Assembly: GCA_029855935.1 (NCBI GenBank)
Contig: JAGSHN010000011.1
Coordinates: forward strand, 1-54,201
Length of the DNA stretch: 54,201 bases
DNA from: Candidatus Thorarchaeota archaeon
Lineage (GTDB): Archaea > Asgardarchaeota > Thorarchaeia > Thorarchaeales > Thorarchaeaceae
Reading direction: 5' to 3'
Part shown: positions 1-54,201 of the stretch, piece after piece
Position numbering within the stretch: position 1 is the first letter of the stretch
Layout: each line of letters opens with the position of its first letter
The notes under the pieces: model-generated
Told to the model about the DNA's origin: nothing
Seen by the model: the letters and a program-made list of their open reading frames with translations, nothing else
The model's database searches: none
Program-made: the position numbers and the translations under genes

Positions 1-33
1 AGCTCTATGAGATCAGCACGAGCATGACCGTCG

Positions 34-3000
34 CTTTCAATCCTCTTAGCTGAGGCTTTTGATCTTCAACCTGGAGAATGTGCAGTGCACGGCCACCGAG
101 AATCTCGTGACTTTCAATCCTCTTAGCTGAGGCTTTTGATCTTCAACTCGAACGGCGTGCTGAAGGTGCGCTTCAGCGTGAGTTACAACTTTCAATCCTC
201 TTAGCTGAGGCTTTTGATCTTCAACACCGGCGAGCGCCGTCAGCACCGTGTTGCGGATGTAACTCTTTCAATCCTCTTAGCTGAGGCTTTTGATCTTCAA
301 CTGGTCAAGGGAGTTTGTACTAAACGGGCTATGCCTCCTCTTTTAATCCTCTTAGCTGAGGCTTTTGATCTTCAACCGGGCTGCCTCAGGGTACTGCTCC
401 TGCTTCGCAGAAACTTTCAATCCTCTTAGCTGAGGCTTTTGATCTTCAACTGTACACGGACGCCTGACCGCGTACTGGACGACCAAGCTTTCAATCCTCT
501 TAGCTGAGGCTTTTGATCTTCAACCGAGAAGGTCCTCCGCGGCCGCTACGGGATGCGTGCACTTTCAATCCTCTTAGCTGAGGCTTTTGATCTTCAACCC
601 AGTGTCGGCACGGACAAGCTGCGCGTCAGTAACGCTTTCAATCCTCTTAGCTGAGGCTTTTGATCTTCAACAGCGGGTGAAGTAACGCGGGCTGAGCGTG
701 GGAAAGCGCCTTTCAATCCTCTTAGCTGAGGCTTTTGATCTTCAACCTGAGCTGCGGTTCCAGAATCGGCTCAAAGACCAGCCTTTCAATCCTCTTAGCT
801 GAGGCTTTTGATCTTCAACCGGGTTCGTGAAGCACAGCAGGCTCGCACGACCTACACTTTCAATCCTCTTAGCTGAGGCTTTTGATCTTCAACGCTCTGG
901 AGGCCACAGAGGCGGGCTGCGACCGCAGGGGGCTTTCAATCCTCTTAGCTGAGGCTTTTGATCTTCAACTCACTCTGTCAGAGGATAGGCCAACTCAGGA
1001 AGATGACTCTTTCAATCCTCTTAGCTGAGGCTTTTGATCTTCAACTATTCCCTGGAGTGCAGCAATTGCCGACGACACCAGCTTTCAATCCTCTTAGCTG
1101 AGGCTTTTGATCTTCAACTTGTGAGCATGGCCATGATTCCGGTATTTCCACAGTCCTTTCAATCCTCTTAGCTGAGGCTTTTGATCTTCAACATGCTCTG
1201 GCCCCCTCATGCATGAGGAGGATAACAGGCTTTCAATCCTCTTAGCTGAGGCTTTTGATCTTCAACGGTGAACGGCACTGCGCAGTGGAAACTGCTTCAG
1301 GCCCTTTCAATCCTCTTAGCTGAGGCTTTTGATCTTCAACAGGTCTCCGAGGCCGCGACGATGTTCAATGTCTTCGTGCTTTCAATCCTCTTAGCTGAGG
1401 CTTTTGATCTTCAACCGTGCGGTACGGCATAGTTGACTACAGCAAGACCCTCACTTTCAATCCTCTTAGCTGAGGCTTTTGATCTTCAACGGAGCAGCGT
1501 TCGAGGCGGATCTATCTGGTGCATCTTCCTTTCAATCCTCTTAGCTGAGGCTTTTGATCTTCAACCTTTGAGCGGCTGCTCCGGGCCATCGGTCACAAGA
1601 CCGCTTTCAATCCTCTTAGCTGAGGCTTTTGATCTTCAACCGCGATGCTCAAACAGCTCGTACAGGAGAAGAATAGTCTTTCAATCCTCTTAGCTGAGGC
1701 TTTTGATCTTCAACCCACTTCTCTATGGGTGGGTAGTAGTGTTCGCTCTACCTTTCAATCCTCTTAGCTGAGGCTTTTGATCTTCAACAACCACCCTCGT
1801 GACATCGGTTTCGTTCAGGAAGTCTCTTTCAATCCTCTTAGCTGAGGCTTTTGATCTTCAACCCCTGATTGAGCTAAGGCGTAGATACAACAATGATTAG
1901 TCTTTCAATCCTCTTAGCTGAGGCTTTTGATCTTCAACGTATTTCTCTTCAAGTCATCATCTCTCCTATTCAGACTCTTTCAATCCTCTTAGCTGAGGCT
2001 TTTGATCTTCAACCTCCATCGGTATCAAAGGACTTTGTGATTGTCTTTACTTTCAATCCTCTTAGCTGAGGCTTTTGATCTTCAACGGGGTTCGAGGAGG
2101 GATATAAGATGGACTACAGGGCCTTTCAATCCTCTTAGCTGAGGCTTTTGATCTTCAACTTGGTGATGACGGGAGGGAAGAGTGATAGTAGACTGCTTTC
2201 AATCCTCTTAGCTGAGGCTTTTGATCTTCAACAATTGTGGTGAATGGTGGGTCAACAACGAAGACTCTCACTTTCAATCCTCTTAGCTGAGGCTTTTGAT
2301 CTTCAACATAGCCGCAGATGAGAAGTGGAAGGCACGCATGCGTGCTTTCAATCCTCTTAGCTGAGGCTTTTGATCTTCAACGGAGGAATGAGATAGTGGC
2401 AGAAGGTACTATGGCAGACTACACTTTCACTCCTCTTAGCTGAGGCTTTTGATCTTCAACGTTCGTCAGCACGTTCGGCGGCTATGCGCATCAGGACGCT
2501 TTCAATCCTCTTAGCTGAGGCTTTTGATCTTCAACTGTGCATGAAATTGGTCATTGGTTGGTGCTTAAATATTACTTTCAATCCTCTTAGCTGAGGCTTT
2601 TGATCTTCAACGAATTCGGACTTCAGCATAGGAGCCGGCAGGGGCCGACTTTCAATCCTCTTAGCTGAGGCTTTTGATCTTCAACCTTGAATTCGATAAT
2701 TCGCATCCTGCGATGGAACGCGTCTTTCAATCCTCTTAGCTGAGGCTTTTGATCTTCAACGTTCGGAGGATGAGTCAGAGTGGAGTGGGGAATTGTTCCT
2801 TTCAATCCTCTTAGCTGAGGCTTTTGATCTTCAACGTTCGTGTCTGGTATGAGAGCGCAGCATTCGACTCTCTCTTTCAATCCTCTTAGCTGAGGCTTTT
2901 GATCTTCAACCTGGACTTCTTGATTAAGAACAAGGCTGAGTCCGCTGCTTTCAATCCTCTTAGCTGAGGCTTTTGATCTTCAACGAAGATAGTGAATGAG

Positions 3001-5977
3001 GAGCCCGTGCCGATCTCCGCCTTTCAATCCTCTTAGCTGAGGCTTTTGATCTTCAACCGTTACGATGCCCTCCTGCACCAGCAGCTCGTAGCCGTCCTTT
3101 CAATCCTCTTAGCTGAGGCTTTTGATCTTCAACACACAGTCTACTCCTCGACCTCCACAACGAACAGTCTCTCCTTTCAATCCTCTTAGCTGAGGCTTTT
3201 GATCTTCAACACGCGGTTCGGCCCGCAGTCCGTGCTGGGCTACTTCTTCCTTTCAATCCTCTTAGCTGAGGCTTTTGATCTTCAACCTCGGGGGCGGGCT
3301 TCAGCACCTTCTCAGGCTCATCCTTTCAATCCTCTTAGCTGAGGCTTTTGATCTTCAACGTCGGTACGGACTTCACACTCTCGGGGCGTGGGTGTTGGAC
3401 TTTCAATCCTCTTAGCTGAGGCTTTTGATCTTCAACCCTCGAAGACGTGGTGCGACAACTCGGAAAGGTCTTCCTTTCAATCCTCTTAGCTGAGGCTTTT
3501 GATCTTCAACGTTGTGAAGCTGCAGATTCTGGATGAGGGACTTACTCACTTTCAATCCTCTTAGCTGAGGCTTTTGATCTTCAACCTTCATTGCCCTCAG
3601 CGTCATACCAGGACAGGATCATACTTTCAATCCTCTTAGCTGAGGCTTTTGATCTTCAACGTAGGCGAGTACGAGGTCCCCGCGGGCGAGGCGTGGACTT
3701 TCAATCCTCTTAGCTGAGGCTTTTGATCTTCAACCAATAGCCAACTCTCGCCGAATATCCGCTCGCCAATCACTTTCAATCCTCTTAGCTGAGGCTTTTG
3801 ATCTTCAACCCGTGAGCGCATTCACACTCAGGCCGCCGAAACTCGCCTTTCAATCCTCTTAGCTGAGGCTTTTGATCTTCAACGAGGAAGTGACGAAGAC
3901 GATAGAGGAACTCGAACGCGCTTTCAATCCTTTTAGCTGAGGCTTTTGATCTTCAACCAAGTTGGAGCAGCATAGCATACAGGGCGGGCTACTTGTCTTT
4001 CAATCCTCTTAGCTGAGGCTTTTGATCTTCAACTATTGTGTAATCACAGATACAATGGGGGCCTATACTGTCACTTTCAATCCTCTTAGCTGAGGCTTTT
4101 GATCTTCAACATTCAAGACTGACTATCCATCGGGTTCCTTTCACGTGACTTTCAATCCTCTTAGCTGAGGCTTTTGATCTTCAACGCTGTCCGAGTCGGA
4201 CACTGTCGAGGCCACATATCAGCTTTCAATCCTCTTAGCTGAGGCTTTTGATCTTCAACGGCGTCATGCAGCGCGGTGCATTTCAGGGAATCAATAACTT
4301 TCAATCCTCTTAGCTGAGGCTTTTGATCTTCAACTGCCAACCTTAACCCCGGTCACTACATTGGCGTATTCGCTTTCAATCCTCTTAGCTGAGGCTTTTG
4401 ATCTTCAACGGCCTGTATCTTTGCCAGTCTCGCCGTCGTCTTCCTCGCTTTCAATCCTCTTAGCTGAGGCTTTTGATCTTCAACAGCATAAGACAGTTGG
4501 CCCTGCGTTTCGAGGGGCATGCTTTCAATCCTCTTAGCTGAGGCTTTTGATCTTCAACTGACATTTTTTGGTTCACCTCGACCCACCCATAGAGCACTTT
4601 CAATCCTCTTAGCTGAGGCTTTTGATCTTCAACACGCGGTTCGGCCCGCAGTCCGTGCTAGGCTACTTCTTCCTTTCAATCCTCTTAGCTGAGGCTTTTG
4701 ATCTTCAACGATCTGCGCAGGCTGCGGTCTTGTCCTCCTCAAGATTACTTTCAATCCTCTTAGCTGAGGCTTTTGATCTTCAACAATCAACATGTATCTC
4801 GCCTCCAAGAGGCGGAGAGACACTTTCAATCCTCTTAGCTGAGGCTTTTGATCTTCAACCGAACTCACTCGCCATCAGCAGCGATCTGACGCTCTCCTTT
4901 CAATCCTCTTAGCTGAGGCTTTTGATCTTCAACACATCAAGAACTACAATGCCGTGCGGTACGGGATCGCTTTCAATCCTCTTAGCTGAGGCTTTTGATC
5001 TTCAACGCCTGCACAATTCTCTCTCTGTGCTAGTGGGACTTGTCGTGACTTTCAATCCTCTTAGCTGAGGCTTTTGATCTTCAACTCACTGAGGGAAAGT
5101 GGGTAATCACCTTTCGCTCAGACTTTCAATCCTCTTAGCTGAGGCTTTTGATCTTCAACGGGGGTAACAACGGGGACAGCCGACCTTCTGACCAATCTTT
5201 CAATCCTCTTAGCTGAGGCTTTTGATCTTCAACAGAGAATGAGGCTATACCGCGAGGAGGCGAGCGTGTACTTTCAATCCTCTTAGCTGAGGCTTTTGAT
5301 CTTCAACTCTGCGTGCGCAAGTCCAACCGCACGAACCACCGCACACTTTCAATCCTCTTAGCTGAGGCTTTTGATCTTCAACCTCTCCGCTCCCCCCGCT
5401 TGTGCTTTCGCGGAACGGAACTTTCAATCCTCTTAGCTGAGGCTTTTGATCTTCAACCTAGTCCCGTTTGACGACATCTTTCTCACTGTTGTACTTTCAA
5501 TCCTCTTAGCTGAGGCTTTTGATCTTCAACTGCGAATGGCAATGCTGTTCGCGTGACCGGCCCAGTCTTTCAATCCTCTTAGCTGAGGCTTTTGATCTTC
5601 AACCTCGTCAGAGTATCCCAAGAACATGTCCGAATACTGGCTTTCAATCCTCTTAGCTGAGGCTTTTGATCTTCAACCTGTTCGTATCGCATGATGATTT
5701 CCTCCGCTTCTGCGCTTTCAATCCTCTTAGCTGAGGCTTTTGATCTTCAACAGTCGTGTTGGCGAGTGGGAGCCAGAAGCATGCCTTGTCTTTCAATCCT
5801 CTTAGCTGAGGCTTTTGATCTTCAACATGAGCGACGAAGGAGTGCTAGAAAGTCTAGTCCGCCAACCTTTCAATCCTCTTAGCTGAGGCTTTTGATCTTC
5901 AACAAGAGATTCGACATCATCGTGATGGACGACATTCTGACTTTCAATCCTCTTAGCTGAGGCTTTTGATCTTCAAC
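34..5977 (-). CRISPR. CRISPR array, 80 repeats, open at the left edge
   Basis: Eighty copies of a 37-nt repeat, starting CTTTCAATCC and ending GATCTTCAAC on the + strand, alternate with 79 complete spacers of 36-42 nt; bases 1-33 are part of another spacer, so the array continues leftward. Only three repeats differ, each by one base: at 340 (C5T), 2424 (A7C) and 3921 (C12T). The reverse complement ends in ATTGAAAG, the usual 8-nt crRNA 5' handle of many type I and III systems. Transcription is therefore inferred to run right to left, with the leader at the right end. No degenerate terminal repeats are seen on the left, so the old end is not in the window. No cas gene lies in the window, so the type cannot be assigned. 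Confidence 0.98.
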
Positions 5978-6120
5978 CCTGTCGGAACCCGACTTTGCAC
6001 ATAAGTTTTGGCTGTTCTTGACACGTTGACCCCGTTGTGTTCCGAGTTTCGGGTTTTGCTTCTTTGCCATATAATGGTGCGCGGAAACAGGAGGGGCTGC
6101 ATAAGGGCCCATCTGTCTGA
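5978..6120 (-). promoter_or_regulatory. Predicted CRISPR leader and promoter
   Basis: This is the non-coding DNA next to the repeat end that carries the ATTGAAAG handle. On the minus strand an ATTATATGG TATA-like box (about 6068-6076) lies roughly 90 nt before the first repeat. Two short inverted repeats are present: GTCGG-AAC-CCGAC at 5981-5993, only 3 nt from the repeat, and CCGA-GTT-TCGG near 6041-6051. These could anchor Cas1-Cas2 integration or help transcription; that role is inference. The rest of the gap to 6578 shows no convincing gene. Confidence 0.6.
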
Positions 6121-6578
6121 TTGGGGACCTGCCGTCCTTGAGTTGGCGTAACAGAAGATGGGCCGGTGTCTTTTCCTCAATCCGGTCGTTCGTGAGGCTC
6201 TGAACGACAAAGCTCATCCTAGGGCATCTGTTTCGGGAATCTGCGCCTGTCTGGGGAGCGAATCGGTGTGAATCAGGGATATACTGTTCTCTTGCTGTGG
6301 AGGCACTGTCATGTCGGCAGTCCTTTCGGGCAGAAACTCGTATCCGCCGAATTGCAGGTGTGAGGTTCGGAGTGCAGTGTCACTCCCCGTGCCGGGAGTC
6401 GGGACGACGGTCACGGGGCCACGGGAAACTCACGTTTCTGACTCTCGATCTCGGGCCTGAAGACCAACCACGCGCTCGCTCACCAGCGCAAGACCCTCCC
6501 CTTCTGGGGATTGCTACGTTCACTCGCATCAGATACGAAGCGTCCAAGTTTCCTATGTCACGCGCAAGACCACGTCAT
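6121..6578. other. Intergenic stretch without a recognised gene
   Basis: Open frames exist on both strands but they are low-complexity, Arg/Ser/Pro-rich translations with no recognisable motif and no ribosome binding site. I see no RNA gene, repeat or mobile element here. Confidence 0.5.
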
Positions 6579-7264
6579 TCACTCTACACTTGCACGGTCC
6601 GCCTTCTTCTCAGCATCGGGAAGCTCCAGCCCACTCTTCTCAAGCAGCTCAAATGAGTCCGTTGCAAGCTGGTGGAGTTGCTGCAGGATCCTGAGCAGAT
6701 CACGTTCCCGTTCCGTGGCCGACAGCGCGGTGGCGAGGACGGTCTCCCGGTCGGTCTTGAGCGCACATCGCGCGGCCTCCACCGAGACCTCCCTCACCGT
6801 CCGAGGCGACCGTGACCAGTGTACCGCCGAGAGCCTGTCGAGGAAGACCTCTGCGAACTCCGACCCTGTGCGAGGAAGACCCTCTCCCTGTCGGCGACGG
6901 CCGCAATGTCCGGCTCGCACTCACAGACCTCAAGACCTCTCTCCCGCGCGATGTGTTCGGTCAGGAGGTCCAGATGCGACTGAGGGGCGAGCGCTCTCCC
7001 CAGTTCCACGTTCGTCCCGCGAAACTCCAGGTGCGCTCCAACGAGCCTGACGCACGCACGCTCTGTGTCGAGCCGCCAGTCAGAGATGATGCGCACCACG
7101 TCACCGCCGAGGCAGGGCTGTACGGATCTCACCTGGTAGGAGTTTTCAACGGCGATGACCTCATTGACGGGGCCGGTACCAGCGCGCTCAGAGCCAGCAT
7201 CGCCTTCCGATGAGTCCTCCGCGTCCTCCTCCAGCCACTCCGACTCATCGTCGTGGTCCGCCAA
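6579..7264 (-). pseudogene. Unknown protein gene interrupted by a frameshift
   Basis: The first half reads from ATG at 7264 with an acidic N-terminus (DDESEWLEEDAEDSSE) followed by a protein-like stretch (QVRSVQPCLGGDVVRIISDW). Near 6870-6895 this frame turns into Ser/Arg-rich nonsense, while another frame becomes protein-like (SEFAEVFLDRL, then a helical ERERDLLRILQQLHQLATDS segment) and ends at 6579. Joining them would give about 228 residues. A one- or two-base indel or an assembly error is the simplest reading; two overlapping genes is the alternative. I recognise no family. The start is 14 nt after the thioredoxin-like gene's stop, so both may be one transcript. Confidence 0.5.
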
Positions 7265-7278
7265 CGGCCATCATCCCT

Positions 7279-7545
7279 TCACGCCTCGAGCTCGGCCCTG
7301 ATTGCCTCCTCAATCTGCTCGGTGGTGACGTTCTCCTTAAAGACCCGCGATCCCACCTGAACACCCCTGAATCGGATGCCCAGCTGTTTGGCGGCCTCAC
7401 TTGTCGAGATGTCCTCCGAGTAGTCCACAACGTCCGCGTACTTTCTCATTGCCTCGTAGATGCGGCCAAGGAATCCCACGTAGCTGCAACTGCACACGCC
7501 CACGGGTAGAAACACCCTGACGTTGACGATCTTCCTGTCGTTCAT
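7279..7545 (-). CDS. Small thioredoxin-like redox protein with a CxC motif
   Basis: An 88-residue soluble protein. A short beta strand (KIVNVRVFLP) is followed by GVCSCSY at residues 16-22, where a thioredoxin-fold protein carries its redox cysteines; the later VQVGSRVF suits the beta strand after the conserved loop. The length fits stand-alone minimal thioredoxins used in thiol or metalloid chemistry, and the CxC instead of CxxC is unusual. It follows the Acr3-like and TDT-like transporter genes but has its own promoter, which shares a 36-nt operator with theirs. A role in thiol, sulfur or metalloid handling is inferred. It might belong to a selenoprotein-related thioredoxin-like family, but that cannot be confirmed by eye. 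Confidence 0.65.
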   Translation of the reverse strand: MNDRKIVNVRVFLPVGVCSCSYVGFLGRIYEAMRKYADVVDYSEDISTSEAAKQLGIRFRGVQVGSRVFKENVTTEQIEEAIRAELEA

Positions 7546-7577
7546 GTCAATCAGACCACTCTGGCTGGTGGCCGCGG

Positions 7578-7613
7578 GTATCTGAGTTACTCGATATAAA
7601 GATTATTCGATAC
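7578..7613 (-). promoter_or_regulatory. Operator over TATA box of the thioredoxin-like gene
   Basis: On the minus strand GTATCGA begins a 36-nt element that ends CAGATAC and contains a TTTATATC TATA box. It has the same length and ends as the element at 10002-10037. It lies 33 nt before the start at 7545. Binding by one repressor at both promoters is inferred. Confidence 0.55.
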
Positions 7614-7712
7614 GACAAGGGACCACCGGACCAGATCCGTTCAGCCGTCACAGAATCTGGCCCGGCAGTCGTCCCTCAGTCGCGAGGTGTGGAGCGAACA
7701 GGGGTCTCTCGC

Positions 7713-8816
7713 TCATGCGCTCTGCGGAGCATCGGTATTCTCTGTCTGAGCGGGGGGCTGCTGACCGGTCGGGCCATTGACGGGGCCCCCGCTTATCACC
7801 GAGTGGACTCCTCTGATCAGGGTCGCCAGCCAGAGTCCGAGCAGGAGCCAGTAGAGTGCGAATCCAATCCAGTCCACGAGTGTGAGGCCGAGGACGTGAG
7901 CGACGATGTGGCTCCCGGCGACGTAGGCACCGAGCGGGAAGATAAATGCCCACCAGCCCATCGAGTAAGGCAGCCGGAGTCGACGGATGTAGTGAGCGGT
8001 GAGTCCCAGCGCGAGGAGGAGCCACCAGATGCCGAAGCCCCACAAGAGGAACGCGAGTACGAAGAACGGCTCCTTTAGCGAGACGAATGCTGAGCCGCTG
8101 ATCAGGTTCACGAGAGCCACCGCGCCTGCCCCGATGGGACCAAGGCCTATCCAGATGGTCGGTGCGAGAACGTTTGGCATGGGCCGGTGCAGGATGAACC
8201 TGTACATGCATATTGCTAGGAGGGCCACGTACAGCAGGAAGCCAGCACCGAAGCCGAAGTAGTTCAGCAGAATGACCAGTTCCTGCTCGACTCCCGTCCT
8301 ACCCTCGATGAAGGGGCCACCAAGCGGGATGACGATGAGCGCCACTGGCGGGATGAACCAGGCGGGCGTGATGTGGTCGAGATGAATGTCCTCACTCTTG
8401 AACATCTCATAGGGAATCACGATACTGAACAGCACGGTCCCCAACGAGCCGGCGAGCCAGAAGTAGTAGGCCAGATCGAGCAGGGCCATCTGCTTGAAGT
8501 GGATCCCGAGCACGACGAGAGCAATCGTCATCGTTGGATAGAAGTTGGACCGCATCGGGTGCCGGAGGTCCTGCACGGCACTGGCCCGACACGTCAGCCA
8601 TCGTAGTGTCCACGGAACAAGCAGGACAAAGAAGATGATGATGTTCGCGTACATCAGTAGCTGTGAGAACGCTGCGAGGAGGGGCAGCCCGGTAGAGTAC
8701 TGCGAGCCCGTCATTGCAAGGACGCCAGTTCCCATCACCACAGCGAACCACGAGGGATTGAAGTTGCATATGGTTTCTGAACGCAATGTCTTCGCCTCTC
8801 TGACATATTGAGTCAC
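7713..8816 (-). CDS. TDT/SLAC1-family membrane transporter
   Basis: A protein of about 367 residues with roughly ten hydrophobic helices, starting with the family-like FNPSWFAVVMGTGVLA segment of the tellurite-resistance/C4-dicarboxylate (TDT, SLAC1-like) family. Members export anions such as sulfite or carry dicarboxylates; the substrate here is unknown. The frame is open up to 8960, but that part overlaps the end of the preceding permease gene and reads as Arg/Ser-rich non-protein. Start candidates after the upstream stop are GTG at 8816 (used here) and TTG at 8786; neither has a clear ribosome binding site. The tail after the last helix is polar and Pro/Gln-rich. It is probably cotranscribed with the Acr3-like gene just upstream. 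Confidence 0.85.
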   Translation of the reverse strand: MTQYVREAKTLRSETICNFNPSWFAVVMGTGVLAMTGSQYSTGLPLLAAFSQLLMYANIIIFFVLLVPWTLRWLTCRASAVQDLRHPMRSNFYPTMTIALVVLGIHFKQMALLDLAYYFWLAGSLGTVLFSIVIPYEMFKSEDIHLDHITPAWFIPPVALIVIPLGGPFIEGRTGVEQELVILLNYFGFGAGFLLYVALLAICMYRFILHRPMPNVLAPTIWIGLGPIGAGAVALVNLISGSAFVSLKEPFFVLAFLLWGFGIWWLLLALGLTAHYIRRLRLPYSMGWWAFIFPLGAYVAGSHIVAHVLGLTLVDWIGFALYWLLLGLWLATLIRGVHSVISGGPVNGPTGQQPPAQTENTDAPQSA

Positions 8817-8853
8817 GGATTGACTGGCGGACGGATTGACAGATTGCGATTTT

Positions 8854-9939
8854 TCAATGTTCCTGTATGGTCGGGCTGTCGGACTCCACTTCCTGATTCC
8901 CTGGCTGGTCTGCGGCGGCTGCCTCGCCGCTCTCAATCCACGAGCGGATCCGCGGCGCATACCTGAGTATGACCAGCATCAGTGGTATCTGGATCATCGG
9001 CGCGAATGCAGCGGGCAGTGCAGCGAGCTCGCCAAAGGTCGTCAGTGCAAGTGCGATGGTGATGGAGTGGTTCTTGGCCGTCACACCGTAGCCCTGCGCG
9101 ATAGTGTCCCCGAAGTCAAGACCGACCAGGCGGGAATACACCAGCGAGAGGATGAACAGCAACGGATAGGCAAACAGAATGCCCAGCCCTATCATCGCCA
9201 CGTATTCGAGGTGGGCAATGATCGTCTGCGCCTCCACTGCCATCATTATGAAGACGATGGCGAACATTCCAAGGCTGGACACCGCCGGGAAGGCTGGCTT
9301 GATTGCCTTGAACTTGGGCATCCCGTATCTTCTGATGATGCCCTGTCTGGTCACCAGTCCTGCGAGGAGAGGGAGCACGATGATGATGAGGATCTTCTGC
9401 GCCATCAGCCAGATGTCGATCGTGACGTAGACGCGCACAAGGACGTACATCCACACGGGGATGAGCACTATGCCCAGCAGAAAGCTGAGTGTGACGATGA
9501 CCAGTGCGGTCTCTGTTCTGCCCCGGGCGAAGCCCGTCCACGCCACCACCATTCCGCTGCACGGAACCGTCAGCTTCAGGATGAAGCCCACCGTGAGCAG
9601 GGGATCAAGGCCGGAGAGCAGCACTCCCGCCACGGCGGCTGCGAGTAGCGGCGAGAGAACAAAGTTGAGCGCAAGGACGCCGACGATCACCCTGGCACTG
9701 AGCGCCTCTCGTTCCACCATCTCAAGATGAATGCCAACCATCATCGGGTATAGCATGAAGAACAGGGGAATAGGAACGAACGGTTTGAGGAGCCTGGCGC
9801 TGTCCGGTGCGTACGTACCGTAGAGTAGGCCCAGCACTATCATCACACCAACGATTGGCGCGAGGTGGCGACGGATCAACGAAGAGTATCGCTGTAGTCT
9901 GTCTGGCAATTCTAATACCTCGTGGTTGTTGGAATGCAT
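8854..9939 (-). CDS. Acr3/BASS-superfamily efflux permease, possibly arsenite
   Basis: A 361-residue integral membrane protein with about ten helices. VPCSGMVVAWTGFARG (after residue 120) matches the Acr3 helix-4 signature PCT-MV-W in position and pattern, and GVTAKNHSITIALA matches the second discontinuous helix of the bile-acid:sodium symporter superfamily. Acr3 proteins expel arsenite through the membrane; here the Cys of the PC motif is kept. Arsenite as substrate is inferred, and other BASS cargo is possible. It heads a leftward transcript with the TDT-like gene, under a promoter with a spaced inverted repeat that is shared with the nearby thioredoxin-like gene. Confidence 0.8.
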   Translation of the reverse strand: MHSNNHEVLELPDRLQRYSSLIRRHLAPIVGVMIVLGLLYGTYAPDSARLLKPFVPIPLFFMLYPMMVGIHLEMVEREALSARVIVGVLALNFVLSPLLAAAVAGVLLSGLDPLLTVGFILKLTVPCSGMVVAWTGFARGRTETALVIVTLSFLLGIVLIPVWMYVLVRVYVTIDIWLMAQKILIIIVLPLLAGLVTRQGIIRRYGMPKFKAIKPAFPAVSSLGMFAIVFIMMAVEAQTIIAHLEYVAMIGLGILFAYPLLFILSLVYSRLVGLDFGDTIAQGYGVTAKNHSITIALALTTFGELAALPAAFAPMIQIPLMLVILRYAPRIRSWIESGEAAAADQPGNQEVESDSPTIQEH

Positions 9940-10001
9940 TATCCGCGGTCGGTCACTGTGTGACTCTGCGGGTCGCGCCGCCCCGTGGACGCTGCAGCAG
10001 T

Positions 10002-10037
10002 GTATCGGATAACCTCAATATTTATATCTATCGATAC
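10002..10037 (-). promoter_or_regulatory. Operator over TATA box of the Acr3-like gene
   Basis: A 36-nt element bounded by GTATCG and its exact complement CGATAC encloses GATATAAATA, a good archaeal TATA box, 63 nt before the start at 9939. The copy at 7578-7613 shares GTATCGA at positions 1-7, GAG at 22-24, TC at 29-30 and GATAC at 32-36. A repressor bound here would block TBP. Confidence 0.6.
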
Positions 10038-10169
10038 TGACCCGGCGTGTGTATCTAATTACTTAAATAAACACAGACGAATAGTGATTCATGTCTGGAA
10101 TGTGGCTCAGACAGGGGCCTGACCTACACGAAGACTCGGGAACGGTCTAGGTCAAGACGCGAGGGACGG

Positions 10170-11717
10170 GTGGACTTGGGAATGTCGCGGCATTCCCAGG
10201 AAGATCACACAGCAGGACAGCTGAGAGTCCTCCAGTCGCTGTCCAGGGGTCGTCTTCTGAGCCGGGTCGTGCGCTGGTTGACCGACACGCACGGCAGAGG
10301 TGGCCGCTCAATTCTGGACAGTTCATTGGACATCATCGCTGGCGACAGGTCCAGCGTGTCCGTGACCTCGCTTGTCGGAGCGCTGATGCTCCGCGGGATA
10401 CTTGAGATGGGGACCAGGGCCTTCGGTGGGAGTCTCGCCGACATCCGTGAGAACCTGTCGAACGTGTTGTTTCGCAGGGCGCTGTCCAGTGTCATCACGG
10501 GTCTTGTGGACTTTGGTCCACAGAGGCCGTTCACCCCGGGGGCTCCGTTTCAGGTGGTCTGGAACGTCACAAGGACGTGCAATCTCAGGTGCAAGCACTG
10601 CTATGAGAACGCTGGGCGTCGTGGCAGGGATGAGCTCGACACAGAGCAGGCCCTCAGGGCGATTGACATCATGGCAGACGAGGGAGTGGTCTTTCTTGCC
10701 TTCTCAGGCGGCGAGCCCACACTTCGCCCTGACATCCTGACGCTGATACGCAGGGCTGCCGACCGGGGGATGTACGTCGCCGCTGCAACGAATGGCACCA
10801 CATTCGCCGACCGTGAGCGGGTAAGACGGTTCAAGGAGGCCGGCCTGAGTTTTGCGCAGATAAGCCTCGACGGTGTCAATGCGGAGACTCACGATAGCTT
10901 CCGAGGTGTGCCCGGTGCGTTCGCAAGGACAATCGAGGGGATAAAGAACTGCGTGGCTGAGGGTCTGTTTGTGGAGATCGCGATGACGGTCACACACTAC
11001 AATCTCCACGAGGTGCCGAAGGCCATAGAGCTGGCTGAGCGACTGGGCGCAAGATGGTTCATGATATACAACTTTGTCCCGATTGGGAGAGGCGCTGAGA
11101 TTGCGGATGCCGACCTGACGCCGTCTGAACGCGAGGAACTGCTGAGACTGCTCTGGGACAGGATATCCTCGAAGTCCGACCCGGGTGCGATGGAGGTCCT
11201 GACAACGGCTCCACAGCTTGGCCGTGTGCCACTGGAGGCTGCACGAGACAGCACGTTGCCGGGCTGTCAGACTGGCGAGATGATCTTTCCGACCCACTTC
11301 TCCAATGCACGACTGCCCTCGCAGATGACGAGGCTGTCGGAGTTCATCGGTGGCTGTGGTGCTGGGAGATTCTATCTGGCGATGGAGCCCAATGGCGACC
11401 TCTATCCGTGTGTGTTCTTCCCGCACACGCCCGAGGTCAGGATTGGAAACATTCTGCACGACGACCTGCACAAGATCTGGAGGCAGTCAGGGGTCCTCAG
11501 GATGCTCCGGGACAAGGACCTGCTTAAGGACCACTGTGGCTCGTGTGAGAACCGGTATGTCTGTGGTGGCTGTAGGGCAAGGGCGATTCAGTACTTTGGC
11601 GACCTTCTCGCTCCTGACCCCGGCTGCAAATACAATGCGGCCGCGTGGAATGCTCTCAGGACGGGCGAGATGCTGGCCGTGACCGGTCTTGGTATTCAGA
11701 GGACCGTGTCGCATTGA
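10170..11717 (+). CDS. Radical SAM/SPASM-domain protein
   Basis: A 515-residue protein. Residues 1-125 form a helical N-terminal extension that I do not recognise. The radical SAM core follows, with CNLRCKHC (C137, C141, C144) for the SAM-binding 4Fe-4S cluster, FSGGEPTLR for the GGEP motif and ISLDGV downstream. The C-terminus carries SPASM-type cysteines (GCGAGRFYLAMEPNGDLYPC and CGSCENRYVCGGC) for auxiliary clusters. SPASM enzymes mature peptides, cofactors or hemes; the heme-synthesis AhbC/AhbD type is one candidate, but the substrate is not evident. GTG at 10170 is used because GAGGGA lies just before it; ATG at 10182 is an alternative. A TATA-like ACTTAAATAA lies near 10060-10071. It converges on the DGC/lipoyl operon. 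Confidence 0.85.
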   Translation: MDLGMSRHSQEDHTAGQLRVLQSLSRGRLLSRVVRWLTDTHGRGGRSILDSSLDIIAGDRSSVSVTSLVGALMLRGILEMGTRAFGGSLADIRENLSNVLFRRALSSVITGLVDFGPQRPFTPGAPFQVVWNVTRTCNLRCKHCYENAGRRGRDELDTEQALRAIDIMADEGVVFLAFSGGEPTLRPDILTLIRRAADRGMYVAAATNGTTFADRERVRRFKEAGLSFAQISLDGVNAETHDSFRGVPGAFARTIEGIKNCVAEGLFVEIAMTVTHYNLHEVPKAIELAERLGARWFMIYNFVPIGRGAEIADADLTPSEREELLRLLWDRISSKSDPGAMEVLTTAPQLGRVPLEAARDSTLPGCQTGEMIFPTHFSNARLPSQMTRLSEFIGGCGAGRFYLAMEPNGDLYPCVFFPHTPEVRIGNILHDDLHKIWRQSGVLRMLRDKDLLKDHCGSCENRYVCGGCRARAIQYFGDLLAPDPGCKYNAAAWNALRTGEMLAVTGLGIQRTVSH

Positions 11718-11758
11718 CCTGTGTCACGGGCTGATACCTGAGCATGTAAGGACTGTCT

Positions 11759-12175
11759 TCAGATGAGACCTTCTTCGAGCTCCTTGCGCAGTCGGTCCAC
11801 GTGCCTGGCGACGTCCTCGGCAATCCTGTTCACTATGTCCGTGCTGTGATTGATTGTCCAGCGTTCCGTGTCGTCCAGGCACATATCGCCTGCGTAGTCC
11901 TCGATGTTGATCTTGACCGCCGGCTCGCTGCTGTAGCGGGCTGTGCCTCGTGCAGCGCACATCTTGCTGCACCCGTCAATCGTAATCGTCGGGAAGATCT
12001 CTGCGAAGCCTCTCTCCCCGCTGTCGCCAGCAAGGAACAGCGGCAGACAGATCGTGAGCGTCTTGTGCGGTCGGAGCTCGTGAAGGACCTTGAGTGCTGC
12101 AGCCCTGCTGATGTTGCCGCCTGAGCAGCCCTCGCCACTGCAGGCTATTATCCCGATCTTCGGCAGGAACGGCAT
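11759..12175 (-). CDS. DGC-domain putative zinc-binding protein
   Basis: A 138-residue protein with the DGC (DUF1847/PF08859-like) layout: an N-terminal IIACSGEGC motif (C12, C17), TICLPLF (C43) and the signature TIDGCSKMC (C69, C73). The four or five cysteines suggest a metal or thiol site; biochemical function of this family is not established. It is the last gene of a five-gene leftward operon and starts directly after the stop of the preceding DGC gene. The extra Cys pair near the N-terminus and the longer C-terminal helix set it apart from its two paralogs. Confidence 0.8.
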   Translation of the reverse strand: MPFLPKIGIIACSGEGCSGGNISRAAALKVLHELRPHKTLTICLPLFLAGDSGERGFAEIFPTITIDGCSKMCAARGTARYSSEPAVKINIEDYAGDMCLDDTERWTINHSTDIVNRIAEDVARHVDRLRKELEEGLI

Positions 12176-12568
12176 TCAGACTCCACCCTCCTCAATGAGC
12201 GTCATTGCGACATCTCTCGCCAGCTGGCGCCCTCCCTCACCAATGTCGACAATCGACTCCGGTCTGTGTGAGCGGTTCTTCGCCAGCACACGGACCACCA
12301 GCACCCCGTGGTCAACCTCACCACCAGCATGTTTCACACTCGCCGTCGCGCACTTCTTTGGACACCCGTCAATTGCGAAGACCTCGGAGGAGCGGACGAG
12401 TTCCCCCGTGTCGCCCTCATCGTCGGTCATGATCAGTGGCAGGCAGACGGTCTCGAATGTGCCGGGGCGGAGCTCCTCCATCAGGAGTCTGGTCGCCTCG
12501 CGTGCCACCTCGCCGACAGCCTTTCCTATGCCGCTGCAGGGTATCAGCAGTCTTCTCTTACCGGACAT
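12176..12568 (-). CDS. DGC-domain putative zinc-binding protein (paralog)
   Basis: A 130-residue protein read from ATG at 12568, just past the TAG of the upstream gene (a GGAGG lies 13 nt before). The frame is open a little further but that would overlap the DGC-GcvH gene. Motifs are LLIPCSGIGKAVG (C11), ETVCLPL (C43) and AIDGCPKKC. It resembles the N-terminal domain of the DGC-GcvH fusion and the following gene, so the operon holds three DGC paralogs. Function is unknown; a metal- or thiol-relay partner of the lipoyl carrier is inferred from context. Confidence 0.8.
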   Translation of the reverse strand: MSGKRRLLIPCSGIGKAVGEVAREATRLLMEELRPGTFETVCLPLIMTDDEGDTGELVRSSEVFAIDGCPKKCATASVKHAGGEVDHGVLVVRVLAKNRSHRPESIVDIGEGGRQLARDVAMTLIEEGGV

Positions 12569-12569
12569 C

Positions 12570-13448
12570 CTAACTGTCGCCTCCACCGGAAGTCTGTCTC
12601 TCGAGTTCCTTGCGGGCCTTTGCGGCCGCATACTCAAGGTACTCCTCGGCGTTCTTCAACAGCTCGAGCTCGGTGAGGTCGGTCGGCCTCATCACATAGA
12701 GCCATCCCTCATCATAGGGTGACTCGTTGATGAGCTCGGGGCTGTCGACCAGTCTCTCGTTGCATTCCACAATCGTCCCGGAGATTGGAATGATTATCTC
12801 CATTGCGGTCTTTGTCGACTCAAGCCTGCCTGCGTCGTCCCCGAGTTCGACAGTCTTTCCTACCTCTTCGAGCTCCACATAGTAGATGTCCGAGACCATC
12901 TGCTGAAGCACATCTGTCGCGCCCACTCGTACCAGGTCTCCCTCGACAGAGACCCAGAAGTCGTTGTCGCTGTAGTGATAGCCGCGCCTCACGGTCATAG
13001 TGAACTTGTCGACCCTGATGCTGAGATCGTTCTCCTCTGGCGCACCCGCCTCCGGCGCTGCGGTTGTCGCTGTAGTCTCTCTCTTGGGTGAAGCTGGTCT
13101 CTCACGCGATTCACGAAGGATCTCCCTGACGACCTTGATGACGGCCTCGACCCTCTTCTCCTCGGGGTCCTGAGGGTCTGTGTGCTGCGTGACGTCAACG
13201 GTCTGGACGTTGCGTGCGCCTCTCGTTTCTGCAATCTTTCTGGCGCAGTTCATACTGCAGCCGTCTATCACTATCACCGGCGAGGATAACAGTGATCTCA
13301 TCTCACCCGGCCGCTCGGCGGACAGCGAGGCAACGCTTCCAATGGTGACCTCCTCGTCCTCTGCGGCGATCCTCTCGGCGACGGCGCGAGTGATGGCACC
13401 GCCGGGCCTGTCGTAGCCCGCACAGGGCAGAACATACAGCTTGACCAA
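12570..13448 (-). CDS. DGC domain fused to GcvH-like lipoyl carrier
   Basis: A 292-residue two-domain protein. Residues 1-110 are a DGC domain (LPCAGYDRPGGA with C9, IDGCSMNC with C64 and C68). A Pro/Thr/Ala-rich linker spans about 115-140. Residues 143-275 form a GcvH-type lipoyl domain: FWVSVEGDLVRVGATD, then DIYYVELEEVG, then ESTKTAMEIIIPISG with the predicted lipoyl-lysine K213, then NESPYDEGWL. No glycine cleavage P or T gene is nearby. In sulfur-oxidising prokaryotes GcvH-like lipoate-binding proteins (LbpA) work with the sHdr complex, which parallels the ferredoxin and HdrA-like gene upstream here. The start is TTG at 13448, preceded by GGGGGTG. The fusion looks unusual. Confidence 0.85.
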   Translation of the reverse strand: MVKLYVLPCAGYDRPGGAITRAVAERIAAEDEEVTIGSVASLSAERPGEMRSLLSSPVIVIDGCSMNCARKIAETRGARNVQTVDVTQHTDPQDPEEKRVEAVIKVVREILRESRERPASPKRETTATTAAPEAGAPEENDLSIRVDKFTMTVRRGYHYSDNDFWVSVEGDLVRVGATDVLQQMVSDIYYVELEEVGKTVELGDDAGRLESTKTAMEIIIPISGTIVECNERLVDSPELINESPYDEGWLYVMRPTDLTELELLKNAEEYLEYAAAKARKELERQTSGGGDS

Positions 13449-13455
13449 GCGCAGT

Positions 13456-13767
13456 TCACCCCCTCGCTCGCTCGGCCTTGATCAGCCTGAGTATCTCTGA
13501 CTTCTCGGGGAAGGATATTGCGTCCTGCGGACACATCTTCTGGCAGGCCTTACAGAACACCACGCAGTTGTAGGGGTTCTCAACCTCTATTCGGGTCGGG
13601 TTCTCCAGAGGCCTGTACACGTGATGCGGACAGAACTTGAGGCAGTCGTACTCTCCGCCACAGCCGTCGCACCTGTCGTAGTCGATTCTCGGCCACCACG
13701 GTATCTTTGTCCTGTCCACGCCCATGAATGTCTTCTCTGGCTCGCTCTCACTCGTCATAGGGTCCAT
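13456..13767 (-). CDS. Two-cluster 4Fe-4S ferredoxin
   Basis: A protein of up to 103 residues with two cysteine sets: C33, C36, C42, C46 and C68, C72, C75, C79, each able to bind a 4Fe-4S cluster (CDGC...CLKFC and CVVFCKACQKMC). It begins inside the end of the HdrA-like gene (20-nt overlap if ATG 13767 is used; ATG 13758 and 13725 are alternatives). It likely passes electrons between the HdrA-like protein and the lipoyl/DGC proteins; that link is inferred from the operon. The CxxC-x5-C and CxxxC spacing differs from textbook bacterial ferredoxins. Confidence 0.8.
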   Translation of the reverse strand: MDPMTSESEPEKTFMGVDRTKIPWWPRIDYDRCDGCGGEYDCLKFCPHHVYRPLENPTRIEVENPYNCVVFCKACQKMCPQDAISFPEKSEILRLIKAERARG

Positions 13768-14134
13768 TCTCCTTCAGAACGTCAATGACCTTGTTGACGG
13801 CCTCATCAGTCGTCATATCGCGGATGTCAATGGGTATCAGATCCCTCTCGACGTCGAGACCCTTCTTTGCGAACGCGTCACGAAAGAGCTTACGTTGCAT
13901 CCTCGGCGCACAGCCCCCAACGACGATGGGAGGGCCGTTCTTCAGCACGTGCTCAAGATACCTGTCGCCGTCCTCCTCGCAGAGCTGAGGATGGATGATG
14001 CCGTACTCGACCGGGAGCTCGATTCGCACCCGATTGATGAAGTCCCAGATGTCCATCTTCTCGAAGCCCGGGCATTTCCCGGTGCAGACGCACATGATGA
14101 AGCCGGGTCGCTGCTCGTCGGCCATAGCACTCAC
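13748..14134 (-). CDS. Stand-alone HdrA N-terminal-like protein
   Basis: A 128-residue protein matching the N-terminal domain of heterodisulfide reductase subunit A: IMCVCTGKC (C15, C17, C21), HPQLCEEDG (C52) and VVGGCAPRMQRKLFRDA (C75), which in HdrA is the short Fe-S domain before the flavin domain. The FAD/thioredoxin-reductase part and the ferredoxin part are absent, so this is not a full HdrA. It is the first gene of the lipoyl/DGC operon. A TATA box lies about 26 nt before the ATG, so the transcript is probably leaderless. Confidence 0.75.
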   Translation of the reverse strand: MSAMADEQRPGFIMCVCTGKCPGFEKMDIWDFINRVRIELPVEYGIIHPQLCEEDGDRYLEHVLKNGPPIVVGGCAPRMQRKLFRDAFAKKGLDVERDLIPIDIRDMTTDEAVNKVIDVLKENGPYDE

Positions 14135-14156
14135 TCAATCGAGATATTGAACAATG

Positions 14157-14170
14157 TCGATAAATAAGTG
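14157..14170 (-). promoter_or_regulatory. TATA box of the HdrA-like/DGC operon
   Basis: Minus-strand CACTTATTTATCG, about 26 nt before the ATG at 14134, is well placed for a leaderless archaeal transcript. Confidence 0.5.
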
Positions 14171-14374
14171 AAGCGGTGTGTCGCACCGTCTGCCAACGGT
14201 CAATACCCCGCGCAGGTCGCGGAGCATCACGATCGGATGGTCATCAGACGGACTTTCCCTGTGATGTCAGGCCGCGGGGCCGGAGGAAAGAGGAGTGAGA
14301 GCTGCCATCCAAGGTTCTCACCTCAGATGACAGTTCTCTCGACAGATTGGGGGCTGAGCGTACGTTGCTGTGTC

Positions 14375-14545
14375 TCAAGGCCTGATGGCCTTTTTCACCT
14401 GCTCAAGGACATCGTCGGGAATCGTCGTCATTCCGTGTGCCTCTCGAGCGTGCTCTGCTATCCTCTTCATCAGCTCGTCCTGAGAACCAGCTGAGGTCTC
14501 AAACCCGCATTTCATTCCTATGTCGCTACACTTGAACGATGGCAT
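14375..14545 (-). CDS. DUF1059 family small protein
   Basis: A 56-residue gene. It starts MPSFKCSDIGMKCGFE and continues with TSAGSQDELMKRIAEHA, AREAHGM and IPDDVLEQVKKAIRP, the typical pattern of DUF1059 proteins (about 55-60 residues): two cysteines near the N-terminus, a helix and a histidine pair. The function of the family is unknown. It stands alone between the lipoyl/DGC operon and the YcaQ-like gene on the same strand. On the opposite strand its end reads as AAGGCC-TGAT-GGCCTTTTT, a small hairpin with a T run. Confidence 0.85.
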   Translation of the reverse strand: MPSFKCSDIGMKCGFETSAGSQDELMKRIAEHAREAHGMTTIPDDVLEQVKKAIRP

Positions 14546-14633
14546 AGAACTCAACTTCTGACTTAACTATGGTGAATTATGTAATAAGAGTTGGCATATG
14601 GTGGGCCATCGTCTTCTTGGCCCGAGCGACCAG

Positions 14634-15890
14634 TCAGTGTGACATGACCGGGACCGTGAAGCCCGACGGCCCCTCGGTGGAGCCCATCTCTTCGAGGACG
14701 GCTCTCCACGAAGATGGCGCATCGAGAAGACGGAGTACCTGGCACCTGTGCACTGCGGCAAGCTCTACAGTCCTCTGCAAGACCAAACGGATCTCCTCTG
14801 CGTGGAGGTCCTCTCTGAGCGCGACCTCCTTTACAATGAACTCGTTCTTCCGTCTGTCCCACTTCGGGTCGATGAAGCCGACCAGTCTGTCGCCGATGAG
14901 GATTGATGTGTGCCATCTCATTCCCTTCTTCTGGAAGTACTCGACCTTGAAGGAGTAGCCGAACAGCTTTGTCAGCCATCTCTGATCACGGACCAGGTTG
15001 TCGAGCGGTGTCAGAAGATGGACGGCCTGTGCCTGAACGCCGACCCGGGTTCGTGGAGCCTCCTCGAGACGGTCGATGATCTCCGGGAGAACGTAGTACG
15101 TCGGCCGCTGGTCGGCGACACGGACGGTGATGACGCTGTCGTCTGACAGCAGCGTCTCCATATGGGGTCTGATGTCACGCACCCTGCACCCGAGCCAGAA
15201 GGCCGCGTGACTGGTAGTGCACACCCCGAATGCGCCGATGGTCCTGACAAGGATCTCTTGTACTGCGCTCTCTACGTCAATCTCCCTGTCAAAGTCGACG
15301 TGGGGGATGGCCTCAGGCCCCCACGCATACACTGCCTCTCGAAATACCCCCTTCTGCCTGTCGACGATCACGACCTCTGGCACGAACCAGAAGAGTGTCT
15401 GGAGAGTCGCCTTCTCCTCCTCTGTCTGCAGGTTTCGTTTGGTCAGTGGGCCGTCCTCTCTCAGTCGTCTCAGTAGACTGCGCGCCACCGATGTGCGCAG
15501 GCGCCTCTGAACTCTTGGTGCCCACCCCTGTGACAGTGGGAGCTGAGATGCTGATCTGTACAGAGCGAACTCGGCAGCGGGGATGATGCTCGTCACCCGA
15601 CGCAGGCCGAAGAACTCAAGCAACGAGTGTCTCTCGTAGAGCGCCTTGTCGAGGTCCTCGAACTGGAACCTCCCCGTCAGCGTACTGAGGCGGTTCCAGA
15701 AGACGATGTAGTGGTTCGGGGCGATCACGGGTAGGGGGTCGTACTGTACGCTGGCGAGCAGAGATGCTATTTCCTCAAGAGCGTACTCTCGTTTCTCACT
15801 CAGGGGTTGCTCTCGCAGGAGCTGCTTCTCAAGGACAAGGCGACGAGCTCTGTCCTCAGGGATATTCAGAGTGCCACTCACGCTACCCAC
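14634..15890 (-). CDS. YcaQ-like winged-helix DNA glycosylase family protein
   Basis: A 418-residue protein of the COG3214 family (HTH_42 / YcaQ, AlkX), which in bacteria unhooks DNA interstrand crosslinks. Matching features are an N-terminal repeat-like helical part, the LDKALYERHSLLEFFGLRRV segment near residue 80, the AEFALYR stretch, a winged-helix middle region and a C-terminal IGDRLVGFIDPKWDRR strand pair. Length agrees with the family. It is a monocistronic minus-strand gene; the start ATG at 15890 fits the family N-terminus. Exact substrate in archaea is not known. Confidence 0.8.
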   Translation of the reverse strand: MGSVSGTLNIPEDRARRLVLEKQLLREQPLSEKREYALEEIASLLASVQYDPLPVIAPNHYIVFWNRLSTLTGRFQFEDLDKALYERHSLLEFFGLRRVTSIIPAAEFALYRSASQLPLSQGWAPRVQRRLRTSVARSLLRRLREDGPLTKRNLQTEEEKATLQTLFWFVPEVVIVDRQKGVFREAVYAWGPEAIPHVDFDREIDVESAVQEILVRTIGAFGVCTTSHAAFWLGCRVRDIRPHMETLLSDDSVITVRVADQRPTYYVLPEIIDRLEEAPRTRVGVQAQAVHLLTPLDNLVRDQRWLTKLFGYSFKVEYFQKKGMRWHTSILIGDRLVGFIDPKWDRRKNEFIVKEVALREDLHAEEIRLVLQRTVELAAVHRCQVLRLLDAPSSWRAVLEEMGSTEGPSGFTVPVMSH

Positions 15891-16300
15891 CGCGGGCTGG
15901 TGTGGTCTGCCATACTCTCAGGGTCTAATCAATCATTTGAGACAAGTCGGTGAGCCCTGTCACATCAACGTCCCTCCGTCACCCTTCTGCTCACTAGAGG
16001 TCCATCACGCTGCCGGACGAGCAACGCAGCGACCTTGCCCACGTGATGCACAGGCACACATTCTCTGTGCCAGACCACACATTGCCCCAACAGATGCGTC
16101 CTCGGTGAGGTGGTGTGAGGCAGTACCGATGCGCACGTGCTTTGCGCATTTGAGGGCATTCAGGCAATCATGTTCAGCATGTGCTTGTACGCACGTTCTC
16201 CATCCAATGAACTTAAAGAGCTGACCCGTGCCAGCGATGATGGCTGTTGCCACACCTGTGGTCTGGACACTCTTGCATCTCCTGCCCAGAGGCGACCGAT
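15891..16300. other. Intergenic region between divergent genes
   Basis: No coding or RNA gene is recognised. A weak TATA-like AACTTAAAG near 16208-16217 may serve the rightward permease gene. Otherwise no repeats or mobile-element ends are seen. Confidence 0.4.
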
Positions 16301-17503
16301 ATGGCGAGACATCGTAGACACAGAAAGAGCTACTGGCTCTTCAAGAAGGAGATCAAGTCAGTCCTCCGGTCGCGATGGCTGATCCTCGGCTTCATAATCA
16401 GCCCAATCTTTGCGTGGATGTTTCAGGGTCTGTTCCTCTCGTTCATCGTGGCGCAGACGACGAGTGAACCTGAGACGGTGTACATCACGCTGGAGGATAA
16501 CGGCACGTGGGGTGCGACGCTCTACGATGCAATCCGTGATCACACTGATGAGCTGTTGATCGACCCGCTAGTCAACGTTTCGCGTAGCTATGGTGAGAGT
16601 CTGGTCGCAAACAAGACTGTCTCGGTCTGGGTGCTGATACCCGAGAACTTCACCTGGGAGTTAGAACACAACAATCGGAGCACTCTCATCATCTGGGTCA
16701 ACACGGGAAACTTCCGTGCAACGGCCACCGCCCAGCGCATCGACTACTTTGCACGCCAGATTATCAATCAGGTGATCATCATCCGTGACCTGCAAGTACA
16801 GTGGCACACCATCGCGCCGGAGGCCACCTATGGCCATCAGCTCGCCATCTTCTTGGTGATGCTCACATCAGTTCTTGCTCCAGCGCCCTATGTGAGTCAG
16901 TCGTTCGCTGGAGAACGCGAACGTCACACACTGGAGGCCCTGCTTGTCGTGCCTCTGAGCAGACTCAGGATTCTCGCTGCCAAGCTGGCGGCCGGGCTCG
17001 TCCTGACCATGATATACTCCGTCTTCACGATTGTAGGAATTCTACTCTACAACCTCTCCATCATCGTGCGGGCTGCGCCCCTCCCTCCTGAGGCGGCTGA
17101 ATACTACATCCACCTCTACACTGTCAGGCTCGACACGTTGCCGCTGATATTCTTCTGTCAGTTCCTCATCCTCCTCTGCGCCATCGGCATCGGCGTGGTC
17201 ATCTCGTGCCTGGCGAGAGACCAGGCCACGGCCGAGACTGTGAACAACCTCGTGATGCTCGTCCCAACAATGGTCATTGGTATGCTGGGCTTCACAGGCA
17301 GCCTTCTCCAGTACGGTGGCCTCTTCGGAGCTTTCATCATGGCCATCCCCTTCAGTCACGCGATCATCTTCCTCAATGGCGTGCTGTCGGGTGTTGCGAA
17401 TCCGCTGTCGTTGCTCGGCAACATCCTCTACCTCCTCGTGTTCACGATAGTGACACTGATCATAGGTGCGAGGCTCTTCGAGAGGGAGGCCATCATCACA
17501 TAG
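16301..17503 (+). CDS. ABC-2 type transporter permease
   Basis: About 400 residues. A first helix (ILGFIISPIFAWMFQGLFL) is followed by a large extracytoplasmic domain of about 150 residues with N-glycosylation-type sites, then five helices including the segment after SFAGERERHTLEALLV, a hallmark of NatB/ABC-2 permeases (E-R-E-x-x-T-L-E). The ATG at 16301 (MARHRRHRKSYW) gives a positively charged start; the frame is open to 16247 but without protein-like sequence. No ATP-binding cassette gene is adjacent, so the partner must lie elsewhere. Substrate unknown. Confidence 0.85.
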   Translation: MARHRRHRKSYWLFKKEIKSVLRSRWLILGFIISPIFAWMFQGLFLSFIVAQTTSEPETVYITLEDNGTWGATLYDAIRDHTDELLIDPLVNVSRSYGESLVANKTVSVWVLIPENFTWELEHNNRSTLIIWVNTGNFRATATAQRIDYFARQIINQVIIIRDLQVQWHTIAPEATYGHQLAIFLVMLTSVLAPAPYVSQSFAGERERHTLEALLVVPLSRLRILAAKLAAGLVLTMIYSVFTIVGILLYNLSIIVRAAPLPPEAAEYYIHLYTVRLDTLPLIFFCQFLILLCAIGIGVVISCLARDQATAETVNNLVMLVPTMVIGMLGFTGSLLQYGGLFGAFIMAIPFSHAIIFLNGVLSGVANPLSLLGNILYLLVFTIVTLIIGARLFEREAIIT

Positions 17504-17571
17504 AGCGCACCGCACTGGTCCTGTGCCAGGCTCTCGGGCCACTGCCCTTGCCGTGATGTGAGGATGTGAGT

Positions 17572-19002
17572 TCACTCAACCGGCCAGCGTGGTCCTATCT
17601 CGATGCGTGCCCTCTCAAGGAGCTCCTCACTGTGTCGGCTGGCCCGTTCGAGCAGTGACTCCTCATCAATGGTTGTGAGCCGCCTGTCTCGCATCAGGAC
17701 CCTCCCGTCCACAATGACGGTGTCGACATAGTGGCCACAGCCTGCGTAGACGAGATTCGACAGCGGGTTGGTATTGGGCGAGAGTCCGACCTGACGCATG
17801 TCGACCGTGATGATGTCAGCCCTCTTCCCCGGTTCGAGCGAGCGCACGCTGTCGGCTATGCCCATCGCCCGCGCACCGCCCAGCGTCGCCAGCTCGAGGA
17901 CAGTCTCGGCATTCATCGCGGTCGGGTCAACAGTCACGGGCTTGTGGATCAGTGCTGCAAGGCGCATCTCCCTGATGAGGTCGTAGGTGTTGTTGCTCGG
18001 TCCCCCGTCACAGCCCAACGAGACGTGGACCCCCTCCCTCAGCATCAACGGGACCTTGGCAATACCCGACGCGAGCTTCAGGTTCGATGCCGGGCAATGA
18101 GAGATGTGGCAGCCGTGTCGGGCAAGGACGGGAATCTCTCTGTCCTCGAAGTGGATGCCGTGGGCGAAGACCATCTCTGGTCGTAGCAGCCCCAGCGAGT
18201 CTGCAAAGGAGGTCAGGTTCTCGAAGCCACGCTCCTTCACATAGCGAACATCGTTGACGACCTCTCCAAGATGCATTGTCATTCGGGTGCCTCTCTCCTC
18301 GACCTGTCGGACTACCTCTCTGAACAGCTCGTCGCTCACAGCGCCAAGGGATCTCAGTCCATACCACACCTGTATTCTGCCGTCAGCCGCACCGTGCCAT
18401 CTCCGGTACATCTGGTCGGTCTCTCTGAGGCAGTCGTCGGCGTCCTCCACCATCCCGGGATACATTATGTCCGGGCTGTCGGCGTATCCTGTGGAGTCCA
18501 TCACTATCTTCGACAGCGCTGCACGCATACCGACTCTCTCGACTGTCCTCGCGATGCCGTCAAAGCCGTATCTGGAGTGGATCATACACTCGATGAAGGA
18601 TGTCGTCCCAGTCTTGATCATCTCGGCCATACACAACTCTGCAGAGACCTGACCATCCTCTCTTGTGAAGTTGCCCTGCAACACCCACACATAGTTCTTC
18701 AGCCAGTCCACAAGGGCGACATCGTCAGCACAACCGCGGATCAGCGCCTGCGCGAGATGGACGTGAGTGTCGATGAGGCCGGGCATCACGAGGTGGCCGC
18801 GTGCATCGATGATCGTGTCCGCACCGTGGATGTCGAGCTGGTCTGCGGATCCAACGTAACGTATGATGTTGCCCTCCACATAGACGGCCCCATCACGGAA
18901 TATCCTTCGTGCCTCGTCCATCGTCACGACATAGCCGTTGCGTATCAGTATCGAGCTGTCCGGCACACTCTCACATCCTCGGAGGCCTGAGAGCGTCCTC
19001 AT
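17572..19002 (-). CDS. TRZ/ATZ-type amidohydrolase, MTA/SAH deaminase-like
   Basis: A 476-residue metal-dependent hydrolase. Motifs in order: PGLIDTHVHL (H80, H82), TMHLGEV, FAHGIHF, HCPASNLKLASG and LGCDGGPSNN (catalytic Asp), the series found in 5'-methylthioadenosine/S-adenosylhomocysteine deaminases and relatives. Members deaminate purine or triazine rings using one metal ion. The ATG at 19002 is used; GTG at 18966, preceded by GAGG, is an equally good start and removes an atypical N-terminus. It is not visibly in an operon; its end lies 68 nt from the converging permease gene. Confidence 0.85.
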   Translation of the reverse strand: MRTLSGLRGCESVPDSSILIRNGYVVTMDEARRIFRDGAVYVEGNIIRYVGSADQLDIHGADTIIDARGHLVMPGLIDTHVHLAQALIRGCADDVALVDWLKNYVWVLQGNFTREDGQVSAELCMAEMIKTGTTSFIECMIHSRYGFDGIARTVERVGMRAALSKIVMDSTGYADSPDIMYPGMVEDADDCLRETDQMYRRWHGAADGRIQVWYGLRSLGAVSDELFREVVRQVEERGTRMTMHLGEVVNDVRYVKERGFENLTSFADSLGLLRPEMVFAHGIHFEDREIPVLARHGCHISHCPASNLKLASGIAKVPLMLREGVHVSLGCDGGPSNNTYDLIREMRLAALIHKPVTVDPTAMNAETVLELATLGGARAMGIADSVRSLEPGKRADIITVDMRQVGLSPNTNPLSNLVYAGCGHYVDTVIVDGRVLMRDRRLTTIDEESLLERASRHSEELLERARIEIGPRWPVE

Positions 19003-19064
19003 CGCTCAGTGAAAAGTCGTTCGCTGGCCATGACATGTACTGTTCGTGTTGATAGACACTGACT

Positions 19065-20843
19065 CTATGCCTCATCCGTCAAGGGAAGCCGGACGCAGAC
19101 GCGTAGGCCCTTCTCCGGCTCACCCTCCACCCGGTCTGAGACAATGATGTCCCCGCCGTATCGCTTCACTATTCTCCAGACGAGATGCAGCCCCACGCCA
19201 CCGTATCGTCGGTGTGGGTCGAACAGGTCGCGCTTCTTGGAGTCTGACAGACCCGGGCCGTTGTCAGTGACGCAGAGCAGGAACATCGAGTTGAGCCGCC
19301 TACCCGAGATCCAGACGCGTTTGTCGTCGGCGGGATTGTGCTTGACGGCGTTCTCCAGGATATTCCGCAGCATCTGGCCGAGAGCGTTGTCGGCAAGCAC
19401 CATCACTCTCTCAGGCATCTCCTCGATTGTCGGCATCACGCCCAGTTGTTTCTGGACGAGGTCACACTCCATCTTCAGCACAGCAGATAGATTGACTGGA
19501 CCTTGAGATGCGGACCCCACTGCCTCGGTCCTTCTCACCTTCGATATGATCTCAAGGCAACGATTGACCCCGTCTCGGATGTACGCGCGTGCCACATCGG
19601 TGTCATCTGGACTTGGCCGCGACTCAAGCATGTCCGCACCCATCAGCACGAGCTGAAGCTGATTGCCCACGTCGTGCATCAGCAGGTCGAGCAGGAACTG
19701 AGCCTCCATCCTGGCCTCTATCAACTGCGATATGTCCGTGACAACTGTCAGCGTCCCGGTGTACCCGCCCTCAAGATCGTAGAGCGGTGACACGGACAGC
19801 AGCACAGGAATCCTCCGACCAAGCCGGGTGATCAGTTTGGCCTCGTATAGTTCTGACATGCCAGCCGTGTGACGTCGGCGCAGGTCGAACATCTGTGGGG
19901 AGCTCCATCCAGCGATTATGTCGGACGCCGGCTGGCCGACAAGGTCGTCCGGGCTATCGTATTCCAGCATCTCGCACAGTGATGTGTTCACCAGTGTGAT
20001 CGTGTTCTGGGCATCCTCGACGAATATCCCTGAGAGCATGGTCTCTATGAGGGTCCGGTACTTGCGCTCACTCTCCTCCAGCCTGCGCCGGCTCTCAACC
20101 TCGGAGCTGATGTCGATGAGGTGGGCCACGGAATATGGCTCTCCGTCCCTTCCGATGAGGGAGGTGCTGTGCACTCTGAGCGTGGAGTACGAGCCGTCAG
20201 CGCGCTGGACGCGGAACTCGTAGACAGGCGTCACGTCCGCCCTCTCAAGACGCAAGCGGTACCGGTTGGCCACTATCCCTCGGTCGTCCGGATGAATATA
20301 GTGTCTGAAGTCGACACCCACTATGTCCTCACGGGGCACGCCGATGATCTCGGAGAAGCGATGGTTTGCGTAGACAACACGGAACTCCTTGTTGGCTATC
20401 ACAACGCCGACATCAGACCCCTCAGCCAGAATGTGATAGATCGACTCTCTGCCCACAGGCATCTCGTTCTCGTCAGACACCATTGTCAGGTCCAGAAGAG
20501 CCACCGTCAGCAGTCCGTCCTCACCTGGCTCTCCAGCGAGGACCAGAAGAGGTCGTGCCAGACCCCCTGTCATCAGATGGGCCCTGATTGACGTTCCCGC
20601 TGCCGGGGGCGGTTTCTGTGTCAGAAACGCACGCACTCTCTCCCGTTCGTCCGCCTCGAAGAAGCCGAGTAGGGTCCTGCCCGGCCTCTCCATCCCCAGA
20701 AGTCTCTGCGCAGCCCTGTTGGTCTGTTGGATGACAAGGTCTTGGTCGAGCCTGATGAGGGCGATTGGAATCTCCTCACAGGATAGAGAGAAGGAATTGC
20801 TGGTTTCGGCGCTCCCTGGGGAGCCTTCCTGTCTGTCGTTCAA
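19065..20843 (-). CDS. Soluble PAS-domain sensor histidine kinase
   Basis: A 592-residue protein without transmembrane helices. About three PAS domains fill residues 15-380 (for example ANHRFSEIIGVPREDIVG and the NTSLCEMLEYDSPDDLVG segment). The kinase part has LLMHDVGNQLQ as H-box, LRNILENAVKHNP as N-box, VTDNGPGLSD as G1 and GGVGLHLVWRIVKRYGG as G2, so it should be active. The H-box with HDVGNQLQ is the form common in archaeal kinases. No response regulator is nearby. Signals sensed by the PAS domains are unknown. Confidence 0.88.
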   Translation of the reverse strand: MNDRQEGSPGSAETSNSFSLSCEEIPIALIRLDQDLVIQQTNRAAQRLLGMERPGRTLLGFFEADERERVRAFLTQKPPPAAGTSIRAHLMTGGLARPLLVLAGEPGEDGLLTVALLDLTMVSDENEMPVGRESIYHILAEGSDVGVVIANKEFRVVYANHRFSEIIGVPREDIVGVDFRHYIHPDDRGIVANRYRLRLERADVTPVYEFRVQRADGSYSTLRVHSTSLIGRDGEPYSVAHLIDISSEVESRRRLEESERKYRTLIETMLSGIFVEDAQNTITLVNTSLCEMLEYDSPDDLVGQPASDIIAGWSSPQMFDLRRRHTAGMSELYEAKLITRLGRRIPVLLSVSPLYDLEGGYTGTLTVVTDISQLIEARMEAQFLLDLLMHDVGNQLQLVLMGADMLESRPSPDDTDVARAYIRDGVNRCLEIISKVRRTEAVGSASQGPVNLSAVLKMECDLVQKQLGVMPTIEEMPERVMVLADNALGQMLRNILENAVKHNPADDKRVWISGRRLNSMFLLCVTDNGPGLSDSKKRDLFDPHRRYGGVGLHLVWRIVKRYGGDIIVSDRVEGEPEKGLRVCVRLPLTDEA

Positions 20844-20992
20844 GGCGGTCTAGACCTGTTGTGATTGATCAGCCAGTTGGTGTAGTGGTGGAAGCGCAAT
20901 AGAGGGGTTGACTGTTGATGCATTTCATTTAGATTTTTCTAGACTCCGAAGTGGCATCACCCAGAGTCTTGTGGCCAGTCCTTGGCCCGGGC

Positions 20993-21005
20993 AATACCTT
21001 AAAGT
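20993..21005 (+). promoter_or_regulatory. TATA-like box of the AOR operon
   Basis: TACCTTAAAG about 50 nt before the ferredoxin ATG at 21053 is the best TATA-like element; it implies a leader of about 25 nt with a GGAG-type ribosome binding site. Confidence 0.4.
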
Positions 21006-21052
21006 GGCTCCTGTGGACGAAGAGAGGCCCACGTGAGCAGGAGCAGAATGAT

Positions 21053-21541
21053 ATGGCCCAATTCCTGATAGTCGACGTTCATCGATGCACTGGTTGCAGG
21101 AACTGTGAGCTTGCGTGTTCCGTACGCAACAGGAACACCTTCTCTCCGGCTCTGGCCCGAATCCGCGTGGTGCGAGACGAGGCACGAGGCCTTGTCGTTC
21201 CTGTGGTGTGCCTGCAGTGTGAGGAGCCCCTGTGTCGTGACGCCTGCCCAGTTGGGGCGATAGTCGAGGGTGTCTCAGGAGTACTGACAGTCAATCAGGA
21301 TCTGTGCATCGGCTGCGGAAACTGCGTGACGGCCTGTGTCTACGGCGGGATAGTCCTTGAGCCAGTTTCCCGCAGGGCCATCAAGTGTGACCTCTGTGGT
21401 GGCGACCCTGCCTGTGTGGAGGCCTGTGAGTACGGTGCGCTCACAGTGGGCGACAGTGCATCGACAGACCGTGCCGACCGTGCCAGGGGAATGAGTCCTG
21501 TGCTCAGGGAGTACGGGTTGGTGACGGAGGTGCGAGAGTGA
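21053..21541 (+). CDS. Ferredoxin-like electron-transfer subunit of AOR operon
   Basis: A protein of 162 residues from ATG 21053 (MAQFLIVDVHRCTGC), with GGAG upstream; the longer frame from 20951 includes promoter sequence. Cysteine motifs CTGCRNCELAC, CLQCEEPLCRDAC, CIGCGNCVTAC and CDLCGGDPACVEAC predict four 4Fe-4S clusters, as in CooF/HycB-type subunits. It overlaps the following oxidoreductase gene by 4 nt (GTGA), so translation is coupled and it is probably its redox partner. Confidence 0.88.
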   Translation: MAQFLIVDVHRCTGCRNCELACSVRNRNTFSPALARIRVVRDEARGLVVPVVCLQCEEPLCRDACPVGAIVEGVSGVLTVNQDLCIGCGNCVTACVYGGIVLEPVSRRAIKCDLCGGDPACVEACEYGALTVGDSASTDRADRARGMSPVLREYGLVTEVRE

Positions 21542-23472
21542 CGTTCTCATACGGCGGCTACGCTGGCAGGTATGCTGAGGTGGACCTGACCGCTGGACGC
21601 GTACACGTGAGAGAGATGGAGCGCGAGTGGGCCCGGTTGTGTCTTGGCGGTACGGGTGTCGCTGCAAAGATACTGTGGGAACGCACTGGCCCGCAGACAG
21701 ACCCGCTTGGTCCTGACAATGTCTTAGTCGTCGGCACCGGGCCGCTGACGGGCGTGATGTTCTCTCCTGCAGGTAGGATGATGTTCGCCTCGAAGAGCCC
21801 GCTCACGGGCATATGGGGTGAGAGTCACGTTGGTGGGTTCTTCGGCCCCGAGATGAAGTATGCCGGCTTCGACTTCGTCATCGTCACGGGTAGGTCGCCC
21901 AGGCCGGTCTATCTACTGCTTCAGGACGGTGAGGCAGAGCTCCGCGATGCTCACCATCTCTGGGGGCGAGAGACGGGTGAGACGACGCAGATGATCCGTG
22001 AGGAGATTGCGGACCCCACTGTGAAGACCGCCGTCATCGGCCCAGCCGGAGAGAACGGGGTGTTGTACGGCTGCATCATTGTCGATCAGTATCGTGCTGC
22101 CGGCAGGACCGGGATGGGCACAGTGATGGGGTCGAAGAACCTCAAGGCCATAGCGGCAACGGGCTCGCTACCAATCGAGGCTCACGATATGGAACGCTAT
22201 CTTGAGGCGAATGGGCAGGAGATGGAGAGGCTGCGCGACCCTCTGTGGACGGACTCACTGGCCTCTCTCAGAAAGTACGGCACGACAGACCTTGTGGCCA
22301 TAATCAACGAGATCGGACGGCTGCCGACAAAGAACCACTGGACGGGATACTTCGAGCACGCGGAGGACATCGGCCCCGAGGTGATCGCAGAGCGCTATCG
22401 CCTCACTCAGGAGGCCTGCTATGGCTGTGCCATCGGCTGCAAGTATGTGTACCGTGTCCGTGGTGGACGTTTTGCCGGTGGTCCTGCTGGTGGCCCCGAG
22501 TACGAGACGATAATGGCATTTGGCTCAAACTGTCTGAACAACGACATCGAGTCCGTGATGTATCTGGGTCACCGTTGCGATCAGCTCGGAATGGACACAA
22601 TCTCGTGCGGCAAGAGTATCAGCTTCGCGATGGAGCTCTGGGAGAAGGGCATCCTCGGACCGGACGACACGGACGGTCTGAGTCTAGAGTGGGGCAACGT
22701 CGACACGATGACAGAGCTTGTGGAGCGGATTGCGAGGCGTGAGGGTCATCTCGCCACCCTGCTCGCTCAGGGTACCCGGCGGGCTGCGGAGGTCATCGGT
22801 GGAGATGCTTGGAGATACGCCATTCACTGTAAGGGCCTTGAGGCGTCGGGACAGGACCCACGGGCTCATCAGTCAGTTGGGCTGACCTATGCGACGAACG
22901 TCCGTGGTGCGGACCATCTGCGCAGTCTGTCCAGCCTTGAGGAGCTGGGCTATCCTGAGATTGTGATCAAGAGGTTTGGCAGAGAGAAGGCGGATGAGAT
23001 ACTCAACATAATGTCGCCGAAATACAAGGGCGAGCTCATCTGGGACATGGAGAACCTCTATGCTGTGGTCGACTCCGCCGTCATCTGCAAGTATGGCACC
23101 ATGTGGCCTCCCGTCTACTACTATGAGACCTTCGCCAACGTTCTGCCCCCGTTGACAGGGATGAGCGAGTGGGGCGACGTGAGATACGTAATCGACGCAG
23201 GGCGGAGGATATCGCACCTGCGGAGGGCATACAATCATCGTCTTGGCATCACGCGAGAGGACGAGACTCTCCCGCACAGGTTGTTGAAGGAGCCGATGCC
23301 CACAGGTCCGGCGAAGGGCGGTCTGCCCGATCTTGATCAGATGCTGGACGAGTACTACGAGTTCAGAGGATGCGACCCCAAGACCGGACTGCCACGGAGG
23401 GACAGGCTGGAACAACTCGGCCTTGGGTTCGTCGCGGAGGAGCTCGCCACGATGGGCCTCCTCGCAGGATGA
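21538..23472 (+). CDS. Aldehyde:ferredoxin oxidoreductase family, tungsten-type
   Basis: A 644-residue enzyme. The N-terminal SYGGYAGRYAEVDLTAG and MMFASKSPLTGIWGESHVGG region form the tungstopterin-binding part; C294, C297, C301 (CYGCAIGC) and C517 (DSAVICKYG) are the expected 4Fe-4S ligands, with the fourth Cys far downstream as in Pyrococcus AOR. Such enzymes oxidise aldehydes to acids, or reduce acids, with ferredoxin. The exact substrate subfamily is not evident. It starts at GTG 21538 overlapping the ferredoxin stop and is followed by a PreA-like gene 67 nt downstream. Confidence 0.9.
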   Translation: MTFSYGGYAGRYAEVDLTAGRVHVREMEREWARLCLGGTGVAAKILWERTGPQTDPLGPDNVLVVGTGPLTGVMFSPAGRMMFASKSPLTGIWGESHVGGFFGPEMKYAGFDFVIVTGRSPRPVYLLLQDGEAELRDAHHLWGRETGETTQMIREEIADPTVKTAVIGPAGENGVLYGCIIVDQYRAAGRTGMGTVMGSKNLKAIAATGSLPIEAHDMERYLEANGQEMERLRDPLWTDSLASLRKYGTTDLVAIINEIGRLPTKNHWTGYFEHAEDIGPEVIAERYRLTQEACYGCAIGCKYVYRVRGGRFAGGPAGGPEYETIMAFGSNCLNNDIESVMYLGHRCDQLGMDTISCGKSISFAMELWEKGILGPDDTDGLSLEWGNVDTMTELVERIARREGHLATLLAQGTRRAAEVIGGDAWRYAIHCKGLEASGQDPRAHQSVGLTYATNVRGADHLRSLSSLEELGYPEIVIKRFGREKADEILNIMSPKYKGELIWDMENLYAVVDSAVICKYGTMWPPVYYYETFANVLPPLTGMSEWGDVRYVIDAGRRISHLRRAYNHRLGITREDETLPHRLLKEPMPTGPAKGGLPDLDQMLDEYYEFRGCDPKTGLPRRDRLEQLGLGFVAEELATMGLLAG

Positions 23473-23539
23473 GCCTGTCAGGGAGCGGGCAGTGACCACA
23501 GGAGGGACACGTACAGATGGATGAGCGAATGAGAGGTGG

Positions 23540-24640
23540 ATGGCAGTGCGCGACCTCAGTGTTGAGATAGCCGGCATCAGTTTCCGCAATCCGGTCCTGA
23601 CGGCCGCGGGACCCTTGTCACGTGATGGGATGACGCTGCTTGAGGCCGCACATCACGGCGCTGGGGGTCTTGTGGCGAAGACGGTGAGCGTGAGACCAGC
23701 ACAGGTACCACGGCCGAACATGGCCGCACTTGGTCCCGGCCGTGTTCTCTCCCAGCGTGGGCTGTTGAACGCAGAGCTGTGGAGCGAGCTCCCGCTTGAA
23801 CGCTGGCTTGACCGCGAATACTCCATCGCACTTAGCTCGGGTCTGCCTGTGATTGCCAGTGTCGGCTACACACCGGAGGAGGCCAGCGAGGTTGCAGCAA
23901 AGGTGGAGCGGGCTGGAGTCCACGCGATAGAGTTCAGCACACACTACGTGGGACAGCATGTCGAGATTGCCAAGGCAATCCGGGAGGCCGTCGACATCCC
24001 GATATTTGCCAAGCTCAGTCCCTCCGTCGATGTCAGGAAGGTTGCCAAGTCGCTCGAGAAGTATGTCGATGCCTTTGTGGCCATCAACACGCTAGGTCCG
24101 TGCCTGAGGGTAGACATCGAGACCGGCCGACCGGTGTTGGGGAGCGACAACGGCTACGGCTGGCTGAGTGGCCCTGCTCTGAGGCCACTGGCTGTACGCT
24201 GTGTGGCGGACATCGCGTCGAGCGTGCGCAGACCCGTCATCGGTGTGGGTGGCGTCAGCAGTGGTGCTGATGCCATAGAGTTCCTTATGGTTGGTGCCTC
24301 TCTGGTCGAGGTCTGCACCGCTGCAATAATGAACGGGCCGACTGTGTACGGCCGCATAGCACAGGAGATTGTAGAATGGCTGGATGCTCACCAGTACGAG
24401 TCGTTGGCTGATGTGGTGGGAATGGCACTGCCTCACCTACGCAGGACCGAACAACGACACCCCCCGGCACGTATCGACCGTGAGCTCTGCACGCTCTGTG
24501 GCCTCTGTGAGAGGTCGTGTGTCTATGACGCGATCTCTATCGTTCGAGAACGCGGCACGATCGATGTTGATGCCGGACGTTGTACGGCCTGCGGCCTCTG
24601 CGTGTCTGTGTGTCCACATCGTGCGATAGAGCTCGGATAG
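23540..24640 (+). CDS. Dihydroorotate-dehydrogenase-like protein with ferredoxin domain (PreA-like)
   Basis: A 366-residue protein. Residues 1-305 form an FMN-binding TIM barrel of the DHOD superfamily (FRNPVLTAAGPLSRDG at the start, ViGVGGVSSGADAIEFLMVG near the phosphate-binding end). Residues 310-366 hold two 4Fe-4S motifs, CTLCGLCERSC and CTACGLCVSVC. This order matches PreA, the dihydropyrimidine dehydrogenase subunit, but the catalytic Cys loop is replaced by NTLGPCLRVD. Pyrimidine chemistry is therefore unproven. It likely forms part of the AOR electron-transfer operon. GTG at 23546 has a better-spaced AGGTGG and could be the true start. Confidence 0.8.
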   Translation: MAVRDLSVEIAGISFRNPVLTAAGPLSRDGMTLLEAAHHGAGGLVAKTVSVRPAQVPRPNMAALGPGRVLSQRGLLNAELWSELPLERWLDREYSIALSSGLPVIASVGYTPEEASEVAAKVERAGVHAIEFSTHYVGQHVEIAKAIREAVDIPIFAKLSPSVDVRKVAKSLEKYVDAFVAINTLGPCLRVDIETGRPVLGSDNGYGWLSGPALRPLAVRCVADIASSVRRPVIGVGGVSSGADAIEFLMVGASLVEVCTAAIMNGPTVYGRIAQEIVEWLDAHQYESLADVVGMALPHLRRTEQRHPPARIDRELCTLCGLCERSCVYDAISIVRERGTIDVDAGRCTACGLCVSVCPHRAIELG

Positions 24641-24641
24641 A

Positions 24642-25976
24642 CTAGACGAACAGTATGTCCTCCAGACCCACAGTGAGTCGCTCGGCACCGCTCTCTGTGA
24701 CCACATAGTCGTTCTCTATGCGTACACCACCAATGCCCTTCAGGTACAGGCCCGGCTCCATTGCCACAACGTGACCTCTCTCAAAGGTGCCCTCCTTTGC
24801 GTAGAAGCTCGGTAGCTCATGTACGTTCAGTCCAATACCGTGACCCAGCCCGTGAAGCATTCCCTCTGAGATCTTCGGGTCGAGCAGCTTTGCCCTGTAG
24901 CCGTACCTCTCCAGCGCCCTGAAGCAGGCCATGTTCACATCCTGAATCCGCACGCCGTCGCGGAGCGCGTCCGCCGCTGCGTCACTCGCCTCCTTGACTG
25001 CATCGAACATACGTCGGAGGTCGTTGTCAACATTGCCACGCACCACCGTGCGGGTCACATCCGCGACGTAGCGCAGGTCCTTCAGTCTTGGGAACACGTC
25101 TATGATTATCGGCACATCCGCACGAACAGGGTCTTCGGGTCGGCCTAGGTAGTGGAAGTCATAACCCTTCTCGCCAACTGCCACTATGGCATCCTCAGCC
25201 GACTCGGCTCTCTTCTCAATCAGAGTGTGGTCGAGCATGTTCTTCAGGCGTCCGACAGTCAGTGGGCTGCCCTCATACTCCAGCCTCCGATTGGCACCTA
25301 TCTCTGAGTCCTTGATCACCTCGACAATCTTGGAGACCGCCTCGATGGTGGCGTCAGCGGCCTTGCGGATTGTCTTCACCTCGTCGTCCGACTTGACAGC
25401 CCTCGCCTCTTCGAAGATATGCGGTAGCACTCTCACCTCGTAGCCCATCTTCTGCAGTGCGACAAGCGTGGATGCTGGGATGTGGTTTGGCACGGCAATC
25501 ACAGAGCCGTTGAACTCGTCGCGGAGCAGTGGCTCGAAGACCCACTCTGGCGCGTCAGCAATTCTCTTTCCCTCGACCATGTAGCGAACATAGATGTCTG
25601 ATGTATCGTAGGTCCTACGAATCCTGCTCTCCTTGACAACGCGCTCAAGGGTGTTGAGTCCGGTTGCGACGATTGTCTCCTCGCCTCGATTATGAAGACA
25701 GATGATGGTGTCTGGCGAGAGAAAACCGGTCAGCCAGAATATGTCCGGTATCTCAAAGCCGCTGCCCTGAAGGACTACGGCATCTACACCCTCATTCTCC
25801 AGAAGACGGTCCAGATCCTCCAGCACTCCAAGTTCCTCAAGTCGGGCTGGCTGTGCCACGATAAAAGTCTTCTTGACAGTGTTTCGCGATGTAGTGTCCC
25901 AGCCGACTGCGGCATTTGTGCTTTCGCCGCTTGTTGTAGATGGGCCGCCGAATCTCGCACTCTCCGTGTGGTTCAT
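24642..25976 (-). CDS. M24-family aminopeptidase (Xaa-Pro type)
   Basis: A protein of up to 444 residues of the creatinase/Xaa-Pro peptidase type. The N-terminal half is a creatinase-like domain (QGSGFEIPDIFWLTGF). The C-terminal pita-bread domain has IIIDVFPRLKDLRYVADVTR (metal Asp), MLHGLGHGIGLNVHE (His), VAMEPGLY and GVRIENDYVV (Glu ligands). The metal ligands seem complete. The N-terminal 32 residues after ATG 25976 are Ser/Thr-rich and not family-like, so GTG at 25877 (VKKTFIVAQPARLEEL) may be the real start. The gene converges on the PreA-like gene with 1 nt between their ends. Confidence 0.88.
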   Translation of the reverse strand: MNHTESARFGGPSTTSGESTNAAVGWDTTSRNTVKKTFIVAQPARLEELGVLEDLDRLLENEGVDAVVLQGSGFEIPDIFWLTGFLSPDTIICLHNRGEETIVATGLNTLERVVKESRIRRTYDTSDIYVRYMVEGKRIADAPEWVFEPLLRDEFNGSVIAVPNHIPASTLVALQKMGYEVRVLPHIFEEARAVKSDDEVKTIRKAADATIEAVSKIVEVIKDSEIGANRRLEYEGSPLTVGRLKNMLDHTLIEKRAESAEDAIVAVGEKGYDFHYLGRPEDPVRADVPIIIDVFPRLKDLRYVADVTRTVVRGNVDNDLRRMFDAVKEASDAAADALRDGVRIQDVNMACFRALERYGYRAKLLDPKISEGMLHGLGHGIGLNVHELPSFYAKEGTFERGHVVAMEPGLYLKGIGGVRIENDYVVTESGAERLTVGLEDILFV

Positions 25977-26339
25977 ACCGGGCGTCCGTGCCTAGGTAAT
26001 CCTCGAATCGGCCTCAAGAGAGGTTGTACAGACCATTTCTGGTCCCTCGCTGTTGCCTGCCGCCTCTCTCAGATCTACCATGTTTCCTACTCTGTAGCCG
26101 GGTTCAGTCAGGATGACAAGGTTTCGGAAACCTAGATCGTACTTCTCACTTCATTTTCAATCCACTCCCGTCCTAGAAGGTAGCGGAATTCGACACAACG
26201 TTATGGACGTGTGCGAAGTCGTGCCGAAGGCACAACCTGGGTCAGGCCCACAGAATTGCTGGATCACATACGCACCTCTTAGGCACGGACGATAGCCCCG
26301 GAGTGAGCAAGGTGAACGGAGAGATGGGGTGACGAATGA
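25977..26339. other. Non-coding flank of the AT-rich island
   Basis: No gene recognised. It contains a hairpin AGGTTT-CGG-AAACCT at 26119-26133 and a run of further hairpins from 26209 described separately. Base composition falls from GC-rich to AT-rich at about 26335. Confidence 0.4.
26209..26335 (+). other. Structured element, possibly a truncated group II intron end
   Basis: It starts GTGTGCG, which fits the GUGYG 5' end of group II introns, and contains GTGCC-GAA-GGCAC (26221-26233), CTGGG-TCAGG-CCCA, and CGCAC that can pair back to GTGTGCG. Later comes GTGAACGGAGAGATGGGGTGACG, similar in style to domain I joining segments. No maturase follows; the next sequence is the end of the PfkB gene. 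An unrelated structured RNA, or chance hairpins, are alternatives. Low confidence. Confidence 0.25.
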
Positions 26340-27374
26340 CTATATCTTCCAATACCATATATCGTCTACTCCACTCAATATCTTACTCGCGTCAAATTCG
26401 GGGTGGTCTAGCACATGTTCTACCTCTTTGACTAGTTCTTTCACGCTATCCCTTTGTATTATGTGCTCCCTAAGACAGTTTGTATATGCACCCCTCACGA
26501 CCTTATCTAGGACTATCCTGAATGATGGGGGTGGTAGTGCGCCATATACCTGAGTAGAGAGACTGCCCAACAGCACCCCTGTGAGAAGGCCTTCTTCAAT
26601 ATTCCCCTCTATGAACTGGGGCAAGAAACCCGCCACAAAAGCGTCACCGCATCCTAGGGAATCTCTTACGGTTCTGCAACTAATAGCAGGCACATAATAC
26701 CATTCTCCATCAGAACGTACGTGGCATAGGACTCCCTTTGAACCTAGCGTCACAACGAAGTCTTTCTGTAGACGCTCCACTCTCTCCAAGCTCTCAATGA
26801 AACTCCTCTTGGTTGCATTGATCAGCTCTTGTTTGTTGAGAAACACGACGTTTGCAGGACTATGTTCTATGGACGCTATACTATACTTGGCAGTAGGATT
26901 CATAGCCATGATAGCTGCACCTTTGTCAGTATCTCCACGAAAAATAGAGTTGATAATGTCCATAGGCAGCTTGACATAGAGCGTTGTATTTTTGTCGTTG
27001 GTAACGATAGTTTCTATGTACGAGCTATAGTCTGAGTGTTGCCAACTTCCAATATCTCTTAGCACCCATATAGGTTCCCCACAGGTTTGATAGATATCCA
27101 CTGTGGTTGTTCTCCTGCCTTCTAGGTCCCTATCCATACATTCAACGAGCAAGTTGTCTTGAAAAGGCTCTAGTCTACTGTGCGTAACACGCGGAGACAA
27201 CCTACCACAGCATGTGTAAAACGATACTAAGTGATTGGCAATTGCCAACCAAAGGGATGTAGATAGTCCCCCGCCACCCAAGAAAGAAGGGCATTGGGGG
27301 AGATAGTGCAAAATGTCTAACTCAAGAAAACCAAGTATCGCTAGATTGTGACCTCTACCATGGACCATACTCAT
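26340..27374 (-). CDS. PfkB/ribokinase-family kinase
   Basis: A 344-residue protein of the ribokinase fold. GGGGLSTSLWLAIA (near residue 33) fits the substrate-binding GG motif; DSLGCGDAFVAGFL near residue 245 is the ATP/anion-hole signature (usually GAGD, here GCGD, with the catalytic Asp kept). LNKQELINATK corresponds to the N-x-x-E-motif helix. The family phosphorylates sugars and nucleosides. In this operon a nucleoside or deoxynucleoside kinase is the best guess, by context only. It starts 2 nt after the stop of the preceding kinase gene, so it is translationally linked, and it is the last gene of the AT-rich five-gene operon. Confidence 0.8.
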   Translation of the reverse strand: MSMVHGRGHNLAILGFLELDILHYLPQCPSFLGGGGLSTSLWLAIANHLVSFYTCCGRLSPRVTHSRLEPFQDNLLVECMDRDLEGRRTTTVDIYQTCGEPIWVLRDIGSWQHSDYSSYIETIVTNDKNTTLYVKLPMDIINSIFRGDTDKGAAIMAMNPTAKYSIASIEHSPANVVFLNKQELINATKRSFIESLERVERLQKDFVVTLGSKGVLCHVRSDGEWYYVPAISCRTVRDSLGCGDAFVAGFLPQFIEGNIEEGLLTGVLLGSLSTQVYGALPPPSFRIVLDKVVRGAYTNCLREHIIQRDSVKELVKEVEHVLDHPEFDASKILSGVDDIWYWKI

Positions 27375-27376
27375 AC

Positions 27377-27964
27377 CTACATCCTTGTAATCAGAGCCAC
27401 AATACTCTTCGTTACAGCCTCTATACTCTGGCTCCCATCTACTTGCCTCATCAACCCTTTATCTACCATGTCCTTGTAGACTCTCCTAACATTCTCTAGA
27501 AAGCCGTTCTCGGCTACAGCTACTCTTTCGTCTGCGCTCTTTCTTGTCAAGGCTAGTGAAACTGGCACATCAATAAGGATGGTTACATCTGGACATAGAG
27601 AGTATCTGTAGATAGTTTCTATCCACTGAAGAGAGATGCCTTGTGGCACCAAGTAGGCAAAGGCGCAGTAGGGAGATCGGTCGGTAATAATGAAATCATA
27701 CTCTTCTAGTTCCGGCTCGATGATGGACATCATGTAGTAGTTGAGTGCACCAAATACAAGCGCTCTTATGCGGGCCTTGTATTTGTGACTCAGCCCAAGT
27801 GTGAGAATCTTGTCAACGTATTTCCCCATAGGAGTATCAAGCTGGACTATAGACCTCACCCTATAGTCTCTCTCTGACAGAATAGTTTCCAAGCAACGTA
27901 CCTGAGTGGTCTTTCCAGCCCCATCTATCCCTGCTAGAGCTACCCACCTACCTTTGTCTGTCAT
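27377..27964 (-). CDS. Thymidylate-kinase-like nucleotide kinase
   Basis: A 195-residue P-loop kinase. ALAGIDGAGKTTQ is the Walker A loop, and FIITDRSPYCAFAYL matches the DR-[SYH] motif that positions the nucleotide base in thymidylate and deoxynucleoside monophosphate kinases. DVTILIDVPVSLALTRKSAD gives the LID region with Arg. Usual dTMP kinases are 195-215 residues, so length agrees. The substrate may be dTMP or an altered dNMP. It overlaps the preceding deoxyribosyltransferase gene by 17 nt. Codon use is AT-rich like its island neighbours. Confidence 0.8.
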   Translation of the reverse strand: MTDKGRWVALAGIDGAGKTTQVRCLETILSERDYRVRSIVQLDTPMGKYVDKILTLGLSHKYKARIRALVFGALNYYMMSIIEPELEEYDFIITDRSPYCAFAYLVPQGISLQWIETIYRYSLCPDVTILIDVPVSLALTRKSADERVAVAENGFLENVRRVYKDMVDKGLMRQVDGSQSIEAVTKSIVALITRM

Positions 27965-28415
27965 TTTCGGTCACCTTCGTCTTTACTATCTCATCTAGAT
28001 AGTTGGAGAGCTCGTCTAGATTCTCTGCCACCCTAAACTTCAGACATCCAAGAATCATAGGGTTCATTTGTCCCTCTATTAGAGACCTCGGATCGGTTCT
28101 TAGACCAACGCACTCTTTGCCATAAGCATAGGCAGCGCCAAGTTCTACACATCCTCCTTCATCGGGTACGCGCCCGTCTAGAATGAAAACTAATATGTCA
28201 CATTCTTTTACCTCTCTCCAGTCCTTTTGGAAAATCAGTTCATGTGCATCTATGGCGCTGGTGTCTTTTACCAATTCTGCCAATTTGTACCCACTCTCTT
28301 GTGGCAAGAAAACATCAAAGCCTTGCATACGAAGGTACTCGGCTACTTCCTTATTGAACGAGAGTTCCGCCTCACTAAACATCGGAGCGGCTAAGTAGAT
28401 CCTAGTCCGCTTCAT
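27948..28415 (-). CDS. Nucleoside 2-deoxyribosyltransferase family protein
   Basis: A 155-residue protein from ATG 28415. The frame is open up to 28628, but that stretch overlaps the HhH gene; ATG 28424 is an alternative. RIYLAAPMFSEAELSFN is the family N-terminus; the middle DWREVKECDILVFILDGRVP and DEGGCVELGAAYAYGK carry the expected Asp and the catalytic Glu. Members exchange the base on a 2-deoxynucleoside or hydrolyse (deoxy)nucleotide glycosidic bonds. Base specificity cannot be read from the sequence. Overlap with both neighbours shows tight coupling in the operon. Confidence 0.82.
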   Translation of the reverse strand: MKRTRIYLAAPMFSEAELSFNKEVAEYLRMQGFDVFLPQESGYKLAELVKDTSAIDAHELIFQKDWREVKECDILVFILDGRVPDEGGCVELGAAYAYGKECVGLRTDPRSLIEGQMNPMILGCLKFRVAENLDELSNYLDEIVKTKVTENDRQR

Positions 28416-29253
28416 TGGTGTCATCTCTACTGGAGTTCTGGCTACATAGACCTTTGACCGGGCATAGGTAGCACTTATTACTTGCGCACAGTCCGCTTCC
28501 CAACAGCCATAGGTTTCTATCTGTTTCTGCTGGGTCGATGCTTTCCAATACGGAGGCTTCCACCCATATCTTTGAAAGCTCAGCTGGTAGCCTATTACTA
28601 ACCCGGTCCGAGGAAGAGTCTTCCTCAAGCCCCCTAATAATGCCTAACCTCATACTTACTTTTACATCGTGCCTGTCGATAGGAATGAACGGCATACAGT
28701 CATTATTCATATTGCCCAATAGGCCATTTTCATAGAGTATTCTTATCAATAAACCTCCTGTTTTTTGTCCAAACCCCCTAATCTCTGTAACAAGGTTGCG
28801 CAGCTCGTATAGAGTCGTCGCTTCCTTGATAAGATTTCTCGGATCACAGTCGTATTTTCGACATAGAACCTCAGACAAAGAAAACCAGCGTTTTGCCGCC
28901 TCCGTTGGAAAACGAACTCTCAGATAGCGAGATAGTATTCTAGACAGCCCTTCTATGTCGTTCTCGAAGTTTTCCAGAATATAGTCCGGATTGAACAACT
29001 CACGGAATTCAGAATAGGCGAGTCTTAGCCTCTGATGATAATGGTATGACCTTACGCCGTAATCTAACAGACATCCATAAAAGACATACAGATAGTGATC
29101 CCTAGACTCGTACTCAATATCTTCAGGCAGTTCAATAGTCGCCTTCCTAACTGTTTGAGCATCCCTGAAATAACTATGTAGGGCTCTAGCCGTTTCTCTC
29201 GCCCTATCTATATCGTATTCATAGAATAGGTTCACCATAGGCCACCTCTCCAT
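28402..29253 (-). CDS. HhH DNA-glycosylase-like protein with Fe-S motif
   Basis: A 283-residue protein. EIRGFGQKTGGLLIRIL near residue 160 resembles the helix-hairpin-helix of the EndoIII/HhH-GPD superfamily, followed by PIDRHDVKVSMRLGII, which supplies the place of the conserved Asp. The C-terminus carries CASNKCYLCPVKGLC (C-x4-C-x2-C-x5-C), close to the EndoIII 4Fe-4S loop. Residues 1-140 are helical and not typical of EndoIII (RDHYLYVFYGCLLDYGVRSY). It may excise or read a base in DNA, or act on a nucleotide as relatives such as Qng1-type nucleosidases with this fold do. Its start lies 35 nt inside the preceding amidohydrolase gene. Confidence 0.65.
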   Translation of the reverse strand: MERWPMVNLFYEYDIDRARETARALHSYFRDAQTVRKATIELPEDIEYESRDHYLYVFYGCLLDYGVRSYHYHQRLRLAYSEFRELFNPDYILENFENDIEGLSRILSRYLRVRFPTEAAKRWFSLSEVLCRKYDCDPRNLIKEATTLYELRNLVTEIRGFGQKTGGLLIRILYENGLLGNMNNDCMPFIPIDRHDVKVSMRLGIIRGLEEDSSSDRVSNRLPAELSKIWVEASVLESIDPAETDRNLWLLGSGLCASNKCYLCPVKGLCSQNSSRDDTNEAD

Positions 29254-30448
29254 TCAGCACTAGCGAGAATACGTCTCTCTCATTCAGCTTTTGGGACAAG
29301 TACTCCCAAGGGCTTTCCGTAGCTACATCAAGAACCAATATGTCGGCATATGCACCAGTAGTTAGTTGACCGCCTCCAAATAGTCTCATAGCAACTGTTG
29401 CTGATGACAATAGAACTCTAGGAATTATGACTTGTTGTGGAATGTCTGTGAAGTGGGAAAGCGTATGCAGTTCTTCTATGTATGTTTTGCTTCTAGTAAC
29501 AGCAAAACCGTCCAGGCCAACCGTCACGAGAAGGCCGTTCTTAAGATACTCACTAATTGGTGCCAAGTCACCAGCCAGCTGCATATTCGCTGTAGGAGAT
29601 ATTGTGATAACCGGCTTCCGTTCATAGAGTGTTTCTTTTTCACTAGGTGTGGCGTAAATGACATGTGACAAAATAGTGTGGCTATGTAAGAGACCAACTC
29701 TGTCAAGAAGGTTGATCGGAGTCAAGCCGTGAATTTCTTTGTTCAACTCCAATTCGCCAAGGCTTTCGTTCACATGAAATTGAGTGATAATGTCATCATC
29801 CAGCATGTCTTTTAGAGTTGCTAGCGCTTTGGGGGTCAGTGCAGGCAAGAACCTAGGAGCTATAGAAAACTTTAGCCTAGACCCCTTCCCGTACACTTGT
29901 CTATATTTGTTGATGATGGTCATTGCTTTTGCCGGATGTTCTATGATACAGCTAGGCAAAACTCTATTGTTATCCCCACAATAGCGTCCTATGGCTGCTT
30001 TCATTCCAGAGGAACAACAAGCCCTGACAACCTCATCATATACAAGGTTGGACTCCTGTAGGATTAGGTAGCCAACACCCGAACGGAGAAACTCGTTACA
30101 TTCTCTAGTAGCGTTCTGATACACGTCTTGCTTTGAGAGGGCACACTCTTCTCTAAATAATACATCGCTTAGCCATGCTAGAAGCCTCATACTAGGCTTT
30201 GGTGAGCTCACTAGTCTTTGATATGTGTGATGATGAGCATTTAGAAAAGGAGGTGTGACAAGTTTCCCCTCGATGCCAATTGTTCTGTCGCAGATGCGTT
30301 CTATCTCTCTAGAACGGCCGACTCGGACAATCTTGCCATCATAGATGGCGACCCCTCCGTCTTTGATTACGTGCGGCCCTTGATCCATCGGTACTATAGT
30401 GGCATTAGTTATGCCCACACTCCCTCTTTTCCTCATCTTTCCCGTCAT
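29219..30448 (-). CDS. TRZ/ATZ amidohydrolase, guanine-deaminase-like
   Basis: A protein of about 409 residues from ATG 30448 (ATG 30436 also possible; the frame extends to 30508 over the end of the methyltransferase remnant). Metal-binding motifs: NAHHHTYQ (HxH), QFHVNESLGELEL (His, Glu), LSHVIYAT (His) and VTVGLDGFAV (Asp). It is a distant relative of the gene at 17572-19002, but with different codon use. Members deaminate or dechlorinate heterocycles such as guanine and cytosine. First gene of the island operon. A base-modifying role is inferred. Confidence 0.8.
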   Translation of the reverse strand: MTGKMRKRGSVGITNATIVPMDQGPHVIKDGGVAIYDGKIVRVGRSREIERICDRTIGIEGKLVTPPFLNAHHHTYQRLVSSPKPSMRLLAWLSDVLFREECALSKQDVYQNATRECNEFLRSGVGYLILQESNLVYDEVVRACCSSGMKAAIGRYCGDNNRVLPSCIIEHPAKAMTIINKYRQVYGKGSRLKFSIAPRFLPALTPKALATLKDMLDDDIITQFHVNESLGELELNKEIHGLTPINLLDRVGLLHSHTILSHVIYATPSEKETLYERKPVITISPTANMQLAGDLAPISEYLKNGLLVTVGLDGFAVTRSKTYIEELHTLSHFTDIPQQVIIPRVLLSSATVAMRLFGGGQLTTGAYADILVLDVATESPWEYLSQKLNERDVFSLVLNGEVAYGEPIL

Positions 30449-30474
30449 AGTCCGTTGTCCCTGACTACACCCAA

Positions 30475-31034
30475 CGTTCCGGACATATGTGAAGTTTGCC
30501 GTAAGCAAATCTGGGCGTAGTCATTGCGAGTCTGCCGCCAGTCTTCAAGAATGTGGTTGCATAGACGACAAATGGCGCCCACGAGGAGCTGAGACCGTTG
30601 AGCGTCACGGCGCACTCTCGTACCCCTTGAGAGCTCTCTCTCGATTCTCGCCCTTGAATCGGTGATACTTGACAAAAGGAGGATTCCCTACGACGGCATC
30701 AACTAATGGGATATCAGGTTCCGCAAGAGAGGCCGTGTTGCCCTCTCCAGTAGTCTCGAAGAAATCGGCATTCAGCAGGTTTGACAGTGGAATGCTAGTC
30801 CTCTCAACGACCATCTCGTAGACTGTGCTGTCTATTTCGATCCCATAGATCTATTTCGGACCTCCCAAGTTCGCGTAGCCGGTCCAGAGCAGCATCGAGA
30901 AAGACTCCGTCGCCAAACGCCGGGTCGAGAACTGTGTCCGACTCTCTTCGAATCGCCCATCGGACAAGAAACCTCGCCACGGAGCGGTCAGTGTAGAGTG
31001 CACCCAGTTTCTTCCTATACTCTATGATGGTCAT
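30475..31034 (-). pseudogene. Decayed N6-adenine DNA methyltransferase
   Basis: Remnant in three frames. The first part has MTIIEYRKKLGALYT and LDPAFGDGVFLDAALDRL (motif I, like DPACGSGxFL). After an indel near 30850 another frame gives IYGIEIDSTVYEMVV (motif II) and DAVVGNPPFVKYHRF (NPPF catalytic motif). A second shift near 30600 leads to SSSWAPFVVYATTFLKTGG and RLAMTTP, the segment after NPPF. The sequence then stops at 30475, well short of the C-terminal target-recognition region. So there are at least two frameshifts plus a truncation, at the edge of the AT-rich island. It resembles type IIG or PglX-like methylases. Confidence 0.75.
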
Positions 31035-31489
31035 GCAGCTTTTCACGCCACCGGCAGTTGCGGATTGGGGGCAACCGAACCGGGACACAGTACATTGTTG
31101 CGGCCAGTGGAACCGAAGCCACCCATCCTAGGGGTGTGGACCCGATGCCCATTCTCCCGGAGGGCATATATGCGGCTCACGGTTTGTTTCTTGTTTCCAT
31201 ACATATGAACCCACCAACGGGCCCTAGGGCAACCAGTCTGAGCACTGCTCCTCTCGATGTTCTCTCAAGGTCTATTGACCAGTCCTCTCCTTGGCCGTTG
31301 TCGGGCCGTAATTCGCTCAGTCGCTCTCTTCAGGCCAGTCTCGGTCGTATGGTGTTTCCAACAGTGTCTGGGGGTTCTTGGTGCCACCCGACCCTCTGAC
31401 CGGAGAGGAGAGGGGTTGCAGTCTGGAATCGAACAGTTAATAATACTCGCTGGCCAAAGCGGCGGCATTCACTGCGGGAGCTGTGTCAT
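31035..31489 (+). promoter_or_regulatory. Intergenic region with promoter of the mutase gene
   Basis: No gene is recognised in this stretch. GTTAATAATAC at 31436-31446 is a TATA-like box about 50 nt before the ATG at 31490. GCATATATGC at 31165-31174 is a perfect palindrome of unknown meaning. Confidence 0.4.
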
Positions 31490-33208
31490 ATGAATACCAC
31501 GAAGGCGAATGGCTCAGATGTTGTCGTCGACGAGGATGATAAGTTACGTCGAATTCGTGATGCGAAGGAGCGCTGGGAGGTCGAGGTGCTACAGCCTCAC
31601 CTTGAGCGTCATCCTGAGCGGCGTGAAGAGTTCGTGACAACCTCGAGCCGTCCGGTGCGACGCCTCTACACCCCGCTGGACATACCGAACTTCGACTATC
31701 TCCGCGACCTGGGTTTCCCGAGCCAGTATCCGTTCACTCGTGGTGTACAGCCGACGATGTATCGAGGGCGCATCTGGACGATGAGGCAATTCGCCGGGAT
31801 GGGCACAGCCGAGGAGTCGAATGCGCGATACAAGTTCCTCTTGGCCAATGGTCAGACTGGTCTCAGCGTTGCATTCCACCTCCCGACACTATTCGGTCGC
31901 GACTCGGACCATCCCTTCTCCTACGGCGAGGTGGGCAAGCTTGGAGTCGCCGTCGACACACTAAAGGACATGGAGATTCTCTTCTCTGGCATTCCTCTGG
32001 ACAAGGTAACCACATCAATGACGATCAACGCGCCCGCGTCAATTCTGCTGGCGATGTATATGGTGGCTGCTGCAAAGCAGGGTGTCCCTGCCGACAAGAT
32101 TGGCGGCACAATCCAGAACGACATCCTCAAGGAGTACATGGCGCAGAAGAGCTGGATCTATCCACCGGAGCCGTCTCTCAGGATAATCACAGACATCATC
32201 GAGTACGCCACGGAACACATACCACGCTGGAACACGATCTCGATATCCGGCTATCACATCCGCGAGGCCGGGTCGACAGCGGTACAGGAGCTGGCCTTTA
32301 CTCTGCTCAATGGGCTGACCTACGTTGAGTGGGCAGTCAGGCGTGGTCTGGATGTGGACGCTTTTGCGCCCCGGCTGTCGTTCTTCTTCAATGCGCACAA
32401 CGACCTCTTCGAAGAGGTCGCCAAGTATCGTGCTGCCCGCCGCATATGGGCGCGCGAGATGAAGGAGCGTTTCGGTGCAAAGAAGCCCCGCTCTCTCTGG
32501 ATGCGTTTCCACACACAGACGGCAGGCTGCTCGCTGACTGCACAGCAACCGATGGTCAACATCGTCAGGACGGCCTATCAGGCCCTTGCCGCGGTCCTTG
32601 GAGGAACACAGTCACTCCACACAAACAGTATGGACGAGGCCCTCTGTCTACCCACCGAGGACGCGGTGAGGATTGCGCTGCGGACTCAGCAGGTACTCGC
32701 CCACGAAACTGGTGTCGCGAACACAATCGACCCGCTGGCCGGATCTTACTACGTTGAGGCGCTCACCAATGAGATGGAGGAGGAGGCCTACAAGTACTTC
32801 GACAAGGTCGAGTCGCTCGGCGGTGTCCTCGCGGCCATAGAGAAGGGCTTCTTCCAGCGCGAGATTGCCAACTCTGCCTACCGCTATCAGAAGGAGATTG
32901 AGGAAAAGCGTCGCATCATCGTGGGTGTCAACGAGTACGTCCTTGAGGGCGAGGAGATCAAGATACCCGTTCTCAAGATTGATCCCGAGGTCGAGAAGAA
33001 GCAGATTGAGCGTCTGAACAAGGTCCGCCGTGAGCGTGACAACAAGAAGGTCCAGGAGGCCCTAGATGCGCTGAGAAAGGCGTCTGAGGGCGAGGAGAAC
33101 GTGATGCCGTACGTCGTCGAGTGCGTCAAGGCCTACGCTACAATTGGCGAGATCTGCGATGTGTGGCGTGATGTCTTCGGTGAGTGGGAGGAGCCAAAGA
33201 TATTCTAA
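31490..33208 (+). CDS. Methylmalonyl-CoA mutase, catalytic (large) subunit
   Basis: A 572-residue chain with the TIM barrel of acyl-CoA mutases: [40 protein letters not shown] (substrate entry), [25 protein letters not shown] and [11 protein letters not shown]. It lacks the C-terminal B12-binding Rossmann domain with DxHxxG, as in the usual archaeal layout where a separate about 140-residue subunit binds cobalamin; that subunit and the epimerase are not in this window. It interconverts methylmalonyl-CoA and succinyl-CoA. TATA-like sequence near 31436. The charged tail ([20 protein letters not shown]) fits family members. Confidence 0.93.
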
Positions 33209-33254
33209 ACAGCAACTCCTCCGCCGGCTCAATGAAGCAGCCTCGTGAGAGGAT

Positions 33255-33280
33255 GAGGCGGGGAAAAAGAGAGGGGAGAG
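33255..33280 (-). terminator. Likely terminator of the surface protein gene
   Basis: On the minus strand CTCTCTTTTTCCCC lies 60-90 nt past the stop at 33343. Archaeal genes end transcription at short T runs, so this is a reasonable terminator. Confidence 0.4.
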
Positions 33281-33342
33281 ATGCCAGACGAGGAGGAGGG
33301 GAGGCGCCGCCAGACATCCAGCCGCGCCTCAGGTTCCTCTTC

Positions 33343-34713
33343 TCATCTGCGTCTCCGGATGAGGACTATGGCTATGATGACAACGAGGGCAATGCCACCG
33401 ATGACGACTATCCGAGAGTTGACCCCACCAGTCGACGAGGTCTCGCCCCCTGCTGCGAGGTTGGTGTATGCCACGTACACAGGGTCTTGCTGAACCCTGT
33501 AGCCGTTCCACTCGGGGAACGTCACTCCGTACCACCATCTACTGCCGTGAAACTCGGCAGTAGAGTTGGCAATCAGCTCTGCAACGTTGCTGTATCGTGC
33601 GCGGACATTCTCTGACAGGCCGTAGGCCATGTGAGCGAAGAGGAAGGCTGAGAGGGGCGCCTGCCACATCACAAGAGCAAAGTCCGTGCCACGGGCCGCA
33701 AGGAGCACGTTTATCGCAGTCTCGTTGTCGGAGATGGTCTGCCACGGATTGGTCGACTCGTTGATCAGCTGATAGTTTCGTCCGAGGCCGATGTCGAACG
33801 CCCTCTCGTTGTCCCGTCCGACACGGATGCTGACGTTGTCATCCAGAGGCGTTGTTGCCGTTGGCGGCTCAATGGTGTGACCCGTCTGCGCTCCGGTGAC
33901 CTCGTACCTCGATGTGAACACAGCGAGGTAGTGCACCGCAGAGATCTCCATGTTCTCGCTGATTATCTCACGCGGGTCGATATCCACACCCAGAAGCCTT
34001 GCCTTGATGACCTGACCAATCGTGTACAGCGTCTCAGCGTGGACACCTCCACTCTCATCGATGGTGATGTCGTACTGAATCACGATCTCGCTGATCATCA
34101 CGGTCAGTATTGGGAATACAAGCGAGAGGAGGAATCCGCCGGGCGACTTCGAGTCCACTATCCTCGCTGGCATGTTCCTGTAGCGCATTCCAAACCTGTA
34201 GTGGTTCTCGCCGAGCTTCTGGGCGGGGATGGGCTCCACGGATGGCGTGTACTCCGGCCAGGGGTTGTTGTTGGAGACCGGCACGACGTACCATGCTGGT
34301 TCGTTGCCTACGTCGGGGAGGTCGTTGTTCCCGTAGGTCTCATTGTGGACAAGCAGGAACGCGAATATGGCACCGATGAAGACCTCATGGTTCTCAGGTG
34401 TCATGAAGTGCATACCGAACAGCTGGTAGGGCAGGATTATCGTCTTGCCATCCGTTGTGTTGATCATGTTGAATGCCAGCAGGAACGCCTGGAAGTCGTC
34501 CACATGGACGTACGACGCCGTGAAGCTGGCATTTCCGTGCTCTGTCTCGACGAGGATCGAACTGTTGGTCCAGTACTCCTCGTCGAACGTATGCCCGAAG
34601 ACTGCGGCCTCGTCGCCGGGCTCGTAGGCGGCGGTGAGCGGAGCCACCGTCACCGGTATGAGCATAACGAGAATGGACAGCAGCGCTAGAATCTTGACTC
34701 TGGAGCTGGTCAT
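33343..34713 (-). CDS. Secreted protein anchored by a C-terminal helix
   Basis: A 456-residue extracellular protein. A signal peptide spans residues 1-28 (ILALLSILVMLIPVTVAP). The ectodomain of about 400 residues contains several Asn-x-Ser/Thr sites and aromatic motifs. Residues 433-452 form a transmembrane helix (IVVIGGIALVVIIAIVLI) followed by RRRR, so it is anchored with a cytoplasmic tip. A second weakly hydrophobic stretch (FLLSLVFPILTVMISEIVI) may also enter the membrane. Fold and function are not recognised. Its start-to-tail architecture resembles the protein at 52216-53418. Confidence 0.8.
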   Translation of the reverse strand: MTSSRVKILALLSILVMLIPVTVAPLTAAYEPGDEAAVFGHTFDEEYWTNSSILVETEHGNASFTASYVHVDDFQAFLLAFNMINTTDGKTIILPYQLFGMHFMTPENHEVFIGAIFAFLLVHNETYGNNDLPDVGNEPAWYVVPVSNNNPWPEYTPSVEPIPAQKLGENHYRFGMRYRNMPARIVDSKSPGGFLLSLVFPILTVMISEIVIQYDITIDESGGVHAETLYTIGQVIKARLLGVDIDPREIISENMEISAVHYLAVFTSRYEVTGAQTGHTIEPPTATTPLDDNVSIRVGRDNERAFDIGLGRNYQLINESTNPWQTISDNETAINVLLAARGTDFALVMWQAPLSAFLFAHMAYGLSENVRARYSNVAELIANSTAEFHGSRWWYGVTFPEWNGYRVQQDPVYVAYTNLAAGGETSSTGGVNSRIVVIGGIALVVIIAIVLIRRRR

Positions 34714-34752
34714 TGGCGTATCACCGTCTCAGAGTATTGACGTGACGTAATA

Positions 34753-35397
34753 TCAATGGGCTGTATGATTCGTCAATTGGACATTTGCCCCTTGATGGGA
34801 CGCGACGCACTCATGGAGGATAGTGGCCAACAGCCTCCGACACTGCTCAGCGTCCTTTGCACTCACCCCTATCGTCCTATCGACACCAAGCCAGCGTGCC
34901 ACCTCCTCTGGCGGTGCAGCGTCCTCACGGTCCTGCTTGTTGGCAAGAACCACTATGTCAACGCCACCAAAACTTGTCCGCGCCTCGTCGAGATGTGCGA
35001 GGGCATCCTTGATGTTATCGCGGTCGGAGGAGTCGACAACGAGGAGGACCACGTTCGTCCCAGACCGCATAGTGTCCCTGACGAACTTGAAGTGTAGCAT
35101 GCCGGGGACTCCCCTGACCTCGACCTTCTTGGTCAGCCCGTCGTCCGTTTCCAGTGTCGTGTCACTCTCTGACACGGGGACTATCACGCCGATGTCGTCC
35201 CTGTGTTTCCTGATCCACAGGACGCGACCGAGGTCGAAGCCCGTGGTGGTTGTGCTGCTCTCTCCTCTGTATGGTCGGGGCAGCGGTCGGTCGATCGATA
35301 CTGCTCTCGGGTCGAGCGCATGAACCAGTGTGGTCTTTCCTGACTGGAAAGGCCCGGTCACAAACACCTTGAGGTCGTAGGGGATGAGCGACTTCAT
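34753..35397 (-). CDS. Arf/COG2229-like small GTPase
   Basis: A 214-residue GTPase. G1 is VTGPFQSGKTTLV, switch I contains the TTTTGFDLG stretch (COG2229 members have TTV-x-DFG here), G3 is VRGVPG (the Asp of DxPG is replaced), G4 is LANKQDRED and G5 is SAK. COG2229 proteins and MglA relatives control polarity or trafficking in other prokaryotes. The altered G3 is a deviation worth noting since the Asp coordinates Mg through water. The gene is alone, 40 nt from the start of the surface protein gene on the same strand. A TATA-like GGTTTTAAGTC lies upstream near 35485. Confidence 0.82.
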   Translation of the reverse strand: MKSLIPYDLKVFVTGPFQSGKTTLVHALDPRAVSIDRPLPRPYRGESSTTTTGFDLGRVLWIRKHRDDIGVIVPVSESDTTLETDDGLTKKVEVRGVPGMLHFKFVRDTMRSGTNVVLLVVDSSDRDNIKDALAHLDEARTSFGGVDIVVLANKQDREDAAPPEEVARWLGVDRTIGVSAKDAEQCRRLLATILHECVASHQGANVQLTNHTAH

Positions 35398-35712
35398 TGT
35401 AGGTCCAGTTCCTTGCGGGGATTATGTCGCACGATATTGTTCAATAGGAACGAGGGCTTGCCCACGTGCTGCATGACCGACTTAAAACCATGCTCATAGT
35501 GTACCTCGGGCCGGCTGACATCATCTGAGGTGCTCTCTACCGGCTGGCAATGCGGTGTCTTGCGCACCATGTCCTACTCATCCTACGTCTTACCGTCTGT
35601 GTGATACCATCTGCTGCGAGGGACACACAGCGCTGAACGCCTCCGGGTGTCCCAAAAACGCTTTATCTTGGTTTCCGCATGGCATGACCCCCATATTTCC
35701 GAACGCGTGGTG
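35398..35712. other. Divergent intergenic region with two promoters
   Basis: No gene is seen. Minus-strand GGTTTTAAGTC (about 35480-35492) is the likely TATA box of the GTPase gene. CTTTATCTTGG (35661-35671) is the likely TATA box of the transporter at 35713. The latter argues against the transporter starting at 35647. Confidence 0.4.
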
Positions 35713-37227
35713 ATGGAAGTGGCATCTGATCTCGGTGAAACATCAATAGAGGCTGAGATCGCCCGTGAAACTTGGATTACCCGCCTCGGCTTTATTTTTG
35801 CCGTGTGGGGCTCCATGACCGGGCTGGGGAACGTATGGAACTGGCCCTCCAAGGTTTCCCTTCTGGGTGGTGGACCCTTTGTTCTGATCTACCTGATAAT
35901 GCTCGCACTTGTGGGCATTCCGGTTGTTCTGACAGAGTTCGTACTAGGGTCTACATTCAGGCGTGGCTTTCCAAGCGCCCTGAAACGAATTCACCCAGCA
36001 GGCGAGTTCCTGGGCTGGTTCTGCATGGCAAACAGTGCAGTCCTTGAGGCATTCTACGTTGTTCTCATCGGCTATGCAGCTGTCTACGCTGGATTCGCGT
36101 TGACTGGCCTGCAGCTGGGAGGTCCGATGGGTGCGGCGTACTTCACCGACCAGCCGGAATTCTTTGTCAATCTGCTGATGTCTCCACTGACGCTCGTTGG
36201 CCTGATTGTCGTCTGGATTGTCGTGTTTGCAATAGACTACTTTGGAACGAAGGGTATCGAACGTTCAGTGATGATATTCTTCCCGCTCCTCTGGATCATT
36301 GTCATCGGCATGGCAATCTTCGGACTGACCCAGCCGGGTGCAGCAGCGGGCATCAACTTCTACCTCAACCCACAGCCCAACCAGTTCTTTGAAACCAAGA
36401 TGTGGTCGACAGCGGTCTCTCTCAGCTTCTTCAAACTCAGCGCAGGGATGGGAATCCTGACTGCATATGCGAGCTATCTGCCACGGAAGGGCGAGCTGAC
36501 CAACAGCGCAGTCACGACGAGTCTTCTCGATACGACATTCGCATTCACTGCCGGTCTGGCAGTGTTCCCCATAGCGGCCACAGTTGGTGTCCTCGGGGAT
36601 GAAACCGTCGGAAGTGTCGGCTTTGCATTCGTCGCGTGGCCCGGAGGAATGACTATGTCAGGAGGGAATCTGCTAGGATTCGTCTTCTTCCTAATGATTG
36701 TCTTCCTCGGAGTCACCAGTGCCGTGTCACTACTTGAGGCCGTCGTAACTGCTGTGATGGACAAGTTTGGGTGGCCGCGGTCTCGCACCGTGATTGTGAT
36801 GACCATTGTCATGTTCCTGATGGGTGTCCCATTCACTCTCTGGATGGCAGCTCCCGGCGCGGCAGCCACGGACGTGACGTGGGGCCTCTATCTCCTGGAC
36901 ATCTTTGACTACTACGTCGAGAATTTCGGCCTAGTCCTTGTGACGCTCTTCATGATGCTGATCACGGGCTGGGTCTGGGGCGGCGCGAAGATAATCGAGA
37001 CCGCCAATGAGGCTGGCGACTTTGAGTTGCCCTCGTGGTACGTGTGGGTGATTAAGGTCATCGCGCCAATTGGCATAATTGCCGCCTTCGCGTTCATAGT
37101 CTTGTCCATATTCCTAGAGGGCCTCTACTTGGCAGGGACCGTACTTGATCTCATAGCCCCGCTCGTCTGGGTAGTGATATGCGCGGGCGCAGCGATAGCT
37201 CTCACAATGGCCAAGGGGGTTGAGTAG
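35713..37227 (+). CDS. NSS-family sodium-dependent transporter
   Basis: A 504-residue integral membrane protein with about twelve helices. GSMTGLGNVWNWP corresponds to the unwound TM1 with Na-binding Asn (usually GNIWRFP), followed by GGGPFVLIYLIMLALVGIP. It imports amino acids or related compounds with sodium; the specific substrate is unknown. ATG at 35713 is chosen because the upstream frame (to 35647) overlaps the TATA-like CTTTATCTTGG. The next gene, coding a small membrane protein, starts directly at its stop. Confidence 0.88.
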   Translation: MEVASDLGETSIEAEIARETWITRLGFIFAVWGSMTGLGNVWNWPSKVSLLGGGPFVLIYLIMLALVGIPVVLTEFVLGSTFRRGFPSALKRIHPAGEFLGWFCMANSAVLEAFYVVLIGYAAVYAGFALTGLQLGGPMGAAYFTDQPEFFVNLLMSPLTLVGLIVVWIVVFAIDYFGTKGIERSVMIFFPLLWIIVIGMAIFGLTQPGAAAGINFYLNPQPNQFFETKMWSTAVSLSFFKLSAGMGILTAYASYLPRKGELTNSAVTTSLLDTTFAFTAGLAVFPIAATVGVLGDETVGSVGFAFVAWPGGMTMSGGNLLGFVFFLMIVFLGVTSAVSLLEAVVTAVMDKFGWPRSRTVIVMTIVMFLMGVPFTLWMAAPGAAATDVTWGLYLLDIFDYYVENFGLVLVTLFMMLITGWVWGGAKIIETANEAGDFELPSWYVWVIKVIAPIGIIAAFAFIVLSIFLEGLYLAGTVLDLIAPLVWVVICAGAAIALTMAKGVE

Positions 37228-37452
37228 ATGGGTCTTATGGACATAGTCTTCGGCCCGTACGAACGATTCGGTGAGCGTGGTGGAATCGTCATCCTCGTGG
37301 TGGTGGCAATCGTCGGGGCAATCATCGCTGGCGGACTGACAGTCATAGGCGTCCAACTGCTGGCGGCGGTCTCCTTCGTCATCGCGTTCACCTTCACGTA
37401 CGGGGTGCTGTTCCTGTTTCTCTATCTGATGTGGTACCGTCGCCCCAGGTGA
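37228..37452 (+). CDS. Small membrane protein, putative NSS transporter partner
   Basis: A 74-residue protein with two predicted helices (IVILVVVAIVGAIIAGGLTV and an ISF-type aromatic second helix) and a basic end (YRRPR). Its ATG directly follows the transporter TAG with no gap, so translation is coupled. In Corynebacterium, MetP and the small MetS subunit form a methionine transporter of the same family, and this pair has the same order and size. Sequence identity to MetS is not claimed; the partner role is inferred. Confidence 0.7.
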   Translation: MGLMDIVFGPYERFGERGGIVILVVVAIVGAIIAGGLTVIGVQLLAAVSFVIAFTFTYGVLFLFLYLMWYRRPR

Positions 37453-37461
37453 CGGCGCCCC

Positions 37462-37485
37462 ATCCCACCCCCTTTTTTATTTCAC
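37462..37485 (+). terminator. T-tract terminator after the transporter operon
   Basis: CACCCCCTTTTTTATTT about 15 nt after the small membrane protein stop is a typical archaeal T-run terminator. Confidence 0.55.
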
Positions 37486-37520
37486 TCAATCTGTCGAAGT
37501 CACCTGAGGTTGAAACATAG

Positions 37521-37931
37521 ATGATCGAACCCGCCCATTCGCTGATAGCCCGAGTGCGACGTCGCAGGCGCATCTACCAGCTGCTTGAGGTCGTGATAGT
37601 CGCCGGATTGCTTCTGTCCGGTCTGCTGGGGTACCTTATGTTTCAGGGGTCAGAGCAGGCCCTCATAGGAATCGAGTCGAGCATCACGCTGTCGATAGCG
37701 GCAGTGTGTATCTTCGTTGTACCGCTGCGCGACCTTCGTCGCATAGAGGCTGTGATAGATCTCGCCTCGCAGCACGGAGGTACCCTCACAACCGAGGACG
37801 TACAGCAATCCCTGCACGTCCCCGAGGAGAAGGCCTTGACACTTCTGAGGTGGCTGGTCAAACGTGGTATGGCCGAACGAAAGGCAACGACGGGCAGGTG
37901 GGTCTTTCCGGAGCTGCGGAAACGTCACTGA
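37521..37931 (+). CDS. Membrane-anchored winged-helix protein
   Basis: A 136-residue protein. Two helices (LEVVIVAGLLLSGLLGYLMF and SITLSIAAVCIFVVPL) are followed by a cytoplasmic part with a helix-turn-helix-like region (LTTEDVQQSLHVPEEKALTL, then LLRWLVKRGMAERK and GRWVF). This looks like a membrane-tethered DNA-binding or regulatory domain. It lies after the transporter operon but behind a likely terminator. Target unknown. Confidence 0.7.
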   Translation: MIEPAHSLIARVRRRRRIYQLLEVVIVAGLLLSGLLGYLMFQGSEQALIGIESSITLSIAAVCIFVVPLRDLRRIEAVIDLASQHGGTLTTEDVQQSLHVPEEKALTLLRWLVKRGMAERKATTGRWVFPELRKRH

Positions 37932-38019
37932 CACTGCTAGAGAATCATCTGGCTGCTCCTTCTGATGACCGAATGCAGCTAGGACCTCTGACTGGTGCCT
38001 GTGCCTGAAGAGGTGAATC

Positions 38020-39147
38020 TCACGCCTGAATGGCCGAGATTGCATCATCGAGCTCTATTACCTTGTTGTACTTCTTGAAGGGCTTCTTTCTTCCCTTCCT
38101 GTCCAGCCACTCGGCCTCTATGTCGACCAGCCGGACCGTGCCGCTCTGTGCCACACGCACTCTCGACCAGTTCCAGAGCTCGAGTGTTCCTTTATTCAGC
38201 GTCATTGAAACCTCGGTCTTTGCCGTGTCGTACGCCACGAGCACCTTTGTCCTTGAGCCGAAGCTGAGGTCCTCGAGCACCTCTCCCGCCTCCTCGTTGC
38301 TGTTCTTCGGTCTTGCACGGATGTGAAGACCAAAGGCCTCGTGGATGTGCCCAACGACGATCATGAAGGGCCACTCGCTGTCAGCAAAGCGTCTCAGGGC
38401 TGCACTACCCTTCTGCGCCCCCCACATATGCTGTGGCACCCCGAACTTTCCCAGCCGGTCCCGCATTCCGAATGGCGGAGCGTGCGTGACCACAATGAGA
38501 TCCTGAGAGTCCACATTCCTCCCCGACAATGGAGTCCTGAGTGCCCACTCAATGTCCTCCTCGGTCCGCTCCCCGGGAAACGTGTAGTTGATTGGGTTGG
38601 AGCCCTCCACCCCGACGAAAGTGAAGCCTTTCTCTTGGATGACCTTGCCGGGCCATGTTGTCCTCCCAGTGTAGATCTCCATGAACTGGCTATCAGAGTG
38701 GACCTTGATCTCATGCGGTGCCTTGCTTCTATCTGCACCAAGGTCGACAATCTCAGGATTGCCCATCTCCTCTATTGCCTCACCTGCGGTGCCGGGAAGC
38801 TCATAGTTGCCTGCCACACACAGTGATCTTGCGGAGCAGCTCTCGAACTGCGCGAACAGTTCCTTCAACCTTCCCATTGACTCGCTCCTCACGGCCTGCG
38901 GCTCCAGCTTTGTCCTCAGATAGGCTGGCTCCGCGAGATAGTCGCCATCGAACAGGAGGAAGTCAAGGTCACACGAGTCGATATTCTTGAACAGCAGTCT
39001 CACCTTGCCGAATTCCTCGTGAGGGTCCCCGCTGCCAGCGAACTCAATGGTCTTGTTGGACACAACAAGTTGCTCAAGCATCTCAACGTCGTACTTCTTT
39101 CCCTTCCTCTTGCTTCTCAGTAAGCCCATAGCATATCGCCATCTCAT
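38020..39147 (-). CDS. Calcineurin-like metallophosphoesterase
   Basis: A 375-residue protein. Metal-binding motifs in order: AGSGDPHEEF (D-x-H), FDGDYLAEP, CVAGNYELPG (in place of GNHE), VVTHAPPFGMRD and VVGHIHEAFG. The set is complete except that the usual His in GNH is Tyr. The basic N-terminus and long C-terminal beta region are not family standard. Two other Met codons (39132, 39129) lie just inside; a TATA box near 39180 suggests a leaderless ATG at 39147. Substrate unknown. Confidence 0.82.
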   Translation of the reverse strand: MRWRYAMGLLRSKRKGKKYDVEMLEQLVVSNKTIEFAGSGDPHEEFGKVRLLFKNIDSCDLDFLLFDGDYLAEPAYLRTKLEPQAVRSESMGRLKELFAQFESCSARSLCVAGNYELPGTAGEAIEEMGNPEIVDLGADRSKAPHEIKVHSDSQFMEIYTGRTTWPGKVIQEKGFTFVGVEGSNPINYTFPGERTEEDIEWALRTPLSGRNVDSQDLIVVTHAPPFGMRDRLGKFGVPQHMWGAQKGSAALRRFADSEWPFMIVVGHIHEAFGLHIRARPKNSNEEAGEVLEDLSFGSRTKVLVAYDTAKTEVSMTLNKGTLELWNWSRVRVAQSGTVRLVDIEAEWLDRKGRKKPFKKYNKVIELDDAISAIQA

Positions 39148-39177
39148 ATGTCTATCTGCCAGTCATCCAAATGACAC

Positions 39178-39192
39178 AGGATTTATTTATGC
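39178..39192. promoter_or_regulatory. Shared AT-rich promoter of divergent genes
   Basis: GGATTTATTTATGC serves as TATA-like sequence in both directions: 30 nt from the phosphoesterase ATG on the minus strand, and about 45 nt from the ATG at 39236 on the plus strand. Confidence 0.45.
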
Positions 39193-39235
39193 ATCGGACA
39201 ACCTGAAAATAGTTTCTGGTGCGACAGTGAGTACT

Positions 39236-39778
39236 ATGGGCGACCAAGGTCATACGTACCGAGTTTACATAGACTGCTACGACGCCTACGGGTTCTACGA
39301 GGAGAACTACCGCCGCATAATTCTGGTGATGAACGCTCTGAACTCGTCGCGTCTGGTGTCTAGGGAATGGGTTTCCTCGCAGGCTGTGGGCGGGTCTTGG
39401 GCCCGATCAATACGGTGTGTCTTCGAAACGGATATAGACCCCAAGAAGATCAAGGAGCAGATGATTGGCCTGGAGTACTGTTCAGTCGGTGATCTCCCAG
39501 ATGATCTACGAAGACAGGTCAGAGAGGAGACGTTCCGATTTGCTGACATTGATGTGATTGAGGTCAAGGTGAGCTCCGGGTCTCTTGGCCGCATTACAGA
39601 CAAACTGAGGCCTAGTGAGAGAAAGGTTGAGAAGGCCGAGCTGATGGGTGACGAGGCAAGCAAGGCCGAGTTTATCTTGTCATGCCGGCGAAGGCTCCTC
39701 GACGCTCTTGATGATGCAACGCGGGAGGAGCTGTTTCGGCTGGAGTCCGAGATACTGGCGAGGGCGCTGCCCAAATAG
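39236..39778 (+). CDS. Uncharacterised protein, first gene of the GTPase operon
   Basis: A 180-residue soluble protein, not recognised. It begins MGDQGHTYRVYIDCYDAYGF, has a beta-rich first half (IRCVFETDIDPKKIKEQMIG) and ends in a charged helical region (LDALDDATREELFRLESEIL). The alpha/beta start could fit a longin- or roadblock-like regulator, but I cannot show it. ATG at 39236 is chosen because the upstream frame overlaps the phosphoesterase gene. It is followed by a zinc-finger protein gene and a Rab-like GTPase gene on the same strand. Confidence 0.7.
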   Translation: MGDQGHTYRVYIDCYDAYGFYEENYRRIILVMNALNSSRLVSREWVSSQAVGGSWARSIRCVFETDIDPKKIKEQMIGLEYCSVGDLPDDLRRQVREETFRFADIDVIEVKVSSGSLGRITDKLRPSERKVEKAELMGDEASKAEFILSCRRRLLDALDDATREELFRLESEILARALPK

Positions 39779-39904
39779 GCCCACCTATGGTGCCAGTATG
39801 ATACAAATACTGTTATTAACCCCGGACGGGAATCATTACGATGTTATGGGGCCAGCCGCTAACTGCTCTATGGTCCCGCTTCCGTGGTTTGGGAGGCCCC
39901 GTTG

Positions 39905-40864
39905 ATGGTGCGACCGCAATTTAGCTTTATGTGTGGCGTCTGCAAAAGGAGGATTGACGTCGGCTCTTCTCATCTTGTGCGGATGTATATGAAAGAGCCC
40001 TCGGTGGGTCCTGCCTTGCAGAGCTCGCTGGACACATACTATGTCGAGACACAATGCGTGCCCGGTGAGATACACATCAACATAGTTGTGGTCGACGCGA
40101 ACGGTCGGTATCGTGGTACCAAACACTCGACCATAAGGTCGCTCTCTTCTGTGGATGAAGAGTCAATTGACAGCCTTCGGAAGATGTTGAGGTTCGGAGG
40201 CTCTTTCAGCAGCATTCTCACAATGGTCCTTCGGGGAGAGCCTCTTGTCATCTGTGGTGAGGAGGAGGCCTGCCAATACTGGTCACGGGCTCTGACGCGT
40301 TTCTTCGCCATCAGGACCTACGAGACCACAGAGTGGTTCTCTCTCATTGAGGAGGTCATCCGAAGGTTCGGTACGCGTGCCGACCTCAGACACGGGACTA
40401 TGGTACTATGTGATGCGGGGCTGATCAATCATGCTTTGAAGGTGTTTCCCGACACAGCTGTCGTGGAACTCCGTAGGAGGACCGTTCACAGAGGCAAGGA
40501 CTCTGTCTTTGCAAAGAATCTCGTGAAGATGTTGAACGCGATCCCCGCCTCGGAGGGCAAGGCCATGGTCACTCTCGTCAATACGCAGATTGACGGGCTG
40601 AGGACTCTGCTCACGGACATCGTGCAGCAGCTGCGGGAGCGGATAAGCGACACCCTGATTGTCGGCACCGCAAAGATGTCAGAGATCGAGCTTGTTGAAG
40701 AGTTGATGCGCAAGACGCTGTCCCCAGACTTGTACGCCTCTCTCGGTGAACATATGAAACATGAAGAACTGTTCTTGTTGGCCCCTCACATCATCAGGGC
40801 CGTCAAGCCACTCGCCGACGCCGTCAGCGCGACTTTGGAGCGAGCTGACAAGACAAGACCTTGA
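39905..40864 (+). CDS. Uncharacterised protein with a small N-terminal Cys motif
   Basis: A 319-residue protein from ATG 39905, with GGGAGG 8 nt before it. The N-terminus has FMCGVCKRRIDVGSSH, a possible half zinc site (CxxC plus later His). The middle part, LTRFFAIRTYETTEWFSLIE and VLCDAGLINHALKVFP, shows alternating beta and helix. The C-terminal part is helical, with a KAMVTLVNTQIDGLRTLLTD segment. No family is recognised. Its stop overlaps the ribosome binding site (GAGGGA) of the GTPase gene 9 nt downstream, so it may be a regulator or effector of that GTPase. Confidence 0.72.
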   Translation: MVRPQFSFMCGVCKRRIDVGSSHLVRMYMKEPSVGPALQSSLDTYYVETQCVPGEIHINIVVVDANGRYRGTKHSTIRSLSSVDEESIDSLRKMLRFGGSFSSILTMVLRGEPLVICGEEEACQYWSRALTRFFAIRTYETTEWFSLIEEVIRRFGTRADLRHGTMVLCDAGLINHALKVFPDTAVVELRRRTVHRGKDSVFAKNLVKMLNAIPASEGKAMVTLVNTQIDGLRTLLTDIVQQLRERISDTLIVGTAKMSEIELVEELMRKTLSPDLYASLGEHMKHEELFLLAPHIIRAVKPLADAVSATLERADKTRP

Positions 40865-40873
40865 GGGAATCTT

Positions 40874-41476
40874 ATGACTCAGGATTCCGCGGACAGCGGC
40901 CTCCTTGACGACATCAAGGCCCGGAAGAAGACAGCCAAGATCTGTCTGGTGGGTGATGGCGCGACAGGCAAGACCACATTCATCCGCTACATGGAGTCGG
41001 GTCAGCTCGCGCTGTGTGCGACCAACATCCCCCGAACACCTTTCATTGACATCGGTACGACGAGACTGGGCGATTGCACCGTTGTGATGATGGACCTCGC
41101 TGGCCAGCGAAACCCTGACACACACCCTCTTGATCACATGCCTGTGACGGCGCTGAGAGGTGCCGATGTGCTGCTCTTCTTCTTCTCAATTGACAATTTC
41201 GGCTCGTTCATGTCGGTCGAAGCATGGTACAATGAGGTCAAGAGGCTTTTCGAGTCGTGGGGGCAGCCCATACCACCCTGCATACTTGTCGGCAACAAGA
41301 CCGACCTTGACCGGGCGGTGGAGTCCATCAACGGAGAGGAATGGGTGAGCAGTCACGACAGTTTCGTTGCGTATTACGAGATCTCCTTGGTGACGGGACA
41401 CAACGTCGTCCTACTGGTCGACGCACTGAGAACACTTCTGAGTGAGGGTCCCGAGGTGTTTGTCTCCCGGTCCTAG
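40874..41476 (+). CDS. Rab/Ras-like small GTPase
   Basis: A 200-residue GTPase. G1 is LVGDGATGKTTFIRY (residues 25-39), G3 is MDLAGQRN (D-x-x-G-Q, with the catalytic Gln), G4 is LVGNKTDLD. The switch I Thr is probably in IDIGTTRLGD. There is no C-terminal Cys, so no prenyl anchor as in eukaryotic Rabs. Such GTPases are numerous in Asgard archaea. It is the third gene of an operon with two unknown proteins. Confidence 0.85.
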   Translation: MTQDSADSGLLDDIKARKKTAKICLVGDGATGKTTFIRYMESGQLALCATNIPRTPFIDIGTTRLGDCTVVMMDLAGQRNPDTHPLDHMPVTALRGADVLLFFFSIDNFGSFMSVEAWYNEVKRLFESWGQPIPPCILVGNKTDLDRAVESINGEEWVSSHDSFVAYYEISLVTGHNVVLLVDALRTLLSEGPEVFVSRS

Positions 41477-41603
41477 AAGTCAATATCTGACCCCTGCTGC
41501 CCTGTCCGACGGTCATGCGATTGGTATTTATGAGGGATTTCATTTTCGCAGCGCCTGTTTCAAAGAAAGAACTACCAACCAACGAGTGCTGGAGGACTAT
41601 CGA

Positions 41604-43130
41604 GTGACAAGATACAATCACGTGACCGACGACGTCGTCAAGAAGCTGGTGTCCATCTGCGGCGAGCAGTATGTGACAACCAGCGAGCCCCTCCGCCACA
41701 GCTATATGGCGCGTGGCATAATGGGTCTGGAGGCAGTCCTTCCAGAGGTCATTGTACGCCCGGCCGACGTGGAGGAGGTATCTCAGATTCTGGTTATTGC
41801 AAACGAGCATCTGATACCTGTGACTCCCGCTGCAGGAGGCCTCAGCGGAGGCTTCGCATTGCCGGCCATCGAGCCAGGTGGCATATACATGGACATGACA
41901 CGCATGAACAGACTCACCGTCGACACCGAGAACCGGGTGATGATCGTCGAGCCCGGTGTCAAGTCGGGTGATGCTTGGAGGATCTTCAAGGTCAAGTATC
42001 CCGAGTGGGCCCCACCGATTCCGGACGGCGCGCCACCAGCCGCCACAATCCTCGGAGATGCTATTGAGCGAGGCTTCTCTCTTGTGACAGGCGTGTACGG
42101 TCCTCAGGCCGACATGATAATGGGCCTTGAGGTCGTGCTGCCCACTGGCGACATCTTCAGGACAGGATCATGGGCCCTTGATGGAGCGAAGCCCTTCTAT
42201 CGCTGGGGCCTTGGACCTAACCCTGATGGCCTGTTCCTCGGCTCTCAGGGCAGTATGGGCATAATCACAAAGGCCGCAATCAAGATTGTCCCGCACCCGC
42301 ATCACAAGACCGTGGTGGCGTATGGTGGTCAGAACTGGGACGATATCATCAAGCCGGCGTGGGAGATCTCCAAGCACGAGCTGGGCGTTGCCGAGAACAC
42401 GGTCATGGTCCAGGGAGGCAACTGGCCCCTCGTTATGACGCGCTGGCCGAAGAGCAATGTTCCGACTGACTACGAGTTCTACAAGAAGCTCGGTATTAGT
42501 GAGTACTGGATGAACTATGAGATCTGGGCATGGTCAGACGAAGAGCTTGAGTACGTGAAGAAGAAGATTGATGAGACGTACAAGTGGTATGAGGAGGAGG
42601 CAGGGACGAAGTGTCCGCAGTGGAAGCTTCATCCCAAACAGGTGGCCTCTCGTCTCAAGAAGCCGAACAAGATTGCAATACCGTACTCATTGTGGCAGGC
42701 TGGTTTCCTGTTCATCACGTGGTACACACCGTGGCTGGAGAGCCCGGCGATGATGGAGGAGTACTGCGCCAAGATGGAGGAGTACGGCTTTCCACCGACG
42801 ATGTGGGTGGCGAGCATCGACCACGCGCGTCAGGCCATCGTCATGCCCATTCTGTGTTTCGACAGCACAGAGCCGGGCATCTACGACAAGATTCGTGAGT
42901 TCAACACCGAGACCACCCGCTCGTTCCTGAAGAAGGGCTGGCTGAACTACCGGCCTGACCCGTTTGTGCACGCGCCCGAGACGTTCTCCAGAGCGCCCAA
43001 CTTCTACAGGATGCTTGTCAAGTTCAGGAAGGTGCTTGACCCGAACCTGATACTGCACCCAGGCAGACTGGCCATCCCATGGGAGGCTGTGACGGACATG
43101 CCGAGCCCGCTACAGGGCGACGGTGAATAG
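41604..43130 (+). CDS. FAD-linked oxidase, GlcD/lactate dehydrogenase type
   Basis: A 508-residue flavoprotein from GTG 41604, with GGAGG 8 nt before it; the longer frame overlaps the GTPase gene end. The FAD-binding PCMH region contains EVIVRPADVEEVSQIL, PVTPAAGGLSGGFALP and GLEVVLPTGDIFRTGS with FLGSQGSMGIITKAAIKIVP; the C-terminal cap ends VLDPNLILHPGR. Members oxidise lactate, glycolate or related 2-hydroxyacids. The adjacent CCG-domain Fe-S protein completes the usual pair for passing electrons to a membrane or soluble acceptor. Confidence 0.88.
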   Translation: MTRYNHVTDDVVKKLVSICGEQYVTTSEPLRHSYMARGIMGLEAVLPEVIVRPADVEEVSQILVIANEHLIPVTPAAGGLSGGFALPAIEPGGIYMDMTRMNRLTVDTENRVMIVEPGVKSGDAWRIFKVKYPEWAPPIPDGAPPAATILGDAIERGFSLVTGVYGPQADMIMGLEVVLPTGDIFRTGSWALDGAKPFYRWGLGPNPDGLFLGSQGSMGIITKAAIKIVPHPHHKTVVAYGGQNWDDIIKPAWEISKHELGVAENTVMVQGGNWPLVMTRWPKSNVPTDYEFYKKLGISEYWMNYEIWAWSDEELEYVKKKIDETYKWYEEEAGTKCPQWKLHPKQVASRLKKPNKIAIPYSLWQAGFLFITWYTPWLESPAMMEEYCAKMEEYGFPPTMWVASIDHARQAIVMPILCFDSTEPGIYDKIREFNTETTRSFLKKGWLNYRPDPFVHAPETFSRAPNFYRMLVKFRKVLDPNLILHPGRLAIPWEAVTDMPSPLQGDGE

Positions 43131-43187
43131 ACGTGGGGAGTTACAACACGTAACTTAATAGGGAGAATGCGAGGAGGAACAGTAGCG

Positions 43188-44492
43188 ATGACAAGTCTGG
43201 AAGACCTTCGAAGAATAAATGCTCGATGCATTCACTGTAGGGCGTGCCAATACGCCTACTCCGGTGAGCCGGACCGGCAGGGCGAGACCGAGGAGTACAC
43301 AGGAATGTTGCAGGGATGTCCGGCGGGCATCTACTATGGCTGGGAGGGATACTACAACTCCGGCAAGCAGTGGATTGCCCGTGCGTGGCTGAACGGCGAG
43401 ATTGAGCCCAGTCAGGAGCTCCTCAAGGTCGTGGAGGCGTGCACGACCTGCGGGATGTGCGAGACTCAGTGCCCCAACTATATCAACACTGTCGAGGTGA
43501 CCGAGGCTCTCCGTGCTGCGGTGATTGAGGCTGGTGTCGAGCCTCTGCCGCGTCACAAGATCATCGGTGACAGGGTCCACGACGAAGAACTGAGGAACCC
43601 GTACAACGAGCCGCGCAATCAGCGTACAGCGTGGTACGATGGAGAGGTCGACCGCAAGGACGCGAAGGTTGCCTACTTCGTCGGCTGCACCGGCTCTTAT
43701 CGGCAGCAGGATATCGCCAAACACACAGCAAGCATCCTGAAGAAGCTGGGGATTGACTTCACAGTCATGACTCAGGAGGTGTGCTGCGGGTCCCCGATAC
43801 TCAGGACGGGCCAGCGTGACAAGTTCCGCGAGGTTATGGAGGAGAACCTTGAGCTGTTCAAGGACTTCGACCTCCTTGTGTTCAGCTGCGCAGGATGCTA
43901 CAAGACCTTCAGGAACGACTACCCGCGATTCAGCGGAAAACCGCTGCCCTTCAAGGTGCGTCACACGGTCGAGCTTGTCTATGACCTCATCAAGGAGGGC
44001 AAGCTGGAGATCAAGAAGGAGTACCCCAAGAAGGTGACATGGCACGACCCGTGTCACAGCATCCGCCATGTCGGCCTTGCAATCGAGAAGGAGATTCTCG
44101 CTCAGAGCGACAACTGGCTGATTGACAGCAGAAAGGCCGAGAAGGCAAAGGAGGAGCACTTTGAGATTCCGCGTGTCGTTCTGCGTGCGATTCCTGGCCT
44201 CGATCTGCACGAGATGTACCGTATCAAGGGCGACTCCTTCTGCTGTGGCGCCGGTGGCGGCGTGAAGACTCAGTTCCCGGACATGGCCCTTGCCGCGGCC
44301 AAGGAGCGTCTCAGGGAGGCCGCATCGACAGGTGCGGAGGTCCTGATGACCAGCTGCCCCTTCTGCGTCACAAACTTCACTGACGGAGTGAAGGCGCTGC
44401 GTGAGGAGCAGGAGGCAACGGGTGAGAAGAAGCCCGGCGCTGACCTTGAGGTTGTGGAGCTACTTCAGGTACTCGACGAACTCATCGAGTAG
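43188..44492 (+). CDS. Fe-S protein with two CCG domains, GlcF/LutA type
   Basis: A 434-residue protein from ATG 43188, after GAGGAGG. The N-terminal cluster motifs CIHCRACQ and CTTCGMCETQC bind 4Fe-4S; two CCG modules follow: VGCTGSYRQ with CCGSPILRTGQ and FSCAGCYKTF, then HDPCHSIRHVG with CCGAGGGVKTQ and CPFCVTNF. It forms the electron-transfer partner of the upstream FAD oxidase, 57 nt away. CCG domains are also found in HdrB, where they hold a noncubane cluster. No membrane helix is seen. Confidence 0.88.
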   Translation: MTSLEDLRRINARCIHCRACQYAYSGEPDRQGETEEYTGMLQGCPAGIYYGWEGYYNSGKQWIARAWLNGEIEPSQELLKVVEACTTCGMCETQCPNYINTVEVTEALRAAVIEAGVEPLPRHKIIGDRVHDEELRNPYNEPRNQRTAWYDGEVDRKDAKVAYFVGCTGSYRQQDIAKHTASILKKLGIDFTVMTQEVCCGSPILRTGQRDKFREVMEENLELFKDFDLLVFSCAGCYKTFRNDYPRFSGKPLPFKVRHTVELVYDLIKEGKLEIKKEYPKKVTWHDPCHSIRHVGLAIEKEILAQSDNWLIDSRKAEKAKEEHFEIPRVVLRAIPGLDLHEMYRIKGDSFCCGAGGGVKTQFPDMALAAAKERLREAASTGAEVLMTSCPFCVTNFTDGVKALREEQEATGEKKPGADLEVVELLQVLDELIE

Positions 44493-44505
44493 TCCTGAGG
44501 TTTCT

Positions 44506-44562
44506 GTGGGGGACGGCCCTCCCTCCGGTCCTCCCCACCACCTCTCTTTTTCTCTCTGTTCT
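44506..44562 (+). terminator. Hairpin plus T-run terminator
   Basis: GTGGGGGAC and GTCCTCCCCAC can pair around a GC-rich loop, followed by CTCTCTTTTTCTCTC. It ends the FAD oxidase/CCG operon. Confidence 0.6.
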
Positions 44563-44606
44563 CTGTCAGGGACCCCCACATACATTCCCGTCTGCCGCTT
44601 TGTTTC

Positions 44607-45383
44607 TCACGCTGCCGGGTGATTATCTCTCATCCATCGTATGACGATCTCAGTGGTCCTCCGCCTTGCCATCGGGTCGGACAGTACGTGGTCAGCACCC
44701 TCAACAACAATGAGCGACTTTGGTTGTCCTGCTCTGTCGTGAAGCCTCCGCACCCCGGCGAGGTCGATCAGCTCATCACGGTCGCCAGTGACAATCAGCA
44801 GCGGCCTTGGAGTGACTAGAGCGACATCACGTATGGGGTTGTAGGTGCGCGCATCCTCTCTCAGATGGCGCACCACTTCCTCGACATCGTCCGCTGTTTC
44901 AAGGCCGTGCATCTCGGATGGCATCTCGCGCTGCACATACTCAAGGACCTCGTATGCCGCGGGGGAGTGGGCGAACTGCTCTGTATCATAGACGGGCGCC
45001 CGGACGCAGACCGCCCCCACTGCTGGTGTTCTTGCAGCTGCGCAGATTGCGATGGCACCACCAAAGCTTGCGCCATAGAGTGCCACCTTGCCGCCACGGA
45101 CGTACGGCTGCGCAAGTAGGAATCTGATTGCAGTCTGCGTGTCCTCCAACTGCCCGGCCAGAGAGAAGGTGCCCCGGCTCCTGCGAAAGCCCCTGAAGTC
45201 AAAGGTCAGTACTGCGAAGCCAGCTCTTGCCAGCTCTGTCGCAATTCCCACCACCTGATCCGGTGACCCCGGAAGGCCGTGGAGTTTGCACACAGCCGGG
45301 AAGGGCCCCTCGCTGAGTGGAAGCACAACATCACCCCGTAGGGTGTTCCTCCCGGACCTGAGAGTGACTGGTCTCACTGACAC
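44607..45383 (-). CDS. Alpha/beta-hydrolase
   Basis: A 258-residue hydrolase. The oxyanion HGLPGSPDQV, nucleophile elbow YGASFGGAIA (Ser), VTGDRDELI (Asp) and GADHVLSDP (His) complete the triad. The FDFRGFRRSRGTF stretch resembles lysophospholipase/peptidase S9-like serine hydrolases. It shares a leftward transcription unit with the kinase gene 30 nt upstream. Substrate unknown. Confidence 0.85.
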   Translation of the reverse strand: MSVRPVTLRSGRNTLRGDVVLPLSEGPFPAVCKLHGLPGSPDQVVGIATELARAGFAVLTFDFRGFRRSRGTFSLAGQLEDTQTAIRFLLAQPYVRGGKVALYGASFGGAIAICAAARTPAVGAVCVRAPVYDTEQFAHSPAAYEVLEYVQREMPSEMHGLETADDVEEVVRHLREDARTYNPIRDVALVTPRPLLIVTGDRDELIDLAGVRRLHDRAGQPKSLIVVEGADHVLSDPMARRRTTEIVIRWMRDNHPAA

Positions 45384-45413
45384 CTCCGTCGCGGTCGTTC
45401 TCCTCTCTCCCTC

Positions 45414-47147
45414 CTACTGGTGTCTATTCAGACCGGGTGCCCTTCGCGGACGATGTTTCGCGTAGGGCAGTGTTATTACGAACTGATACTGCTGTTCATT
45501 CCTTCTGTCTTCTGCCTCTCTCCGTTCTATTGTGAGGTCCCCTCCTGCTCGGACAACGATCTCGTGTGTGATTGCTACTCCGGCCCGCCCGTCTGTTACT
45601 CTCATTGTAAAGGTGTCTGCTGGTACGGGTGACGGTTCGGAGTCCAGCTCGGGGGCGAGGAAGTGCCCGATGATGAGCTGGAGCCGCCCCTCGTCCGCCG
45701 GGTCTACGTTTGTTCTAGCGAAGATCTTCACCTCGTCTGACTGCTGCGAGTAGAGACAGTAATGAATCAACATAGAGAGAGCCATATCCAGCATTGGGCT
45801 GGCTGGGACAAGGTAGTCCTTGTCGATAGCGATGTCGGCCCTTATTGTGATCTTGGGATGCCGAATCTTGACCACCATCAACGCACGCTCGACTGCCTCT
45901 CGAACCGCTATCAGCTCCGGTGACATCTTCAGGTCGGAGGGGTACCTCTTTGAACGAGCATCCGCCACGAGCTGTGCTGTGGAGTCCACAACTCCACGTA
46001 GCTCCGCCAAAAGCGAGTCACGGTCATTGTTGTTGAGTTCTCTCTCTGAGAGAATATCAAGGCCTATTGTCAGGGCCTGCAAGCGGTTTGCCACATCGTG
46101 TGCTATCATGTCAAGGTAGGTCTCAGCGTAGTTGCGCTCTCTGATGACCACATCAAGAAGGTCTGCCAGCTGCTCGGCTCCGGCATATTGCGCGGCTGCA
46201 GTGACATCCACAATCACCACCCTGACAAGGTGCACGGTTCCATTACTGTCCTGCCAGTGCGGGCGGACCTCAATCTGGAACCTCCGGCCCGGCCCCAGCT
46301 TGTCTATGACGACACTTGGAACGAGAACGGTCTCTCCTGTCTTGAAGACACGCTTGATGGTCTCTCTCTGCAGGCCCACCACATACCTTGCGACTGCACC
46401 CGCTGGAGAGCGCGCAGAGCGGATCGTCCCTGTTCCTATTGTTGTCATCTCCACCTCCAGATCTCTATTCACAAGAATGACACTGACTTGGGGGGCGGGT
46501 GTCAGTCCAATGGTCCGAAGAGTTGTTCTCAGCCAGCCTCCAAACACGACGAGCAGACTGCCCAGTTCCATGATGTACATTGAACCAGAGATGTCAAGGG
46601 TACCGCTCAGTGCCACTGCTCCCCCGATTCCAATGGTGACGAGCCCAATGACCTGCGACATGACGGCATGGCCGACGAGCCGCAGTGCGTATCTCATAGG
46701 GCTGCGTCTCAAGATGTCAATGGCGAGTCCGCCTACCATCACCAATACGAGTAGGGCAAGAATCATCACACCCACGTTGAGGCGCGAGACTATCAGTGTG
46801 TACGCAGCACCGAACAGTGCCAGTGCCACTGGAACAACATACGTCAGGATGACCGTTCTCTGGTGAATACCAACAAGCTTCGCGAAGCGACGGGCATCTA
46901 CAAGTTCCAGACCAAGCACCGTCGTGAGCGCGGAAACAACTATTAGAAGCGCCTCTGATACGATGACTAGCTCCGAGGGGTAGACCGCTGTGCCGCGGAT
47001 GTACCAGAGTTCTCCCCCCACAAGAGTCAGCACACCGAACGCGACCATCAATCGGGACTGCCTGTCACCGTGGAGTATCGCTCTCACTCCGAAGACTAGG
47101 ACTATCGCGGCGCCCATCAGTATTGGCAGTGCAAACTCGGTCTGCAT
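45414..47147 (-). CDS. Membrane histidine-kinase-like protein, degenerate ATPase
   Basis: A 577-residue protein. Residues 1-215 hold about seven hydrophobic helices. A PAS-like region follows (VILVNRDLEVEMTTIGTGTI), and then MIAHDVANRLQALTIGLDIL, an H-box with His. The later ATPase region lacks the canonical N-box (LSMLIHYCLYS instead of N-x-x-x-N) and the DxGxG motif; only VTDGRAGVAITHEIV resembles a G2-like part. It may bind signal but not catalyse by itself. The neighbouring hydrolase gene could be part of its output. Confidence 0.75.
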   Translation of the reverse strand: MQTEFALPILMGAAIVLVFGVRAILHGDRQSRLMVAFGVLTLVGGELWYIRGTAVYPSELVIVSEALLIVVSALTTVLGLELVDARRFAKLVGIHQRTVILTYVVPVALALFGAAYTLIVSRLNVGVMILALLVLVMVGGLAIDILRRSPMRYALRLVGHAVMSQVIGLVTIGIGGAVALSGTLDISGSMYIMELGSLLVVFGGWLRTTLRTIGLTPAPQVSVILVNRDLEVEMTTIGTGTIRSARSPAGAVARYVVGLQRETIKRVFKTGETVLVPSVVIDKLGPGRRFQIEVRPHWQDSNGTVHLVRVVIVDVTAAAQYAGAEQLADLLDVVIRERNYAETYLDMIAHDVANRLQALTIGLDILSERELNNNDRDSLLAELRGVVDSTAQLVADARSKRYPSDLKMSPELIAVREAVERALMVVKIRHPKITIRADIAIDKDYLVPASPMLDMALSMLIHYCLYSQQSDEVKIFARTNVDPADEGRLQLIIGHFLAPELDSEPSPVPADTFTMRVTDGRAGVAITHEIVVRAGGDLTIERREAEDRRNEQQYQFVITLPYAKHRPRRAPGLNRHQ

Positions 47148-47265
47148 AGCACACCCTCATCGAAGCCACACCGCGGCAAGTCCCTAGTACCGGGCCTGAC
47201 TAACTCTGTATGCAATCAAGATAAACTAACCTATCTCCTATCTGTGACTATTCGGGCACATTGCG

Positions 47266-47886
47266 TCAGGACGGAATGACGACCGAGAGGTCGTTTCTCC
47301 TGAGCAGCAGAATGATTATCCAGAGCCACACAATGGCTGACAACGCGGTCAGAATCTCTGGAATCGCCACGCCAGTCCAGGGTGCTGTGCGCCCGAAGGT
47401 GATCCACCACAGATAGAACGATTCGAAGGGCTCTACTATTGACAGGACCGCGAACCACCTGAGGCCCGGGAACCTCAGCCAACTCAGGCCTATTGTCCAC
47501 ATAGCGAATGGAAAGCTGAAGAAGAAGAGAACCGAGACGAAGAAGTGGATGCGACCTGCGTTCTCCGAGAACACTCCGATGAGCAATAGTCCGATGGTGG
47601 AGACGAGGAATATTGCGAACCCGACCTTTGTGAACACGTCGGATGTCCTTCGCAGGAGCCAGACCACGAACCAGGCAACGAGCACTCCAGTGACAACTAG
47701 GCCAGCGTTGAATATGATGGCCGCCACGATGCCATTGTCGTAATTCCCAAGATCACTGAGAGCGTTGTCAAACCAGTCGAACCAGGGCGAGATTGAGATG
47801 CTGACAATGATGGCCGCGAGGGCTACGAGGGGGGCAAGGCCTCCCACAAGGGATGCGTTCCTTTCCAAGTCGATTGAGCGCACCAT
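47266..47886 (-). CDS. DUF998-family membrane protein
   Basis: A 206-residue membrane protein with six helices. SPWFDWFDNALSDLG near residue 35 is the DUF998 signature (the first loop with SDLG), and the last helix ends in LLRRNDLSV. Family function is unknown. It is the upstream gene of the leftward group with the kinase-like protein, 118 nt away. Confidence 0.8.
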   Translation of the reverse strand: MVRSIDLERNASLVGGLAPLVALAAIIVSISISPWFDWFDNALSDLGNYDNGIVAAIIFNAGLVVTGVLVAWFVVWLLRRTSDVFTKVGFAIFLVSTIGLLLIGVFSENAGRIHFFVSVLFFFSFPFAMWTIGLSWLRFPGLRWFAVLSIVEPFESFYLWWITFGRTAPWTGVAIPEILTALSAIVWLWIIILLLRRNDLSVVIPS

Positions 47887-48128
47887 ACGGAGCGGGTCGC
47901 GCGAAGGCGGTGTTAAGCATTATGGCACTGTGCATTGTGCCTGCAGCTTTCACACATGCGCGTGACTCATGTTCAGCTACCAGTCGAGTTCTCCGTGCGT
48001 TCAGTCCCAGATGTACAGGTCTCCTTCACATCTGGAGTTCGCGGCTCAACTACAGGTCACAATTAGACTTTTCAGGAGTTGTTCACACAGTCTGCTCAAT
48101 CAGTGCCGGAACAGGAAGGTCTGTTAGA

Positions 48129-48509
48129 TTGGAGTCAGGTGCAACTTGTCCCTATTGTGGGTATCACGTCACGGACATCCCAATTGATACAACTCGAGAC
48201 TCGTTCATTGTACGATGCCCCAACTGCGGCGGTACTTTTGAGTACATAGTCGGATTTGGTGCATTCGCCCCCGCCGGCGGTACTGGGCAACCTCCCTCGC
48301 AACCATCGGGGTTTGCCGAGGGTCCGACTCCCACCTATGAGCCGCGGTATGTCTCTGGTCCCGAGCAGGAGCCACAGCCGTATGTCCCTCCAACTCCAAA
48401 GGAGGAAGAGGGGCGGGGAAGCAAGTGCAAGTGCTGCTGCACGTGTCTCATCTGTATATGGATTATCCAGCTTATTGTCGTGTTGTTGATGTGGGGTTTG
48501 TCACACTAG
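48129..48509 (+). CDS. Zinc-ribbon protein with Cys-rich C-terminal anchor
   Basis: A protein of about 126 residues from TTG 48129; GGAAGG lies upstream, but no ATG is in place and the start is uncertain. CPYCGYH and CPNCGGTF form a zinc ribbon near the N-terminus. A Pro/Gly/Glu-rich linker (QPPSQPSGFAEGPTPTYEPR) follows. The tail has GSKCKCCCTCLIC right before a hydrophobic helix (IWIIQLIVVLLMWGL). The cysteine patch before the membrane recalls lipidated or metal-binding sites. Confidence 0.7.
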   Translation: MESGATCPYCGYHVTDIPIDTTRDSFIVRCPNCGGTFEYIVGFGAFAPAGGTGQPPSQPSGFAEGPTPTYEPRYVSGPEQEPQPYVPPTPKEEEGRGSKCKCCCTCLICIWIIQLIVVLLMWGLSH

Positions 48510-48750
48510 GCGAGTCATCGACCTGAGCAGCAGCAGTGCGCAGACACTTACTCCTCCGCATACCGTAGGCATTGTTTCATTGTGGACGACCATGACTGCA
48601 GGAGAACGCCCAGGGCTGGTGCCTTCACGCAGGCGATGCCCGCCCACTGTCTGTTCCTCGCCAGCTGATTCTACCCAGTCAAAGATAAAAGGTGGGTCTA
48701 CATTGTCCCGGATTATCAACACACACTCTGGGACTGCGAGGTGCAGCCAG

Positions 48751-49665
48751 TTGACCGAGGCTGAAGTCTACGACAAGGTAATCACAATGGAGGAGGCCGT
48801 CAAGATGGTGCACGATGGCGACGGCCTCTTCTGGGGCGGCTTTGGCTATCAGAGGGCGCCCATCGCCTTTGCCCACGAGCTGGTCCGACAGAAGAAACGC
48901 AATCTGACAATCTACACCTGTGGCTCTGAGATTGACATCGAGATAATGGTTGGTGCGTACGTCCTCAGCAGGCTTGAGATCGCCTTCGTTGCGATAGAGG
49001 CCTTGGGCCTTGCCAACAATGTTCGCCGGCGAGTGGCTGAGGGCGCCATTGAGATTGAGGACTACAGCAATCTGGCGATGGCGATGCGCTTCCTCGGAGG
49101 TGCACTCAATGTCCCCTTCATGCCCATTCGCACCCTGATGGGGACTGACATAGTGAACAAGTCGAGATATCGTGGTGACAAGAAACTGAAGGTCATCGAC
49201 TGTCCGTTCACTGGTCAGAAGGTCTGCCTTGTACCATCAGTGCAGCCCGAGTTCAGTATCGTTCACGTCCAGCGAGTCGACAAGAACGGCAACGCTCAGA
49301 TAGACGGAATCGTCGGCGAGGACCTCGAGGGATCTCGCTGTGGGAAGAAGCTGATAGTGCTTGCGGAGGAGATTGTAGGAGAGGAGGAGATTCGCCACTC
49401 GCCGTCACGGACGGCCATCCCGGCGATGTACGTGCACCACATAGTCGTGCTGCCTTTCGTCGCGCATCCGATGCAGTGTCACAACTACTATGATTATGAC
49501 CTTGAGCATCTGATGATGTTTCACAAGATGACGAAGACCGAAGAGGGATGGCAGGAATACCTTGACGAATACATTCTCGGAGTCGACAATCACTTTGAGT
49601 ATCTCAACATTGTGGGCTGGGAGCGTCTTCACAGCCTGAGAGCGAAGAGACCGTGGGGCTATTGA
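48751..49665 (+). CDS. CoA-transferase subunit A (glutaconate CoA-transferase type)
   Basis: A protein of about 304 residues from TTG 48751, after GAGGTG; TTG 48703 and ATG 48787 are alternatives. The first conserved segment is KVITMEEAVKMVHDGDGLFW, then GGFGYQRAPIAFAHELVRQ and VPFMPIRTLMGTD. It pairs with the next gene. A TATA-like AAAGATAAAAGG lies at 48681-48692. Family I CoA-transferases use an acyl-CoA/carboxylate exchange; the exact acid is not evident. Confidence 0.85.
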   Translation: MTEAEVYDKVITMEEAVKMVHDGDGLFWGGFGYQRAPIAFAHELVRQKKRNLTIYTCGSEIDIEIMVGAYVLSRLEIAFVAIEALGLANNVRRRVAEGAIEIEDYSNLAMAMRFLGGALNVPFMPIRTLMGTDIVNKSRYRGDKKLKVIDCPFTGQKVCLVPSVQPEFSIVHVQRVDKNGNAQIDGIVGEDLEGSRCGKKLIVLAEEIVGEEEIRHSPSRTAIPAMYVHHIVVLPFVAHPMQCHNYYDYDLEHLMMFHKMTKTEEGWQEYLDEYILGVDNHFEYLNIVGWERLHSLRAKRPWGY

Positions 49666-49679
49666 GGAGGTGACAGACG

Positions 49680-50450
49680 TTGGTGAAGTATACCAAGATC
49701 GAGTTTCTCACGGCCTGCGCGGCCAGTCACGTACGGGATGGCGAGAATGTCTTCGGCGGCACGGGAATGCCACTGCTCGCAGCGTTGCTGGCAAAGGAGA
49801 CCCACGCTCCGCACATCAACCTGATCTCTGAGGCCGGGTTCATAGATGCCCATCCGCGGAATGTGCCCCTGTCGGTGGCCGACTCGAGATACTACTATGG
49901 GTGTGCAGCCGCTATAGGCCTGATCGAGACACTTGGCTTCATCCTTCAGGCCGGACGCATCGACGTGGGCTTTCTCGGTGCGGCGCAGATTGACGAGTAC
50001 GGCAATCTCAACACGACATACATTGGCCCGTACGAGAAGCCCAAGGTGCGGCTCCCCGGTAGTGGCGGCGGCAATGATATAGCATCCTGTGCGAAGCGTC
50101 TTGTCATAATGATGACGCACGACAAGCGGAAGTTCGTCAAGAAGCTCGACTATATGACAAGTCCCGGTCATCTAGAGGGTCCGGGGTCCCGCGAGAAATG
50201 GGGTCTGATAGGTGGCGGTCCGGAGGTCGTCATCACTGACATGTGTCAGATGGACTTTGACCCGGAGACAAAGAAGATTCGTCTCATGACGGTTCATCCT
50301 GGATACACCGTGGACGATGTCCTCGACAATGTGATGTTCGACCTGATCGTCCCTGAAAAGGTGCCGCAGACGCCCGAGCCGACCGAGGAACAGATTCGCA
50401 TAATGCATGAGCTCGACCCGCACGGCGTCTACCTGGGGAAGGGCAAATAG
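49680..50450 (+). CDS. CoA-transferase subunit B (glutaconate CoA-transferase type)
   Basis: A 256-residue protein starting at TTG 49680 (GGAGGTG before it). Motifs HINLISEAGFIDAHP and VGFLGAAQIDEYGNLNTTYI fit the beta subunit, and PGSGGGNDIASCAKR is the glycine-rich oxyanion part. The catalytic Glu in the first motif (SEAG) matches SENG in family members. The gene is 14 nt from subunit A. Confidence 0.88.
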   Translation: MVKYTKIEFLTACAASHVRDGENVFGGTGMPLLAALLAKETHAPHINLISEAGFIDAHPRNVPLSVADSRYYYGCAAAIGLIETLGFILQAGRIDVGFLGAAQIDEYGNLNTTYIGPYEKPKVRLPGSGGGNDIASCAKRLVIMMTHDKRKFVKKLDYMTSPGHLEGPGSREKWGLIGGGPEVVITDMCQMDFDPETKKIRLMTVHPGYTVDDVLDNVMFDLIVPEKVPQTPEPTEEQIRIMHELDPHGVYLGKGK

Positions 50451-51235
50451 TGAGGGAGAACGGGTCGGCCGTGGCGCACAGCGACCTCAGCAGAGTGAGA
50501 GCGGTCATCTTCGACCTTGATGGCACGCTTGTCGACACGAAGCGGTTTCCTGTGATAGCCAGCCAGAACCTCTTCGCCAGACTGGAGATCGATTCTGAAG
50601 CCCTGTTCCAGAGGTTCCTAGCATCGCTCATCGCAGAGTATTTCCGGCTCATCGATGCCGTTGTGGACGGGGCAGAATACATTCGCCCGTGGGAGATCAT
50701 CCGCAGATCCATTCGGGTGGCGCTGAACGACATTGGCGTGAGCATCGAGGATGAAACTCTGGACTCGGCGACAGACGAGTTCCACCGGCTACATCTGGAG
50801 TTGTCGCAACTCTATCCCGGGGCGGCGGACCTGCTCTCCGTCCTTCGGGGACGCGGTGTCCGGATGGCCGTCATAACCAACTCCTTCGAGGGTGACACAG
50901 AGACGATACTCCGACGAGAGGGTGTCGTAGATTATTTTGACGTCATCGTCGATGGCGCTATAGCGCGGACGTACAAGCCACATCCCCGACCGTTTCGCAT
51001 CGCCCTTGAGGGCCTCGATGCGACGCCGGAGGAGGCATTGGTCATTGGCGACGAGTACTACGCAGATATGGTGGGTGCGCACAGGGCTGGACTGAGAGCG
51101 TTCTGGGTGAACGTTCGGGGCCGGCCTCTCGATGAGTACACTCGGAAGTTCGGTGAACAGACCCGACCACTCCTCACTGTGAGCGTGATATCGGAGTTGC
51201 TGCCAATCTTTGCAAGTGATAAGCCACAGGCCTGA
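50450..51235 (+). CDS. HAD-family phosphatase
   Basis: A 261-residue protein. Motifs: VIFDLDGTLVDT (catalytic Asps), MAVITNSFEGD, KPHPRPF (Lys) and VIGDEYYADMVGAHRAG (acidic pair). The helical cap lies between motifs I and II. Members are phosphoglycolate-phosphatase-like. Its GTG start overlaps the stop of the CoA-transferase gene by 1 nt (TAGTGAGG), so it belongs to the same operon. GTG at 50471 is an alternative start. Confidence 0.85.
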   Translation: MRENGSAVAHSDLSRVRAVIFDLDGTLVDTKRFPVIASQNLFARLEIDSEALFQRFLASLIAEYFRLIDAVVDGAEYIRPWEIIRRSIRVALNDIGVSIEDETLDSATDEFHRLHLELSQLYPGAADLLSVLRGRGVRMAVITNSFEGDTETILRREGVVDYFDVIVDGAIARTYKPHPRPFRIALEGLDATPEEALVIGDEYYADMVGAHRAGLRAFWVNVRGRPLDEYTRKFGEQTRPLLTVSVISELLPIFASDKPQA

Positions 51236-51377
51236 CTTGTGCATTCGTCACAGTACATGTGACAGTGATGGCTGCCGTGGTCAGAGCCCTTCTCCCCTTG
51301 GGCTGGACTCTGTCGTGGAGCCACGCCTCCCTGCCGACTCCAGCATCCACCGTGTCCCTACCGGTGGTGATATACGG

Positions 51378-51393
51378 GATATCTATATTAATA
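51378..51393 (+). promoter_or_regulatory. Promoter of the small helical protein
   Basis: ATCTATATTAATAC is a strong TATA-like sequence about 55 nt before the ATG at 51447; the adjoining GATATACGGGATATC shows a short repeated GATATC/GATATA. Confidence 0.45.
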
Positions 51394-51446
51394 CACGAAT
51401 ACAGCCACTATGCGGGCCGTGTCGAGCAAGGGAGATGTGACCATAG

Positions 51447-51899
51447 ATGAGCAAGAACAATGAGGCCTCCGAGATGATCCGGGCGAGGAGCGACCTCATC
51501 GACATGATTCGCGCCTCGCGAGAGGACATCGAGACACTCATACAGATCATCGAGAACGAGTTGAAGGACATTCGCGAGGGTGACACGGCCGAGCGGATAT
51601 CCAAGGCGGTCTCGCGTGTGGCCGAGGGCTCGGGTGCTGACACAGACTCCGTCTACAATGTCCTCTACTGGCTGACCCAGTCGGGACCCGACGCTCGACA
51701 GGCCATCATCGTGCAGACGCTGGAGACAATGATGAATGATGAGGAGCTGAGAGACGTCGCTCTGGCAATACTCAGGCGGCTCTCCTCAAAGGAGAACGTG
51801 GACATTGTTCTCAAGTACGTGGACAAGAACGTCTTGACTCTCAGTCAGGCAATCTATGTTCTACTCTACCCTGACGCCTCTGGGATTCTTCAGGACTGA
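51447..51899 (+). CDS. Helical protein of unknown function
   Basis: A 150-residue soluble protein, almost entirely helical (DLIDMIRASREDIETLIQII, then ENELKDIREGD, ALAILRRLSSKENVDIVLKY). The second half, with repeated LxxLL-like helices, resembles HEAT- or ARM-like repeats (ARQAIIVQTLETMMNDEELR). No family is recognised. GGGAG lies 12 nt before the ATG. It stands alone. Confidence 0.7.
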   Translation: MSKNNEASEMIRARSDLIDMIRASREDIETLIQIIENELKDIREGDTAERISKAVSRVAEGSGADTDSVYNVLYWLTQSGPDARQAIIVQTLETMMNDEELRDVALAILRRLSSKENVDIVLKYVDKNVLTLSQAIYVLLYPDASGILQD

Positions 51900-52215
51900 T
51901 CGCCAACTCCTCCCCACCAGATCCTTTCGGCTCATCTTGTCGGTCAGAGCCAACAGTGCGCACCGTCTTCATTCACTCTGCTCTCAGACGTGCTGCCAGG
52001 TCAACGGGTGGTCCGCCCACGCATCTATCTGGCCTCGCCGTCCGCAGAGACTGTTCTCCCCCACCGTCTCGGCGACTGCGTACAGAGTTTAAAGACGTCA
52101 TAAAGCTTCAACGTGCGGACTAGCGCCTCATAGGACACCTCGCACCCGCAGATCTACAAGGTCAGAAAAATCTCATTATAAATGGACTATGCGGAGTACT
52201 GACCGGTGGTTCACG
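51900..52215 (+). promoter_or_regulatory. Intergenic region with promoter
   Basis: No gene recognised. CATTATAAATGG at 52174-52185 is a good TATA box, about 30 nt before ATG 52216; this makes ATG 52189 an unlikely start. AGTTTAAAGACG and CATAAAGC near 52087-52105 are further TATA-like spots of unknown use. Confidence 0.45.
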
Positions 52216-53418
52216 ATGAAGAAACGATGGAAAGTGACACTTGCAGTTGCTCTTGCGGTACTGGTCCTGCAGCCGTTTCTTGGAACGGTCGCGGCACTGT
52301 CCTCAACGGAGACGACGACAACGACCATGCCCGGCGACCATACCCTGCCGACTCCTCCGAGGCAAGAGTACGGACCGGGCGGCGCACTGTTCATCCGTAC
52401 CTCGATAATGACAGTGATGGCCAATCCCAAGGTACCGATGTTCCACTTTTGGTTCGCTCGGGACGAGAATGGCAGTATCGCGAAGTTCGCCGTGATCTAT
52501 CTCGCGCTTGTGGAGTTTGAGGACCTCAATAGTGACGGAGCCTTTCAGTCGAATGAGACACTCTACTACGCTCCGCTTGCCGCATACGATTGGACACTTC
52601 TGACTGGCTCTGTCGAGCAGGACGGTCAGACTGTTGAGGTCTGGCTCAAGTACGTCAAGGGCGGAACGCGCGATGGCGGAATGCACGACGGTGACATGGA
52701 TGAGATACCATTTGTTGACCCGCGCGGCGTATCAGCCGTCGATCGATTCGAAGGTGTCACGCTCCAGATATGGGGCCACATCTACCTGAGCGACCATCAG
52801 GGCAATGTCAGTGACGAGAATGGCGTCAAGGCCACCTATCTCGTGCCAGGCGAGTCTGAGATGAAGATGGACATCGAGATTGGGAACTTTCCGTTCTCAA
52901 CGAATACCTCTCGCGTGGCTCTGCAGACACTCCTCAGAGAGTCTGATATGGGTCCACACCAGCCGCAGCAGCATCGGCACAGGTACAGAGTTCAGGAGCG
53001 GAACGGCCACTTCGATGGCACGTCCGATATGGACTGGAACAGGGTTCCAGGCAATGAGACAAGACTGCACAATCGTATGAACACTCACACTCAGCAGGTG
53101 GGGTTCTACGACGTAGACACTGATGCGCCGCAGGGCTACTTCAGCTGGGTGGACCGCGCCCAGGTCACTTGGCCGGGTGGCGACACAGATGTCGTCAATG
53201 TGACCGCCTCCTATGTCCCTGCTGGTGTGGGCCTTGCCCTGTACCTCGCGTACCCCAACTTTGACGACGGCACCCTACTTCATGACCCGTCAATCGGGCT
53301 GGCCCAAGAATACATCATAGCGCAGCCCTGGTCGCCCCTGGACTCGCCACTCCTGCTCGTTAGCATGGGCATCCTTGTGGTGGCTGTCGTGGCCGTCATT
53401 GCAGTCCGACGCAGGTGA
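52216..53418 (+). CDS. Secreted protein with C-terminal membrane anchor
   Basis: A 400-residue protein. The signal peptide is MKKRWKVTLAVALAVLVLQP and following hydrophobic residues. The Thr-rich part behind it (ETTTTTMPGD) is a spacer. The ectodomain has aspartate-rich stretches (FEDLNSDGAFQSNE, DGGMHDGDMDEIPF) that may bind calcium. The tail is one helix (LLLVSMGILVVAVVAVIAV) plus RRR. No fold is recognised. It shares architecture with the protein at 33343-34713. Confidence 0.8.
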   Translation: MKKRWKVTLAVALAVLVLQPFLGTVAALSSTETTTTTMPGDHTLPTPPRQEYGPGGALFIRTSIMTVMANPKVPMFHFWFARDENGSIAKFAVIYLALVEFEDLNSDGAFQSNETLYYAPLAAYDWTLLTGSVEQDGQTVEVWLKYVKGGTRDGGMHDGDMDEIPFVDPRGVSAVDRFEGVTLQIWGHIYLSDHQGNVSDENGVKATYLVPGESEMKMDIEIGNFPFSTNTSRVALQTLLRESDMGPHQPQQHRHRYRVQERNGHFDGTSDMDWNRVPGNETRLHNRMNTHTQQVGFYDVDTDAPQGYFSWVDRAQVTWPGGDTDVVNVTASYVPAGVGLALYLAYPNFDDGTLLHDPSIGLAQEYIIAQPWSPLDSPLLLVSMGILVVAVVAVIAVRRR

Positions 53419-53471
53419 GGAGACATCAGCAGCGTGCCAGTGCGGTCACGCTGCTTCCTCACCTCTTTTAT
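53413..53471 (+). terminator. Long hairpin terminator
   Basis: AGGTGAGGA pairs with TCCTCACCT and an inner AGCAGCGTG pairs with CACGCTGCT, followed by CTTTTATT. The outer arm includes the TGA of the preceding gene. It forms one of the strongest hairpins in the window. Confidence 0.7.
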
Positions 53472-53519
53472 TGTCCGGGGTTGACTCTTCTGAGCAGATA
53501 TTCCTGGAGGTAGGACAGG

Positions 53520-54201
53520 TTGAGCCGCATAACGCGCCCGTTGGTCATCATTGGAGTTTCTTTTCTTGCAGTCATCTCTGCAGCTGGTACAATGACCCCC
53601 CTGACGAGCGCGCAGGACTCCTCCTCCATTCTGTTGAATCCCCTTCTTGTTCGTGCCATAGTCTATGACAACGGCTCGACAGCAATCCGCTACGAGGGCA
53701 CGGCTCACAATACTGGTCTGACCCCTCTCGACTCCTTCTCTATGCGTATTGACTCTCTCGACGTCGTAGTTCTCAGCTCGACGGTTGCGAGTGGAGCAGA
53801 GGCGGCGACGGATGTGACGGTTCTTGAGCGGTACTCAGAGGTACATATCGGACTGCCGACTGACCTCGCCCCGGGCGCTGCTGTCGACTTTCATCTCGTT
53901 GTTGTCGCGCAGGACATCCAGTCAGAGGCCTCACTGAGCCCCGATGGACTTGTGGAGGAGAGAAGCATGATCTTCTATCTCCGCCCCCAGTCGCCAGTCC
54001 AGAACCTCACATTCACCGTGGTCCTACCGGCTCACGCCACGCTATCGCGCACGGCGGCGTCGCCTCTCTTCCCATCTCCTGACGGCAACTCCACTGACGG
54101 CGTCAGTCTGATCTTCGTCTGGTCACTGGGTTCTCTCGCCCCCGGCCAGGAACAGGTCTTCATTGTGAAGTACGAGTTTCCTGTCTCTCTCGGAGCTGAC
54201 G
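53520..54201 (+). CDS. Secreted protein, 3' end beyond the window
   Basis: The frame starts at TTG 53520, after GGAGG with 10 nt spacing, and stays open to the end of the window (227 codons). A signal peptide is visible (RPLVIIGVSFLAVISAAGT, then MTPLTSAQ). The mature part is beta-rich with Thr/Ser/Asp-type segments (RYEGTAHNTGLTPLDSFSM, FHLVVVAQDIQSEASLS, LSPDGLVEERSM), which fits an exported beta-sandwich protein. TATA-like CTCTTTTATTG at 53463-53473 overlaps the previous terminator. The C-terminus is not known. Confidence 0.75.
   Translation, partial: MSRITRPLVIIGVSFLAVISAAGTMTPLTSAQDSSSILLNPLLVRAIVYDNGSTAIRYEGTAHNTGLTPLDSFSMRIDSLDVVVLSSTVASGAEAATDVTVLERYSEVHIGLPTDLAPGAAVDFHLVVVAQDIQSEASLSPDGLVEERSMIFYLRPQSPVQNLTFTVVLPAHATLSRTAASPLFPSPDGNSTDGVSLIFVWSLGSLAPGQEQVFIVKYEFPVSLGAD

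What the first reader, a model, noticed from the sequence alone, without database searches (positions are those of the whole stretch)
26340..30448. Five-gene operon linking base, deoxynucleoside, nucleotide and DNA chemistry
Amidohydrolase, HhH glycosylase-like Fe-S protein, nucleoside 2-deoxyribosyltransferase, thymidylate-kinase-like protein and PfkB kinase are encoded end to end, with overlaps of 13-35 nt or a gap of 2 nt (seen). Family knowledge: the first can deaminate a free base, the third can put a base on deoxyribose, and PfkB and TMPK types phosphorylate nucleosides and dNMPs. Together that is a possible route from a free base to a dNDP, plus an enzyme that may recognise a base in DNA. 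Inference: synthesis and control of an unusual DNA base, or a nucleotide-based defence. I know of no described system with this exact set.
Basis: partly seen in the sequence, partly recalled or inferred. Interest (0 to 1): 0.85.

Follow-up and report, generated by a model that had tools for sequence, protein, structure and literature searches.

The report
Mobile archaeal base-exchange nucleotide operon
An archaeal genome carries a foreign block of five overlapping genes whose enzymes can cut a base off a nucleotide, move it to another sugar and re-phosphorylate it; three of the five recur together inside an anti-virus gene island of another archaeon, which hints at an undescribed nucleotide-based role in fights with viruses.

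Summary
The five overlapping genes are real, and the family calls hold: amidohydrolase, HhH glycosylase-fold, nucleoside 2-deoxyribosyltransferase (NDT), TMPK-like kinase, PfkB. They form a 4.1-kb foreign block (GC 0.45, GC3 0.43-0.50; flanking genes about 0.57 and 0.66-0.75) beside a broken N6-adenine DNA methylase.

The exact five-gene set was found nowhere else. An overlapping NDT-HhH-TMPK trio recurs in another genome of the phylum (G140), between a defence-type reverse transcriptase (RT-UG13) and a defence-candidate protease. The HhH protein is the key: by profile it is related to archaeal AGOG (8-oxoguanine glycosylase); by predicted fold its top 11 PDB matches are all Qng1, which releases a 7-deazaguanine base from a nucleotide, though E-values are weak. 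Catalytic Lys and Asp and the AGOG purine-pocket Asp/Trp are invariant. Relatives sit beside DUF6884 (DpdC-like) or on haloarchaeal plasmids and a virus. The TMPK-like kinase has lost two TMPK-conserved residues near the thymine, and the genome has another TMPK.

Best reading: a mobile operon handling a guanine-like base, probably in virus-host conflict. The chemistry is fairly supported; the role is inference. It is a new combination of known enzyme kinds, not a proven new system.

The parts
29219..30448 (-). P0001, TRZ/ATZ/guanine-deaminase-class amidohydrolase (metal-ligand motifs NAHHH, FHVNES, SHTILSHV, GLDGF)
   Evidence: Pfam Amidohydro_1 2.5e-23. NCBIfam best: 5'-deoxyadenosine deaminase 1.4e-46, guanine deaminase 2.5e-30, 8-oxoguanine deaminase 9.5e-29, all far below their cut-offs. 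PDB best: atrazine chlorohydrolase 8.2e-26, MTA/SAH deaminase 7.5e-21.
28402..29253 (-). P0002, HhH glycosylase-fold protein of an AGOG/Qng1-like family; catalytic Lys164 and Asp193, pocket Asp245/Trp249, Fe-S-type cysteines C-x4-C-x2-C-x5-C
   Evidence: Family profile hits AGOG 1xqo at 1.7e-8. Fold search: top 11 PDB matches are DUF2419/Qng1, probability 0.99-1.00 but E 0.03-0.14. Profile-profile with an archaeal Q_salvage/AGOG-type family 99.6%, 3.6e-24. 57% identical homologue in a Micrarchaeota MAG.
27948..28424 (-). P0003, nucleoside 2-deoxyribosyltransferase (start 28424 or 28415)
   Evidence: Pfam PF05014 3.2e-21; NDT structures 7o62 7e-21 and 7m5h 2e-14, with the catalytic Glu region conserved.
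27377..27964 (-). P0004, thymidylate-kinase-like P-loop kinase with changed base-side residues
   Evidence: Pfam 6.2e-24 and TIGR00041 88.9 bits against a cut-off of 83.25. Arg of FxxxR and Gln of AYQ, kept in the genome's other TMPK, are changed. Weak hit to defence candidate PDC-M51B 1.2e-6.
26340..27374 (-). P0005, divergent PfkB/ribokinase-fold kinase (catalytic motif DSLGCGD)
   Evidence: Pfam PfkB 4.6e-13 over residues 174-280; nearest NCBIfam nucleoside kinase 2.3e-8; PDB 4e3a 4.4e-8, 2c49 2.6e-7.
30510..31089 (-). frame-broken N6-adenine DNA methylase remnant directly upstream (boundary of the foreign block)
   Evidence: DPAFGDGVFL, VVGNPPFVKYHRFKGENRE and LKTGGRLAMTTP in different frames, GC 0.54.

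Best explanation
The five genes are a laterally acquired, co-translated nucleotide-processing operon acting on a guanine-like (modified or damaged purine) base. Proposed working: the HhH enzyme breaks the N-glycosidic bond of a nucleotide carrying that base, as a free (d)NMP like Qng1 or in DNA like AGOG. The amidohydrolase changes the freed base or its nucleoside by hydrolytic deamination. The NDT moves a base on or off 2-deoxyribose. The PfkB enzyme phosphorylates the nucleoside (or sugar), and the TMPK-like kinase, no longer tuned to thymine, phosphorylates the monophosphate. The role I think most likely is in virus-host conflict: destroying or recycling modified purine nucleotides, or altering the nucleotide pool so that viral DNA synthesis suffers. 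Shown: gene layout, family membership, foreign composition, conserved catalytic residues, recurrence of the trio, and mobile or defence contexts. Inferred: the substrate base, the order of reactions, and the role.
For: Overlapping genes of foreign composition. An independent overlapping NDT-HhH-TMPK trio in G140 (17- and 14-nt overlaps) between an RT-UG13 defence reverse transcriptase (3.6e-72) and PDC-S45 protease (3.5e-25). In a small tree the two NDTs fall in different clades, so the same three families may have been assembled twice (long branches). HhH relatives: overlapping DUF6884 beside NERD/PglW-like and integrase genes in G003; next to DUF6884 on a Halomicrobium plasmid; next to DUF429 and DUF3883 on a Halalkalicoccus plasmid; in halovirus HGTV-1. 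DUF6884 is listed as DpdC, of the 7-deazaguanine DNA system (PMC11888242). Guanine-like base: AGOG pocket Asp218/Trp222 aligned with invariant Asp/Trp; Qng1 fold matches; 8 of 10 members of a sister family hit Pfam Q_salvage; purine-deaminase-class amidohydrolase. The kinase lost TMPK residues while a housekeeping TMPK exists at C21:234617.
Against: The five-gene set is unique so far and the trio was seen in one other genome only. The 57% identical HhH homologue (L017, Micrarchaeota) stands next to AMP phosphorylase and RuBisCO genes (identified by me from the sequence, not by a profile search), which points to nucleotide catabolism. The window operon itself lies among ordinary metabolic genes. 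P0002 misses the curated cut-off of AGOG and gives no Q_salvage hit; its model is confident only over about residues 41-187, and the fold hits have E-values of 0.03 or worse. P0004 passes the NCBI dTMP-kinase cut-off. No substrate is shown for any protein.
Confidence: 0.42

Rival explanations
1. A purine salvage or house-cleaning cassette with no role in conflict: the HhH enzyme releases a damaged or modified purine (8-oxoguanine, a queuine-like 7-deazaguanine) from nucleotides, the amidohydrolase deaminates it, and NDT and kinases rebuild a usable deoxynucleotide.
For: Qng1 is a salvage enzyme and is the best fold match. The Micrarchaeota homologue lies beside genes of the archaeal nucleotide-degradation route. 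The amidohydrolase scores include guanine and 8-oxoguanine deaminases. Window neighbours are metabolic genes.
Against: Patchy, foreign and absent from the three same-genus genomes. Most other contexts are defence islands, plasmids or a virus.
Confidence: 0.3
2. A pathway that makes an unusual DNA base: base to deoxynucleoside (NDT), to dNMP (PfkB), to dNDP (TMPK-like), with the HhH protein removing or editing it in DNA; possibly once a viral cassette.
For: All step types are encoded in one operon. Relatives occur in a halovirus and next to DUF6884, a DpdC-type family. Haloarchaeal virus HVTV-1 carries dPreQ1 at about 30% of G (PMC6884629).
Against: No base-synthesis or DNA base-inserting enzyme is in the operon. 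DUF6884 was not found in the window's genome. No viral contig or phage with the operon was found.
Confidence: 0.15
3. A chance or decaying gene cluster: co-transferred nucleotide genes with no joint function.
For: The exact set is unique; the upstream methylase is broken; the Micrarchaeota homologue has a stop at an Fe-S cysteine.
Against: All five frames are intact, overlap tightly and share one composition; an overlapping trio of the same families recurs; catalytic residues are kept.
Confidence: 0.13

Closest known systems
Qng1 / DUF2419 queuosine-5'-monophosphate N-glycosylase (Pfam Q_salvage)
   Same: Best fold matches; HhH fold with catalytic Lys and Asp; a sister archaeal family hits Q_salvage.
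   Different: P0002 itself has no Q_salvage hit, carries Fe-S-type cysteines, and sits in a deoxynucleotide operon.
AGOG, archaeal 8-oxoguanine DNA glycosylase
   Same: Best PDB hit of the family profile; catalytic Asp and pocket Asp218/Trp222 aligned.
   Different: P0002 scores 12.4 against a cut-off of 26.1; only the C-terminal third aligns; operon and mobile context.
Nucleoside 2-deoxyribosyltransferase (PF05014); relative DNPH1
   Same: Clear membership and catalytic motifs.
   Different: Part of an operon with a glycosylase-fold protein and kinases; whether it transfers or hydrolyses is untested.
Thymidylate kinase
   Same: P-loop and family scores.
   Different: FxxxR Arg and AYQ Gln replaced; the genome has another TMPK.
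Brig1-type antiviral DNA glycosylase defence
   Same: A glycosylase in defence contexts acting, by hypothesis, on modified nucleobases.
Dpd 7-deazaguanine DNA modification/restriction system
   Same: DUF6884 (DpdC type) adjoins two HhH relatives.
   Different: No Dpd gene in the operon; DUF6884 not found in this genome.

Membership tests
AGOG | Pfam PF09171 score at or above the curated cut-off | tested here: not met
   P0002 12.4 bits against 26.1; relatives P0007 28.8 and L012 31.6 do pass.
AGOG | catalytic Lys/Asp and base-pocket Asp218/Trp222 | tested here: met
   K164, D193, D245 and W249 of P0002 lie in the invariant columns of A2; the alignment to 1xqo covers the Asp and the Asp/Trp pair (residue roles from PMC3397491).
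AGOG | Gln31/Trp69 8-oxo recognition residues | not tested
   The N-terminal half does not align with AGOG by sequence.
Qng1 / Q_salvage | Pfam PF10343 match | tested here: not met
   No hit for P0002 at E<=1; 8 of 10 members of the sister family hit.
Qng1 / Q_salvage | Qng1 fold | tested here: inconclusive
   Top 11 PDB matches, probability 0.99-1.00, but E 0.03-0.14 and a partly low-confidence model.
Qng1 / Q_salvage | hydrolysis of a nucleoside 5'-monophosphate | not testable with these tools
   Needs enzyme assay.
HhH Fe-S glycosylases (Nth/MutY) | four-cysteine Fe-S loop | tested here: met
   C-x4-C-x2-C-x5-C in P0002; absent in the HGTV-1 and Halomicrobium relatives.
Nucleoside 2-deoxyribosyltransferase | PF05014 above cut-off, catalytic Glu motif | tested here: met
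   76.1 against 28.8 bits; GGCVELG motif aligned to solved NDTs.
dTMP kinase | TIGR00041 equivalog cut-off | tested here: met
   88.9 against 83.25 bits.
dTMP kinase | conserved Arg (FxxxR) and AYQ Gln near the base | tested here: not met
   Arg to Asn (2pbr alignment) or Leu/Asn, Gln to Leu; both kept in the genome's other TMPK.
PfkB / ribokinase-like | PF00294 above cut-off, G[AC]GD catalytic motif | tested here: met
   49.6 against 25.8 bits; DSLGCGDAF in P0005.
Guanine, 8-oxoguanine or 5'-deoxyadenosine deaminase | NCBIfam equivalog cut-off | tested here: not met
   All scores far below their cut-offs.
Phage thymidine hypermodification (HhH aGPT-PPlase type) | Pfam match of the HhH protein | tested here: not met
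   The only Pfam hit at E<=1 is AGOG.
Known defence system | PADLOC match of the system's proteins | tested here: not met
   Only weak kinase hits (PDC-M51B 1.2e-6).

The most novel reading that the evidence does not exclude
A new kind of mobile antiviral (or anti-defence) system in which a Qng1/AGOG-like HhH glycosylase, a deoxyribosyltransferase and a retuned TMPK-like kinase exchange or destroy a guanine-like base at the nucleotide level, for example clearing 7-deazaguanine or other modified-G nucleotides of viruses, or making a harmful deoxynucleotide in infected archaea.
Probability: 0.2. Interest if true: 0.85.

Novelty: new variant of a known kind. Interest (0 to 1): 0.55.

Why it matters
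If the reading holds, archaea use a glycosylase-fold enzyme not (only) for DNA repair but inside a mobile base-exchange pathway. This would link queuine-type salvage, 8-oxoguanine repair and antiviral nucleotide chemistry, and provide enzymes for making modified deoxynucleotides. At the least it defines an unannotated HhH family spread over archaea of several phyla, haloarchaeal plasmids and a virus, with clear biochemical predictions.

Tried and rejected
Thymidine-hypermodification (aGPT-PPlase) reading of the HhH-kinase pair: no Pfam support. Recurrent HhH-DUF6884 pairing across the phylum: only G003 among the 20 DUF6884 loci read. Empty-site comparison with same-genus genomes: synteny upstream of the mutase is not kept, so no clean site. 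Flanking repeats or a tRNA: none convincing. Structure of P0005 from a single sequence: useless (pLDDT 36.8). BFVD fold search: nothing. Legionella and Pseudomonas phage Y2 hits look like ordinary endonuclease III. The TMPK alignment used a wrong ORF for the genome's own TMPK and a reference partly typed by hand; it is replaced.
Full report
Observation. The five minus-strand genes at 26340-30448 are as described: overlaps of 35, 23 or 14 (by NDT start), and 17 nt, then a 2-nt gap. Pfam confirms four families above their cut-offs. The block has GC 0.444-0.459 and GC3 0.43-0.50, against 0.57-0.61 and 0.66-0.75 in sampled window genes. Upstream lies a frame-broken N6-adenine DNA methylase that ends where the block begins. 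The window is one whole contig of a 2.97-Mb archaeal assembly. An Arf-like gene in the window and small-GTPase-like genes in relatives suggest an Asgard archaeon; this was not verified.

The HhH protein. Alone it gives only a sub-threshold AGOG hit. Relatives were found in the same phylum, in a Micrarchaeota MAG at 57% identity, on two haloarchaeal plasmids and in halovirus HGTV-1. A profile of nine of them hits AGOG (1xqo) at 1.7e-8, aligning the catalytic Asp region and the Asp218/Trp222 purine pocket (roles in PMC3397491). K165, P191, D193, W230, D245 and W249 (P0007 numbering) are invariant. A two-sequence AlphaFold model is confident over about residues 41-187. Its top 11 PDB matches are all DUF2419/Qng1, ahead of every other HhH glycosylase, although with E-values of 0.03 to 0.14. 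The family aligns over its whole length (99.6%, 3.6e-24) with an archaeal sister family, most members of which hit Pfam Q_salvage and many AGOG. I therefore place P0002 between AGOG and Qng1 but file it as a member of neither: it misses both curated models.

The other enzymes. The amidohydrolase belongs to the purine/triazine deaminase class, with no equivalog assignment. The NDT is a clear PF05014 member. The TMPK-like kinase passes TIGR00041, but an Arg and a Gln conserved in TMPKs, which by my own knowledge of TMPK structures contact or flank the thymine, are replaced. They are kept in the genome's second TMPK at C21:234617. The PfkB protein is very divergent, with a recognisable catalytic half.

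Recurrence. None of the three same-genus genomes holds matches to the HhH, NDT, amidohydrolase or PfkB proteins at the thresholds used. In G140 an NDT-HhH-TMPK trio overlaps in the same compact way, between an RT-UG13 defence reverse transcriptase (3.6e-72) and a PDC-S45 protease (3.5e-25). In a small tree the two NDTs fall in different clades, so the trio may have been assembled twice; branches are long and this is not proof. In G003 an HhH relative overlaps DUF6884, near NERD/PglW-like and integrase-like genes. On a Halomicrobium plasmid DUF6884 is the neighbouring gene. DUF6884 is listed for DpdC of the 7-deazaguanine DNA system, and Pfam authors propose a DNA-lesion role for it. Haloviruses can carry 7-deazaguanine in DNA. 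Against this, the Micrarchaeota copy lies beside AMP phosphorylase and RuBisCO genes, an ordinary nucleotide-degradation setting.

Interpretation. The consistent theme is a guanine-like base: AGOG pocket, Qng1 fold, purine-deaminase-class hydrolase, and a kinase no longer tuned to thymine. Together the enzymes can cut, exchange and re-phosphorylate it. Of seven contexts seen for this HhH family, five are mobile or defence-type (G140 defence island, G003 with integrase and NERD genes, two haloarchaeal plasmids, halovirus HGTV-1) and two are not (the window, among metabolic genes, and the Micrarchaeota locus). I favour a role in virus-host conflict at about 0.4, with salvage at 0.3 and base synthesis at 0.15. 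The substrate, reaction order and role are inference; only sequence, layout and homology are shown.

Novelty. I know of no described system with this set, and a literature search for the combined terms returned nothing (held open-access papers only). Each enzyme belongs to, or borders on, a known superfamily; the combination and the HhH family look undescribed.

Noticed in passing
window 34-5977: CRISPR array of 80 repeats (37 nt, CTTTCAATCCTCTTAGCTGAGGCTTTTGATCTTCAAC; spacers 36-42 nt); no ORF of 150 aa or more before 6511 and the first gene checked (7713-8960) is a SLAC1 channel, so no cas gene was seen adjacent; no convincing spacer match to the fetched loci.
   Followed up: partly
window 30510-31089 (-): Frame-broken N6-adenine DNA methylase remnant ending at the operon boundary.
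   Followed up: partly
L017 8769-8771: The Micrarchaeota HhH homologue has an in-frame TGA exactly at the second Fe-S cysteine (pseudogene, sequencing error or recoding) and lies 55 nt from a divergent RuBisCO gene.
   Followed up: partly
L012, L013, L023-L037: Widespread archaeal family of about 315-390 aa with Q_salvage and AGOG similarity and a conserved C-terminal TWYY-like end; possibly uncharacterised Qng1-like enzymes.
   Followed up: partly
L039 7986-8708 (HGTV-1 gene 212) and L040 7776-8618: The HGTV-1 gene is annotated 'endonuclease III' but belongs to this HhH family; both proteins lack the Fe-S cysteines.
   Followed up: no
L010 1295-8616 (G140): Defence island with an RT-UG13 reverse transcriptase and a PDC-S45 protease around the NDT-HhH-TMPK trio.
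   Followed up: partly
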